Part shown: piece by piece, positions 1 to 64,000 of the stretch
Position numbering within the stretch: position 1 is the first letter of the stretch
Layout of the letters: every line of letters begins with the position of its first letter
NCBI GenBank assembly: GCA_027019405.1
Contig: JALUWO010000020.1
Coordinates: 1 to 64,000, forward strand
Length of the DNA: 64,000 nucleotides
Reading direction: 5' to 3'
Source of the DNA: Candidatus Altimarinota bacterium
GTDB lineage: Bacteria > Patescibacteriota > Gracilibacteria > BD1-5 > UBA6164
Program-made: the position numbers and the translations under genes
The notes under the pieces: generated by a model
The model's database searches: none
Told to the model about the DNA's origin: nothing
Seen by the model: only the letters and a program-made list of their open reading frames with translations

Positions 1-16
1 CTGCCATTTAAGATTT
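1..16 (+). repeat. 3' end of dispersed repeat, copy A
   Basis: The first 16 bases match the last bases of two longer repeats at 9629-9710 and 10600-10680. As in those copies, an intrinsic terminator of unrelated sequence follows at once. The rest of this copy lies outside the window. It marks the left edge of the methyltransferase/NTPase/nuclease cassette. Confidence 0.65.
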
Positions 17-22
17 TCTAGA

Positions 23-59
23 AAACTCTTATTTTTACTTTGAAAATAGGAGTTTTTTT
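23..59 (+). terminator. intrinsic terminator after repeat copy A
   Basis: A 13-bp stem (23-35 with 43-55, one G-U pair) is followed by a run of T. It closes whatever transcript carries repeat copy A and isolates the MazF-like gene from upstream transcription. Confidence 0.7.
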
Positions 60-95
60 ATATTATGTATTTATATGAAAATAATTTAATACAAA

Positions 96-668
96 ATGGT
101 TAATAAAAATATAGATTTAGAAATTGTAATTAAAGATTTAATTGATAAATCAAAACTTATATGTAAAAATTTTCTTTTATTTATAAGGGAAGATTTTTTA
201 ATAAAAAATAAAAATAAAGCTCATAATTTAGAAAATCATATAGAAAATTTTAAAGAAAAAATAAAAATTAATCAGCAAAAAGAAAATCCAAGAGATTTTA
301 GAAAATATGATATTCATTATGTAAATTATTGAATAAATATTTGAAATGAAATCAATTGAATTAGACCTTCTTTAATTATAAAATCAAATAGATATAATAG
401 GTGATATGATACTTTAGTTATTCCTATGACTTGATTATATGATGAAAATAATAATATAAAGCAATTAGATACTTTTGATATTATTATTAATCCAAATAAT
501 GATAATAAATTAAAGAAAGATTCTTTATTGAAAATTAGGCATTTAAAATCTATTTCTAAAAAAAGAATTTTATGAAGAATTTGAAAACTTGAAAATTTAG
601 ATGTTGAATGAATTATGCTTTATGATGAAATTGATAGAAAAATAAAACAAATGATGTGAATAAAATAA
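96..668 (+). CDS. PemK/MazF-family toxin-like protein with helical N-terminal extension
   Basis: 190 codons with UGA as Gly. Residues 1-75 are charged and probably helical. The C-terminal half has the PemK/MazF core: IRPSLIIKSNRYN, then DTLVIPMTG, then a strand-rich region with LLKIRHLKSISKKRI, which corresponds to the conserved region ending in the basic strand. Family members are sequence-specific endoribonucleases held in check by a small antitoxin. No antitoxin ORF is visible downstream, and any upstream partner would be separated by the terminator at 23-59. Either the extension itself acts as the antitoxin, or this is a solitary member. The ATG was chosen because no earlier in-frame start is evident. 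The family call is fairly secure; toxicity is inferred. Confidence 0.7.
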
Positions 669-674
669 AAAAAT

Positions 675-728
675 CTCTCTTGAATATTTTCAAGAGAGTC
701 GCGTCGATTCATAGATAAAATCTATGAA
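675..728. terminator. two consecutive perfect hairpins between mazF-like gene and defence operon
   Basis: Hairpin 1 has a 10-bp perfect stem, 675-684 with 689-698. An A-run lies on its left, so the T-run needed for termination is on the minus strand. Hairpin 2 is a 9-bp perfect stem, 708-716 with 720-728. Between them is an unusually GC-rich patch, gtcgcgtcg, for this genome. The pair may be a terminator, an attenuator or a leader of the downstream operon. The gap 729-833 shows nothing else. Confidence 0.45.
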
Positions 729-833
729 GACCAATAAAGTAATTTTATTATATATAAAAAATGTAAAAAAAGCAAATTTTTTTTATAAGAAATTACTAAA
801 ATATTTTAATTTTAATAGAAAATAAATAATTAT

Positions 834-1748
834 ATGGATAAAATAAAGAAGATTCAAAATCTTATAAATAATATAAGAATACCATCATATTATATTCAAA
901 ATATTGATAAAGTTGTTTTTAATGAAGAAAAAATGAATTTGGAAGTAGAATGAGATATGAAATGAAAATTTTCATTAAAAAATAAACTTAATGATTTAAC
1001 TTGAAAAGAATGGAAATTTGCCACAAAAACTGTTATTAATAAGGTTTATCCATTTAATTTACAACATAAATTAAGGAAAGAACATTGATGACAAAAACCA
1101 CCAGAATTATGTGCTGATATTATAAAAATTTTTACAAAAGAAAATGAAAAGGTATTAGATCCATTTGTTTGAGTATGATGAACTTTATTATGATGTTGAT
1201 TAATAAATAGAAAATGAATTTGAATTGATTTAAATAAAAAATGGAAAGAAATATATGAAAAAGTTTGTGATTTAGAAAAACTAAAAAAAGAAGAATTTAA
1301 AATATGAGATAGTTTTAAAGTTCTTGATGAAATTGATAATGAAAGTATTGATTTTATTTTAACAGATATTCCTTATTGGGATATTGATAAGATAAAACAT
1401 TCTAGATGAAAAAAAGCAAATAAATCAAATTTATGAAGTTTTAATAATGAAGAATTAAAATCAAAAGAAGAATGGATAAATGATATGAAAAAAATTTTAT
1501 TAAAAGCTACAACTAAATTAAAAGTATGAAAATATATGGCAGTTTTTATTTGAGATATATATTTTAATAATTCTTATCATATTCTCCATGCTGATATTGC
1601 TAATGCTCTTTCTTCTGATGTTTTAGTTTTAAAATCAAATATAGTATGGTATGATGTATCTAAAAGTCTTCATGTTTATTGATATCCATATTCATATGTG
1701 CCTTCTTTAATTCATCAAAATATATTAATATTTAAAAAAGAAAAATAA
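834..1748 (+). CDS. DNA methyltransferase (N4/N6 type)
   Basis: 304 aa. The AdoMet-binding motif DPFVGVGGT lies at about residue 109 (three of its glycines are UGA) and the catalytic motif TDIPYW at about residue 177, so motif I precedes motif IV. The second residue of the usual DPPY/W is Ile. The first ~100 residues are probably the target-recognition or substrate-side part. First gene of a five-gene operon with 4-10 nt gaps. Two methyltransferases next to McrB- and McrC-like genes match the LlaJI/BsuMI layout, where each enzyme protects one strand of an asymmetric site. Target base and sequence cannot be read from the protein. Confidence 0.85.
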
Positions 1749-1752
1749 AAAC

Positions 1753-2823
1753 ATGAAATATATTTGAAATAAAACAAAATTATTAGATTTTATTAATGAG
1801 TGAGTAAAATTAACTTGATTAAAAAGTTGAATTTTTTTTGATGCTTTTTCTTGAACAGCATCAGTAGCAAAATTTTTTAAAAAGAAATGATTTAATATTA
1901 TTTCAAATGATTTAATGTTTTATTCATATGTAGAACAAAAAGCATATATTGAAAATAATACTATACCTATTTTTAGAAAACTATTTAATTTTTTAAAATT
2001 AAATTCTGATAATATTAATAAAAATTTAGATATAATAATAGATTATTTAAATGATTTAAATTGAATTGAATGATTTATTTATAAAAATTATTGCCCTACT
2101 TGAAGTAAAAAATATTCAAATCAGGAAAGGCAATATTTTACTGATTACAATTGAAAAAAAATTGATACTATAAGAAATAAAATTGATGAATGGAAAAAAG
2201 AAAATTTAATAAATGAAAATGAATATTTTATTTTATTAAGTATTTTATTAAATGAAGCAGATTATTTAGCAAATATAAGTTGAACATATTGAGCTTATTT
2301 AAAAATATGGAGATCTGTTGCTACTAATAAATTACATTTAAAGAAAAGAGAGTTAATATTATCTGATAAGCTTCATAGAGTTTATAATAAAAATACAAAT
2401 GAATTGATAAATGAAATTAAAAATATTGATATAACTTATATAGATATTCCTTATAACCAAAGACAATATTCTTCAAATTTTCATATTTTAGAAACAATAG
2501 CTAAAAATGATAATCCAACTATTAAAGGAATTACAGGACAAAGAGAAGATTCTATAAAAAAATCATCAAATTATTGTAAAAAGAGATTTGTTATTAATGA
2601 AACAGAAGAGTTAATTAAAAATTTAGATTCTAAATATATTTTATTTTCATATAGTTCTGATTGACTAATGAATTATGAAGATTTAAAAAAAATTTTAGAT
2701 AAATATTGAAAAAAAATTAAAATATTGAAAAAAATATATAGAAGGTTTAAGACTGATAATTCAAGAAAATATAAAAATGAATGAAAAGACTTAGTAGAAT
2801 ATTTATTTGTTTATAAGAAATAA
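1753..2823 (+). CDS. D12-class N6-adenine DNA methyltransferase (Dam-like)
   Basis: 356 aa. The order of motifs is that of the Dam/D12 family: KYIGNKTKLLDFI at residues 2-14, FFDAFSGTASVAKFF at about 28-42, NDL just after, and the catalytic motif DIPYNQRQY at about residue 230. As in the preceding methyltransferase, the usual DPPY reads DIPY. It starts 4 nt after the previous stop and ends 4 nt before the KAP gene, so it is surely cotranscribed. Its expected role is adenine methylation of the host's own sites against the downstream NTPase/nuclease genes. Family call firm; role in restriction inferred from context. Confidence 0.88.
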
Positions 2824-2827
2824 AATT

Positions 2828-4891
2828 ATGAAAATATTACCACATTATTATCTATGATATTGAAAAATTAAAGATCATATGAATTATTTAAAAGTTTTTG
2901 CATATTTATGATTAAATGATTATTATACTAGAATAGATACAGGTGAGAAATCTTTACAAAATTGATTTTCTTTATTGAATATTAAAGAAGAATGATGAAA
3001 TACAAAATATGAAAAAGGTATATCTTTTATAAAAAAATGAATTAAATATTTGGCAAATGATGAGAAAATTTTTTATTATGAGAATTGAAAAGAAATAAGT
3101 AGCAATGATTATATTAATAAAAATGGATTATTTGATCAATTTAAGGTATTTGCTTTAATTTCTTTATGATTTTTTAAAAGAAATAAAGAAAGTAAGGATT
3201 CTTTTGTTATAAGTAAAAAATTAGAAGATTTTTTCCAAAATGGATGATATCAAAATGATTTATTTAAATCAGAGGAAATCAAAAATATAATACTAAATTC
3301 TTTTATATTTAATAGAATTAAAATACTTTTAAGCTTAAGTAAAGAGGATATTCAAAATGATTTAGGTATTGATTTATCACCTGATGATGCTGATGAATTA
3401 ATGGAAGAAAATTTTGATATTTGTAATATAAAGACTTTTAGAAAATATTTTTGATATTACCATAGTGCTACCTGAAAAAATTTTGGTAATAGAGTGGCTT
3501 ATATTGAATCATACTTAAAAGAATTATGATTTATAAATGAAAATGGTAGAATAAAAAAAAGTGAATTATTAGAAGCTTTAGAAGATAATAAAAATATAGA
3601 AGTTATAAACTTAGAAATGACTGAAAAACAAATAAGTTTTTTAGAAAATTCTATATTATATTCTATATTGGATTATTTTTTAAAAAAAGATGATAATATA
3701 AATATTATTTGATTATTTGGAAAATGGTGAAGATGAAAAACTTATTTAATTAATAATTATATAAGAAAAAAAGAAGAAAAAAAAGAAAAAATATTATTTT
3801 TTGAACATAATGCTTGGGAATATCAAAATCAATTATGATGAATGTCTTCTTTATATTTAACAATATTAAATAAATATTATGAATTAATAGAAGAAAACTA
3901 TAAATGAAAAATTAAAATTTATAAGATATTAATTGCTAATTTTAACATAAATAAAGAAAGGATTTGATATTGACCTTTAATTATATTAATATTATTAATA
4001 ATAATTTCAATAATTATATCAATATTAATATGAAAAGTAAATGTTATTATTTGGTTAAATAGTTTATTTTGAGTATCCTTAGTATTATGGTGAGTATTTC
4101 AATATTTATTTAATAAAGATTTATATATAAATACATATAATAAATACTTAAAAATATTTGACTATAAAAAATATTTATGATGAAAATATGATATAAAAGA
4201 AAACATTAAGTATTTATTTGGAGCAATTAATAAAATATGAGATTTTAATAGTAAAATATTAGTAATAGATGATTTAGATAGATGTAATTTAGATAATATT
4301 ATGTCTGTAATTGATTGATTATTATTTTTATTAGAGAAGATTAAAATGAATAATTTAAAGGTTATTATTAATATTGATGAAAGATTATTAAAAAAAGCAT
4401 TAATCTATAAATATTCATTAAAAGATAATTTAGAAGATAGAAAATTTATTAAAGATTATTTAGATAAAATTTTTAATATATGAGTAAAATTAGTTGATTT
4501 AAGTAATGAAGATAAAGGTTATTTGATTTCAAATAATAATGATAATAATAATGAAAATAATAGAGAATATAAAGAAATTGAAAATAGTATAACTGAAATT
4601 GATAAAGATATACTAAAAAAAGCTTTATTTAATAAAGTTATTACTCCAAGAGAAATTTTAATATTAAAAGAAAAAATTATTATATTAAAATATATATTAA
4701 AATCTCATTTTTGAAATGAAAATAATTATGAATATATTATTGAAAAACTTATAAAATATTATAATTGATATGAAGATTTACAGAATGATTTTACAAAATA
4801 TAATGAAGAATATATTAAAAATTCTCTAAAAGAAGAAGAATATTTAGAAATGAATATATTAAAACTTATACAAATGGTATTAATTTATTAG
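2828..4891 (+). CDS. KAP-family P-loop NTPase with N-terminal domain shared with the adjacent McrB
   Basis: 687 aa. Residues 1-~240 form a domain homologous to the start of the next gene: LGYGKIKDHMNYL and IDTGEKSLQNGFSLL near the start, NSFIFNRIKILLS in the middle, ATGKNFGNRVAYIESYL near residue 215. Walker A GLFGKWGRGKT is at ~295 and Walker B KILVIDDLDRC at ~476. The two hydrophobic segments at ~381-426 between them are the typical KAP insertion of membrane helices, so it is probably membrane-bound. KAP NTPases are recurrent in defence islands. Linkage to methyltransferases and McrBC-like genes, plus the shared domain, suggests one system. It could instead be an independent module that borrowed the same recognition domain. 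Confidence 0.82.
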
Positions 4892-4901
4892 AAATAAATT
4901 T

Positions 4902-7747
4902 ATGAAAATAGAAAATTCAAATACATTATGATATTGAAATATAAATACTCATCTTGAATATTTATATATTTTAAGTTTATTTGATTTAAATAAATTAGAA
5001 AATAAATCTTTTTTAACAAAAATTGATTCTTGAGAAAAATCCTGAGAACATTGATTTTGATTATTAGAAATAAAAAAAGAAGATTCAAAGGTTTATTTTA
5101 AAAAACATTGAAAAAATTATTATATAGATATAAAAAATCAAAAAATATTTAATACTGATAGGAATAATGAAATTGACTCTAATAATTATTTATATAGGAA
5201 TTGATTATTTTGAGATTCTTTTAAAATGAATTCTTTTATTTCATTATGAATTATAGAATCTTATGAAGAAGAAAGAATAGAATATTTTAAAATAACAGAA
5301 CAATGAAAAAAATTTATAAATAAATTAAAAAATTATTTATGAGATGATTTAAAAAAATATAATAAAAATTATATAAAAAATAATCAAATTGAATTATATA
5401 ATGAATTTAAAAATTTATTCATAGATTCTTTTATTTATAATAGAATTAAAGAATTTTCTTCTACTAATATAAATCAAATTATAGAAGATTTATCAAATAT
5501 AGATGATGATAAATATAAAATTACATTTGATGAAATATCAGAATTAAAAAGAGCATGAAATATTAATTTGGTAAGTTTAGAAATTTTTTTTATATTATTT
5601 TGAAAATACCATTGAGCAAGTGGAAAAAATGCTAATAATAGAATAGCTTATGTTAAATCATATTTAGAATATTTTGATTTTATAAAAAAATGAAAACTTA
5701 TTTTAGAAAGTAAAAATACTAAAATACAGGAACCATCTATTGAATATAATTCAGATAATCTATTAAAAAACTTAAAAGAATATATAAAACAAGATAAATT
5801 TTTTAATGATATAAACATTTGAAGTGTTAATTCTAATAAATATTTTCAACTTTGATTAAAATGAAATAATAAAATAAGTAATAATTGAATTCATTTTGAA
5901 GTTATAAAAAGGAAAAATCAATTATTTCTAGAAATTCATTTTGAAAATAAGGAAAATAATAATTTTATAAATAGAATAAAATTTGATGAAAATAAGTATG
6001 AATGGTTTGATTGGTTTGAATCTAAAAGTATTAGAAATAAAAAAATTTTTGAATTAAATGAAAATAATTTTGAAGAAATAAAAAATAGTTTAATTGAAAT
6101 GTATAAAGATTTTGATAATAAACTAAACACCTTAACTTCTAAATCAGATAAAATGATAAAAAATCTAACATCACAAGAATCACTTTTGCTTTTATCTCTA
6201 TTAACAAAACCTTTTTCTATACTTTATTGAGTATCTTGAACTTGAAAATCAAGAGTAGTAAAAGAATTATGGGAAAAAATGTATTGAGAGAAGATTATAA
6301 AAATTATTTTCATAAAGAAGCAGTACCACCAAATTGGTTTGATGAGACAGAAGTTTTGGGAAGATATAATGAAATAGAAAAATATAAAGAATGAAGTTTT
6401 ATAAAACATTTAGAAAAAGCAATAAAAGATCAAGATCATAATTATGTATATTTACTTGATGAAATGAATTTATCACATATAGAACAATATTTTGCTCAAT
6501 ATCTTTCAGCTATTGAAGAACTAAATAGTGATAATGCTTGGATACATGTTTGAGAAGTTTTAGATTTAGATGAAAACAATAGTAATAAAATTTATACATT
6601 TCATTTGAATGAACAATTTAATATTGAATTATCTAAAAGAGATTGAAGTTGAAAAAAATGAGATGAATTTATAAGAGCTTTATTATTATCAGAATCAGGA
6701 GAAGTAATAATAGAATCTAATAAAACACCAACAGACTTTTATAGATTATTAATGAGATATTTTATAGATAATTATGAAGATATAGATTCTGTTTTCAATA
6801 AAATTGATGATTGAAAGTTCTGAAATTATGCAAATAATGATGATTATGAAGAATATAATGGATATTATTATAAAATGGCATTAAATACATTAAATAAAAT
6901 TAAAGAAATTAAGAAAATTGCTTCAAATTTAGATGAAAATATATTAAATAATATTATTTTTACTTTTAGAAAAAATAATATAAATGATAATAAAATAATA
7001 AAAAAGTCTATAATAGAACATAAAAATAAGAAATGAGAAGTTATTTGAAAATCTCTTAAAATACCTAAAAACTTATTTGTAGTTGGGACTATAAATCTTG
7101 ATGAAACAACTAAATCAATTTCACCAAAAGTTGTTGATAGAGCTAATTTAATTGAGTTTAATGATTTAGAGGATTTTTTATTTATAAAAGATAATAATAA
7201 ATATGATTTAGAATTTCTTGATAATATTTTTAATGAAATAGATTTTGATAAAATATTAAAAATTAGAGAATATATAGCTAATTTTAAATGAAATTTGAGT
7301 GAATTTGATAAAAAATATTTACTTAGTAAAAATATTCAAGATTCATTAAATAAATTATATCAATTTTTAAAAGTCTTTAAACTCCATTTTTCATATAGAA
7401 CATTAAAAGAAATAATTATTTTTATCAATATTTGAAAAGAATTATTGAATTGAAAAAATATTGAAAATAAACTTTTTGATATAGCTGTAATGCAAAAAGT
7501 TTTACCTAAATTAAATTGAATAATTGATTATAATTTTAAATTATATTATAAAAAAGATGATAAAGATTATCATTTAAGTTATGATATAAATAATATAGAT
7601 AATAATAGTGTATTAAAAGAATTTGAAAATATAATTAAAGATTGATTTTATAATGAAAATGATAACTTTAAAAATTCATCAATAAAGTTAAAAAGAATGC
7701 AACAATTCTTTGATACATATCAAAATGTTAATTATTTCTTGTCATAA
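4902..7747 (+). CDS. mcrB: McrB-like AAA+ NTPase, interrupted by a frameshift
   Basis: Residues 1-~250 match the N-terminal domain of the KAP protein (LGYGNINTHLEYL, IDSGEKSGEHGFGLL, ASGKNANNRIAYVKSYL). A middle domain (~270-420) precedes the AAA+ module. Walker A is YGVSGTGKS at ~442-450. The McrB signature VPPNWFDETEVLGRY and Walker B LLDEMNLSH lie further on, but in the -1 frame. The first frame ends at 6375-6377; the second is open to 7745-7747. The join is near 6286-6292, where a GAGAGA tract looks like a duplicated GA: removing two bases gives Y-G-E-D-Y and restores the frame. In McrB and LlaJI.R1 this protein binds DNA through its N-terminus, hydrolyses GTP and drives the McrC nuclease. 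Whether the frameshift is real, an assembly error or a slippage site is unknown. Confidence 0.8.
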
Positions 7748-7753
7748 AAAATA

Positions 7754-9571
7754 ATGAAATTTACTCATCAAAATTTTGAATTAATTATAATTCCTAAAAA
7801 CTCTAATTGAAGAAATAAATCATTAGAGTTCATTTTTGGTGATGAAAATCATTATAAAAAAACAATAAATAAAATTTGATGAAATTTCAGAAAAGAAAAT
7901 GAAAGTAATTTTGAAATATTACATAATAAAAATATAGATTTAGAATTTTGATATCATAAAGAAAATTGAGAAAATAATATATTTTATGATTATAATGAAT
8001 TAGAATTTAAATTATCAAATAATTATAAATTAGCTATTGATAGTGATTATAATAATTCTTGATTTTTAGAAAAAATAAAAAGTGATGAAGAATTTAATTA
8101 TTATAAATTATGATATAAATCAAATGAAAAAGAAAATAAAATTTATTGATTTTGGTGATTTATAAAGTTTGTTATTTATAATGATAAGGAAAAATATGTT
8201 TTTTCACCATTTTTTAAAACTAAGAATCTTAAAGAAGACAAAGATGTTAGTTATATGCTTAACAGTATAAAAGAAGAGTTATTTTATTCATTATTTACAA
8301 ATAAAAATATATCTTTAAGTTCTTATAAAATTAAAACAAAAAAAGATGAAACACAAGCATTATGGAGTTTTATAAATATATTTGATTTAATATATAAAGA
8401 TTTAGAAAAAAGTATTAATGATATATCTGAAAATCCTAAATATGTAAATACAATATCTAATGAATTTAAGAAATATCATTGATGAAAGATAAATATAGAT
8501 AATAGATTTATAAATGATAGTATAAAAAATGGATATTATGATATAAAAAATAAACAATTAAATATTTATTGAAAAAGAATTAGTCAAAGAAAAATAGTTT
8601 GAGAATATAATAATATTTCAAATAAAATTTTTATAGATTTAAATTTAACTTTAATTAAAAAATTAGATAATTTTCTTAAAGTATCTGAAAATAAAATTAA
8701 ATCTAATTATTTAAATACTATAAAAGAGAAAAGAAATAAAATATCATCAAAGAGAATTTCTTTTATAAATAAATATGGTTTAAATCTAATAAAACTTTGA
8801 AATTTTAGTATAGATTATCAACATTTAGATAGTAAATATAAAATATTTGTTATAAGCTATCTTAAACTATTTTTTATGCTTGATTTGTTAAGTTGAGAAA
8901 TAATGTTGTGAAATAAATCAATAGATCAAATATATGAATATTGGAATTTAATTAGAACAAGAGATATATTACTTGAATTATTAGATTGAGATAAAAATAA
9001 AAAATCTATTTTCAATATAAAGAAAAATAATAATGATTTAGTATTTGAATTATGAGATAATTCAAGAGTTGAAATTAAATGAAAAAATTGTGAATGTAGT
9101 ATAATTTACAAATTTCAAAACTCTATTTCAAGTATTTCAAATGAAACTAAATGAGCTAAAAATGATATTAGAATATTATCAGCAAATGTTAAACCTGATA
9201 TATTTATAAATATTAAAAAAGAAAATAAAGAAAATAAAGAAAATAAAGAAAATTTTTATATAATGGATGCTAAATATTCTACAAATGAAAATTTAGATAT
9301 ACATAAAGATAGATTTGAAAATTTATATAAATATAAATCATGAATAGTTAAATGTGAGAATTTGGAGTATGATGAAGAAAATAATAAATGGAAATGAAAT
9401 ATAAAAAATATAATAGATGAAGTAGTGGCTATTTATCCATGAGAAAATTCTAATAAATTATCTAAATTATATAATAAATCTATTACAGAAATATGATTTT
9501 GATGACTTATAATGAAACCTTGAAATGAAGAAGATATTTATAAGTATTTTGAGAAAAAAATAAAAAATTAA
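7754..9571 (+). CDS. mcrC: McrC/DUF2357-like PD-(D/E)xK nuclease subunit
   Basis: 605 aa, starting 6 nt after the McrB-like stop. The C-terminal part carries a PD-(D/E)xK nuclease core: PDIFINI at ~482, then YIMDAKYST at ~502-510, where D-A-K is the catalytic pair spacing; a Glu in the preceding helix region may complete it. The N-terminal two thirds are beta-rich then helical, like DUF2357 proteins that accompany McrB-type NTPases. In such systems this subunit cuts DNA after NTP-driven translocation by McrB. An Asn/Lys/Glu run (about residues 490-500) separates the two catalytic strands. Last gene of the operon, followed by a terminator. Confidence 0.78.
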
Positions 9572-9609
9572 AACAAAAAATTATTTATTAAATAGTATTT
9601 TGTTTTTTT
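9566..9609 (+). terminator. intrinsic terminator of the methyltransferase-mcrC operon
   Basis: An A-rich arm overlapping the mcrC stop can pair with the ttttgtttttt arm at 9597-9608 across an AT-rich loop. It is A/T-only apart from one C-G pair, so the stem is weak, but the position is right. Confidence 0.5.
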
Positions 9610-9628
9610 ATTCATTTTTCCTATAAAT

Positions 9629-9741
9629 TAGCCAAATATTTAATAGTATCACTATTTAATATTTCAAAAAGTTCTATGTTAGACTTTCAAGTGCTGCCAT
9701 TTTAAGATTTGAATTAAAATCTCCATTTTGGGGATTTTTTT
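9629..9741 (+). repeat. dispersed repeat, copy B, with downstream terminator
   Basis: Repeat 9629-9710 is about 82 nt and differs from copy C by a few substitutions and one extra T. It contains an imperfect palindrome (about 9634-9664) around actatt/aatagt arms, then the invariant block ending in tttcaagtgctg. A separate hairpin, 9717-9724 with 9730-9737 plus a T-run, follows. The TATAAAT just upstream (9622-9628) could be a -10 box, since copy C has CATAAAAT at the same place. That would make each copy a small-RNA gene of ~110 nt; it could equally be a cassette boundary element. 9742-9812 shows nothing recognisable. Confidence 0.7.
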
Positions 9742-9812
9742 GTTGGACAAAATTTTAGAAAATAGTATATTTAGAATAAATATACTTAAAATTTTTTTTA
9801 AAAATATAAGAA

Positions 9813-10442
9813 ATGTTGGTTTTTATTGATGAAAGTTGAGATAGTGGATTTAAATTTACTAAATGAAGTAGTGAATTTTTTACTGTTTGATTAGTTATTT
9901 TTAATGATTATGATGAAGCTTTGGAGTGTGATAAAGCAATTGAAAATTTGAGAATAAATTTAAATAAATGAAATTATGAATTTCATTTTGCTGATAATTC
10001 TGATAAAGTAAAAGATTTGTTTTTAGATACAGTATTACCTTATAATTTTTATTATTATTGATTTGTATTAAATAAAAAAGCAATTTATTGACCTTGATTT
10101 AAAAATAAAGAATCATTTTATAAGGTTATTACAGGCTATATTTTTGAAAATGCAAAGGATAAATTAGAAAATGCAAAAATAATAATTGATAAAAGTTGAA
10201 ATAATGATTTTAGAAAATCTTTAAGTAAGTATTTAAAAAGAAAAATGAATGAAGAATGAAAGAAAAGAATAAGAGAAGTTAAAATGCAAGAATCTCATAA
10301 AAATAATTTATTACAATTAGCTGATTATGTTGCTTCTTGAATAAATAGAAATTTTTCTACAAATACAAAAAGAAAGAAAAAAGATTTTATAAAAAAGATA
10401 AATGTTAGAGAAATTTATATTCAATTTTGGCCTAAAAATTAG
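9813..10442 (+). CDS. DUF3800 family protein
   Basis: 209 aa. It begins MLVFIDESGDSGFKF, the hallmark first strand of DUF3800 proteins, with acidic residues typical of an RNase H-like fold. Later motifs fit: FHFADNSDKVKDLF, IIIDKSGNNDFRK, and QESHKNNLLQLADYVASG near the C-terminus (the conserved LQ-AD region). No biochemical activity is established for most members; nuclease or nucleotide-processing roles are suspected, and they are common in defence and mobile regions. Here it is alone between repeat copies B and C, so it looks like a one-gene cassette. Confidence 0.82.
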
Positions 10443-10451
10443 ACACAGAAA

Positions 10452-10512
10452 AAGTCAGTCCTATCTTCAAAAGAAGAATGCAGGTGATAAACACCACTTT
10501 TCAGACTGACTT
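10452..10512 (+). ncRNA. candidate structured RNA: closed three-way junction
   Basis: A perfect 9-bp outer stem (10452-10460 with 10504-10512) encloses two small hairpins, cttcaaaagaag and ggtgataaacacc. The arrangement is symmetric and compact, more elaborate than the simple terminators elsewhere, and it contains G and C in an AT-only background. It lies 9 nt after the DUF3800 stop, in the same direction. It could be a 3'-UTR element, an independent RNA or a DNA-level recombination site. 10513-10599 shows nothing else. Confidence 0.45.
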
Positions 10513-10599
10513 CATTTCCATAAGTATTATATGATTTTTATCATATTTTGTCAAAAATTTATTTTACTTTTTCTTCTTTTGTTACTTTTTCACATAAAA

Positions 10600-10717
10600 T
10601 AGCCAAATATTGAATAGTATCACTATTGAGTATTTCAAAAAGTTCTATGTTAGACTTTCAAGTGCTGTCATTTAAGATTTAAAAAAGAATTTCAATTATA
10701 TTGAAATTCTTTTTTTG
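10600..10717 (+). repeat. dispersed repeat, copy C, with downstream terminator
   Basis: 10600-10680 repeats copy B with a few substitutions; those in the palindrome do not preserve perfect pairing. A strong unrelated terminator follows: the 14-bp stem 10682-10695 pairs with 10702-10715 and ends in a T-run. It closes the accessory region, and ordinary chromosomal genes start at 10771. Confidence 0.7.
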
Positions 10718-10770
10718 TTTTGTAAAAATATATATGCTATAATAATAAAAATATTTTTTTATTATAAACT

Positions 10771-11946
10771 ATGAGTTTTAAAATAGGTGATTATAGATTG
10801 GAAAGAGAGAATATGTCTCTTATAAAATTAATGGAATTGAAGGCAAAAAATATGTGAAAATGAGTTGTCAGTCTTTCTCAAGGGATTCCTTGGTATGATA
10901 TGCCAGAGAGTTTAAAAAAATCTCTTTGTGGTTATACTAATGATACTAATGCAAAAGATTATACTTTATCTCAATGAGTTGTGGAATTTAGAGAAAAAAT
11001 TGTAAATATATATGGAGAAAAATATAATTGTAATTTAACTGAAAAAGAGATTTTAATAACTTCTTGAGCTATTGAATGAATTTCAAGTTTAATACTTAGT
11101 ATCATAACTAAAAAAACAGATGAAGTTATAATGTTTGAACCAACTTATGCATCTTATGATAATATAATAAAAATTGCATGAGCTAAACATAAAAGAGTAG
11201 CACTTGATAATAATTTTCAAATTGATTTTAAAAAATTAGAAAAATCTATTACAAAAAATACAAGAGCAATAGTTCTTGTTAATCCAAATAATCCTACTTG
11301 AAGTTTAATTTCTTTAAAGGATATTGAAAAGATATTAAAAATGATAAAAGGAAAAAATATTTATCTTATTACTGATGAAGTATATAATTTTTTTATTTTT
11401 AATAAAAATAAAGCAGAGAATTTTTCTCATCTAAAACTTTTTGATAAATATAAAAAACACTTAGTTATAATTAATTCTTGGTCAAAATCTTTTGGTATTA
11501 CAGGTTGGAGAATAGGTTATATGATATCAAATAAGTACTTAATTAAACAAGTTTTAAAAATTCATGATAGTTTGGTTACTTGTGCTCCTTCTCATAGTCA
11601 ATATGCTGTAATGCAAAATTTAGAAGAATTATTTAATTTTTCCAATAAAATAAATATAGAATTAGAAAAAAGAAGGGATTATGTAGTTGAAAGATTATCT
11701 AAAATGAAAGAGTTTATTGAATTTGAAATACCAGAATGATCATATTATATTTTTCCAAAATTTAAGTATACAAAAAATGATTATAGAGAATGTATGAAAA
11801 TATTACATAATGTAAAACTTTCACTTGTTCCTGGAAAAATATTTTGAAAATGATGAAAATGACATTTTAGAATATGTTATTGAAGAGATATAAAATCATT
11901 AAAAATTGGTTTAGATAGATTAGAAGAATATTTTAATAAATTATAG
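10771..11946 (+). CDS. PLP-dependent aminotransferase, class I/II
   Basis: 391 aa, normal length for fold-type I aminotransferases. Visible motifs are SQGIPWYDMP near the start, VNPNNPTGSLIS (aromatic/Asn cofactor region), ITDEVYNF (Asp to pyridine nitrogen), NSWSKSFGITGWRIGY at ~238 (Schiff-base Lys and phosphate Arg) and FRICYGRD (carboxylate-binding Arg) near the end. Cytosolic transamination of an amino acid, probably aspartate- or alanine-type; the substrate cannot be fixed from sequence. Monocistronic, with an AT-rich stem (11941-11974) after the stop. Confidence 0.85.
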
Positions 11947-12032
11947 ATTATATAATTATTATATCTATAATTTATTTACTTTTTAATTTTAATTTATATA
12001 GTATATTTAGATATTCATTAATATTAAATATT

Positions 12033-12959
12033 ATGAAAAGAATAGATATGCATTTTCATACTACTTTATCAGATTGATCAAGAGATAATAATGAAGTTAT
12101 AAAAGAGGCTAAGGGGAAATGAATTAGTTTTTTATCAGCTACAGAACATGATATAATAAATAGTGATTTAACTTTATCTGCTCAAATAAATTGAATCAAA
12201 GCAGTTAATTGAGTTGAAATTTCTGCATATGATGAAAAATCTCAAAAAAGTTTACATTTAACTTGTTATTCTAATAATTTTTCTTCTGAAATAATTGATA
12301 TATTAGAAAATACTAGAGAAAAAAGGAAATTAAAAATAAGAAAACAAATTGAAATATTAAAAAATAATTGATTTAATATTGATTATGAAAAATTTATAAG
12401 ATTTTATAAATTAAAAAATGTAAATATTGATAATATTAATAATTTTCATATAGAAGATTATATATTCCAACATGAAGATAAATTGGATAAATTATTAATA
12501 TCACTTATATGAAAAAAATTAGAAAAATGAGATTTTATAGCAAAATGTTTAAAAAAATGATGAGAGTATAATCATATTTGATGGAAACAAATAGAAAAAT
12601 ATGAACCTAGTGTAGAGAAAATATGAAATATTGCTAGAAAAAATAATTATTTTTTATCACTTGCTCATCCAAATTTTACATTTAGAAATGATATAGATTG
12701 ATTTTTAAAATTTATTGATAATTATCAAGATAAATTTAATTGAATAGAAATAAATTCTAAAGCATCTAAACAATGGGTTGATTTGATTATAGATACAAGT
12801 ATAAAATATTGAATGATATTAACTTTTTGAAGTGATTCACATCAAAAATGAAGAGATCAAAAACATGGAGACTTATGAGATATGAATGAATTTCTTACAG
12901 AAGAGATAATAGAAGAAAATTTTGAGGATTTTTTATATGAATTAACTAAAACTAAGTAG
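12033..12959 (+). CDS. PHP-domain metal-dependent phosphoesterase (TrpH/YciV-like)
   Basis: 308 aa. The metal-ligand motifs of the PHP family appear in order: DMHFHTTLSDGS at the N-terminus, ATEHD at ~46, GVEIS at ~70, LAHPNF at ~210 and FGSDSHQKG at ~268. The TrpH/YciV group cleaves 3',5'-nucleoside bisphosphates or short 5' RNA/DNA ends. The insertion of ~100 residues between VEIS and AHPN is usual for it. It is followed after 37 nt by the CYTH-domain gene in the same direction. Confidence 0.83.
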
Positions 12960-12996
12960 TAAAAATATATAAATATAATAAATTATTAAATAACTT

Positions 12997-13788
12997 ATGA
13001 AAAATTTTAATAAAGAATTAAATCAGGAGAAAATATTGACTCATTTACAAGAAAATTGAGTAAGAATACCAAATAAAGTGTTTAGTGTTCAAATTAATCA
13101 AAAACAAAGAATAGAAAATATTTTATGAGATAATAAAGTATCAGATTTAATTATTTTACTTATAAGTTATGGTTTAATTCAGATAAGTGAAAATATTTGA
13201 AATAAGTTTGAAAGAGAAAAGGAAATAAAAATATTGGATGTAAAGCATAAAAAAATAGAAGAAAAGTTATTTGAATTATGAGCAAAAATTAATTTTAAAG
13301 GAAGAATTATTGATACTTATTTTGATACAATAGACAATGATTTAAAAAATTGAACTTCAAATAATAAAATTAAATCTTCTATAAGGATTAGATATAAAAA
13401 AACTCCAAATGAAAAATCCTGAAAATATTATTGTACAATAAAAAGAAGAGATAAGGAAAGTAAAGAAAGTTTACTTAGAGATTGTTATGAAGAAGAATTT
13501 GAAATTTTTAATCCTATAATTTTTTATGAATTATTAAAAAAGATATGATTGGAAAAATATAAGTTGAAAGTTAAAAATAGAGTTTGATATAGTTTAGACT
13601 CAGAAAAAATTAAGTTTGATTTTGATGATTATGAAAATATTCCAGAATTATTAGAAATAGAAGCAGAAGATTCAGAAACTGCAATGAAATATATAAAAGA
13701 GTTATGACTTGAAAAAAAAGAAACTTTGAATTGATGAAGTAGTTCATTGTTTAAACATTATTGATTAAAAATGCAGAAGTTTTTTTAG
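12997..13788 (+). CDS. CYTH-domain protein (triphosphate tunnel metalloenzyme, CyaB-like)
   Basis: 263 aa. From residue ~80: EIKILDVKHKKIEEKLFELGAK and DTYFDT, the CYTH start (ExExK-type strand read here as LDVKHKK) and the qlDtYFD strand. Then SIRIRYKK, KYYCTIKRR and a run of acidic strands ending FDDYENIPELLEIEAE, the family's closing motif. These tunnel enzymes bind triphosphates with a divalent metal; roles include adenylate cyclase, thiamine triphosphatase and inorganic triphosphatase. The first ~75 residues are an extra domain of no recognised family. Substrate unknown. Confidence 0.78.
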
Positions 13789-13827
13789 AAAAGTTTAACT
13801 ATTTTATTTTTATAAAAAATTTTATAT

Positions 13828-13855
13828 TTGCTTTTTTAAAAATAATATATATACT
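13828..13855 (+). promoter_or_regulatory. putative sigma70-type promoter for ncRNA candidate
   Basis: TTGCTT (13828-13833), a 16-nt spacer and TATACT (13850-13855). A start near 13862 would lead directly into the structured stretch upstream of the helicase gene. Confidence 0.4.
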
Positions 13856-13861
13856 CCAGCC

Positions 13862-14030
13862 ACATTAAAAAATTAGAAAGTTCTAAAAACTCTACCTTGT
13901 ATATAAATTATTTTGCCAGAGTTTAAGAACTTATGGCTTAATAAATATACAAATTATATGAGTTTCTGGAATTTCCTCTTTATAAATCAAAAGAAGGATT
14001 TTCATATTGCTTGAGGCCCTTCTTTTTTAT
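13862..14030 (+). ncRNA. candidate structured non-coding RNA or helicase leader
   Basis: There is no ORF between 13789 and 14062. The stretch contains a long imperfect stem: 13878-13884 with 13926-13932, continued by 13887-13893 with 13918-13924, closing a 24-nt loop. A second hairpin with T-run (13991-13997 with 14018-14024) looks like an intrinsic terminator. G and C are clustered in the paired parts. It matches no conserved signature I know: no SRP GGAAGCAGCC core, no tRNA or tmRNA arms, and no 6S-like end pairing. It may be an independent ~170-nt RNA or a regulated leader of the DEAD-box gene 30 nt downstream. Confidence 0.45.
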
Positions 14031-14062
14031 TGTTTTAAAATTTTATTCTTTATAAGAAAAAT

Positions 14063-15856
14063 ATGACAAAAATAGAAGAAAAAAAGATAGATTGAGAAGA
14101 TACAGCAAAAAAAACTACTTTTGCTGATTTAGGTTTAAGTGAAAAAATACTTAAAAAAATAACTGCTAAAGGTTATGAATTTCCAAGTGCTATACAATCT
14201 TGAGTAATTCCTTTACTTTTAAATTGAGAAAAAGATATTATAGGGCAAGCTCAAACTGGTACAGGGAAAACAGCTGCATTTTGATTACCTGTTTTAGATA
14301 GACTTGATCCAAAAATAAAAGATATTCAAGTTTTAGTTTTGGCTCCTACTAGAGAACTTGCTATTCAAGTAGCTGAAGAACTTAGAAGTTTTGCTGATAG
14401 TGATACAAAAATTCAATTACTTTATGGTGGACAAAACATTAGAGATGAATTGATGTGATTAAAGAAAAAACCACAAATTGTTGTTGGTACACCAGGTAGA
14501 GTTATTGATCATTTAACTAAAAGGAAAACTTTAAATATAGATCATTTGAAATATTTTATTTTAGATGAAGCTGATGAAATGTTAAATATTGGTTTCAAAG
14601 AAGATATTGAAGAAATTATTCAATATGCTCCAGAAAATAAAAAGACACTTTTATTTTCAGCTACTATGCCAAGAGGGATTAAAGAAATAGTAAATAAATA
14701 TATAAAAGATCATGATTTAGTTGCTATTGAGAGAAAAGAATTAACTAATCCAAATATTAAACAAATTGTTTATAAAGTTAATGCTAGAGATAAATTTGAA
14801 GCACTTTGTAGAGTTATAGAAGTTGAGTTTGATTTTTATGGTATAGTTTTTTGTAAAACAAAAGCTGATGTTGATACTGTTGCAGCAAATTTAATGACTA
14901 GAGGTTATAAAGTAGAAGGTATTCATGGTGATATAGATCAAAAAATGAGAGAAAAAACTCTTACTAGATTTAAAACAAGTGCAATTAAAATTCTTGTTGC
15001 TACTGATGTTGCTGCTAGATGAATTGATGTAAATAATTTGACACATGTAATAAATTATTCTCTTCCTGATAATCCAGAGGTTTATACTCATAGAATTTGA
15101 AGAACAGGTAGAGCAGGGAATAAATGAGAAGCAATTTCATTTGTAACTAGACAAGATGGAAGAATGCTTTCTTGGATTGAAAGAACAATTAAAATGAAAC
15201 TTGAAGTGTGAAAATTACCACAAGTTTCTGATGTTATTGAGTTTAAGAAAAAAAGACTTTTAGATAATACAAAAGAAGTTTTAGAAAGTTGAGTAGATTT
15301 AACTTATATTGATTTAGCTGAACAATTACTTGAATTAGGTGATGCTAATAAAGTATTAGCATCAGTATTAAAAGAAGGTTTTTGAAATGAATTTTCTGAA
15401 ATTCATTATAAAAATATTTCAGTTTCAAATGATTCTGGAAGAGATTCTTCTTGAGCATGAGCTTGAGAAAAAAGATTATTTATAGCAAAAGGAAGACTTG
15501 ATAATTATACTCCAGGAAGTTTAATTCAATTTATAGAAAATGAAATTGGTAGAAAATTAGGTGATATAGGGAAAATTGATGTTATGAGAGAATTTTCATT
15601 TATGAATGTAAAAGATGAAGATGCTTATGAAATTCTTGATTTTTTTAAAGCAGCAAATCCTAGAAAACCATTAATAGTAGAAGCAAAATCTAGTGGAGGT
15701 TGATCAAGATGAGGTGATAGAAGATGAGGAAGTAGAGGATGATATAGATGAAGTTCAAGATGATGAGATTCAAGATGATGAAGTAGAGCTGGTTATAGAG
15801 GAAATTCTTCTAGATGATGAAGAAGTGGTGAAAGAAGAAGTTCAGGAAGAAGATAA
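14063..15856 (+). CDS. DEAD-box ATP-dependent RNA helicase with RGG-rich tail
   Basis: 597 aa. All helicase motifs are present: AIQSGVIP (Q motif), AQTGTGKT at ~63, PTRELA, GTPGR, DEAD at ~169, SAT, then the second RecA domain with FCKTKADVD, ATDVAARGIDV and HRIGRTGRAG. The linker and a DbpA-like RNA-binding domain (GKRLFIAKGRLDNYTPGSL onward) are followed by ~55 residues of RGG/SRGG repeats. This is the CsdA/DeaD architecture: RNA unwinding in ribosome assembly and mRNA turnover. In the tail 11 glycines are UGA, giving a very dense run of the recoded codon. A structured RNA region precedes the gene. Confidence 0.92.
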
Positions 15857-15911
15857 TTTTATTTTATAAAATATAAAATAAAAAGGTCAAAAAATACCTT
15901 GATTATTACTA

Positions 15912-15943
15912 AAAAATACTTATAAATAAATAAGTATTTTTTT
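15912..15943 (+). terminator. intrinsic terminator after DEAD-box gene
   Basis: AATACTTAT and ATAAGTATT arms with a short AT loop and a T-run, 56 nt after the helicase stop and just before the next start codon. Confidence 0.7.
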
Positions 15944-15955
15944 AAAAGAAAAATT

Positions 15956-17965
15956 ATGAATTCAAATAATTTATTAATCAGAGAATTTTATAGAAAATGA
16001 AAGGATGATTGAGAAATTCAAAGTATTTTGTGAGAGGATAATAAAGTATTAGAAGATAAGCAAGATTTAAATGATATAATTGAACAAAATAGGTATTCTA
16101 TTTTGGAAAAAATACAATTAAATTTACCAGAAGCTAATAAATGATTATCTAGAAATTTAAGAGTTTTTATAAAAGATTATTTAAATTGATTAAGTTTACA
16201 AGAAGATTGAACAATTTATACTAAATTAAATTATTATTTAGAGATTTATGAATTATTTAGTGTTAAAAATCATAAAAAACTTGATGAAGAAATAGTAATA
16301 GATAGAAATAACTTTTCAAAAGCAGAAATATTATTTGAGCTTTTGTACAATAATACTTTATTACCAAAGTATGAAAATAAAAAACAATTTACTGAAGAAA
16401 TGTTGAAATTTTTACCAAGAGTAGAAAAATCAATAGAAAAATTTCTTTTATCAAGATCTCCAGTCATAATACATAATATTGATGCTCAAAAAATATTAAC
16501 TTATATGAAAGATATGCAATCATATCATGTTTTATGATCAGAAGTTATAAAATGATGATTAATAAAACAAATATGATTTAATTTTTATTTATGACAAAAT
16601 AAAGAAATAAATGAAGATAATGATTATTATTATTCTTTTATGATTAATGATAAGGAGTTATTAACTAGAGAAGAATTTATTTATTTCTTAACTTGAGAAT
16701 TAAAGGCAAAAAATATATGAGACCAAAAAGAATTTTTTTTAAGTTGAGATAATTTTTTCAATTATTCAGTGTATGTTTGAGAGGAAATGTATGAAAATTA
16801 TTCTCAAACTTTTGAAGATTTTCAAAAAAAATGACTTGATGAAGATTGATTTTTATATAATTGATTTGAAGTAAGAGTTTATGCTCAATCAAAAAGAAAT
16901 TTTGATAGAGTAGAAGATTTTTCAAATATGTGTAATTCTTTACCTTGAGTAACAGAAAAATTAATAAAAGAAATTTATTATAAATATTGATTACAATCTT
17001 GAGAAAAAGTATGATTTCCAGAAAAGGCTTTTATATTTAGAGTTGATAATAATTTAAATGTAAGGTATGATTGAGATAATTGAGAATATACTGAAGCTTG
17101 AGAATCAATTTTAAAAAGTGTTTCTTCTTGAGAAACAACTGAAATTCCTTATGATATTATAGATCTCTCAAAAAGAGAAAGAAAAGAACTATTATTAAAT
17201 AAGGATTTAGAATTATTTATAAAAACAATAGTTGAAGAAATTAATAATCCAGAAAAATTTTTAGAAGCATGACTAAAAACTTTGGATACTTGAGTTATTT
17301 TTTATTGACCAGGTTGAGTTTGAAAATCAGAATTATGTTATGAAATTGCTTATAGAACTATAGAAAAAACAGATTTTTCAAAATTAGATTTATCTGTATT
17401 GTTTAATAAATATCTTTGAGAAAGTGAGAAGCTTGTTGCTAAATATTTTTCTGAACTTAGATTAAGATATAAAACTACTAAAAGAAAACAAATTTCTTTT
17501 ATTGATGAAATAGATTGATTAATTTCAAATGAACAATCTGAAGTTTTAGCTTGAGTAAGAAGTAAATTGTTAACAGAATTAAGTGATTGAGATAATGAGT
17601 GATTGATTTTTTTATGAACTACAAACTTCATTGAAAAACTTTCATGACCAATTTCTAGAAGATTTTCTAAAAAAGTTTGAGTAGAATTGCCAGATGGAGA
17701 AACTAGGAGAAAATTATTTGAATTTTTTATAAAATCATATAAAAAATGATATTTTGATTGAATAGATACTGATTTATTGGTAAAAAAGACAAACAAAAAA
17801 AGTCATGCATTTATTGATAAACTTCTTAGAAATACTTTGATGACAATTATTACATTAGATAAAAAAATAGTTACAACTGATGATATTTTAGAGCTTTTTA
17901 AAATGACTGATGATGAAATTAATAAATTAGAAGAATCTAATGAAATGTGATTTAGAATAAAATAA
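15956..17965 (+). CDS. AAA+ ATPase (FtsH/Cdc48-like module) with large N-terminal region
   Basis: 669 aa. The first ~430 residues match no family I recognise and are rich in charged helices. The C-terminal third is a classical AAA module: IFYGPGGVGKSELCYEIA (Walker A, ~450), ISFIDEID (Walker B, ~515), FLGTTNFIEKLSGPISRRF (sensor 1 and arginine fingers). This is the SRH-containing group that remodels proteins as a hexameric ring. The next gene starts 7 nt downstream and is probably its partner. No membrane helix or protease domain is seen, so it is not FtsH itself. Confidence 0.75.
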
Positions 17966-17972
17966 TATTATT

Positions 17973-19658
17973 ATGAAAAATAAAGTTTGATATAAAATTG
18001 ATTCAGATTCAAAAGCTATTGATATTTTAAGAGATAGAGATTTTTTAAGACTATTAAGAATTTTTATATTAGAATTTGAACCAAACATTCAAGATAATAA
18101 ACTTTTAAATTTGAAAGAACAGTTTTCATCAAAAAGTTTTTTATCTGATTTTAATGATAAAAACAACTATAATTTATTTAAACAAATTATAGGTTTTTTA
18201 AGTGATGATTTTGTAAAACCAATATTTTTTGAATATTTAGAAAAGTATAATTTAGATCAGAAATATTTGAATTTATTTTTAGAAGTAGGAGATTTTTTAG
18301 AAAAAACATATGTTGATTCTACAGAATATCCAGAATGATTTTATAATGTATCAGATAAGTATAAAACTAAAATTACTGATATATTATGAAAAAATGAATT
18401 AACAGATCTTCAATATCAATTATTACAAATTTGATATCCTTTAATTTCACCATTTTCTTCAGCAATAATTGATGTAGATATTGATAATTTATTTACTAAG
18501 AAATCTATTTTATGAGGAGAGGATATATATATTTATTGTAGAGATGAAAAAAACAATGTTTTTTATATGAATTATCTTTGAGAAATATTAAAAGATTCAG
18601 AAGATAAAATAATAAAAGATATAAAAATAAAAGAAGTAAAAACTTTTTGATGATTTAATGTTTTTAAATTTATAAATGAAGATAATGAAAATAAAGTTTG
18701 AATTATTTCTAGTGTTTGAATCTGAAAAATTAGTGAAATAGAAGCTGATAATTTTAATGTAAAAAATATTTCTTTTATAGAAGAAGCTTTGGATGAAAAT
18801 GGAGAGATTATTGAAGTTGAAGAAAAATTAGATTATTTATTAATTAATTCTTGAGAAGAGAAAAAATTATTAAATAATACATTAGAAGAAATTTCTATTT
18901 TGGACTTATTATTATTTTTACATAAGAACAATCTTTTAACTAAAAAAAATATCAAAGAAACATTAGATAGATTAAGTGAACTTTCAGTTGAAGAGATCTA
19001 TAAGTTGTATCAATTTAATTGAGTTAAATTTATAGAATTATCTGCTGAATTACCTATATGATATGATGAATATTGAGATCAAATTTATGAAAATAATCAT
19101 GTTGTTTTACTTGATAATTGAAAACCATTAAGTGATAATAATGAATTTGGAACTGCTTATATTTATAGTTTATGAGAATTAAAAGAATTTTTAGATAAGC
19201 AATTAGTTTCATTTAGTCTTACACAAATGTGAGGAATAGATTGATATATAGATAGTTTTTGAAAAATTGTAAAAATAAGAAATGAGAGATTAGTTTATAT
19301 TGAGAAAATTTTTACTTATAAAAATAAAAATTATTTTAGGATAAATAATAAAAATGATTTTATTTTATCTGAAGAAGAATTATTTAGAGAATTAGATTTA
19401 TATGATGGTTTTAATGAATCAGATAATAAAATTGAAATTTGAGTAGATTCTTGAGAGTATATAGATATAAATAAAAAAAGTTATGAAAAAATAGTAGTTG
19501 ATTTATGAAAAGATAATTTAAAAATTTATTTACAAAGATGAAAAAATAGGGAATTAATAGATTATAAAGACTTGATTATTAATTTAAAGAAAACTGAAAA
19601 TTGAAGAAAAGTATTAAGTATGTTAAATAAAACATTAGTATTATTTGAAAATAATTAA
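17973..19658 (+). CDS. hypothetical protein, operon partner of AAA+ ATPase
   Basis: 561 aa, not recognised. Soluble, no signal peptide, Glu/Lys/Asn-rich with repeated beta-like stretches. Residues ~215-290 (VKTFGGFNVFKFINEDN) and ~470-520 (KIEIGVDSGEYIDINKKSY) look like small beta domains; the middle is helical. A spacing of 7 nt from the AAA gene implies translation from the same mRNA and perhaps a shared complex. A strong terminator follows. Confidence 0.6.
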
Positions 19659-19687
19659 AAAAAAGGCTATAAAAAGCCTTTTTTTAA
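19656..19687. terminator. bidirectional intrinsic terminator
   Basis: AAAAAAAGGC and GCCTTTTTTT arms separated by a 7-nt loop. It serves the plus-strand operon and lies over the end of the convergent gene (stop 19684-19686). Confidence 0.85.
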
Positions 19688-21330
19688 TTCTCAATTACAA
19701 AATTTATATTGTTGAAAAATGAAGATACTTTACTTAGGAAAAATGGTCTTATTTCTATTTTAGCATTACTTATTTTATTTTCATTTATAAGTATTTTTTC
19801 TGCTTGTTCTTTATTTAATCAAGCAATTGTATTTTTTAGTCTTTTTATATAATTATCATCATTATTTTCAAAATTATATTCAATAAAATACTCTATTTCA
19901 ACACTAGCTTTTATATATAATGGATTGTTTTGTCTAAAAATAATATTTGATATTCTAATTGATTTATTATTTATTGATAGTATTTTTTCTTTTCAAGGAA
20001 TAATATAGTCATTTATTATATTTTTTAATTTTGAAATTACTTTATCAACATTGTATATATATGTACTAGCATCAAGACTTCATATTAGATTAAAAGATTT
20101 TATTTTTTGTCATGTTTTTATATTTTTTATTATTTGGGTATTAATGTTTCTGAAATTAAATATATTATCAATATCTAGTACTTTAAAAGTTACATTATTT
20201 ATTTTATTTTTATTATTTATCTTGTTATTTAGTTCTTTTATTGATTTTTTTATAAGTTTATCTTTTAATATTGATAAGGCATTTTTTATATCAGTTTTTG
20301 AAACAACATGAGTATAAATATCTTTTCATCAAGTTATAGGACTTATGGTTTTTGCATATAATTTATCTTGATTTTCTTTTAATCATGGTAGAGTTAATAT
20401 TAATCAAGAACTTGTTTTATTATTTGCTTTTGAACCTATAAATATTCATTTTGAGTCAAATGTTTTAGCTATAATATCAGCTGTTTTTATTCAAGGTATT
20501 AATTCATTATTATTATTTTTTATTGCTGGTGGAATTTTTACCCATGATTTTGTTTCAAATAAAATTCAACTAGATGTTAATAATCTTGTATGAGGTAATA
20601 ACTTTATTTCAGTATTAAAATTATTTATAAAATTTACTTTTGTAATTGCTTTATATTTTTCTTCTTGTTTGATTCAAGTAGTTTTATAATTTAAATTTAT
20701 AGTAGTATGAGTTGTTATTTTATCTACTTTTATTTCATTATTTTTTTGATAATTTGGATTTATTTTTGAATTAAAAATAAAATTTTTTGTTTTTGTTTGT
20801 GCTTCAATTTCAGGAGTTATATAAACAATTGTTTTATTTAATGCAAAGAAAAATATATATAAAAATATAAGACTTACTAGTGTTAATAATATTATAAAAA
20901 TAAATATATTTGATTTTTGTTTTTTGTATTTATAAAATTTTTGCTGAAAAGTATTTATATTTTTATTTTTATAAACTTTATTTTGAATGAAGTTTATAAA
21001 TTTATTTATTTCATATTTAAAATATTCAAAAAATGTATAATTATATTTTATTAGATTTTTATTTTTATTTTCTATGAAATCTATGTTTTTTATAAGACTA
21101 TATTTTATTCATAATTTTTTACCTATTTTTTTTGAACTTATATCTGTTGTTATTATTATGATTTTTTTATTTGGAAATTTTTCAACTATGTTTTTTAATG
21201 ATAAGTAATTATGTAAAATAGGGTGTCAAAAAGGAAATTCTAATATTATTTTATTTTTATTAGAATTTTTAGATTTTTGTATTTTATATAATACATCAAA
21301 AATGTTATCATTTTTAGATATTTTTATCAT
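19684..21330 (-). CDS. single-pass membrane protein, baseplate J-like extracellular domain
   Basis: 548 aa. Residues 1-~85 form a cytoplasmic alpha/beta domain (IILEFPFGHPILHNYLSLK then KIIIITTDISSKKIGKKLG) seen at the front of surface proteins in several bacterial lineages, including Patescibacteria. A positively charged linker leads to one TM helix at ~150-172 (FIFIILLTLVSLIFLYIFFF). The remaining ~370 residues are extracellular, beta-rich, with TRLLTSSGILFETK and WVKIPP, resembling the baseplate J/gp47-like region of those proteins. Function unknown; a surface or envelope-spanning role is inferred. ATG at 21330 is the first usable start. Confidence 0.6.
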
Positions 21331-21469
21331 ATTTATTTTTGTCAGGTTTTCATATTTTTATAATAATATTTTAAAATTAAAAAAATACAATATTGTTTTA
21401 AATTAAAAGTTGAAAAAAGCTATTTGTTTTGTAAAATAAAATAAAAATATTTATTTAATATTTATAAAA

Positions 21470-22891
21470 TTGGATACTATAAAAAAAATAGAAAATATTA
21501 TAAGCTTGATAGATAATTCTATTAAGGAAGATCCTGATTTACTACTTACTTGATGAAATATTATAAAAACTTGATATGATAAGATAGTAGATGAATATAG
21601 AATTATATTAGAAAATTCTTGAGAATGGCTAGCTACTTATCAATCTGAACTTATAAATCAGACAGGTATTTCAAATTTAAAAATAAAGTTTACTAATGTT
21701 TCATGATATTTTATTGAAGTATCAAAAACAAATTTATGAAAAATACCAGATGATTTCATATTAAAACAGACTTTAGTAAATTCTTCAAGATTTATAACTA
21801 TTAAATTAAAGGAATTTGAACAAAAGTTTTTAGAGGCTCAAGATAGTTTATCTCAGAGAGAATATGAAATTTTTCAAGAAATAAGAGAAAAAATTCTTGA
21901 TTGATATTCTTATGTGAAAAATGTTTCAAAAGATATTTCATATATTGATTTTGTAATTTCTTTATCAAAAGTAGCATATAATAATAATTATTCAAAACCT
22001 AAAATTCATAATTCATATGAATTAGATATAAAAAATGCTAGACATCCTGTAATTGAACAAATTCAAAGTGATTTTATTAGTAATGACTTAACTTTAAAAA
22101 ATAAAGATTTTATTCATGTTATAACTTGACCAAATATGTGAGGTAAATCAACTTATTTAAGACAAAATGCTTTAATAATATTGATGGCACATATTTGAAG
22201 TTTTATACCTGCTAGACAAGCAAAAATCCCATTAACAGATAAAATTTTTTCAAGAGTTTGAGCTTCAGATAATTTATATTTTGGTCAATCAACTTTTATG
22301 GTTGAGATGCAGGAAGTAGCAAATATTTTAAATAATTCAACAAAAAAATCATTTATTATTATAGATGAGGTTTGAAGATGAACTTCTACTTATGATGGTA
22401 TGAGTTTAGCATGGGCTATTTTAAAAAACATACATGATAAAATAAAGGCTAAAACTTTGTTTGCAACACATTATCATGAGCTTATAGATAAATCAAAAAC
22501 TTTGTCATGAGTTAAAAATTTTTCTGTTGCAGTTTGAGAAAATGATGAAAATATAGTATTTTTAAGAAAAGTTATAGAATGATGAGTAAGTAAATCATAT
22601 TGACTTGAGGTTGCAAAATTGGCTTGAATAAATAATGAAATATTAAAGGAAGCTAAAAATATGTTAAAACTTTTAGAATATGAAAACAATAAAATTAATT
22701 TTTATCAATTATCTTTAATTAATTCAATTAATGATAATGATATAAAAAATAGAGAAGATATAGAAGAAAAGAAATGTTTACTTGAAGATGAATTAAAGGA
22801 GATAGATGTTAATAATTTAACTCCAATAGAAGCATTAAATTTAATTGATAAATTAAAATGAAAACTAAATGAGAGTAGTAAAAATATTTAA
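21470..22891 (+). CDS. MutS-family ATPase lacking the mismatch-recognition domains
   Basis: 473 aa against ~850 for MutS. It starts in the clamp/lever region ([38 protein letters not shown]), with no domain I (Phe-X-Glu mismatch motif) or connector domain. The ATPase part is complete: [17 protein letters not shown] at ~220, [43 protein letters not shown] at 21470 is the only reasonable start; an in-frame TAA lies at 21437. No Smr domain, so it is not MutS2. It could be an N-terminally truncated gene, a MutS-like protein of another role, or one half of a split MutS. It overlaps the next gene by 23 nt. Confidence 0.8.
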
Positions 22892-23351
22892 TAATTGAAG
22901 TTTTGATAAAGATTTATATGAAGAATTACTTTTTGTAAATAAAAATATTATACCAAGATGGAATATAAAAGTTACTTTAGATAAATTTTATAGCTTACAA
23001 AAAATAGACTCTAAATATAATGCTTATTTTTTTATAAAAGATCAAAAAAAGATTTGATTTTGACTTATTTCAAATGAAGATTGAGAAGATATTAATTGTA
23101 AAAATATAAAAGATATTTATCAAAAGCAAAAAGAAAATCAATATTGGTTAGCTAATTTTTTTATATATCCAGAATTTAGAAATAAATGATATTGAAATAA
23201 ATGTTTTTTGAAATTGTTAGATATAACTAAAGATAAGGATTTTTATTTATATACAGATAAAAATAATAAAATTGCTAGAAAAATATATTCAAAATATATG
23301 CAAGAAATTTGAGATTATGAAAATAAGATTATTTATTTTAGAAAAAAATAA
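22869..23351 (+). CDS. GNAT-family N-acetyltransferase
   Basis: 160 aa. The acetyl-CoA-binding signature is clear: YWLANFFIYPEFRNKGYGNK at ~93-112, i.e. beta4 followed by the R/Q-x-x-G-x-G/A loop. The terminal IARKIYSKYMQ fits the helix before the last strands. Starts inside the end of mutS and its stop overlaps the ATG of the glycosyltransferase, so the three are translationally coupled. Substrate unknown. Confidence 0.75.
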
Positions 23352-24445
23352 TGAAAAATAACAAAATAATAATATTACATGATACTTTTTTATATAAATG
23401 ATGATGAGAAAGATTGATGATTATGATGCAAAAAGCATTGAAAAGTGATTTGGCTACTTGATTTGTAAGTAAATGAAGTTTTGATTTAAAAAGACAATGA
23501 GTTTCATGAAAGATTATAGAAATAAGTTCTGAAATATTTGCTAAATGATTTAGACATATAAAATTGAAATGGGCATTTTTATTTAAAACAAAATTTCTAA
23601 GAGATTATGATACTATTATTTTTTCTTGAGATTGTTTAAGTGCTGTTAGAAATTGTAATAAAGATACAAAAAAAATATATTATTGTCATACTCCACCTAG
23701 GTATTTATATGATTTAAGATGAGAATATTTAAAAAAAGTTAAATGGTACTTGAAACCTGCATTTGAATTAATCTCATTTATTTTTAAAATAATGTATGAA
23801 AATGATATAAAAAAGATGGATTTGATTTTAACTAATTCAAAAAATACACAAACTAGATTAAAAAAGTTTTTGTGATATGAATCAAATATATTATATCCTC
23901 CAGTAAGATTAGATGAATTTAAATATATTGAAACTTGAGATTATTATTTAAGTTTTGCTAGATTGGCTGATGCTAAAAGAATAGATAATATAGTAGAAGC
24001 TTTTAAACAAATGCCTGATAAAAAAATAATAATAATTTATTGAGAAAATGATCCTCAAAAAAGAAAGATTTTTGATTTAGCAAAATGATATAAAAATATA
24101 ATTTTTAAAACTTTTCCTTGAAATGTTTGATTTTATGAATGTGTTTGAAAATGTATAGCTTCTATTTATATTCCTATAGATGAAGATTTTTGAATGAGTC
24201 CAGTTGAATCTATGGCAGCTTGAAAACCAGTTTTATGAGTTAATGAGTGATGATTAAAAGAAACTATTATACATAAAAAAACAGGATATTTAATTCCTGA
24301 ATGATGAGAAGTTAATGATATTGTAAATGCTATTAGAAAATATTTTACTGTTGATAAGTGTATACAAATGAGAAAAGATTGTGAAAAAAGGGCAAAAGAT
24401 TTTTCTTATAAAGAATTTGAAAAACAAATAAAAACTTATGTATAA
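23351..24445 (+). CDS. GT4-family glycosyltransferase
   Basis: 364 aa, GT-B fold. N-terminal LHDTFLYKGGGERLM is the glycine-rich acceptor-domain loop. YYCHTPPRYLYDLR follows at ~115, and the donor domain has NILYPPV, then DEDFGMSPVESMAAGKPVLG with the E-x7-E signature near residue 275. Probably transfers a sugar from a nucleotide donor to a surface polymer or lipid. Overlaps the GNAT stop by one base. A strong terminator follows. Confidence 0.88.
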
Positions 24446-24479
24446 AAAAAATCCTTTTTTTTAAAAAGGATTTTTTTTA
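24446..24479. terminator. intrinsic terminator between convergent genes
   Basis: AAATCCTTTTT and AAAAAGGATTT arms and a T-run directly after the glycosyltransferase stop. It overlaps the end of the minus-strand STAS gene and can serve both. Confidence 0.8.
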
Positions 24480-24827
24480 TTTTAATTCATTTATAGCTTC
24501 TTCAACTGTATCAACAGTTGGAATGATTGTAGTTATACCTACTAATTCAAGAACATCTTTTACTCATTCATCACAATTTGATATATACATTTTACCATCA
24601 TTTTCTTCAATATTTGAAAAAATATCAGCAATATAACCAATTGATTTAGAATTTAGATATTTTAAACCTTTTAAATCAAAAATAATTTTTGCATTTGTAA
24701 AATCTCATACTTGTTCATATATTGCTGCAAATGTTTTATCTGCATTTGTTTCATCAAGTTCTCAAGAAAATTCAAATATTGTAATTCCATCTTGTTCTTT
24801 TTTATTTATTTCTATTAATGTTTCCAT
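24477..24827 (-). CDS. STAS-domain protein (anti-sigma factor antagonist-like)
   Basis: 116 aa, a single STAS domain. ITIFEFSGELDETNADK is the first strand and helix, AKIIFDLKGLKYLNSKSIGY carries the conserved D-x-S/N-S-x-G region with Ser at the usual phosphorylation site, and VLELVGITTIIP precedes the last helix. In other bacteria such proteins bind a serine kinase/anti-sigma factor. No kinase or sigma factor is adjacent, so its partner is unknown. Divergent from tsaE. Confidence 0.8.
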
Positions 24828-24921
24828 AAAAATTGTTTTATTATTTAATAAATTATATATAATAATTATAACCTAAAAAAATATTAATTGCAAAAAAAAT
24901 ATACTTAATTTTATAGAAAAA

Positions 24922-25338
24922 ATGAAAAAATATGTTTTAGATGATATATCTACTTTAAAAATTCCTTTAAATAAGCCAAATATTATTTTTTTGAATTGAG
25001 ATTTATGAGCTTGAAAAACAACTATTTCAAAATATATTATAGGGAATATGTTATGAGTAAAAGAACAAATAACTTCTCCAACATATACTTATTATAATAA
25101 ATATGAGGGGAGTTTAAATTGAGAAGAAATTGATATTTATCATTTTGATTTATATAGATTAGAAAATTATGATGAATTTTTTGCCATTTGAGCTGAAGAA
25201 ATTTTTGATAATAATAATTGAATTATATTAGTTGAATGGTCAGATATTATAAAACAATATTATAAGCCAGATTTGATTATCAATTTATATAAAACAGATT
25301 GTATAGAGCAAAGAGGAATAGAAATAATAAAAAAATAA
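24922..25338 (+). CDS. tsaE: TsaE, tRNA threonylcarbamoyladenosine biosynthesis ATPase
   Basis: 138 aa, usual length. Walker A LNGDLGAGKTT at ~29, ITSPTYTYYNKYEG (switch region) and IYHFDLYRLENYDEF, then GAEEIF and IILVEWSD, all diagnostic of TsaE. It helps TsaB/TsaD add t6A37 to ANN-decoding tRNAs in the cytosol. Single gene, flanked by a terminator. Confidence 0.93.
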
Positions 25339-25363
25339 TGATTTTAAAAATCATTATTTTTTT
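25331..25363. terminator. bidirectional terminator after tsaE
   Basis: AATAATGATTTT and AAAATCATTATT arms with T-runs in both directions, between the convergent tsaE and membrane-protein genes. Confidence 0.8.
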
Positions 25364-25364
25364 A

Positions 25365-26915
25365 TTATTCTTCAATACTTTTTATTACTTCTCTAAATCT
25401 AAAATATTCTGTTACTCTTAAACCTGTAAATTTTCAAATCATAAATAATAAAGGAATAAGAAGTATTATTAATTCTGGATATGATAGTAAAAGAGTTTTT
25501 ATTATATCTATATTAAATATTAGATATGATATAAATGCAAATATCAATGTATTTATTAAATTGTTTTTATATTCTCAAAATTCTTTTGATATAATTACTG
25601 TAATTAATTTTTCTGATATCAATATAAAGAATATAAAAAACATTATATCATTTATATCTATTTTTATTAAAGAATTTTTTACTAATATATTTAATGTTAT
25701 AATAAAAACTATTATATTTATTATGGTAAGTAAAGTTACTTTAGGAGTATAATGTAATTTATATTTATTTATAAATTTTGAAAGAATTAAATTTGTTATC
25801 AAAAATACTATTAATAATATTATTGTTGCTATTATTCAAAATTTTAACATTGAAATAGTTATTATTGTTGGAATTAATACTCAAATTGTAGTTAATCATA
25901 ATAAATGTTTAAATACACTTACTCAAAAAAGTAAAAAAGGTATTATTATAATAAGATATATATTTTGTGTACTATATCATTGATTTGATAGATAATTAAC
26001 AAATTTTGATATAAATAGATAATTATTAATATTTTTTGTTTTACTTAAATTTACATATTCATATTTATTTTTTTGTATTTCATTTTCAAGTTTATCAACT
26101 CAAGTAGGTTGTTTTAATATTTCATATTTTGATCATTCATCAAGTAATAATATTTTTCAAATCCATTTTTTATTTGAGATGAAGTTTTGAAGATAAGATT
26201 GTAATAAATCAATATTGTAGCTAGATATAAGAATGATATTAAGTTTATTTTTTATATTTATTTTTTTGCTTATTGTTCTATTTATTTTAGAAATAACATC
26301 AAATATAAAATCTTTATTTCACCAAATAATTAAATAATCAGAAGTATTCTTAAATGTATTTTTAAAAGAATAATATTTTTCAATAATATTTGTTTTATAT
26401 AATGTAGTATTGTTTAATTTAGCTAAATTATATATTAATATTCATGATTCTTTTGCTTTTTGAGTATATTCATTAATTTTATTTTCTTGATTTTCTTCAC
26501 TAATTAAAGGAATAGCAACTTTATAAACAAATACTTTTATTTCTTTATTTGTTAAAATAGTTTTATTCTTTCAATCAACCTTATATATACTAAGATTTAT
26601 ATCTTTTTCTCAAAAATTTTGAGTATCTATTTTATATAAAGGACCACTTATTGTAGGTTCTCATTTTTGATTCCATTCAAAAAGTATTCTAGAATTATAT
26701 TTTTTTTCAGCTTGTTTTTTTTCTTTTTGTAGATTTAGCTCCCATTTATTTCAAACAGCAACATTTTTATTAAATGATATATTATTAAAAAAATTATCAT
26801 CTAATTTTGTTTTGTTCTCTTGGGTATCTATTGTATTATTGGTAGATTTAGCTTCTACATTAAAACTAATAAATATTGCTAACAAAATCAATATAATATT
26901 AAAAAATTTCTTCAT
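25365..26915 (-). CDS. secreted/7TM membrane protein resembling 7TM-transglutaminase family
   Basis: 516 aa. Signal peptide (KKFFNIILILLAIFISFNVEA), then a ~290-residue extracytoplasmic region with an alpha/beta part (DYLIIWGNKDFIFDVISK), then about seven hydrophobic helices. The junction FGVSVFKHLLGLTTIGVLIP resembles the family motif around the first helices of 7TM proteins usually fused to an inactive transglutaminase domain. Ends with KFTGLRVTEYFRFREVIK. Function unknown; an envelope protein. Confidence 0.6.
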
Positions 26916-27044
26916 ATTTTTATTTTTTATTTTAATTAAATAAATTTATTTGTGCTATTTTATTACTAGATAAAAAAATTGCAAATTTTAGCATTTTTTC
27001 TATACTAATTTATAATTAATTTAGTATTTTTAATTATAATATTT

Positions 27045-28073
27045 ATGAAAAAATTACTTTGAAATATTTTTAGTGATTCAATTTTTATGTATAAACATTT
27101 TTTTCATTTTAATATTTCAAAAATTATAATTTTTCTTGTAACAATTTTATACATAATTGTATTATTTATACCATTATTATTGTTGTTTGCTTTAGTGTTA
27201 TATTTTTTATGATTTTTTAATAATTGAGTAAATGTATATTTATTTTTATGAAATCCATATTATATGATTTCATGAATAATATTTATGATTTTATGAATAA
27301 TTATTTATGTTGTTTGATATTCTTGGGTTCAAGTATTATTAAATAATTTAAGTTTATGATATGTAAAAAGAGAAAAATTATCATTTTCAAAAAATTATTA
27401 TTTTGATTTTAAATTATTTTATTCTTATTTTAAAGTAACATTATTAATTATATCAATATTATTGTTACCTATACTATTTTGGATTTTAGGATTTTTTATT
27501 TTAATAGCTATTGCTTGATGAATTCAAAACTCATTTCAAATTGTAAATAATTGAATAGTAAACTGGTTATCTATATCATTACTTATTTTAACTATTATTT
27601 CTTTTATTTGATTTATTTATTTTTCATATAAGACTGCTTTTACTTATGTAATATTGGTTGATAAATATAATAAAACTCAAAAATTAAAAAAGGCATTATA
27701 TTATATTAAAAAATCATTTAAATTTACTCATTGATTTAAGAAATTTATAAAATTTGTAATAGTATTATTTATAATGCTTATATTTGTTTCTCCCATATAT
27801 TATATAGAAAATTATTATTCAAGTAAAGCATGAGATATTGTTAGTTATGTAAAATATGACACTATAGTTAAAAATTGATGAGAATTAAAAGAAAAAAGTT
27901 TAGATTATGAAAATTTAAAACTTGATTATAAAAATAAATCAGTAAAAGAATTATCTTATGATTTAAAAAAATATAGTAATATTTCAATGTTATTTTATAT
28001 TTTAGAATTATTGTTTGTTTGGTGATTGTATAATTTAGTTTTAGTATCATTTTATAAACATTTAAAAAAATAG
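27045..28073 (+). CDS. polytopic membrane protein, unknown
   Basis: 342 aa with five or six long hydrophobic stretches (about residues 20-50, 72-95, 130-165, 180-205, 238-258, 310-330). A soluble loop at ~260-305 carries KSVKELSYDLKKYSN. The TM arrangement with YVILVDKYNKTQKLKKALYY in a cytoplasmic loop is reminiscent of bacterial glycerophosphoryl/DUF975-type membrane proteins, but no diagnostic motif supports a function. It precedes the ymdB-like gene by 16 nt. Confidence 0.6.
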
Positions 28074-28089
28074 TTAATAATAAAAAAAA

Positions 28090-28896
28090 ATGAAAATTTT
28101 AGTATTTTGAGATGTATATTGAAGAATTTGAAGAAAGGCTTTAGAAAAAGAGTTACCTTTACTTAAACAAAAATATAATCCTGATTTTGTTATAGTAAAT
28201 ATTGAAAATGCTACTTGATGAAGATGACCAATTGAAAGTCATGCTATAGAATTAGAAAAATTATGAATAGATGTAATGACTTCTTGAGATCATATTTTTG
28301 ATAATGAAGAAAAGATAAAAGATTTTTTAGATAAACAAGATTCAAAATTGATAAGACCAATGAACTTTTATGAATCAGATGATTTTATATTACCATGAAA
28401 GGGATATAAAATTGTAGAAAAAAATTCAGAGAAATTATTAGTAATAAATTTGATGAGTGAAACTTTTATGAAGTTTAATGTTTTTAATCCTTTTATAGAG
28501 ATTCAAGAGTTTTTAAAAAATTTTAAGCAAGATTATGATGCTGTTATAGTTGATTTTCATAAAGAAGTGAGTTCTGAGGCATATTGATTATGATATTTAT
28601 TAGATTGAAAAGTTTCTCTTATATATGGTACACATACACATATGCAAACAAATGATGAAAACATTTTAGATAATTGAACTTGAATAATTAGTGATGTATG
28701 AATGGTATGACCATTTCCTTCTGTTATATGAGCTGAATTTTCTAGTTTGAAAAAAAGATTTTTAACTTGAATATGAAAATGAAAAATAGAGCAATCTTTA
28801 AATAATAAATATGTTGTAAATTGATTATTTGTTGAAATAAAAGATTGAAAATGTATAGATATAGAGAAAATCAGAGTTAGAAATAGTTTAGTATAA
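28090..28896 (+). CDS. YmdB-family metallophosphoesterase (TIGR00282)
   Basis: 268 aa, full length. KILVFGDVYGRIGRKALE (metal-binding GDV-x-G), NIENATGGRGPI, MTSGDHIFDN, VDFHKEVSSEAYGLGYLLDG, YGTHTHMQTND and GIISDVGMVGP match the family along its length. YmdB hydrolyses 2',3'-cyclic nucleotides in Bacillus and affects biofilm and motility decisions. First of three closely spaced genes (gaps of 17 and 12 nt). Confidence 0.9.
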
Positions 28897-28913
28897 ATTA
28901 TTATTAAAAAAAT

Positions 28914-29288
28914 ATGAAAAAAAATTTTTTATTACTTGTTATATTAATTATCTTTTTATTAAGTTGAATTAGTTTTTATATGATATTAAATTATATGGAT
29001 CCATTTATTAATACAAAACTAGCAGTTTTCTTTTTATTTATAATATTTTTTTCAATGTTATCTAGTTTTATATCTATATTGATTTATTTTATAAAGAAAA
29101 TTCATTTTAGATGAGATGTTACTATTACTAATCTTATAAATAGTTTTAGGCAGGCTAGTTTTATAACATTATTTATTATTTGAATTATAATTTTTGATAT
29201 TTTTAAAGCTCCAATGTTTTTATCAACTATTTTATTATTTATTTTATTTTTATTTTTAGAGCTTTTTATTAGTTCTTTACAGTCTTAA
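28914..29288 (+). CDS. small four-helix membrane protein
   Basis: 124 aa. Two TM segments at ~5-25 and ~35-60, a short hydrophilic loop RGDVTITNLINSFRQASFI at ~65-83, then two more TMs. The central loop resembles a motif in small conserved Patescibacteria membrane proteins, but no function is known. In operon with ymdB and the aminotransferase. Confidence 0.55.
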
Positions 29289-29300
29289 TTTAAAAAAATT

Positions 29301-30587
29301 ATGAGAAAAGATTTATTACATGTATGATCAACAAAACTTAGTTATGAGATAAGAGAAATAGTTGATGTAGCAAAAAAAATTCAAGAGATTAATAAAAAAG
29401 AAATTATTTGGGAAAATATTTGAGATCCTGTTGAAAAATGAGAAAAAATTCCTAATTGGTTAAAAAATACAGTTATTGATGCTTGCAAAAAAGATGAAGT
29501 TTATTGATATAGTCCAACTAGATGACTTGAAAAAACTTTAGAATTTTTAGCTAAAAAGAATGATAAAGTTAAAAAAGATGATATTTTATTTTTCAATTGA
29601 TTATGAGATGCTATAAGTAAAGTATATAAAAGTCTTTCCTCTACATCAAGAGTTATTTGACCAAATCCTGCTTATTCTACTCATAGTTCTGCTGAAGCAG
29701 CTCATGCTTGAAGTGAACATATTACTTATAAATTGGATCCTAATAATAATTGGAATCCAGATTTAGTTGAATTGGAAAATAAAGTTAAATATAACCCAAA
29801 TATTGTTTGAATTTTAGTTGTAAATCCAGATAATCCAACAGGAGCTGTTTTTAAAAAAGAAGTTTTAGAGAAAATAATTGATATTGCAAGAGAATATAAT
29901 TTGTTTGTTATTTTTGATGAAATATATGAAAAATTAACTTACAATAAAGAAGATAGAGTATTGCTTTCAGATATAATTTGAGATGTTCCTTGATTTTCAA
30001 TGAAAGGTATATCAAAAGAATTACCTTGGCCTTGAGCAAGATGTGGTTGGATAGAAGTTTATAATAAAGATAAAGATAAAAATTTTTCTGATTATATAGA
30101 TTCTATATTGGCTTCAAAAATGCTTGAAGTATGTTCTACAACTTTACCTCAATATGTAATACCACAAATATATGATAGTAAAGAATTTCAAGAAAGTTTA
30201 AAAAATAGAATTGAAAAATATAAACAAAGAGCAGATAAAGCTGAAGAAATTTTTAAAGATTGTAAATATGTTTCAGTAGTAAAACCTAAAGGGGCATTTT
30301 ATTTATCTGTAGTTTTTAATTTAGATAATATAAAGCAAGATTTTGATTTTGATATAAATATAACTGAAATAAAAGATATTGTTTTAAAAAAAATCTGAGA
30401 TAATTCTAGATTTGATAGAAAATTTTGTTATTATTTATTGGCAATTAAAAGTATATGTATTGTTCCATTAAGTAGTTTTAATTCAACTTATGATTGATTT
30501 AGAGTAACTTTACTTGAAGATGATTTTGAAAAATATAAAAATACTTTAAATGATATTAAAAATTTTATAGAAGAGATTTGAAAATAG
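29301..30587 (+). CDS. PLP-dependent aminotransferase, class I/II (AlaT/AspC-like)
   Basis: 428 aa. SPTRGLEKTLEFL near 70, NGLGDAISKVYKSL, GPNPAYSTHSSAE (aromatic cofactor-stacking region), VVNPDNPTGAVF, FVIFDEIYEKL (Asp/Tyr), and KGISKELPWPGARCGW at ~237 with the Schiff-base Lys and phosphate Arg. The C-terminal GFRVTLLED holds the carboxylate Arg. Probably makes alanine or a related amino acid; specificity undetermined. Confidence 0.87.
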
Positions 30588-30665
30588 TCTATTAAAAATT
30601 TTAGTATATTTTATTAAATATGCTAAAATATAATTATTGATTTAAAAATTAATTAAAGAATTATT

Positions 30666-32666
30666 TTGAAAAAGATTTTTACATTTTTTATTTTAATATT
30701 TTTCTTTTTATTTTCTTTTAATTTTGTTTTTGCTTTGACTAAAACAGAAAAAAGTGCAATATTAAAATCTTTTAATAAAAAAGAAAAAGATATGATTTTT
30801 CAGACTCAACTTGATTTTTGAGATTTTTCTGCATGAGATTTATTTAATGCAAAAAATAAGATTTCAATTTTTAATAATATAAGACAAAAAGTATCAACAA
30901 ATAGACAATATATTGAAGAACAAAGGCAACAAGTAGTAAATAATATAGTTAGTTTAGAAAGTGCTGTTAAAGATTTAGATGAACAAACAAAAGATTTAGA
31001 GAAAGAAGTAGTAAAGATAAATTCACAGATAGTTCAAACAAAACAAAAAATAAGAGAAAATAATAGAAAAATTGAACTTTTAAATAAAAAAATAAAACAA
31101 ACCACAGATATTTTATTAAAATATAGTGTTTATTTATATGAAAAATGAAATTTAGTTTTAAATAAATGAAAAATAGATAATTTAAAAGCAATTATTTTAA
31201 GTTGAGAAAATCTAGATGAGATATTAAATGATATGTATTATAAAGAATTAATATGAATTGTATGACAGCAATTAATAAAGAAACATAAAAAATATATATT
31301 TTTATTGTATTCTCAAAAACAAGATTTAGAAGAGTCAAGTATAAGATTAAAAAAACTTAGAAAAGATTTTATAATAAAGAAAAAAATTTTAGAAGATAAG
31401 AAAAAATATAAGCAAAAGATATTATCTGTATCAAAATGAAAAAATTCTTTGTATTTAAAATATATAAAAGATAAAATCAATATTGAAAAAAAATTAAAAA
31501 TTAGAGCTTTATGGGAAAAAATAAAATTTCATAATATTTCAAAATCTTTATTATGAAAACAATGATGTAAATTTGTTGATATTACAAAAAATACTTTAGA
31601 ATTTAGAAGTTTAAGTCAAAAATGTTTGGATTTAAATAAAATAGTGTATGCTGAAAGTAAAATAAAATGATTTACAAATAATTATCCAAATATTTTTAAT
31701 TGGCCAGTAAAACCTGTTTACTGAATTAGTGCATATTATAAAGATTTACAATATCAAAAAGATTTTTGAGAACCTCATTTATGAATTGATATTATAGAAA
31801 AACAATGAACTGCTATAAGAGCTCCAGCTGATTGATATGTTATAGCATTAAAAGAACCAGATAGTCCTGATTATGCATTTTTGGCACTAAAACATGCAGA
31901 TTGATTTGTAACTGTTTATTGACATATTAGTAAGACTTTTGTAAAAAAATATGATTTTGTACATGAAGGACAGATTATAGCTGAAACTTGATGAGCATAT
32001 TGAACAAATTGAGCTTGAATTATAACAACTTGACCACATCTTCATTTTGAAGTTTTTAAAGATAAAATTCATAGAGATCCACTTGAATATTTAAATTTAT
32101 CAGTTCTTGATTTTTCAAAATTACCAGAAAAATATAGATTTAAATTTTATGCAGATTATAGAGAAAAAACTTGAGAAGAATATAAAGATAAACTTGATGT
32201 AAAATGAAAAAGAGTTTTCAAAATAGAGTGAAATTCAGAAATAGAAAGACAAAAATATTTATTAAGTCATTATGCAGTATGAAGATTTAAAGATTGGAAT
32301 ATGTGGGTAGAAGAAGCTTTAAATTGGAATTTAGATCCTACTTTTATGATGTGTATATGACTTGCTGAAACATGACTTGGTAATCATTTAAAAACAGCTT
32401 ATAATGTTGGTAATATTTGAAATACAGATTCTTGATGAACTTGGGATTTTCCAAATGCAAGAGCTTGAGTTTATTGGATGTGAAAGACTTTAAATAATAA
32501 AATTTTAGGTAAATATAATGAATTATCACAGTTAAGTAGATATTGAAATAAATCTTGAGCAATATATGCATCTAGTTCTGATCATTGGCATAATAATATT
32601 GTAAAGTGTATGAGTGCCATTAAATGAAGATATATTCCTGATGATTATAATTTTAGAATTAATTAA
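30666..32666 (+). CDS. secreted cell-wall hydrolase: coiled coil + M23 + C-terminal glucosaminidase/lysozyme-like domain
   Basis: 666 aa from TTG 30666, chosen because it gives a signal peptide (LKKIFTFFILIFFFLFSFNFVFA split by cleavage after FVFA). Residues ~70-330 form long coiled coils as in EnvC/NlpD-type activators. The LytM/M23 domain has GEPHLGIDI (~366-374) and GPHLHFEVF (~457), i.e. the HxxxD and HxH zinc ligands, so it is probably an active endopeptidase. A third region (~540-650: MMCIGLAETGLGNHL, YNVGNIGNTD) looks like a lysozyme-fold/glucosaminidase domain. It would cut peptidoglycan at both peptide and glycan. No ATG is available near this start. Confidence 0.82.
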
Positions 32667-32683
32667 TATTATTTTGCACTAAA

Positions 32684-32734
32684 AAAAGATATATGTTAAA
32701 ATAATTATGTATTTTAATATATATCTTTTTTATA
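32684..32734 (+). terminator. intrinsic terminator after M23 gene
   Basis: A long imperfect stem, AAAGATATATGTTAAAATA pairing with TATTTTAATATATATCTTT, then Ts. Its T-run touches the mscS start codon. Confidence 0.7.
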
Positions 32735-33660
32735 TGAAAAAAATTATTATTAGTTTATTTTCTTTTATTTATTTTATAAATATAAGTTTTGCCTCTTGAT
32801 GAGTATGAACAAATGAAATTAATCAAACAAAAGAGCATGTAAGTTTTATTTCAAGTTTTTTATCAACAGAACTTCTTTTAAACATAGTTTTTGCTACAAT
32901 AGTTATTCTTGTAACTTTTGCATTGGCTAGATGAGTTTCATGAAAAATAGCATGATATGTTGAAAGATCTTGAGAGTGAGAGTGAAGAGAAGAATTAGTC
33001 TGAGTCTTAACTAGAGTTTCAAATATAACAATTTTAACACTATGAGCAGCAATAGCTTTATGAATATTGTGAGTTGATATGTCAATTTTTATGTGATGAC
33101 TTGGTTTTTGACTTTGATTTACTTTAAAAATATTTTTATCAAATTTTATTGCATGAGTAATAATGGTTACTCAATGAACTTATCATAATTGAGATTTGAT
33201 AGAGATATGAAATAAAATATGAAAAATAAAAAAAATAAATGCTTTATTTACTGAAATAGAACAATTTAATTGAGTTATATTTTTTCTTCCAAATATAAAA
33301 TTTTTAGAAGATGAGGTATCAAATTATAATGCAAATGATAAAAGAAGAGTAGAAATTGAAGTATGAGTAGATTATGATACAGATATATTAAAAGCTAAAA
33401 AAATAATGTTACAAGTTTTAAATCAATTTCCAAATATATTAAAAGCTCCTTCTGCAGATATTTTTATTGATAAATTTGATGATAGTTCAATAAATCTTAG
33501 TTTAAGGTTTTGGATAAATTCTTCAGATAGTTATTTTTGAATTAAATCAAATGTTTCTGAAACTATAAATTTAGCTTTTAAACAAGCTGGTATAGTTATT
33601 CCTTTTCCTCAAATTACTTTAAGTAATAGAAATAATTTTAATATAAAAATGTCAAAATAA
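32734..33660 (+). CDS. mscS: MscS-type mechanosensitive channel
   Basis: 308 aa. TM1 at ~2-20 may double as signal, TM2 at ~50-68. The pore-lining TM3 is Gly/Ala-rich (FMGGLGFGLGFTLKIFLSNF, ~117-136) and followed by the beta domain with GTYHNGDLIEIGNKIGKI, IEQFNGVIFFLPN and KRRVEIEVGVDYDTD. Opens under membrane tension to release solutes. Seven of the TM3-region glycines are UGA-coded. Flanked by terminators. Confidence 0.93.
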
Positions 33661-33705
33661 AAAAAGATTTTTAACAATTTAAATTGTTAAAAATCTTTTT
33701 TTATT
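33661..33705 (+). terminator. strong intrinsic terminator after mscS
   Basis: Near-perfect palindrome (AAAGATTTTTAACAATTT with its complement) ending in seven T, immediately after the stop. Confidence 0.9.
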
Positions 33706-33746
33706 TATTTTAAAAGCTTATTTTAAAGTTTTTATTTTAATTCTTA

Positions 33747-33814
33747 GTAAAAATATATAATTTTTATAGTAAAAAATATTTGATTTTTATGGTAAAAAAT
33801 ATATAATTTTTATT
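33747..33814 (+). repeat. three tandem 22-23-nt repeats upstream of AbiEi-like gene
   Basis: Three head-to-tail units of the form GTAAAAAATAT-n-GATTTTTAT begin at 33747, 33769 and 33792. They lie in the only promoter space for the gene at 33849. Regular spacing near two helical turns suggests repeated protein-binding sites, possibly for autoregulation, though slippage in AT-rich DNA could also produce them. Confidence 0.6.
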
Positions 33815-33848
33815 GAATATTTTTATTTATATTAAAAGAATAATAGCT

Positions 33849-34637
33849 ATGTTAGTTTTTAACAAAATTGTTCAAAAATTGTGAACAAAATGATGAAAAA
33901 TAATTTTTAAAAGTGATATTTTTGAATTAATTGATCCAGAAAAGAAGAAAGAAAATAATAATAAAATAAATAAAATTATTTATAAATTAAAAGCAAGTAA
34001 TATTATAATAACATTAAAAGCAGGAGTTTATATTATTCCTAAACAAGAAGATTTAGAATTAAATAAATTGGATTTAATAGAAAAATATTATTTTAAATTA
34101 TTAAAAAAGTATATAACTTATTATTTATGAAATGATTATTATATTTCTTGAATAAAATCACTTGAAATTCATAATAAAAATTATTCTGTTTCAGATAAAA
34201 TTTATATAATAAATAGAAATCTAAATAAAAAAATATTTTTTTGAAATTATCAAATAATATTTAAAACTATTTCTTGAAAACTTAATAATAAAAAAATAAA
34301 TTTATTTAATAAATTTAAGATATATACAGTAAAGAAAAATATTGAATGATATGAATTTAAAATATCTTGTTTAGAGTTATCATTATTAGAATCTACACTA
34401 ATTAGTGATAGTGAATTTTGATTTGATTTATGATTAATAAATAAAACAATAAAAAAATATCATAAATTTTTTAATAAAGAAAAATTTTATGATATTTGAA
34501 GGTATAAATATATAATGTCTTTTAATAGATTAAAGGAATTATCAAAACCAATAGATTTGAATTTATATAATTTATTTTTGGATATTATAAAGAAAAATTG
34601 ATGATTATTTATATGAGAATGATTAAGACAAATATAA
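33849..34637 (+). CDS. AbiEi-like antitoxin/transcriptional regulator (tentative)
   Basis: 262 aa. Residues 35-75 (KINKIIYKLKASNIIITLKAGVY split around a turn, then IIPKQED) look like the winged-helix start of AbiEi-type proteins, where an arginine/lysine-rich wing reads x-L-x-x-G-x-Y-x-x-P. The following YYISGIKSLEIHN and KIYIINR match the position of the family's second domain. AbiEi proteins repress their own promoters and neutralise a nucleotidyltransferase toxin (AbiEii). No AbiEii gene is next to it, so this is either solitary or a related regulator. Upstream tandem repeats fit autoregulation. Confidence 0.45.
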
Positions 34638-34669
34638 AAAATAACCTTTTTAAAAGGTTATTTTTTATG
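34636..34669. terminator. bidirectional terminator between convergent genes
   Basis: AAATAACCTTTT and AAAAGGTTATTT arms plus T-runs. It overlaps the last codons of the minus-strand surface-protein gene. Confidence 0.8.
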
Positions 34670-36068
34670 CTTTTTTTCTAAAATAGATAAATCAAGCTCA
34701 AAGTAATAATGATAATATTAATAATATATATATTTCAGGTCAAGTTTGTATTTCTGTTGCTTGTGATAAATTTCACTCTTCTATAACAGTTCCTGAATTA
34801 TCTTCTTTTATTGCTTTTACCATGAATAATTCTTTTTTTATTTTTTTTCAAGTTATTTCTACTTCATATATTGGTTTTTTAACAGTTTCAACTAATACAT
34901 TATTTTTATTATCAATTCTTTTATATATATTATATGAAGTGGCTTCTTTTACTTTATTCCATGTTAAGATTGATTTATTTTTTAATTTTACAAGTTTTAA
35001 TCATGTTATTTTTAAATCATTTTTATTTGTAGTTTCTTTTTTAGTGATTTTAGTTTTTACTATTTTTCAAGTATTTGTTTGAGCTGCTTTTAATTCTACT
35101 TTTTTTACTATTATTTTAGCAATATCTTTTTTAGTAACACTATGACCTAAATTATCTTTTAATATTACAGATATAGGGTATGTTTCTCATCATTTTGGAG
35201 CATCAAAATTTCAACTATATACTCAATTTTCTGTTTCTTCTAGTTTTATTATTGCATCATTAATTATTAATTCTACTTGTTTAAGATTTTCTGTAGCATA
35301 AACATTTACAATTATATTTGTTCCTTCATCAACTTCTCAAGAATTTGTTAAAGGAGCTAATGTTATTTTTTTAAATTGAGGTTGGTTATTATCAACCTTT
35401 ATAGTTACTTTATTTGAAGTTCATATTATTTTTCAATCTGCATCAAGTATAAAAGCTTGAATAGAATTTTCTCAAGTATTTAATCAACTTATTTCTTTTT
35501 CAAAATTTCAATCAGTTCAAGATATAGTATTAAATTCTTTATCATTATTAATTTTTATTAGTATTTGATGATCTTTTTGAGTTTTTCAAGATACTTTTAT
35601 TTTATTTTCTCATATAGTTAATCAATTGTCAGGTGATGAAATTTCTATATCAGTATTTACAACTTCTGCTTTTTTATCAATTTTTATTTTTCATAATCAA
35701 ATTATATTTTGATTTGCATCAGAATCATATATTCATAATGTTTGATTTCAAGATTTATGGAATATTACTCAATTTTCAAATTTTACTACTCATTCATTTG
35801 CTGCAGTAAAAGTATATCATTGATCACTAGATAATGCAGAAGGTAATTCTACTGTATCATCTGTTTCTGAAAAACCTATTATATTTCACATGTAGTCTTT
35901 TACTACATCTCAATTTTGATCAACAGCTTTTATTGTTAAATCAAGTGCTTCTCATATTTTTGCTTCTGGTTTATTAAAATCTACTTGAAAGTGATCAACT
36001 ACAGCAGCAAAAGCAGAACCAATATTTAAAAATAAAAGTAAACTTATAATTATTTTTAGAAATTTCAT
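34665..36068 (-). CDS. secreted multidomain surface protein with C-terminal TM anchor
   Basis: 467 aa. Signal peptide at 1-20 (IIISLLLFLNIGSAFA), several Ig-like beta domains (EISSPDNGLTIGENKIKVSG and similar at ~125-320), and an FN3-like domain near 375-430 (LTWNKVKEATSYNIYKR). The end is QTGPE followed by a TM helix and RKKA. That tail resembles the sorting/anchor tails common on Patescibacteria surface proteins, with TGPE in the place of LPXTG. Likely an adhesin or stalk-like surface protein; ligand unknown. Confidence 0.75.
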
Positions 36069-36178
36069 AATTTTATAATTAAGTTGATAATAGCTATATA
36101 CTTATTATAAGATTTATAGCCATTTTTCCAATTTTTTTAACATTTTTACTTTACAAAATATATATTTAATTTTTAATT

Positions 36179-37216
36179 TTATAAAAAAATTATATTTTCA
36201 TTTTCATATTGATCTCTTATACTTGTAATAAAAATTTGATATCAATTTAATTCATTTAATATCATATTTTTATGTTTTTCATCAATTTCACTTAATAAAT
36301 CATCAATTAAAAGTATAGGTTTTTGTTTTGTATGTTCTTCTATAAAATTTATTTCTAAGAATTTTAGTTCTATTATAGAAGATTTAGTTTCTCACCTTGA
36401 AGCAAAATTTATTATTGATTTTCAATCAAGCAATATGTCAAAATCATCTATATGTGGTCATATATTTGTTTTTGATAAAATTATATCTCTTTGTCTATTT
36501 TCTATTAAATAATTTTTTATATCATTTTTTATATTATTTTTAATTTTGCTTTTATAAATAAAATCTACTTTATTTATCTTATCTCAAAAATATTTTTTTA
36601 TTTGAGAAATATTTTTTTCTAAAAAGCTTTTTAATCAAAATCTATAATTATAAACTATTTCACATATATATATATATTTTTCATCCCAAAAATCTAGTTC
36701 TTTTATATTTATTTTTCATTCACTTATTGCTTTTAATGTTTTATTTCTTGATTTTAATATATTTTTATATTCTTTTAATACTTTTGAATATAAATCAAAT
36801 GTATTTAATAATATTTGATCTAAGAAATCTCTTCTTAAACTAGGGGATAAATACATCATATTCATTGTTATTGGAGTAAATATGACAGTTTTATTTATTT
36901 TTGTTTTTATTTTTGATTTTAAAGTCTTTTTTTTATTAAAAGTATATATTTTTTTTGAATCTGTTTTATTATATGAAATACTCATTATATCTCAGTTGTA
37001 TTTTTCAGCTTCTATAAAGAATGTATCAGAATGAAAACCTACTAAATCATTAAAATCAATATTATTTAGACTTTGAGTTGATAATAGGCTTAATGCTTCT
37101 AGTATATTAGTTTTTCCTTTTCAATTTTCTCATATTATAAAATTTTTTTGTTTTCAAAAAAGAAACTCTGAGTTTTCAAAGTTTCTAAAATTTTTTAATT
37201 TTAATTTTTTAATCAT
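36179..37216 (-). CDS. recF: RecF, recombination mediator ATPase
   Basis: 345 aa. KKLKLKNFRNFE start, Walker A IIGENGKGKTNILEALSLL at ~31-49, MYLSPSLRRDFLD, SKTNIGPHIDDF (signature-side), NFASRGETKSSIIELK (SMC-type signature) and PILLIDDLLSEIDEKH (Walker B and D-loop). It loads RecA at gapped DNA with RecO/RecR. It is not beside dnaA/dnaN as in many bacteria. gatC lies 7 nt upstream in the same direction. Confidence 0.9.
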
Positions 37217-37223
37217 AAAAAAA

Positions 37224-37523
37224 CTAGTGAGACATTATATTTGAAATAGCTATTTGATTTGCTATTACTTTTTGATTTGAGCAATCAAGTAATTCTTTTG
37301 GAGTTGGGCTTTTATTTTCTTCTAAAATATCTTCTCTTAAATTATTTTCATATTTTGATATTACTGAATAAGTAGGTTTTACATTTTCAGTATCAACTTC
37401 ATTTAATAAATCAAAATACTTTAGTATATTATTTAAATCTCATTCTAGGTTTTGAGTATCATCTAAGTGTATTTTACTTAGATTTTCAGATATTTTTTTT
37501 ATTTGTTCTTGTGTTAAGCTCAT
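37224..37523 (-). CDS. gatC: GatC, Asp/Glu-tRNA amidotransferase subunit C
   Basis: 99 aa. Typical GatC layout: TQEQIKKISENLSKIHL, then LNNILKYFDLLNEVDTENV, PTYSV and a REDI segment. It stabilises GatA/GatB in converting Asp-tRNA(Asn) or Glu-tRNA(Gln) to the amide form. Its presence implies at least one misacylating synthetase, relevant to the AspS at 50395. Precedes recF by 7 nt. Confidence 0.85.
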
Positions 37524-37584
37524 TTTTCTTTATATTATTTTATATTATACTATTAATATATTTTTTATTTACAAAAAATCAAGT

Positions 37585-37974
37585 ATGAACTTTAAAAAAT
37601 TTTTTAAAAAATCATTTAATAATAAAGAAGAATTAAATATTGCAAGATATAAATCATCTAAATTTTTATTTATAATGATGACTTTATTTTTCTTTTTGGA
37701 TTATTTTTTTACTTGAGCTCAATTTTATTATAATTTTTTTATTTTATTGTTGCCTTATATTTATATTTTATATTTGTTATCTTTTTTGTTTTATATATAT
37801 TTCTTTTTTAAAATAAATGTTTTTTCTAAGTTTAAATGAAATATTGCTGAAATAATATTTTTAATATTTTTAGTTTTAATATTTTTAGTTTTTTCTTTAA
37901 TTGTTATTATCTGAAAAGATATTCCTAGCTTTGTAAATTTAAATATTTCTAATTTTATAAACTTAAATTTTTAA
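37585..37974 (+). CDS. small three-TM membrane protein
   Basis: 129 aa. Basic N-terminus, TM segments at ~28-46, ~48-72 and ~88-112, then a short external tail. Divergent from gatC and 2 nt before the lipoprotein gene, so the two are probably cotranscribed. No family recognised. Confidence 0.55.
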
Positions 37975-37976
37975 TT

Positions 37977-38558
37977 ATGTATAAATATATAGTTTTTTTA
38001 ATATCAATTTTTTTATTATCATCTTGTTTTTGAGTTTCAAATAATGAGAAAAAAGAAACTTCTAAAACTACTTGACTTGAAATATATTCTACTTGAACTT
38101 TTGAAGTAGCTGTTCCAGTTGCTTGGAAGAAATATAAAAAAGATGATAATTTATTACCAAAACCAATTTTTTGAAAAGTAGTTTTAGCTGCAAGCTCAAA
38201 GGAATCAAGTTTATGATTTTATAATAATTTTGTTATTTTATCACAAAAATTATGAACAAAAATTAATAGTTTAGAATATTCAACTTTGAATAATGTTCTA
38301 TCAGCTAAAGATTATTTAGAATACAATTTATTAAAAGAAAATGAAATATATTTTCCTGATAAAGATAAATCAAAAGTATACTTTTTTGAGGCTAGGTATA
38401 ATGCAAAATCACCTAAAACTTATTTTATTCAAACTTGAAAAGTATGTTGAGAAAATTGATATCTTTTAACTATATGATTGAATCAAATGGTTAAAAATTT
38501 AGATAAGTATGAAAAAATACTTGAAACTTTTTCTTGTAATATTCAAAAAAAATGATAA
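37977..38558 (+). CDS. putative lipoprotein
   Basis: 193 aa. Hydrophobic leader MYKYIVFLISIFLLSSC ends in a lipobox (LSSC) followed by Gly (UGA), so it should be lipid-anchored. The mature part has one alpha/beta domain with VAVPVAWKKYKK and LAASSKESSLGFYNNF, like small secreted proteins found in many bacteria. Two further Cys (KVCGENG and FSCNI) may pair. Function unknown. Confidence 0.65.
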
Positions 38559-38585
38559 ATAAATTTTATTTATCATTTTTTTATT
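38554..38585 (+). terminator. intrinsic terminator after lipoprotein gene
   Basis: The stop region itself forms one arm (GATAAATAAA) pairing with TTTATTTATC, followed by seven T. Confidence 0.75.
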
Positions 38586-38645
38586 TGAAAAAAATATAAT
38601 TGAAATTATAATAAAGTTATATTTTAAATTGTTAATATAAAAATT

Positions 38646-38936
38646 ATGGCAAAACCTTGGGAAGATAATACTGATTGGGATAATTGGGAATATGATCCAA
38701 ATGATGATTGAACTTGATCAGTTCAAGATGAAGAAGAAACTATTATAGTAAAAGATGCAAATGGGAATACATTACAAGAAGGTGATACAGTTGCAGCTAT
38801 AAAAGATTTGAAAGTAAAATGAGCAAAAGATATAAAAAGATGAGATAAATTTCCAAACATTAGATTTACTGATGATGAGTGATTAATTGAATCTTGAAAA
38901 ATGGTATTAAAAACTGAATTTTTTAAGAAAGTATAA
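38646..38936 (+). CDS. PhnA/YjdM-domain protein
   Basis: 96 aa. The C-terminal 65 residues match the PhnA domain: [35 protein letters not shown] and a final [16 protein letters not shown]. The N-terminal zinc ribbon of full YjdM is replaced by a Trp/Asp-rich stretch ([17 protein letters not shown]). The exact role of the family is unsettled despite the phosphonate name. Single gene with terminator at 38946-38979. Confidence 0.75.
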
Positions 38937-38945
38937 AATTTTAAT

Positions 38946-38979
38946 AAAGATATAATTTTTTAGATTATATCTTATTTTT
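38946..38979 (+). terminator. intrinsic terminator after phnA-like gene
   Basis: AAAGATATAAT and ATTATATCTT arms with a short loop and a T-run. Confidence 0.7.
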
Positions 38980-38993
38980 TTTATTATTATTAA

Positions 38994-39302
38994 TTAGATT
39001 TTGCTTTAGTTTCTCAATATTTTTTAGAAAAATATAAATTAGATTTAGAAAATTTTAAAACTACTAATGATTTTGAAGAATTAAAGGATAAAATAAAAAA
39101 AGATATTTTGTTAAAAAATTTTTCAGTTAATGAATCTTTTTATAAATCATTATTAGCTTTTGTTATTACATTAAGATTTTATAATAATAAAATTAAGTTT
39201 TTATACTATTCATATAAATATAAATTAATAGATTTAGAAGATATAAATATATATTTTAAAGAAAAAATTATATTAAAAAAAGATAATTTTTTTCTTTATT
39301 AG
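38994..39302 (+). CDS. possible small protein, start uncertain
   Basis: An open frame of 102 codons with no ATG. The only conventional in-frame start is TTG at 39108 (64 aa). Translation of the whole frame gives a plausible charged helical protein (SQYFLEKYKLDLENFK onward), so the coding part may begin upstream at a non-standard codon, or the 5' end may be lost. It contains no UGA, but also no other Gly codon. A terminator follows at 39306. Could be a remnant. Confidence 0.3.
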   Translation, partial: LDFALVSQYFLEKYKLDLENFKTTNDFEELKDKIKKDILLKNFSVNESFYKSLLAFVITLRFYNNKIKFLYYSYKYKLIDLEDINIYFKEKIILKKDNFFLY

Positions 39303-39305
39303 ATT

Positions 39306-39333
39306 TAAAAGAGCTAGTTTTTAGCTCTTTTAT
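39306..39333. terminator. bidirectional terminator
   Basis: AAAAGAGCTA and TAGCTCTTTT arms around a short T loop, between the small ORF and the convergent pseudouridine synthase gene. Confidence 0.8.
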
Positions 39334-39360
39334 TATTTATATTAAATTATCTTAAATTTT

Positions 39361-39945
39361 TTAGTTTTTATCTTTAAAATTTTTTAATAATCATTTTTCT
39401 TCTTTTTTTGATAGAAATCTCCATTTTCCACTTTCAATATCTAGTTTGAAATTTCCAATACTAATTCTAGTTAAACTTAATACTTTTAAAGCTGTATTAA
39501 ATTTAGGATCTTTCATTGCTCAAAAAAGTCTACGAATATGTCTATTTTTTCATTCATTTATTTGAATTCTTAATTTTGTTTTTGCTCATATATTTCATAT
39601 TTTTTCTATTTTTAAGGCTTTTAATATTCAAATAGGTGTTTTTATTCATTTTAAAGCTATATTAATATGTTCTTCTGTAATATGTCATCTAACTAATATT
39701 TCATATGTTTTAATACAACTTCAAGGTTTAGTTAAAAAATTTCAAATTTTTCAATTTTGAGTAAATAATAATAATCATTTTGATTCTAAATCTAATCTTC
39801 AAATTGGCATCCATCAATTATTAAAAGCCCAATCTGGTAAGAGATTGTAAACAGTTTTTCTTCATAGTTCATCAGATCTTGTTACAATATATCCTTTAGG
39901 TTTATTTATTACTAAAAGATTTTCTGAATTATTTTTTATATTCAT
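39361..39945 (-). CDS. pseudouridine synthase, RsuA/RluB/RluF group
   Basis: 194 aa, the catalytic part only (no S4 domain). LLVINKPKGYIVTRSDE, then GRLDLESKGLLLFTQNG with the catalytic Asp, KTYEILVRG, and INEGKNRHIRRLF, the family's RNA-binding/catalytic Arg motif. Converts a uridine of rRNA to pseudouridine. Lack of S4 is a known variant in short members such as RluE. Confidence 0.87.
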
Positions 39946-40028
39946 AATTTATATTTTAAATATTTATAAAAATAATATCTATTATATTAACTAAATCAAA
40001 AAATATTATTAAAATAGTAGTATCTTTA

Positions 40029-40056
40029 TTGACTTGAAAAATTATTATTATAAACT
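40029..40056 (+). promoter_or_regulatory. putative promoter of GH114-GH18 gene
   Basis: TTGACT (40029-40034) and TAAACT (40051-40056), 16-nt spacer, about 33 nt before the start codon at 40089. Confidence 0.4.
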
Positions 40057-40088
40057 TAGATAAATTTTATTTTTTATGCTTATAGGTT

Positions 40089-42371
40089 ATGTTTAGAAAA
40101 ATATTTTTGATATTGTTATTATTTTTACTATTTAAAACAAGTTTTGCAAGTAATTTAGAGAATAATTATATTGAAATAAAGCCATGAATTTCTTGGTACT
40201 GGAAGTTATCTAAACCTATAAATAAAAATGATTTAAATTTATCATATAAGTTGTATGATATAGACTTATTTGATAATTCAAAAGAGGATATTTGAAAATT
40301 AAAAAATAAATGAAAAATAGTAATTTGTTATTTCTCAGCTGGTAGTTGGGAAAATTGGAGAGAAGATACAAATAAATTTCCAAACTCTATTTTAGGGAAA
40401 AATTTGGATGGATGGGCTTGAGAAAAATGGTTAGATGTTTCTAGATATAATTTATTTTCTTCTATTATGGAGGATAGAATAAAATTAGCAAAACAAAAAT
40501 GATGTGATGGTGTAGAGCCTGATAATTTAGATGTTTATGATAATAATTCTTGATTTTGAGTTACAAAAAAAGATTCTATTGAATATTTTAAATTTTTAGC
40601 TACTACTGCTCATAAAAATTGATTAGTAATTGCTTTGAAAAATGCACCTGATATTGTAAATGATTTAGTTAATATTGCAGATTTTTCTATTGTTGAATCT
40701 TGTAATAAATATAATGAATGTGATAGATATATTCCATTTATTAAGAAAAATAAAGCAGTACTGAATGTTGAGTATAATTTATCTAAAAATAAGTTTTGTT
40801 CTAAAAATATAGATTTATGATTTAGTCCTGTTAAAGCTTGTTCTTCTTTAAATGGTTGTTGGAATTTATGTAGTAGAAAAAATAATATTGCTTATTCTGA
40901 TAATACAAATAATAATTGAAATACTAATTTTAAACAAAATTCAGATAATAAGTTATGAAGTATATATTTTAATATAAAAAATACTAAATTATATTTTGCT
41001 CCTTATGTTGATTCTACATTGTATCCATTTCCATTAATTTCAGATATTGCAAAAAAAACTTGAAATAAAAATTATATATTAGCTTTTATTACATCAGATA
41101 AATGAAAATGTAATGCTAGTTGGGGTGGATATTATTCTATTGATAAATGACCTGATGCTTGGATAAATAGTAAACATTATTATTTATATGATGAAGTAAA
41201 TAAAGTTAGATCACAGTGAGGAAAAATAATGATTTCATTTGGATGACAAGCTTGAATACCACTTTTTTCAGCTTGTTCAAATGAAGATGATTTAGTAAAA
41301 GAGTATTCAAAAGTAATAGATAAGTTAAAAATTCATGATTTAGATTTTGATGTAGAAGGGGAAGTATTAAATAATAATTTAGCTACTGAAAGACTTATAA
41401 AAGCATTATTTAAATTACAAAACAAATATAATAATAAATTAAATATATATTTTACATTACCTGTAATGCCAGAAGGTCTTACATTAGATTGAAAAAAATT
41501 AGTAGAAAAAATAGTAAAAAATAATTTATTGTATGCTTGAATAAATCTAATGACTATGGATTATGGAAGTTCATATAAACAAGATATGTGAGATTATGCA
41601 ATACAAGCTGTAAATTCTACTATAAATCAATTAAAAACTATTTATCTAAATAGTTGAGTTAGTGTTTCTGAAAGTAAACTAAAATCAATATTGGGAATTA
41701 CTCCAATGATTTGACTTAATGATATTCAATCTGAAAAATTTACATTAGAAGATGCAAGACAAGTTACTCAATATGTTAAATTAAATTGACTAAATAGATT
41801 AGATTATTGGTCATTAAATAGAGATCATCCTTGTGAAAAAAATAATATATCAAATACTTGTAGCTCAAAAAATAATCAAACAAAAGATTTTGAATATACA
41901 AAAACTTTCAAAAATTGATTATGAAATATTGTTATAAATAATAATTGAATTAGTAATAAAAATTGAACAAAAATACAAGCTAATAATAAGGAAAAATCAA
42001 ATAATAATAAATATTATAATTGAAATATTAATCAAACAAGTAATATAAATAATATAGAAAATATTGCTAATGATACTAAAAATAATAAATGGAAAGAAAA
42101 GATTAATAATATTAAGATGGAAAATAAAACTTTTAATAATAAAAAATTAAATAAATATTATCCTTTATTTATAAAATTTTTTAATATTAAAAAGAAAAAG
42201 ATTTTATCAAATATAGGTTATATAAATTCTAAAAATTATAATAATTTAAATTTTTTTGCTAAATATACATTTTGGTTATTTACTGATTTAAATAATAAAT
42301 ATTATAAAAATATAAAATCTTATCTATGAATGTTAAAAAAAGTTATAATTAGTTTGAAGAAGGTTAAATAA
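40089..42371 (+). CDS. secreted GH114-GH18 fusion (polygalactosaminidase-like + chitinase-like)
   Basis: 760 aa. Signal peptide (IFLILLLFLLFKTSFA). Residues ~30-270 match GH114: WYWKL, YDIDLFD, IVICYFSAGSWENWRED, WAGEKWLDV, KGCDGVEPDNLDVYDN and the acid/base-region Glu in VEYNL. Residues ~300-600 are GH18-like: LYFAPYVD, KIMISFGG, then LDFDVEGEV, the D-x-D-x-E catalytic motif, and MTMDYGSS. The last ~150 residues are Asn/Lys-rich repeats with a basic end. Predicted to hydrolyse galactosaminogalactan-type and beta-1,4 amino-sugar polymers, i.e. biofilm or wall material. Substrate inferred. Confidence 0.85.
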
Positions 42372-42375
42372 AATA

Positions 42376-42413
42376 ATAAAAAACTAAAAATATGATATAT
42401 TTTTAGTTTTTTA
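42376..42413 (+). terminator. intrinsic terminator after glycosidase gene
   Basis: AAAAAACTAAAAATAT and ATATTTTTAGTTTTTT arms with a 3-nt loop. Confidence 0.8.
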
Positions 42414-42426
42414 TTTACATTTTTTC

Positions 42427-42488
42427 TTGTCAAAATAAATAAAATATGTATAAATATTTTGCAAAAACAAAAATAAAAATAGGAGGTG
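42427..42488 (+). promoter_or_regulatory. promoter and strong Shine-Dalgarno of Clp-like gene
   Basis: TTGTCA (42427-42432), 16-nt spacer, TATAAA (42449-42454), then AGGAGGTG at 42481-42488, 4 nt before ATG 42493. A full Shine-Dalgarno sequence is exceptional here: most other genes have only A/T before their starts. The same ataggaggtgt string recurs at 58838-58848. Confidence 0.65.
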
Positions 42489-42492
42489 TATT

Positions 42493-44772
42493 ATGCCATG
42501 CTTATCTGTTGGTAATTATATTGAGTATAGAAATACAACTAAAGGTTCTACTAAAAAAGTAGATAAAAAGGTAGTTAAGAATAATGGATCTAAAAAAGCT
42601 TCTACTTATAAAGTTGATTATAAAAAACTTTCTCCAATAGTTGAAGAAATTTTAAGTGATCTTGATAAGGAAATTGTAGGGCAAGAAGAGGCTAAAAAAG
42701 AATTGGGTATTATATTAGCAAATACATTGTTGTATAATCCATCAAATAGAAGACCACTTGCTGTAACAATGTTTCCAGGACCTACAGGAGTAGGAAAGAC
42801 TGCTATTGTACTTGCTTTAGCAAAAATCCTTTATGGTGATCCAAATTTTGATTTGGGTAAATGTAGAATTGCTTGTAATGATTTTCAAGGTTCTCATGAA
42901 ATATCTCAGTTAAAGGGGTCTCCTGCTGGATATGTAGGTTATGGTGATAAACCATTACTTCATCCTGAAAATATTTTTGAAAATACAAATAAAGCTATTG
43001 CAAATAATAGTTTTCATGAAATTTTTCAACAAATTGTTGATAGGGATCCAGAACATTTACCAAATCTTATCTTATTAGATGAGTTTGAAAAAGCACATCC
43101 AGCTTTTAGATCAACTTTTATCAGTATTTTTGATGAGGGGTCTCTTATTTTAAAAGATGGTACAATAGTTGATTTTAGAAACACTATTTTCATTATGACA
43201 TCAAATATTGGTGCAGATGAAATACATGAAAAGCTTGAAGGAAAAGGTTCTATGGGATTTATGAAAGAAAAATTGAATTCTGTAGAAGCTTTTTCAAAAT
43301 CTTATTATAGAGATCTTATTTTAAGAACTAAGATTTTTAGAAAAGAAATGGTAGGTAGATTAGGTATTGTTCCATTTAGACCTTTGACTAAATCTGAGTA
43401 TTTTAAAAGACTTGATATTGAAATTAAAGAGCATAACAAGACTTTTAAACATACAAATATTCCACTAGAGCTTACTTCAAGAGCAAAGGTACATTTGGTA
43501 GAAAATGCTATGGAAAGTAATCTTGGAGCAAGAGTTTTAATTAAGTCTTTTGAACATGATATATTACCTCTTTATTCAAATCTTCTTACAAATGAAGAAA
43601 TTGATAGAAAAGAGAGTGAAATAGGTAAGCAAGTAAAATCTATACTTGTAGATTATGATCTTGAAAAACAAGAATTTACAGGAGATTTACCTACTGATGA
43701 AAATAAAAAGGCTATTAAAAAAGAATTAAAGGAGTTAGCTAGACTTAAAGAAAGACAAAAAAAGCTTAATCAACAAGAAGTTATTATAAGCTTACAGGAT
43801 AAATCATTTATAAAAACTTTTACTTCTGTTATTCTTCCAAATTTACAGTATTATAGAATGCTTGTAAAAGAGAAAGAAGATTTACTTTTTACAGAAGATG
43901 AGCTTAAAAATAATGATATTGATTTCCTGATACAAGAATATAAACAAGATTTGGATTCAGTTAAATCTATTCTTGATGCTTTTGGTATTCAAGAAAGAGA
44001 TTATCAAATTATTGATTCAGATGTTTTATCAAAAGAATATTATAATTTTGCAGAAACATATGATGAACTGAATCTAAGAATTGCAAATGTTAAAGCTTGG
44101 AATGATACAGATGAAATTGTTGCATTTTCTGGTATGTTTAAAATAATAAAAAAATATATAGAGAAACAGTTTCAATCTGAAAGAAAGTCAAATCTGAATT
44201 TCAAACAAATGATAAATGGTGGTGCAGGTACAATAGAGGATGTACTTTATCCATTCATTCATTTTGCAGAAAAACTTATTGAGAGAGAAATTACAGCAAA
44301 AGAAAGGACTATGATTGTTGCTATCTTTCATAAAGAGTTTGTTAGACTGAATGGTAGATCATATAGACCTGCACTTGAAAATCCAGAAAAAAAGAAAAAT
44401 AAGGAGGACAAAACAAAAACAGAAAAAAAAGAAACAGCAAAAACTACTGAACCTAAAAAAGAGATTACTATAAATATCAATTTTTATGGTTCAGAAAATG
44501 TAACAGATTGGAAAACAAAGTTGAAAAATCTGTTTGCTGAGGATTTTGATAAGGTTCTTCTTACTATTAAGCAAAATTTACCAGAGGCTGATAGTAAAGA
44601 GGATATTATAGATATCTTAGGAGCAATTAAAATTGAACTGGAAGGAAAGTTGGGAATTAAACTAACTTCTACTCAGTCAATGGGGCTTCATGAGATAGTG
44701 CAAAATATATTAAAGGAGGATGATATTTTAAAGGATTTAGATGATGATTCTGATGATCCTGAAAAAGAATAA
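42493..44772 (+). CDS. Clp/HSP100-type AAA+ ATPase, UGA-free (probably foreign)
   Basis: 759 aa. One ClpB-D2-like AAA+ module: VGQEEAKKELGIIL, Walker A GPTGVGKT at 96, a pore-loop GSPAGYVGYGD, Walker B LILLDEFEKAH at ~192, IMTSNIG (sensor 1), GRLGIVPFRPL where the arginine finger lies, and ESNLGARVLI (sensor 2). Then ~350 residues of helical region with a charged linker and an acidic tail, without ClpP loop or second AAA ring. A protein unfoldase role is likely; substrate unknown. All 37 glycines are GGN and there is no UGA, whereas lexA nearby uses UGA for 12 of 18. Strong Shine-Dalgarno. Best explained by recent transfer. Confidence 0.8.
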   Translation: MPCLSVGNYIEYRNTTKGSTKKVDKKVVKNNGSKKASTYKVDYKKLSPIVEEILSDLDKEIVGQEEAKKELGIILANTLLYNPSNRRPLAVTMFPGPTGVGKTAIVLALAKILYGDPNFDLGKCRIACNDFQGSHEISQLKGSPAGYVGYGDKPLLHPENIFENTNKAIANNSFHEIFQQIVDRDPEHLPNLILLDEFEKAHPAFRSTFISIFDEGSLILKDGTIVDFRNTIFIMTSNIGADEIHEKLEGKGSMGFMKEKLNSVEAFSKSYYRDLILRTKIFRKEMVGRLGIVPFRPLTKSEYFKRLDIEIKEHNKTFKHTNIPLELTSRAKVHLVENAMESNLGARVLIKSFEHDILPLYSNLLTNEEIDRKESEIGKQVKSILVDYDLEKQEFTGDLPTDENKKAIKKELKELARLKERQKKLNQQEVIISLQDKSFIKTFTSVILPNLQYYRMLVKEKEDLLFTEDELKNNDIDFLIQEYKQDLDSVKSILDAFGIQERDYQIIDSDVLSKEYYNFAETYDELNLRIANVKAWNDTDEIVAFSGMFKIIKKYIEKQFQSERKSNLNFKQMINGGAGTIEDVLYPFIHFAEKLIEREITAKERTMIVAIFHKEFVRLNGRSYRPALENPEKKKNKEDKTKTEKKETAKTTEPKKEITININFYGSENVTDWKTKLKNLFAEDFDKVLLTIKQNLPEADSKEDIIDILGAIKIELEGKLGIKLTSTQSMGLHEIVQNILKEDDILKDLDDDSDDPEKE

Positions 44773-44778
44773 TAAATA

Positions 44779-44816
44779 AGGCCTTGGAGTTTATACTTCA
44801 AGGCTTTAATTTTTGA
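44779..44816 (+). terminator. intrinsic terminator after Clp-like gene
   Basis: GCCTTGGAG and CTTCAAGGC arms (one G-U pair) followed by a T-rich tract. Confidence 0.7.
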
Positions 44817-44822
44817 TTAAAA

Positions 44823-45863
44823 TTATCAATTAGTTCATGATTCTAATATTTCAAAACTTTTATTATAAGAATCAATTTTTCATTTTATTCATATAGGTAA
44901 TGTTATTATAGGATCAGTATGTCATATATCAATTCAAAATAGAATAGGAAAATTATAATTTATAAATTTATTATATATTATTTCTTTTAATAAAGAAATA
45001 TCATTTTCTGTATATCATTTTGGTCTTCATATTATCATTCATGATATTTTATTAAAAATTCATGAGAGTTCTAAATCAGTCAAATGAGTATCAATTCTTG
45101 ATATAGGTTCTCATTTACTTAAATCACAACTACTTTCAGGAATTTCCCAAAAAAACAATGTATTTTTAAAGTTAGGCCAATATTCAGTACCCCTTAAATG
45201 TAGTATTGATGTAATACATCATCACAGAAGAATTCATTCTGCTTTTCATTTTTTTAAAAATTCATATCAATTATTTTTTTTCATTTTTCTAGGTCTATCT
45301 AAATCTTTTTTTTGAAACCAATTTAATAATTCATCAGTCCATTTTTGTGAAGGAAGAATTTTTCAAATACTTTCATTTGATAATAAAGCCTTATAAAAAT
45401 ATTTTTCTGTATATGAAAGCATTTTAGGATATTCTGCAAATTGAGTTAACAGTGCTGGTCAATAATAAGTACATAAATTTGATTTTACATAAAAAGCAAA
45501 ATGTAATACTGTTATATCTGAAAATCAGATAAATATTTTAGGATTATTTTTGATAATTGAATAATCTATATATTTTAATAATTGATTAGAATGGAAACCT
45601 CAAATTGTACATATAATTGCTTTAACATTATTATCTAAAAATAATTCATGAATATCATTTATTCTTTCTTCTATACTTCCAGCTGTATATCAGTTTACTT
45701 TTAAACAGTTTTTAGCAATTTTTACTTTGAATCACATTTTTTTTAGATAGGATATTCAATTTTCAAATCTATGTGGAATCATTCAAGCAATAGGTCATGA
45801 TGGACTTAAAATTCAAATTGTATCTCATTTTTTTAAAATATTTGGTTTTATAAGATTACTCAT
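44823..45863 (-). CDS. LD-carboxypeptidase, peptidase family S66 (LdcA/MccF-like)
   Basis: 346 aa, family length. GDTIGILSPSGPIAG at the start, GYTAGSIEERINDIHELF, AIICTIGGFHSNQLL (oxyanion region), FIGFSDITVLHF (nucleophile Ser in GFSD), and GGCITSILHLRGTEYWPNF with LFFWEIPESS. LdcA removes the terminal D-Ala from recycled murein tetrapeptides; MccF relatives cleave microcin C. The conserved Glu/His follow in the C-terminal domain (FGIDIGHTDPIITLPIG). Confidence 0.88.
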
Positions 45864-45868
45864 ACATA

Positions 45869-45906
45869 GAAATTAAAATATAATATATATATTATATTTT
45901 AATTTC
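45869..45906. promoter_or_regulatory. perfect 38-bp palindrome just upstream of S66 gene
   Basis: Halves 45869-45887 and 45888-45906 are exact reverse complements, 5 bp from the S66 start codon. Being only A/T except at the ends, it could be an operator, a cruciform or the 5'-UTR hairpin of that mRNA. A separate terminator lies 15 bp away, so termination alone does not explain it. Confidence 0.5.
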
Positions 45907-45923
45907 TAAAAATCAATAATTTT

Positions 45924-45956
45924 AAAAGGATTCCATTTTTATGGAATCCTTTTTTA
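45924..45956. terminator. terminator of tRNA-Cys/synthetase-fragment unit
   Basis: 13-bp perfect stem (45924-45936 with 45941-45953) with T-runs on both sides, 3 bp from the fragment's stop. Confidence 0.85.
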
Positions 45957-45958
45957 TG

Positions 45959-46363
45959 TTAAGGTGTTAATCTATTTGGTCCTCTATACAAATAAGTTAC
46001 TTCTCTTACATTTTTATAGTTAAGAAGTAACATTAATGAATGGGTTAAACCAAATCCAAATCCACCATGAGCAGGACATCCATATTTAAAACAATCTAAG
46101 TATGATTGCATATTATTAAGTGATAGTCCTTTTTCTTTAGCTTGATTTACTAAAATATCATAATTATGTTCTCTTTGAGCTCCTGTTGTAATTTCAAGAC
46201 CTTTCCAAAGTAGATCATAACTATTAGTAACAGTATTATCAAACTTATTTCTCATATGGTAGAATGGTCGTACACTACTTGGGTATTCTGTAACAAAAAC
46301 AAAATCATGATTGAAGGTTTCTTTAACATACTTTGCTAACAAACGTTCTCCATCAGGATCCAT
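45959..46363 (-). pseudogene. C-terminal fragment of an aspartyl/asparaginyl-tRNA synthetase
   Basis: 134 aa from ATG; the frame is open a further ~22 codons upstream (to a TAA) and the homology includes the extra residues IKDDM. It matches the C-terminal third of non-discriminating/archaeal-type AspRS: DPDGERLLAKYVKE, FVFVTEYPSSVRPFYHMR, GLEITTGAQREHNYD, then motif 3 as GFGFGLTHSLMLLL and GPNRLTP. Motifs 1 and 2 are absent and the motif 3 Glu-Arg is Thr-His-Ser, so it should be inactive. No UGA among ten glycines, and it uses CGT and CGA for Arg, unlike its neighbours. It lies ~125 nt after tRNA-Cys. A relic of transfer is likely; a paralog with a new role is possible. Confidence 0.7.
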
Positions 46364-46488
46364 GTCATCTTTTATCCTTAAAAATTTAATAAGTGAACTT
46401 TTTATAAATTCAAAAAAAGAGCTTTCTTATGCTGAAAACTCTTTAATAAATTTACTAAAAATGTTTAATTTTTCATTTAAAAACAAAA

Positions 46489-46563
46489 TGGAGGTGCCTA
46501 GCGGAATTGAACCGCTGTAAATGGTGTTGCAGACCACTGTATAAACCACTCTACCAAGGCACC
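46489..46563 (-). tRNA. tRNA-Cys (GCA)
   Basis: 75 nt including encoded CCA. Acceptor arms GGTGCCT and AGGCACC, discriminator U, D arm with GGTAGAGTGG, anticodon loop TCTGCAAC (GCA), and T arm with GGTTCAATTCC. GC-rich stems contrast with the surroundings. It stands alone, with the synthetase fragment downstream on the same strand. Confidence 0.95.
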
Positions 46564-46619
46564 AAAAATCTATTTGCAAAAGGAATTATAAGAAAAAATA
46601 AGATTTTTCAAATTTTTTA

Positions 46620-46668
46620 TTGACTTTATTATAATAAATATATAATAAGAATATATAAAGTATATACT
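46620..46668 (+). promoter_or_regulatory. lexA promoter with candidate operator
   Basis: TTGACT (46620-46625) and TATAAT (46641-46646) with 15-nt spacing. AGTATATACT (46659-46668), a perfect 10-bp palindrome, lies 12 nt before the lexA ATG. LexA usually represses itself, so this is a reasonable operator candidate, but there is no second copy in the window to support it. Confidence 0.45.
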
Positions 46669-46680
46669 AATTTAATAATT

Positions 46681-47310
46681 ATGCTTACAGAAAAACAACA
46701 ACATGTATTAGATACTATTACAGAGTTTATATCAAAATATGGTAAATCTCCAACTATTGAAGAATTACAACATATATTATCTCAAAAATCTAAAAGATGA
46801 GTAGTTCAATATCTAGAAGCTTTAGAAAAAAAAGGTTTTTTAACTAGAGGTAGAGGTTATAGATCTATTAGATTATGAAATTGAGTTTGATTTCAAACTA
46901 CATTAAATATTCCTATTTTATGATATGCAAATGCATGAACTCCTTTAGTTGATGCTCAAGAAAATGAAATGTGAGTTTTGCCTATTTCAAAAAAAATGTT
47001 ATCTTGAAATGTAGATAATTATTTTATTTTAAAAGTAGAAGGAACTTCTATGAATAATTTTGAAGTAGCTTGAAAAAAAATTGAGAATTGAAGTTATATT
47101 CTTGTAAATAGGGAGCAGACTGCTTTAAATAATAAAGATGCATTTTTATTTTTAGTTGATGGAGCTGCTACAATTAAAAAATATAAACAAGATTGAGATA
47201 TTATTTATCTTTTACCTGAATCAAATGATGAATATCATAAACCTATAATATTATCAACAAGTGATAATATTATAGTAAATTGAAAGGTTGTTGATGTTTT
47301 TAGTTTTTAA
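46681..47310 (+). CDS. lexA: LexA SOS repressor
   Basis: 209 aa. N-terminal winged helix (LTEKQQHVLDTITEFISKYG, SPTIEELQHIL). Self-cleavage site Ala85-Gly86 in GYANAGTPL, catalytic Ser123 in EGTSMNN and the Lys166/167 general base in AATIKKY. RecA filaments trigger its autoproteolysis and induce DNA repair. Of its 18 glycines 12 are UGA, including the cleavage-site glycine, which makes it a good reference for the native codon style. Confidence 0.95.
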
Positions 47311-47342
47311 AAAGACTTATTTTAATCAAATAAGTCTTTTTT
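47308..47342. terminator. bidirectional terminator lexA/ppk2
   Basis: AAAGACTTATTT and AAATAAGTCTTT arms. It overlaps the ends of both convergent genes (lexA stop 47308-47310, ppk2 stop 47322-47324). Confidence 0.85.
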
Positions 47343-48479
47343 AATATCAGTTTCATCAGCAAGTATTTTTGCTTTTTGTAATCAATTCATAACTATATCT
47401 TTATCCAATCTTAGAAATTTATTATCAATTTTTTCTGGATAATCAAATTGTTTTAGTACATATTTTATTGCATTTAATCTTGCTTTTTTCTTATTATCAC
47501 TTCTTATAATTGTCCAAGGAGCATGTTTTGAATGAGTTTTACTAAAATTTTTATATTCTGCTAAAGTATATTTTTCCCATAATTGTTGAGAAAATTGATC
47601 AATAGGAGAAAGTTTAAATTGTTTTAATGGGTTAGTTTTTCTTTCATTAAATCTTTTTGCTTGTTCTGATTTACTTACAGAAAAATAGAATTTTATAATT
47701 TTTACTCATGCATCAACAAGCATTTTTTCATATTTTGGTACATCTTGAATAAATTGTTCATACTCATCTTCTGTACAAAATCACATTACAGGCTCTACTC
47801 AGGCTCTGTTATACCAAGATCTATCAAAAAAAGTTATTTCTCATCCTGTAGGAAGATTTTTAACATATCTTTGAAAATACCATTGTGATTTTTCTTCTTC
47901 TGTTGGTTTGTTTAAGGCTACTACTTTTGCTCATCTTGGATTTAAGTGTTCTATAAATCTTTTAATTGTTCATCATTTACCTGCAGCATCTCTTCATTCA
48001 AAAATAATTAGTAATTTCTTATTGTTATCTTTAATATATTTTTGAAGTTTTAATAATTCAACTTGTAATAATACTAATTCTTTTTCATATTCTATTTTTG
48101 ATTTTTTTATACAAGACTTTTTGTATTCTTTTCTTTTATCTTTATCTATTTTATCACAATTTTTATAATCATCTTCTATTTCTTCTACTATATTTTTTGT
48201 TTCTTTTTGTTTTTCTTTTTTTTCTATTTCTTCTATATAATCTTCATAATAATCAACTATATCTTTTAATTTTTTATAATAATTTTTATGTTTTTTTATT
48301 TCTTTTTTATTTTTTTCTAGAAAATTTTCTACTTTATTTTTTAATACTTTTATAAAATCTATATCTGTATGTTTTTTAAATGTATTAAAATGTTTTTCAA
48401 GTTCTTCAAGAAAGATTTTTATATTTTTTGAATTTAATTCAATTTTATTATTAAATATTTGGCTTAAAAAATTAGGCAT
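47322..48479 (-). CDS. polyphosphate kinase 2 family protein with N-terminal coiled coil
   Basis: 385 aa. Residues ~160-385 are the PPK2 domain: IFEGRDAAGKGGTIKRF (Walker A), HLNPRGAKVVAL, SQWYFQRYVKNLPTGGEI, FFDRSWYNRAGVEPVMGF (Walker B-like DRSWYNR), and KSEQAKRFNERKTNPLK. It transfers phosphate between polyphosphate and nucleotides. The first ~155 residues are an unusual Lys/Glu-rich coiled coil (a long run of KKHKNYYKKLKDIV type), longer than in most PPK2 proteins, perhaps for oligomerisation or polyphosphate binding. Confidence 0.9.
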
Positions 48480-48626
48480 ATTTTTTTATTAATTAAATAA
48501 TGTATATAAATATTTTACTATATTTTTTTTTAGTTTGCAAATATTTGACTTATTTATATTTTATTTTATTATATTTCATATAAAAATATGTTTTTCTATT
48601 TTAAATTATTTTTGTAATAAAAAAAT

Positions 48627-50294
48627 ATGTCTAAAGAAGATCAAATAAAATCTATTATAGATAGTAATAATAATAAATCAGATAATAGTGATTTATCTAA
48701 TTGAATTAAAGAAGAGTTTAAATCAAAGGTAGAATCTATTGATAGCTTTTATTCAAAAATTATTAGTTTAGAAAAGATTGATAATTTTGAATGATTTATT
48801 CAACATAGATTAGAACTTATTGATATTTTAAATAATTATTTTGCTTGAGAATTAGTTTGAGAAGATGCAGATTTTATAGAATTCTTTAATAAATCAATGT
48901 CTTGAAAACTTGATGAAGAAAAATATTCTTCAAAACAAATTGAAAAATTCAATAATTTATTATTAAAAAAAAATTTATTATTAAAAAAGATAACTAAAAT
49001 TACATTAGAAGTTGGTCTTTATAATGATTTTTTAAGTGAAGATGAAGTTTCTGATTTTATTAATATTTTAGAATCAGAAGTTTTTGATTTGTTTGATAAA
49101 ATATTTTTTAAAATTAAAAATAATACTAAAAAATTTCAAAAAAATTATTTTGATGATAACTGAGATTTAATCTATAATTGAGATTTAATTTATGGTTGAA
49201 TATGAAAAGAATGATTTTTATCTTATAAAGATTTTTTATCAAAAGATGACTTAGAAAAATTTTCTAATTTTGATTTTTGAATTTTAAAACAAGAGTATTT
49301 AAGGAATTATTTTAAAAAATTTCAGGAAATATTTTTAAGTTGAACAATTGATTATGATAAATGGTTGGAACTTGCTGAAGAAGAAATGCAAACTTGGGAA
49401 AATATAAATTGAAATATTTGAATTGTTTGATCAATGGAAGATTATGGTTTTACATGAGTATTAATTGATCCAGAATTGGAAATTTTTATAAAAAAGCCAT
49501 CTATAGAATATGCTAAAAAGGCTTCTGATTTATCACAAAAATTTTTTTGAGAATCATATAGAATGAGTGAAACTAAATATGCAAATGTAGAGCCAATTAT
49601 AAGTTCTTGAGTTGTTTCTTTTAAAAGAGTTTTATGAAAAAATTTTCATAATGATAAATCTATACAAAATAAATATTGAATGTATTGATATAGTATTGAA
49701 TCAAGATTAAAATGAAGTGATTGAGTATTAAATGATGCTAAAAAAGTTTTATGAAGATTAGAAAAACTAGATTATTTAACTTATTGAAAGAAAGATATAG
49801 AACATACTTGGCAACATGAATTTGGACATAATTTATTCAAGTCAAAAGATACTTTTAAATATTCTGAACAGTCTTTATTAGAAGAAAACAAAGCAAATTT
49901 ATTTAATTTACTTTTTAAATATGAGAAAATAATTAAACAGAATTTAGATAAAGAAGAAATTATTTTAGAAATTGAATATATGTTAGCTGAAAATATTAGA
50001 AGATTTAAAAATGTGAATGATGGTTCATTAATTAAATATATTTTATCTGCAAAATTACAACTTCAAAAATTATTTGATAGGGAGGTTATTTATTGGTGAG
50101 ATGATTGATTAATAAAAATAAATTCTTCACAAGATAATTTAAAATTATTTTATAGAGATATGAAAAAATTTTTGTTTTTAATAAAAGAAATTTATGAATC
50201 AAATGATATAAATAGAGAGAAACAAATAATAGAAGAAATTGAAGATAATTTTGATGAAAATTTATTAAAAATAAAAGAATTATTAAAGAAATAG
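48627..50294 (+). CDS. HExxH zinc metallopeptidase, M49/gluzincin-like
   Basis: 555 aa, no signal peptide. The motif HTWQHEFGHNLF places the HExxH zinc site at residues 397-401. The following SLLEENKANLF offers the third ligand Glu at ~419-420, the spacing of gluzincins and similar to the HExxxH/EExxAD arrangement of dipeptidyl peptidase III (M49). The preceding FFGESYRMSETKYANVEPII also resembles that group. Probably a cytosolic peptidase; family assignment moderate. Flanked by a terminator at 50316-50352. Confidence 0.6.
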
Positions 50295-50315
50295 ATTATT
50301 TAATTTTTTACATTA

Positions 50316-50352
50316 AATAGCTAAAAAATTTTGCTTTTTAGCTATTTTTTAT
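50316..50352 (+). terminator. intrinsic terminator after metallopeptidase gene
   Basis: AAATAGCTAAAAA and TTTTTAGCTATTT arms with a 6-nt loop and T-run. Confidence 0.85.
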
Positions 50353-50394
50353 ATAATTAGCAAGATTTTAATTTTTATAAATAAAAAAGTAAAA

Positions 50395-52206
50395 ATGTTG
50401 AGAACAAATACATGTGGAGAATTATCTAGTAAAAATATTTGAGAAAAAGTTACTTTATCTGGTTGGGTAAGTAATAGAAGAGATCATTGAGGTATTATAT
50501 TTATTGATTTAAGAGATAGATATGGTTTGACTCAAGTAGTTTTTGATCCAGAAGATAATAAACAAGCTTGGGAAATAGCTGATTCTTGTAGAAGTGAATA
50601 TGTTATAAAAGTTACTTGAACAGTTAGACCTAGACCAGAAGGTCAAGCAAATCCAAATATGCTAACATGAGAAATAGAAGTTATTATAAATGATGATATT
50701 GAAATTTTAAGTAAAAGTAAAACTCCTCCTTTTGAAATAGATGATCATGGTGAACTTGCAAATGAAGAGGTTAGATATAAACATAGATATATAGATTTAA
50801 GAAGGCCTTCAGCACTTGAAAATATTATGTTTAGATCAAAGTTTATAGCTCATACTAAAAATTGGTTTTTAGCAAGAGATTTTTTAGATGTGCAAACTCC
50901 TATTTTTACAGCTAGTTCTCCAGAATGAGCAAGAGATTTTGTTATTCCTTCTAGACTTCATCCAGGTAAATTTTATGCTTTACCTCAAGCACCTCAACAA
51001 TATAAACAACTTTTAATGGTTGGTTGAATTGATAAATATTTTCAAATAGCTCCTTGTTTTAGAGATGAAGATCCTAGAGCAGATAGACATGCTTGTGAAT
51101 TTTATCAAATTGATTGTGAAATGAGTTTTGTTGAGCAAGAAGATATTTTTAAAGTTGTAGAAGAATATTTCTTTGATACAGTAAAAGCTATTTCAAATAA
51201 AACTATTATGGATAATAAGTTTTATAGGATGAGTTTTGATGAAGTAATAGAAAAATATGGTACAGATAAACCAGATTTAAGATATGGTATGCAATTAATA
51301 GATGTAGCTGATATTTTTGCTAGATCTACAAATGAAATTTTTTCTTCTATTGCAAGTGATATAGAAAAAAATAGAGTAAAAGCTATCAAAGTAGAAAATG
51401 GAGATGAGTATTTTTCAAAAACTCAAATGAAAAATTTTGAAAAATATGTTAGACAATATGGTGCACAAGGTTTGGGTTATTTTCAAATGAAAGAAGATGG
51501 TTTAAAATGACCTTTAAATAAATTTTTTTCAGAAGAAGATCTACAAGAAATTATAAATAGAACTGAATTAAAAACTTGAGATGTAGTTTTCTTTTGAGCT
51601 GCAGATAAAGAAACTGTGTGTGATTATATGTGAAAATTTAGAGTTCATTTAGCTGGCTTAATTGATGAAATAACCAAGTGAAAATTTATAGATAAAAATA
51701 TTTTAGCTTTTGCTTGGATTACAGATTTTCCAATGTTTGAAATAAATGAAATTACAGGAAAAGTAGATTTTGGTCATAATCCATTTTCTATGCCAAAAGG
51801 TTGAATTAAAGCATTTGAAGAAGAAGATTTACTAAAAGTAAGTTCTGTTCAGTATGATTTAGCTTGTAATGGTTTTGAAGTATTATCTGGTTCAATCAGA
51901 AATCATGATATAGAAGCATTAGTTAAAGCATTTGAAAAAGTAGGAAGAACTGAAGATGAAGTAAAAGAAAAATTTGGTGCTATGTATGAAGCATTTCAAT
52001 ATTGAGTTCCACCTCATGGATGATTTGCTATTGGTATGGATAGAATTATGATGATTTTAAAAGATGAAACAAATATAAGAGAAGTTTATGCCTTCCCAAA
52101 ATCAGGTAAAGCCCAAGATCTTATGATGAATGCTCCAACTTTTATTGAAGAAGAACAACTTGAAGAACTTCATATTGAAGTAGTAAAAGAAGATGAAGAA
52201 ATATAA
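50395..52206 (+). CDS. aspS: aspartyl-tRNA synthetase
   Basis: 603 aa, bacterial type. N-terminal OB domain ([20 protein letters not shown]), motif 1 region around YIDLRRPS and [20 protein letters not shown], flipping loop, motif 2 as [14 protein letters not shown], the bacterial GAD insertion (about 300-420), and motif 3 as [14 protein letters not shown]. Charges tRNA-Asp. With GatC present it may also make Asp-tRNA(Asn). The intact gene contrasts with the degenerate fragment at 45959-46363, which is of a different (archaeal-like) type. Confidence 0.95.
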
Positions 52207-52241
52207 AAAATACAGATTATTTTAAATAATCTGTATTTTTT
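52207..52241 (+). terminator. intrinsic terminator after aspS
   Basis: AAAATACAGATTATTT and AAATAATCTGTATTTT arms directly after the stop codon. Confidence 0.9.
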
Positions 52242-52244
52242 ATA

Positions 52245-52404
52245 TTGACTTTTTAAATAAAAATATTAAAAATATATATAACTAGTAAAGAGTTTATTAG
52301 TAAGTGCATATTCTTGAATATGTTAAATAAAAAGCTTCATATATTTAGTTATATTTAATTATAGCTAAATTATTAGGCTATAAAAACAAAAATAAATGAG
52401 GTGA
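52245..52404 (+). promoter_or_regulatory. leader of small acidic-protein gene: promoter, hairpins, Shine-Dalgarno
   Basis: TTGACT at 52245-52250 and an AT-rich -10 region around 52264-52279. The ~130-nt leader contains CATATTC/GAATATG and TATAGC/GCTATA hairpins, and GAGGTGA at 52398-52404 sits 5 nt before ATG 52410. A long structured leader with a real Shine-Dalgarno sequence is atypical here and suggests regulated translation. Confidence 0.4.
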
Positions 52405-52409
52405 TTACT

Positions 52410-52700
52410 ATGAAAGAAAATAGTATAAATCAGGATTATGGATATGAGGTTATTAGTTTGGAAGAACTAATAGAAATAGAATATGCTTTGGCTGGGTATG
52501 AAAATACTACAACAGGTTTAAGTATTATTGATAATGAATATAATGATTTTATAAGTAAAACTCTTGATATTGCTTATGATTATTACTCAGAGTCAGAAAT
52601 ATTAGAAGCATTTAATAAATACAAAAATAAAAAAAATAGTAGCATATGATTACCTAATTATACTTTTAGAGTATTTTTAGATAATCATATGGTTGGGTAA
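52410..52700 (+). CDS. small acidic protein, one ambiguous UGA
   Basis: 96 aa if UGA is Gly, or 79 aa if the UGA at 52647-52649 is a stop. The sequence (ISLEELIEIEYALAGYE, FISKTLDIAYDYYSESEILE) is acidic and helical, not recognised. The earlier glycines are GGA, GGG and GGT, so the gene has the codon style of the UGA-free genes, and it has a Shine-Dalgarno sequence. An arm around the UGA (GCAT-ATTACC, 52642-52654) can pair with GGTAAT-ATGC at 52696-52705. I chose ATG 52410 over GTG 52401 because of the spacing from GAGGTG. Confidence 0.55.
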
Positions 52701-52710
52701 TATGCTCATT

Positions 52711-52741
52711 TCTCCCTATGTTATCATACATAGGGAGTTTT
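52711..52741 (+). terminator. strong intrinsic terminator
   Basis: CTCCCTATGT and ACATAGGGAG arms with T-run, GC-rich for this region. It closes the small acidic-protein gene. Confidence 0.9.
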
Positions 52742-52764
52742 CATTATAAAAAAAGTAGAATATT

Positions 52765-53328
52765 TTATTCTACTTCATTATCTTCATCTTTTTTATGTAA
52801 GAAATTATTTAAATTTATTTTAGGTCAAGTATTAACTTCTTCTTCAGAAGAATTATTTTCCTCTAAATCATTGTCTTCTTGATTATTATCTTTTTGAGAA
52901 ACTTCATTCTTTTCTTCATTTGAAGTATTATCTTCATATAAAGAAGTATCTTCTTCAGAATAATTATTTTCATCTAAATCCTTGTTTTCTTGATTATTAT
53001 TATCTTCTTGAGAAACTTCATTCTTTTCCTCATTTGAAGTATTATCTTCATATAAAGAAGTATCTTTATCTAAATCATTGTCATCTTCTTGTTGAGTATC
53101 ATCTTTTTCAGAACTATAAATTGTTTGACTATTTTCAGTATTTATTTTTGTCTCTCAAATATTATTTTCTCATTGTTCTAAAATTTGGGTATATTTTTCT
53201 GCTGCAGCTTTTACCTCATCAGCTGCTTTTTCTAATTTTGAATAATAAGCTTGTTTTCTTTGTAATTCTGCTATTGTTTCAGGTAATTGTTCAGCAAAAT
53301 CTTTTGGTATATTTATTGGTTTAGTCAT
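52765..53328 (-). CDS. acidic repeat protein, unknown
   Basis: 187 aa. Residues 1-55 are helical (PKDFAEQLPETIAELQRK, AADEVKAAAEKYTQILEQ). The rest is Asp/Glu/Asn/Ser-rich and probably disordered, with two copies of a ~38-residue unit beginning DTSLYEDNTSNEEKNEVSQ. The repeat is also seen at DNA level (~115-nt direct repeat, about 52905-52970 versus 53020-53085). Ends GPKINLNNFLHKKDEDNEVE. The start at 53328 was preferred because upstream frame residues are hydrophobic noise. Role unknown. Confidence 0.6.
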
Positions 53329-53483
53329 ATTTTCTTCTAAAATATTTAAATTATATCTATATTGTAGCATAAAAAAAAAATGATTGCAAAAAAAACTATA
53401 AAATTTATTTATAATTATCATTTTTTTGATTTTTAAATTATTATTTATATACTTTTATCATAATTAAAATTAACTAAAAAATA

Positions 53484-54410
53484 ATGCTTAGAGAGATAAA
53501 TATAAAATGAGTAAAATGGATAGATGCTGTTTGATTAAAAGAAGAAAAAATTAAGGAAATTGCTGAAAAATATGATTTTCATGAACTTGATATTGAAGCT
53601 TGTTTAGAAGAGAATCAAAGATCAAGGGTAGATGTTTATGATAATTATTTATTTATATTGTTGAATTTTCCAAAATATAATCAGTTAAAGAAATTATATG
53701 AACAAAATGAATTTGATATTTTTTTGTGAAAAGATTTTATAATTACTTTTAGAGATTTTTGAAATACTCATATAGATACTATTTTTAATAAATATTCAGA
53801 TATAAAAGAACTTGAAAAGGAAATTGATGATGATGAAGAGCATAAACTGACTTCAGCTTTTGTTTTATATGAGATTTTACAATCAATGCTTGAAAAATTA
53901 TTTAAAGTAAGATTAAATATTTCAAGAGATTTAAAATTATTAGAAAAACTTGTTTTTGAATCATCAAAAACTTCTCTTGTAAAAGATATAATGATAAAAA
54001 AGAGAAATATTGTAGTTTTGAAGCATATGTTAAAACCACAAATTCCTGTTTTAAAACTTATTGAGTTTAATGTAAACAAACTTTTTGATTCTGAAATTGA
54101 AGTATATTTTGAAGATTTAGAAGATAAACTTGAATATGTTGTAAATGATATAGAGATGCAAGAAGAACATATTGATTCTATTGAAGATGCATTTAAATCA
54201 TTGACTGATATAAAAATGAATTGGATAATGACAGTTTTGACATTATTTTCAGCATTTTTATTACCATTAACTTTGATTACAAGTTTTTATTGAATGAATA
54301 TTTCTTTACCATTTCAAAATAATCCAGAAGTTGTATATTTTATGATTATTTGTTCAATTTTTATGATGTTTTTATTTTATGTTTATTTTAAAAAGAAACA
54401 AAAATTTTAA
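53484..54410 (+). CDS. corA: CorA-family magnesium/divalent cation channel
   Basis: 308 aa. A cytoplasmic alpha/beta domain, then a long stalk helix (LEKLVFESSKTSLVKDIM onward) and two C-terminal TMs. The signature YGMN at ~268-271 has its Gly encoded by UGA, and the loop NISLPFQNNPE follows. Forms a pentamer for Mg2+ uptake. Positive C-terminus KKKQKF faces the cytoplasm. Confidence 0.93.
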
Positions 54411-54490
54411 AAACTTATTAAAACTTGTTTTTTTGAAAAAATCAATATACTTTGCAAGTTATAAAAATTTAATTTCTAAAAAATCAAATA

Positions 54491-55864
54491 GTGTTAGGAA
54501 AAGTTACAATTATAGGTAGACCAAATGTATGAAAATCAAGTTTTTTCAATATGTATACAGGGCATAAAATAGCAATTGTAGATGATACTGCTGGTACTAC
54601 AAGAGATATTTCAGAGTTTGAATATACTGATATAGATCATGATTTAACATATATTATGGCTGATTCAGGTTGACTTGATTTTGGTAGTAAAGAAGATAAA
54701 GTTGCTGAAGATATTATAAATAGAACTAAAAAAGCAATTCAAGAATCTGATTTAATTATTTGGCTTATTGAATATGATAGATTTACAGATCTTGATGAAA
54801 AAGTTTTAAAACTTTTAAAAAAAGAAAATCATAAAAATTATATAGTTTTAGCAAATAAAGCTGATAATGAAAATAAAGTAATGGAAGCTTGGAGTTTAGC
54901 TTGAAGATGAGAATTAGAATTTTTTCCAATATCAGTTTCACATAATAAATGAATTTCAGAAGTAAAAAAATATGTTGCTAAATTTTTAAAAGATAAATGA
55001 TTAAATTATAAAATAGAAGATTTAGATGATAGTTTTGTAAAACTTGCAATGATTGGTAGACCAAATGTTGGTAAAAGTTCTATGATAAATGCTATTGTTG
55101 GAAAAGATAGAGTTATGGTGAAAGATATGGCTTGAACAACAAGAGATTCTATTGATACAAAATTTAAATATGATTGAACTGATTTTGTTTTAATTGATAC
55201 AGCTTGAATAAGAAGATTATCAAAAGTTTGAACTAGAAATGTAGAAAATTGGTCAGTTATGAGATCTGAAAGAGCACTTAAAAGAGCTGATATTGTAGCA
55301 GTTATTGTAGATTGATTTGAAGGAATAGTACAACAAGATCTTTCTATTATAAATAAAGCATTAGAAGAAAAAAAATGACTTATAATTGTTATTAATAAAT
55401 GGGATCAAGTTTTGGCTAAACCATGAATTAATAAAGAAACTATGATGAATAGATATATTAATTATCTTCAAGAAAAAATAGAATTTATTCCTTGGGTTTC
55501 AGTTATTTTTACTTCTGCAATTGATAAAAAAAGGGTAAATGAAATTTTAGAGAGAGCAAGAGAAATAAAACAAGAAAGATTTAAAAGAGTTAAAACAGGT
55601 ATTTTTAATAATTTCTTGGAACAGGTTATTTATAAACATCCACCAACAGGTAATAAAAAATCACATTCTCCAAAGATTTATTTTTGAACTCAAGCAGATA
55701 CAAATCCTCCTAAATTTGTACTTTCAGTTAGTAATCCAGATCATTTTCATTTTTCATATAAAAGATATCTTGAAAATAGAATCAGAGACAATTTCTGATT
55801 TGAAGGTACTCCAATAATTATTGAGTATAAATGAAGAGGTAAAAATGCTGGAAAAGTAAAATAA
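54491..55864 (+). CDS. der: Der (EngA), double-GTPase ribosome assembly factor
   Basis: 457 aa from GTG 54491. Two G domains: [29 protein letters not shown] and NKAD, then [28 protein letters not shown] and NKWD. The KH-like C-terminal domain begins near [13 protein letters not shown] and contains [18 protein letters not shown]. Needed for 50S subunit maturation. The gene ends 3 nt before pbpC. Confidence 0.95.
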
Positions 55865-55867
55865 TAT

Positions 55868-57811
55868 ATGAATAAAAAAATAAAAATTATTTTAATATTT
55901 ATATTTTTAACTATAAGTTTTTTAGCTTATAGTTTTTTTCCTATTTTGACTTATAAGCAAACAGATAATAAACCTTGAAATATATATATACTAGATAGAT
56001 TTTGAAAAGTTATTACAGATAAACAAACTAAATGATGATATAAAAAAGCAGATTTGATTTTGATTGATTCTAAATTAGTAAAATCAATTATTCAAATTGA
56101 AGATAAAGATTTTTATAATCATTATTGAGTTAGTATAAAATCAAAACTTAGAGCTTTGTATCAAAATATAAAATATCAAAAAATAATTTCATGAGGCTCA
56201 ACTATTACTGAACAGTATATTAAAAATAAGTATTTTCCACTAGAAAAAAGAACTATTTTACAAAAATTAAGAGAAGCTTTAGTTGCATTTATTTATGATA
56301 TTTCTCATCCTAAAAAAGATATTTTATTGTGATATCTGCATAATGTTTATATGTGAAATAATCTTTATTGAATAGATACTGCTGCAAAAATATATTTTAA
56401 TAAAGATATAAATAATCTTTCAGATGAAGAGATTACAATTTTAGTTTCTCTTATACATAATCCTTGAATTAAAAGTTTGAAAGAAAAACATTTTCAAAAA
56501 TATTTTTCTTTAGTAAAAACTAGACTTTGATTTGATTTTAAAAGAAAAATTAAAAAATTAAATAAATTACAAAATATAGATAAACTACCTTTTGTAACAC
56601 AAAGAGTTATAGAAAATAATAGAGATTTAAATCAAATTCCTAAAACAAGTATAGATTTAGATTTTTCATTATTTGTAAAAGAACAATTAAACAAAGTTTT
56701 AAAAGATTTAAAGAAAAACAATGTAACTAATTGAGCTGTTTTAATAATAGATCCAAAAACTCAGGAGGTTTTAGTTTATCAAGGAAGTAAAGATTTTTAT
56801 GCTCAAGATATAGATTGACAAGTAGATGTTATAAAAGCAAAAAGGCAACCTTGAAGTACTTTAAAACCATTTTTGTATTTACTTGCTTTGAAATCTGGAG
56901 TTGATATAGATAAATTTATTTTAGATATAGAAAGTCAGTATAATAGTTTTAAAAAAAATAAGGTATATATTTCAGAAAATTATTCTTTAAAAGAATATGG
57001 TTTAGTTAGATTTAAAAAAGCTATTTGAAATAGCTTGAATAATGCATCAGTAAGATTAGCAAAAGAACTATGACTTAAAAAAGTTTGGGACTTTTTTAAA
57101 TTATATTGATTAAAACTTGATTATCCTCCAGAATATTATTGATATTCTATGGTCCTTTGAAATCCAGATATTAGTTTAGAAAATTTAGTTTTAAGTTATA
57201 TAAATTTATTGCCAGATTATACTGTACAAGCTAGAAAATTACAATTTTCTCATTGAAGTTTTGATTATAACAATCTTGTTTATAAAAGAAATAAATTAAA
57301 AGATGATAAAATAGATCCAGAAAAATTTTTACTTTATCAAATACTGAAAAATCCTGATAATAGAGATATAAGTTTTTGAGTAAATTCTATTTTAAATACT
57401 TCTATTTATCAAGCTGTAAAAACAGGTACTAGCTCTGATTTTAGAGATAACTGGATAGTTTCATATAATCCAGATTTAATAGTTTGAATTTGGATGTGAA
57501 ATAATGATAATAGCTCAATGAAATGAGTTACTTGAATAACAGGGGCTTGATATCTATGGCATCAAATTATAGAGTATGCAATAAATCATAATATTATTCA
57601 AGATAAGCAATACAAAATTCCAAATTGAATTGAAAAATTTTATTATTGTCTTGATGAAAACTGCAATCAAAAAGAATCTAGCTACAAGAAAAAACAAACA
57701 AAATATCACTCAGCTATAAAATCAGGAATTTTTAGTCAAAAAGATATTTATGAAAATTTGGATGATTATGAGAAAAGAAAACTAAAAAATTTATGATATA
57801 GAATAGAATAA
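55868..57811 (+). CDS. pbpC: penicillin-binding protein 1C-like bifunctional enzyme
   Basis: 647 aa. N-terminal TM (IILIFIFLTISFLAYSFF). Transglycosylase domain: IQIEDKDFYNHYGVS at ~77 (catalytic Glu), GGSTITEQYIKNKYF, KLREALVAF. Transpeptidase: RQPGSTLKPFLYLL with nucleophile Ser330 and Lys333, SLN in GNSLNNASVRLAK, KTGTS at 518. It lacks most of the C-terminal BiPBP_C domain. It polymerises and crosslinks peptidoglycan. pbpC usually neighbours an alpha-2-macroglobulin gene; here that gene lies 3.5 kb away, beyond two UGA-free genes. Confidence 0.9.
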
Positions 57812-57950
57812 ACAAAAATTTATTTTTATTGTTTTCATTTATTTTAAAGAATCTGTAAATTTAGTTTTTTGAGAAAATAAACTTGATAAATAAAACTAGG
57901 GGTGGTAAAATAGAAAAGTTGTGAAAAGGGGATTAACAACATAGGTTTAA

Positions 57951-57985
57951 AAATCCAAATCTCAAAATAGGATTTGGATTTTTAT
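57951..57985 (+). terminator. intrinsic terminator upstream of UGA-free gene pair
   Basis: 11-bp perfect stem AAATCCAAATC (57951-57961) with GATTTGGATTT (57971-57981) and T-run. The preceding 57812-57950 is non-coding, with a G-rich patch (57898-57932) that has no clear meaning. Confidence 0.8.
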
Positions 57986-57993
57986 AAAACAAA

Positions 57994-58039
57994 AATAAAC
58001 TAATTCTAGAAAAGTAGTTTATTATATTTCATAAAGGAG
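57994..58039 (+). promoter_or_regulatory. inverted repeat and Shine-Dalgarno before first UGA-free gene
   Basis: AATAAACTA (57994-58002) and TAGTTTATT (58015-58023) form a perfect 9-bp inverted repeat. AAGGAG at 58034-58039 lies 5 nt before ATG 58045. Confidence 0.6.
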
Positions 58040-58044
58040 AAACA

Positions 58045-58827
58045 ATGAAAGAAATGTTTAGAAATAAAAGTGTATGGTTAGTGATATTATCTTTACTAAT
58101 CTTGATTGTAGCTTTTAATACTTTTACAGAAAGTAAACTAAAAAAGCAAAGACAATTAAAACAAGAAAGATTAGAAAAAATAGTATTGGAACATAACTCT
58201 ACTGTATCTAAAAATAAATCTTTAAAAACTGAAAATCTTCAAAATACTGACTTAAAACAACAAGTAAAAAAAGAAGATTTTATTCACAATAAAGATTTTG
58301 GTAAATCAGAAGCAGAACTAGATGGAGATGTAAAAGCAGAACCATACACAGGACTACTTCCAGAAGCACCAGATATGGAAGAAAATGATGCAACACTTCT
58401 TGGTATAGACTCAAACAACAATGGAGTCAGAGATGATATAGAAATAGAAATAGTAGACAGATTTGGAGAAGACAAAAATCTAGTTGAAGCATTTTTTGCC
58501 AGCAACAGATCCTCACAATATGCCTACTCTCTAGCTGAAAATGACATGCTAACTGAAGAAAATATCCAGAGAATTATGGATAATGTTAATTATGATGTAG
58601 GTTGTAGTGCTTTATATTTTAGAAAATCTAAATATGGAAGTAATCATGAAGATTATTACACTGTATCTAAAAATATAGAATATGAAGAAATAAATACAAA
58701 TAAGAGAAAAGAGATAGAAAAAAGAATAGCACATTCTTTTTCAGGAGGTGGAGGAGACACTAATATTAGTGAAAAGTCTTGTCAAAAATATTTTGAAAAG
58801 ACAAGAGGTTTTGAAATAATAAGATAA
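58045..58827 (+). CDS. membrane-anchored/secreted protein with EF-hand-like DxNxNGxRDD motif, UGA-free
   Basis: 260 aa. N-terminal TM at ~10-26 followed by a charged coiled stretch. The sequence LGIDSNNNGVRDDIEIEI at ~119 resembles a calcium-binding dockerin/EF-hand-like loop. A C-terminal helical part has two Cys (DVGCSALYF and KSCQKYF). Proteins with lGiDsNnNGvRDDiE are common in proteobacteria, including Campylobacterota. All glycines are GGN and no UGA occurs. Strong Shine-Dalgarno. Same-strand partner 118 nt downstream. Function unknown; foreign origin inferred. Confidence 0.65.
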   Translation: MKEMFRNKSVWLVILSLLILIVAFNTFTESKLKKQRQLKQERLEKIVLEHNSTVSKNKSLKTENLQNTDLKQQVKKEDFIHNKDFGKSEAELDGDVKAEPYTGLLPEAPDMEENDATLLGIDSNNNGVRDDIEIEIVDRFGEDKNLVEAFFASNRSSQYAYSLAENDMLTEENIQRIMDNVNYDVGCSALYFRKSKYGSNHEDYYTVSKNIEYEEINTNKRKEIEKRIAHSFSGGGGDTNISEKSCQKYFEKTRGFEIIR

Positions 58828-58839
58828 AAAAATCTAAAT

Positions 58840-58857
58840 AGGAGGTGTGAAATGTAA
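58840..58857 (+). other. Shine-Dalgarno followed by ATG-TAA (minimal or decayed ORF)
   Basis: AGGAGGTG (58840-58847) is ideally spaced from ATG 58852, which is followed at once by TAA and TAG. The string ataggaggtgt is the same as before the Clp-like gene at 42479. It may be the stump of a lost gene, or a start-stop element acting on the downstream gene. 58858-58932 codes for nothing else. Confidence 0.5.
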
Positions 58858-58945
58858 TAGATAATTTTCTAGAAAACAAATACAAAAACAAATGGTGCTT
58901 ATGTAAATAAGCTAAAAAACTTTCAAAAAACTAGAAGGATTTGAA

Positions 58946-61216
58946 ATGAAAACAAAAACAAACTTAGTGATTATTATATCACTGGTTATAGGAATGCTGT
59001 CTTTTGCAAATGCAGAAGTAAAAAATTATTATGTTAATGGTATTGATAATACACTAAAAGAAGCAAGAAAATCTTCAGAAAAAATAGAAACTATTACTGG
59101 ATTAAAAATGCAAAAACCTTTGTATAACACAACACAAGGTGTTGCTAGAGATTTAGGTGAGTCTATTAGAATGGTTACAAATTTTGATAATTTATATAAA
59201 CTTTTAGTTCCAATTATGAATACTGCTCAGCTATCTACTGATACTTTAAAATCATATGCTGAAAAGTATAAAGATGAAACTTTTCAAGAAATAGCTTTGA
59301 AACTTGCAAAAATACAAGCTCTTGAAAAATTACAAAGTAATAAAGAGTATATCAGAGATTTGTATTCTCAAACACAAGTTTGTACAGGTCCTGGAACATA
59401 CTTAGGTCCAGATGGAGAAGTGGTATGTACTATAAATAATAGTTTGATGCCAAAATTTGAAGATTTGGGTATTAGTAAAATTGAAGTTGAAACATTGTTT
59501 GTAAAAGCTGGAGCATATCAACTTGTTGAAGATATCTCATCATTGTATTCAGATGTCTATAGGTATTTGAATTATGAAAATAGTTATGAAAATACAGACT
59601 TAATAAAAGCAAGTAATATTGTTCAATCTGAAATAGATAAAGGTAATAAAATAAATATTGTAGCTCATTCTCAAGGTAATTTGATGGCAAATGAAATGTT
59701 TGACAATTATATAAATGTTACTAGAAAAGATGCTAGAATGTATTCAGTAGCTACACCAGCTAATAAAGTATTTGGTGAAAGTTATGGAAATGGTTATATA
59801 ACATTGCATGAAGATATTGTTGCATTAGGATTTGTTGGTTCATTACCTAGTAATTATACAAATCATACTAGTTCAACTCTTAATCAATGCTCTGGACCAG
59901 GAACATATTTAAATTCAGATGGAACCCCTGTTTGTACAGATTATACAGCTTACAATATAGTAAAATATGATGATCCAAGGGGACATAATTTAGTAAATGT
60001 GTATTTAAAAGAAGGTACTGGTTCTAGACAAATCATTAAAGATGCATTTATTGCAAATTATAATGAGCTAAAGGCTTTGGATACTTCTAAAGTAGATTAT
60101 AATATTACATTAGGAGAAACAAGAAATTCTAGTTGGGATCTTAGTCAATTAGATCATTCACAAAATGAAATATACAATCTTTATGTTCCTTCATGTAGAA
60201 AGGTTAGAATTGATTTAAAATCATCTCAAGTAGATACATTTTTAGAATTAGTTAGAGATGATGTTTTAATTGCTTATGATAATGATTCTGGTTATGGAAA
60301 TAGAGCAAGAATAATTACAGATTTAGCAGAAGGTTATTATGAGATTTACCCTACAATTTATCAAGATAGAGATAATAATGTTCCTAGTCCATTGATTAGA
60401 GCAGATTATGAACTTGTTACTCAAGATTTGGGTGAAGGAAATTGTACAGTAAGAAAATCTGATTTTTATGTTACTGATGCTAAAATGGTAAATAAAAATG
60501 CAATTGCTCCAGGAGCTAATCTAACTGTTAGTTCTTATCAAAGATATAAAGGAAATGTAGAATCTAAAAATTTACCACATTATCCTAAATTGGCATATTT
60601 TTTATCAAAAGATCAAAATCTTGATCCTGATGATATACTTTTAAGTACAGATGTGTCATCTATTGGATCAGATGATTTATATGATAATGAAAAAGAAGTA
60701 CTTACTATTCCTACAGATACTAAATCAGGTAAATATTATATTTTATTTGTTGCAAATTTTTATCCTGTAATATTAGAAACAGATTTTAGTAACAATATTA
60801 TGGCTGTGAAAATTGATGTAGGAGAACCAATTAGTGATATTTATATTGCTAATGCAAAAGTTAATACTGATGTATTAGATGTTGGAGATAGATTAAAAAT
60901 ATATTCTGATATAAGTTATACTGGAAATCAAACCAAAAAATTTGTAGGTCCTGTTTATACATCTTATTATTTTGTTGATTCAAATAATACAAAAACTTTG
61001 ATAGGATATGATTATTCTACAATAGGTTCTGATGATTTATTTGATGATGAATATATAAGTTTTAAAATACCAGAAAATACAGCAAAAGGTAAAGGTTATA
61101 TACTTATTCTTACTGATTATAAAGATGAGAAAAAGTATATAAATGAAATCAATGAAGATAATAATTTAAAAAAGATTGATATCTGGATAGGTGAAATTGA
61201 ACCTATACCTATGTAA
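58946..61216 (+). CDS. secreted lipase-like protein with two CARDB-type domains, UGA-free
   Basis: 756 aa. Signal peptide (MKTKTNLVIIISLVIGMLSFANA split at the Ala-x-Ala). Residues ~25-350 form an alpha/beta hydrolase-like region: YYVNGI near the start and NIVAHSQGN with GxSxG-type Ser242. The insert motif C-T/S-GPGTYL-x3-DG-x2-VCT occurs twice (~147 and ~314). A beta domain follows at ~390-490, then two CARDB-like adhesion domains starting near 507 (FYVTDAKMV) and 633 (IYIANAKVN). No UGA, all GGN glycines, and Shine-Dalgarno AGAAGG. Possibly a secreted esterase/adhesin from a Campylobacterota-like donor; the donor is inferred. Confidence 0.7.
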   Translation: MKTKTNLVIIISLVIGMLSFANAEVKNYYVNGIDNTLKEARKSSEKIETITGLKMQKPLYNTTQGVARDLGESIRMVTNFDNLYKLLVPIMNTAQLSTDTLKSYAEKYKDETFQEIALKLAKIQALEKLQSNKEYIRDLYSQTQVCTGPGTYLGPDGEVVCTINNSLMPKFEDLGISKIEVETLFVKAGAYQLVEDISSLYSDVYRYLNYENSYENTDLIKASNIVQSEIDKGNKINIVAHSQGNLMANEMFDNYINVTRKDARMYSVATPANKVFGESYGNGYITLHEDIVALGFVGSLPSNYTNHTSSTLNQCSGPGTYLNSDGTPVCTDYTAYNIVKYDDPRGHNLVNVYLKEGTGSRQIIKDAFIANYNELKALDTSKVDYNITLGETRNSSWDLSQLDHSQNEIYNLYVPSCRKVRIDLKSSQVDTFLELVRDDVLIAYDNDSGYGNRARIITDLAEGYYEIYPTIYQDRDNNVPSPLIRADYELVTQDLGEGNCTVRKSDFYVTDAKMVNKNAIAPGANLTVSSYQRYKGNVESKNLPHYPKLAYFLSKDQNLDPDDILLSTDVSSIGSDDLYDNEKEVLTIPTDTKSGKYYILFVANFYPVILETDFSNNIMAVKIDVGEPISDIYIANAKVNTDVLDVGDRLKIYSDISYTGNQTKKFVGPVYTSYYFVDSNNTKTLIGYDYSTIGSDDLFDDEYISFKIPENTAKGKGYILILTDYKDEKKYINEINEDNNLKKIDIWIGEIEPIPM

Positions 61217-61222
61217 AATATA

Positions 61223-61256
61223 GGTCTTGAACTTTTATGTTCAAGACCATTTTTGT
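61223..61256 (+). terminator. intrinsic terminator after UGA-free gene pair
   Basis: GGTCTTGAAC and GTTCAAGACC arms with 6-nt loop and T-run. With 57951-57985 it brackets the inserted pair. Confidence 0.9.
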
Positions 61257-61336
61257 TATATATAAAAATATAATTATTTTTTTGCTTTCAATTTCAAAAA
61301 TACTATAATAAATTCATTAAAATTTAATATTTTTTT

Positions 61337-64000
61337 ATGCCAAATTTATCAGAAATAAAAATAGACACAAAAAAAATTATAGCTATTTTTTTAGTTATAA
61401 TTTTTTTAGTATTATGAGTTTTTGGAATATATAAATATATTAACACAAAAACTTTAGAAGAAGTTAATAAAACATTATCTTTAATAGATTCTTGAGTAAA
61501 TTTTAAAAGTTGTGAAAATATTTTAGAAAATTATCATAAAATATCTTCAAATAAGTATATTTTGAATAATAAAGCAATTTCTTTAAAAAATTATAAAGAA
61601 TCTTGTTTAAATAGATTTTCTTTAAATAGACAAGAAATTAATGAGGATTTTTGTGAACATATATTAAAAATCAATGATAAAAATGATTTAAAAGAATATA
61701 TTGATACTAATTGATTTGAAGATATACAAAAAAAATGTGCTAATAATTATTTAACTTTAAAATTTTCAACAGGAAGTTTTTTTGATATAGATAATGATTT
61801 TAAATCAACTTTAAAAATAGATTTAAATCATATATTGTTTTATAATTCTTGAGAAAAAACTGATAAACAAAGATTAGAAGATAGAACAAAAGCAAAACAA
61901 AGATTATTATCATATTTTACTATAAATCCAAAAGTTGACTTGACTGCAGATGATGTTGTTTTTTATGATAATTATGCACTTTTATCTGTAAAACTTTTGC
62001 CAGAAACAAAATATACTATAAAAAGTTTATTAAAAATTGAACAAAAAGATATTGATAAATGATTAGAAAGAATAAAAAAAACTAAAAATTCTCAAGTAAA
62101 ACAAAATATTTTTGAGTTTACTACTCCTAAAAATAAGTATTTATGAATTAGGCTTAAAAATCCTGTTTCTTTGTATTTAGATAAACTTCCTCCAAGTTTT
62201 AAAATACTTGATTATGATTCAGAAAAAAAAGATGTTTTAGTAAAAATATGTAGAGTAGATAATGAAACTTTTGCAAAATTGGATATTTTAAGATGAAGAA
62301 AAGTTTTACAAAAAGAAGATAAACAATTACTTACTAAAGGTATAGATAAACTAAAAACATTGGAATGTCATACAAAAAAAGTAGATTTAAGATGAGAAAA
62401 AGACAAAGAAATTTTTGTTAAAAAAGAATTTAATTTTGATAGTGAGATTTGAAATCCAGCAAGAAGTGGGCTTTATTTTGTTACTTTTGCTGACTCTAGT
62501 GATAGAAATTTTAATAATAGACTTCAAAAACCAATACTTTTTTGAATAGTAGATGCTCATATTACTATGAAACTTTCAAGAAATTGAGAAGTATATTTCT
62601 TTGTAAATGATTTTTCTTGAAAACCTTTAGCAAATCAAAATATTAGATTATACATAAACAATTTTAAAACAAAAAATAGAAAATGGGATAGTGTTAATGA
62701 TAAATATGTAGTTACATATAATTCTGTTTTAAAAAATAATGTTTTAAGTAAGCCAATTATTTTATGAAAAACAGATAAAAATTGAATTTTAAAAACTAAT
62801 TTAAAATGAAAAGTAGAATCATATTTTCAAAAGACATTTGAAAATAAATATAACTATAAATGGTCTTGAATAGATAATTCATTTTTTATAACTTCAGCTT
62901 CAAATACAAATCTAAGTTATTTAAAATCAACTTGGAATGCTTGAATAGCTCCAGAAAATTTTTGATATAAAGTTGCTAAAACTTATTGGGATGAAAATGA
63001 TAAATGAGATATTCCAAAATTAAAAATGTGGGATGAAATAAAACCAGAGTTTTATAGTTATACAAATACTGATAGAAAATTATATTTACCTTGAGAAGAA
63101 GTATATTTTAAGACAATTTTAAGATATAGTAACTGATTAAAAATTCCAGCAAATCAAAAATTTAATGTAATTATAAAAGACTCTAAAAATAAAGAGATTT
63201 ATAATAAAAATTTAATATCAAATCAATATGGTTCTATTTTTGATAAAATAAAACTAAATAAATCTTATCCATTATGATATTATAAAATCTTTATATCAAA
63301 GTGAGATAAAAGAGTTGATTATTATACTTTTGCTGTTGAAGTATTTAAAAATCCAAAATTTAAAACAGATATTTTACTTGAAACTAGCTGACTTGAAAAT
63401 TGATATGCCAAAATAACAGAAACTAAAGAAAAAAATTATGGATATTGGGTAGATAAAATTTATAAATGAAAGTTTAATATAAAAGCTAGATTTTCTTCAA
63501 AATATTATAACTGAGCAAATTTAGCTAATGCTGATTTTACTTATAAGGTTTATAAACAAGAATATTATGAAAATGCTTGGTGGGATGATTGTTATTATTG
63601 ATGTTATTGGGAACCAGAAAAAGAGTTTTATACTTCTTGAAACTGAAAATTAAATTCTGCTTGAGAAGCTGTTGTTGATATTCCAGTAGATTTTGAGTCT
63701 AGTTATTGAGATTATAAATATATTGTAGAAGTAACTGTTAAGGATAATATTTGAGATGAAATATCTTCATCAAATTCTATAATAGTAAAACTACCAGATG
63801 AATATAAAAAATATAATCCAAATTTTGCTTTAAAACTAGAATCAGATAAGAAATTTTACAAAACAGGAGAACAAATAAATATTACTTGAAAATTAAATTG
63901 ATGAAAATGGAATAAATATTTTGATGGTAAGTATTTACTTTTAGTAAAACAAAAAACTTATGAAAACAAGCAAGTAGAAGATGTAAGGTGATATAAAAGA
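61337..64000 (+). CDS. alpha-2-macroglobulin-like protein, 5' part (runs off window)
   Basis: 888 codons visible, no stop. N-terminal TM anchor (IIAIFLVIIFLVLGVFGIY), a linker with Cys pairs, then macroglobulin-type beta domains. FYSYTNTDRKLYLPGEEVYFKTILR (about 570-595) is the MG2-like motif, and KLESDKKFYKTGEQINITG repeats it near 860. The bait region and thioester would lie beyond the window. These bacterial proteins trap proteases in the periplasm or at the surface and pair with PBP1C. Rich in UGA glycine, unlike the genes just before it. The usual partner, pbpC, is at 55868-57811. Confidence 0.75.

Follow-up and report, generated by a model that had tools for sequence, protein, structure and literature searches.

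A UGA-free gene for a Clp-type AAA+ ATPase, probably acquired recently, in a bacterial chromosome that reads UGA as glycine

Genes recently transferred into recoded genomes lack the reassigned codon, and their composition and ribosome-binding site depart from those of the recipient. Phages of Gracilibacteria and Absconditabacteria that are compatible with code 11 likewise carry no in-frame UGA and are readable in both codes (PMC10746230). Recoding has been proposed, and discussed, as a possible hindrance to gene exchange (PMC8080830), and SR1 is already known to be without the conserved CCUCC core of the anti-Shine-Dalgarno sequence (PMC10783764). The gene described here, encoding a Clp-like AAA+ ATPase in a code-25 bacterium, shares with these systems the complete lack of UGA. 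Whereas the code-11-compatible phages are phage genomes (PMC10746230), the present case concerns single chromosomal genes without phage context, and compared with known transfers into recoded genomes, the class to which the gene belongs is genome-wide, nearly discrete and doubly marked, the second mark being a Shine-Dalgarno (SD) site. In the largely open-access literature that we searched, no description of such a doubly marked import class in code-25 bacteria was found.

The gene lies in a window of 64,000 nucleotides at the start of the 109,264-bp contig C20 of a Candidatus Altimarinota bacterium, whose bin (G000) comprises 2.70 Mb in 504 contigs. The initial annotation had described an open, UGA-free frame that reads identically in both codes and is preceded by a full SD; both are present, the frame giving the same translation with tables 11 and 25 and the SD reading AGGAGGTG (Table 1). 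All 37 glycine codons are of the GGN type (21 GGT, 12 GGA, 4 GGG, no GGC). Gaps of 121 and 50 bp separate the gene from its upstream and downstream neighbors. Of the flanking terminators claimed earlier, the downstream one stands as a terminator-like hairpin (one such site found against 0.4 expected), while the upstream one is merely an A/T stem-loop, possibly a weak terminator. The −35/−10 pair, TTGTCA-16-TATAAA picked by eye, proved not to be meaningful, with 15 promoter-like sites in the region against 16.4 expected. Direct repeats at the ends of the insertion were looked for and none was convincing.

Table 1. Features of the ATPase locus and of other UGA-free genes; coordinates refer to the window except for the dapD loci
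Feature	Position	Strand	Remarks
Upstream neighbor, GH114-like glycoside hydrolase	40089..42371	+	native-coded, 29 UGA / 14 GGN; no G017 counterpart
Inverted repeat, perfect, 19 nt, loop 3, nearly all A/T	42375..42415	+	between GH114 gene and ATPase gene
SD site AGGAGGTG	42481..42488	+	4 nt 5' of ATG
UGA-free gene, single-ring Clp/Hsp100-type AAA+ ATPase with new C-terminal region	42493..44772	+	759 aa, TAA TAA end
AAA_2 + ClpB_D2-small ATPase module, residues 87-372	42751..43608	+	Pfam; core modelled at pLDDT ~80
Lineage-specific C-terminal region, residues 400-759 (~360), mostly helical	43690..44769	+	conservation limited to two relatives
Intrinsic terminator-like hairpin, 14 pairs followed by a T run	44777..44808	+	3' of ATPase gene
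Downstream neighbor, S66 LD-carboxypeptidase	44823..45863	-	native-coded, 27 UGA / 3 GGN; no G017 counterpart
UGA-free ORF, C-terminal third of aspartate-tRNA(Asn) ligase-like protein	45959..46363	-	beside tRNA-Cys
Second UGA-free island, 260-aa + 756-aa genes	58045..61216	+	SD before each
dapD loci	L270:12931-14187, L280:1240-2649, L282:1354-2406, L283:1234-2304, L284:1024-2088		

The bin is contaminated by short, AT-rich contigs of standard-code, SD-using kind (for example L038, L049, L050, L053 and L065) with GC contents of 0.26-0.32, and its 2.7 Mb compares with ~1.2 Mb in most relatives. All statistics were therefore limited to the long UGA-using contigs (0.93 Mb), with the contaminant short contigs excluded; the gene counts rest on the 668 complete ORFs that span 100 codons or more and contain 8 or more glycine codons. 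On these contigs UGA accounts for 75.8% of glycine codons (12546/16561), a higher share than the earlier estimate of about two thirds. The claim that 37 glycines without a single UGA lie beyond chance is borne out, with a probability of 1.7e-23 at the genome rate and of 1.7e-3 even at the rate of the EF-Tu gene (6/38). The distribution of the UGA share per gene is bimodal: 12 of the 668 genes stand at zero, one gene falls between zero and 0.1, and the mode is at 0.8-0.9. A tRNA with anticodon UCA on contig C269, called tRNA-SeC by ARAGORN, is read here as tRNA-Gly.

Genes with a low but non-zero UGA share and no SD mostly encode ribosomal proteins, EF-Tu and the like, named from their sequences. 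Besides EF-Tu (C78 2284-3474, L267), they include a ribosomal protein L1-like gene with 1/19 and several other ribosomal protein genes below 0.3; ribosomal genes are found on C78, C386 and C206. This avoidance in presumably highly expressed native genes suggests that decoding works less well for UGA than for GGN, and the ATPase gene might accordingly be native and highly expressed, its codon choice reflecting poor decoding of UGA-Gly; a zero-UGA peroxiredoxin gene without SD (C386:2688-3344) fits such expression-linked choice. As a rule, however, highly expressed native genes contain some UGA, have no SD and are low in NNG, and the ATPase gene is the opposite in each respect, its NNG share of NNR codons (0.194) being higher than that of 532 of 533 native genes. 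Of the 241 genes that have 25 glycines or more, moreover, only four are at zero UGA, the next being EF-Tu at 0.16, and the ATPase gene has no orthologue in G017, a relative assembled in a single 1.34-Mb contig. We consider high expression a highly improbable cause of the missing UGA and rejected it for this gene on the strength of its SD and its NNG share; lowered UGA use through expression is a class distinct from that of the UGA-free SD genes.

The genome-wide listing of UGA-free genes with their SD status, which the initial annotation had proposed, revealed a strong linkage. With an SD defined as a match of at least 5 nt, such a site precedes 9 of the 12 zero-UGA genes and 6 of the 656 others (p=2e-14); UGA-free genes are thus rare and tied to the SD, not common and unlinked to origin. 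The combined state occurs in 9/668 genes. Mean duplex energies with the canonical anti-SD are -7.0 kcal/mol for zero-UGA genes and +0.1 kcal/mol for the others. The 16S genes of six relatives end in CTATCTCCTTA in place of CACCTCCTTA (loci L346-L351, 3' ends GGACTATCTCCTTA where GGATCACCTCCTTA is canonical); since the bin contains no 16S gene, the anti-SD was taken from these relatives. The anti-SD of the lineage has an altered CCUCC core, in keeping with native genes being almost devoid of SD sites. For the ATPase SD, the pairing energy is -14.1 kcal/mol when the anti-SD is canonical, compared with -10.0 kcal/mol for that of the code-25 relatives. In G017, used as a control and read over 1.2 Mb, 33 of 830 genes lack UGA, among them genes for PurL-, adenylosuccinate-lyase- and DapD-like proteins. 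Some ribosomal protein genes are included as well, which means that the class there does not consist of imports alone. An SD precedes 9/33 of the UGA-free genes compared with 20/797 others (p=5e-7), a linkage weaker than in the window genome, partly because several of the UGA-free genes in G017 are ribosomal protein genes or have wrongly placed starts. In codon use, the ATPase gene, with many G-ending and few C-ending codons, departs from native genes and from several other UGA-free genes; as codon use differs among the UGA-free genes, there were probably several donors. GC3 of the ATPase gene (0.13) is close to the native value (0.07), and composition alone is weak evidence.

The window is largely colinear between 14 and 58 kb with G017 at 923-973 kb. 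The ATPase gene, absent from G017, falls into a gap in this colinearity, whose edges are a pseudouridine-synthase-like gene (39361-39945; G017 950925) and lexA (46507-47310; G017 934361). This variable gap also holds the GH114 and S66 genes, the UGA-free aspartate-tRNA(Asn) ligase fragment and a tRNA-Cys gene; with both flanking genes missing from G017 as well, the exact boundaries of the insertion are undefined. Reciprocal best hits between the genomes are enriched among UGA-using genes, significantly when counted in G017 (p=0.007) and at a borderline level in G000 (p=0.08). With many short UGA-free, SD-bearing contigs in an oversized bin, the gene of a contaminating standard-code bacterium might have been misjoined to the contig during assembly or binning. 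UGA-rich genes at close range on both sides, the colinear match of the 109-kb contig to an independent genome to either side of the gene, and the presence of a UGA-free gene amid UGA-rich genes also in G044 and in the single contig of G017 make such an artefact extremely improbable.

Relatives of the protein were searched in 353 genomes of the class and 380 of the phylum. The family has three carriers, all of one GTDB family: among the class genomes, the whole protein occurs in only two others, G044 and G019, and the matches in G286 and G387 are weak, partial and not convincing. The closest relative, at 42-44% identity, is encoded by G044, a code-25 genome, in a gene that is itself UGA-free, preceded by the SD AAGGA and flanked by UGA-rich genes; the nearest homologue thus lacks UGA too and does not count against a foreign origin in the way that vertically inherited, UGA-using homologues, named in the initial annotation, would have done. 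The G019 relative (32-35% identity) has 36-39 UGA codons and little SD. Nineteen glycine columns are common to all three proteins; in these, the window and G044 genes use GGN in 19/19 and the G019 gene UGA in 19/19. Gene neighborhoods differ among the three genomes. We read the G019 gene as an old, naturalized copy and the window and G044 genes as separate recent arrivals. A donor with the C-terminal region was not found, genome contigs outside the phylum being searched by short peptide patterns only, which gave no match or generic Clp cores. An AAA+ gene on contig C27 that had been taken for a UGA-free paralogue was rejected, because C27 is one of the short standard-code contaminant contigs.

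A different reading of the two UGA-free family members, raised in the initial annotation, is that selection keeps the gene readable in both codes because it rides on an element, be it a phage, a plasmid, or conjugative or host-injected DNA, that is read in standard-code and code-25 cells. Dual-code phages do exist, many predicted Gracilibacteria phages being UGA-free (PMC10746230), and the window gene and its G044 relative both lack UGA despite an identity of 42%. Described Gracilibacteria prophages, however, are all UGA-rich (PMC10746230), and the third family member, in G019, uses UGA freely. No phage or plasmid genes lie beside the ATPase gene, whose setting is ordinary and chromosomal, and neither the C-terminal region nor a full-length relative was found in the phage, plasmid and viral collections searched. 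The foreign SD and codon bias are still present and argue for youth and not for maintained dual reading. The proposal of a gene deliberately kept legible on a mobile element is hence unsupported, and we regard it as very unlikely.

We conclude, with a probability of about 0.93, that the ATPase gene was recently acquired from an AT-rich, standard-code, SD-using bacterium. This reading is based on zero UGA, the strong SD and its canonical anti-SD pairing, the atypical codons, the absence from a colinear relative, and the existence of a rare class of UGA-free genes tied to the SD; the suggestion of a newly acquired gene is supported accordingly. Both the type of donor and the recency of transfer are inferred. 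The donor would have been an AT-rich bacterium with the standard code and canonical SD initiation, from which a single gene or a short piece would have entered the code-25 Gracilibacteria-type chromosome and landed at a variable site between two vertically inherited blocks. It would have been translatable unchanged, because a UGA-free coding sequence reads alike in both codes and TAA-TAA still stops, and UGA codons would have yet to drift in. As a counterpoint, the two UGA-free family members both come from recoded genomes, a situation that long persistence under a ban on UGA could explain as well.

The Clp-like AAA+ identity given to the product was confirmed by Pfam, with scores above the cut-offs for AAA_2 (PF07724, 86.4 bits against 27) and ClpB_D2-small (PF10431, 30.1 against 21.9), domains that it shares with the D2 module of the Hsp100 proteins ClpC, ClpA and ClpB. 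The module contains a Walker A motif (GPTGVGKT), a Walker B motif (LILLDEFEKAH), an arginine-finger-like R289 and a sensor-2 GAR, all four elements kept in the three family members in a by-eye alignment. Near the position of the IGF/IGL-type ClpP-binding loop of ClpC and ClpA lies a tripeptide, MGF in the window protein and in G019 and VGM in G044; the ClpC alignment is gapped there. Among solved structures, ClpC and ClpB come closest in sequence, and ClpC1 and ClpB NBD2 in fold. Unlike ClpC, ClpA and ClpB, the window protein has one ATPase module and is without N-domain, D1 and middle domain, and none of the named families ClpA, ClpB, ClpC and ClpV accommodates it, the best NCBIfam equivalog scoring 158.5 bits against a cut-off of 884.95 (ClpV1). 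Its C-terminal ~360 residues, again unlike ClpA, ClpB and ClpC, have no relatives in Pfam, the PDB or the searched genomes beyond the three carriers, and the confidence of their fold prediction is too low to interpret. Judged from its motifs, the protein may form a hexameric, one-ring unfoldase of the Clp/Hsp100 type whose C-terminal region would pick substrates and hand them to the cell's own ClpP. We put this assignment forward tentatively, at slightly less than even odds, as the likeliest role in view of the ClpP-loop-like MGF and of a native-coded ClpP in the genome (C17:35094-35714, 48% identity to E. coli ClpP). A ClpP-independent remodeller and a defence-type ATPase are, taken together, possible roles that we hold at somewhat less than even odds. 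Matches to the defence ATPases DolB and PDC-M37B (PADLOC) are confined to the common AAA+ core, and no DolB or PDC-M37B partner genes are apparent among the neighbors.

Contig C20 carries four further UGA-free genes, three in the window (45959-46363, 58045-58827 and 58946-61216) and one at contig position 98975-99634. The first, next to tRNA-Cys, is probably a truncated foreign fragment; the last, a cytochrome c gene (L036:14975-15634), adjoins tRNA-Phe, and tRNA genes may mark import sites. In the second island, the 756-aa protein has a signal-peptide-like start and, by eye, lipase-like and CARDB-like parts, and its relatives in G015 and G016 are likewise UGA-free and form a similar pair. G017 has a different UGA-free gene (922135-922872) at this site, between PBP-like and very large genes, making the site a possible import hotspot. 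Elsewhere in the bin, a UGA-free amidase-like gene on C144 (52885-53667, L275) looks broken and a related copy on C269 (L276:149-910) is intact; seemingly, some imports degenerate while others become established.

The gene dapD recurs in five code-25 genomes of one family, at apparently different loci that all lie between UGA-using genes. These copies are UGA-free, except that G012 has one near-terminal UGA at a probable old stop, and a good SD precedes four of the five. Two types can be distinguished. The G000 and G019 copies are 2rij-like, the former matching nearly the full length of 2rij, which we take to be a Campylobacter jejuni protein; for the G012 and G017 copies the match is to the DapD_gpp model, presumably the gamma-proteobacterial type to judge by its name, and runs end to end with a score just below the cut-off. 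The genes flanking dapD in G000 (C125:12931-14187) are ~10 bp apart in G017, and those flanking the G044 copy ~25 bp, which makes these two insertions cleaner cases than that of the ATPase gene. Within this one family, dapD has apparently been imported on several occasions and at different sites. Together with a nitronate monooxygenase of the UGA-free class that is 58% identical to a Fusobacterium sequence, the dapD matches hint at sources outside the lineage. Some UGA-free SD genes might instead be kept so by selection, being expressed in both an epibiont and its standard-code host, or shuttling between them; on this reading, which we consider very unlikely, dapD would be the leading candidate, with the Clp-like gene as a second one. 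The near-terminal UGA of a dapD copy (codon 346, L283) is one of three candidate fossil stops, in which the sole or first UGA of an import would sit at the conserved protein end, now read as glycine and followed by a short added tail; the others are L040:9474-10079 (codon 194) and L272:7325-8785 (codon 441). Genome-wide, the trend toward a first UGA near the C-terminus is not significant (3/13, p=0.13).

In most bacteria, recent transfer has to be guessed from blurred signals of composition. In code-25 bacteria zero UGA is a nearly yes/no mark of import and the SD a second mark, and this double mark allows recent imports to be catalogued in each genome even when the donor is not known. The mechanism of horizontal transfer is ordinary; the legibility of its mark is unusual. 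UGA is missing from about 2-4% of the genes in the window genome and in G017. Most of these are probably imports, and inward gene flow seems to continue despite recoding. The doubly marked class and the repeated import of dapD merit follow-up more than the ATPase gene alone. With these marks it becomes testable which hosts are used by uncultured epibionts or predators, whose DNA the imports may carry, and whether recoding really shuts a lineage off from gene flow.
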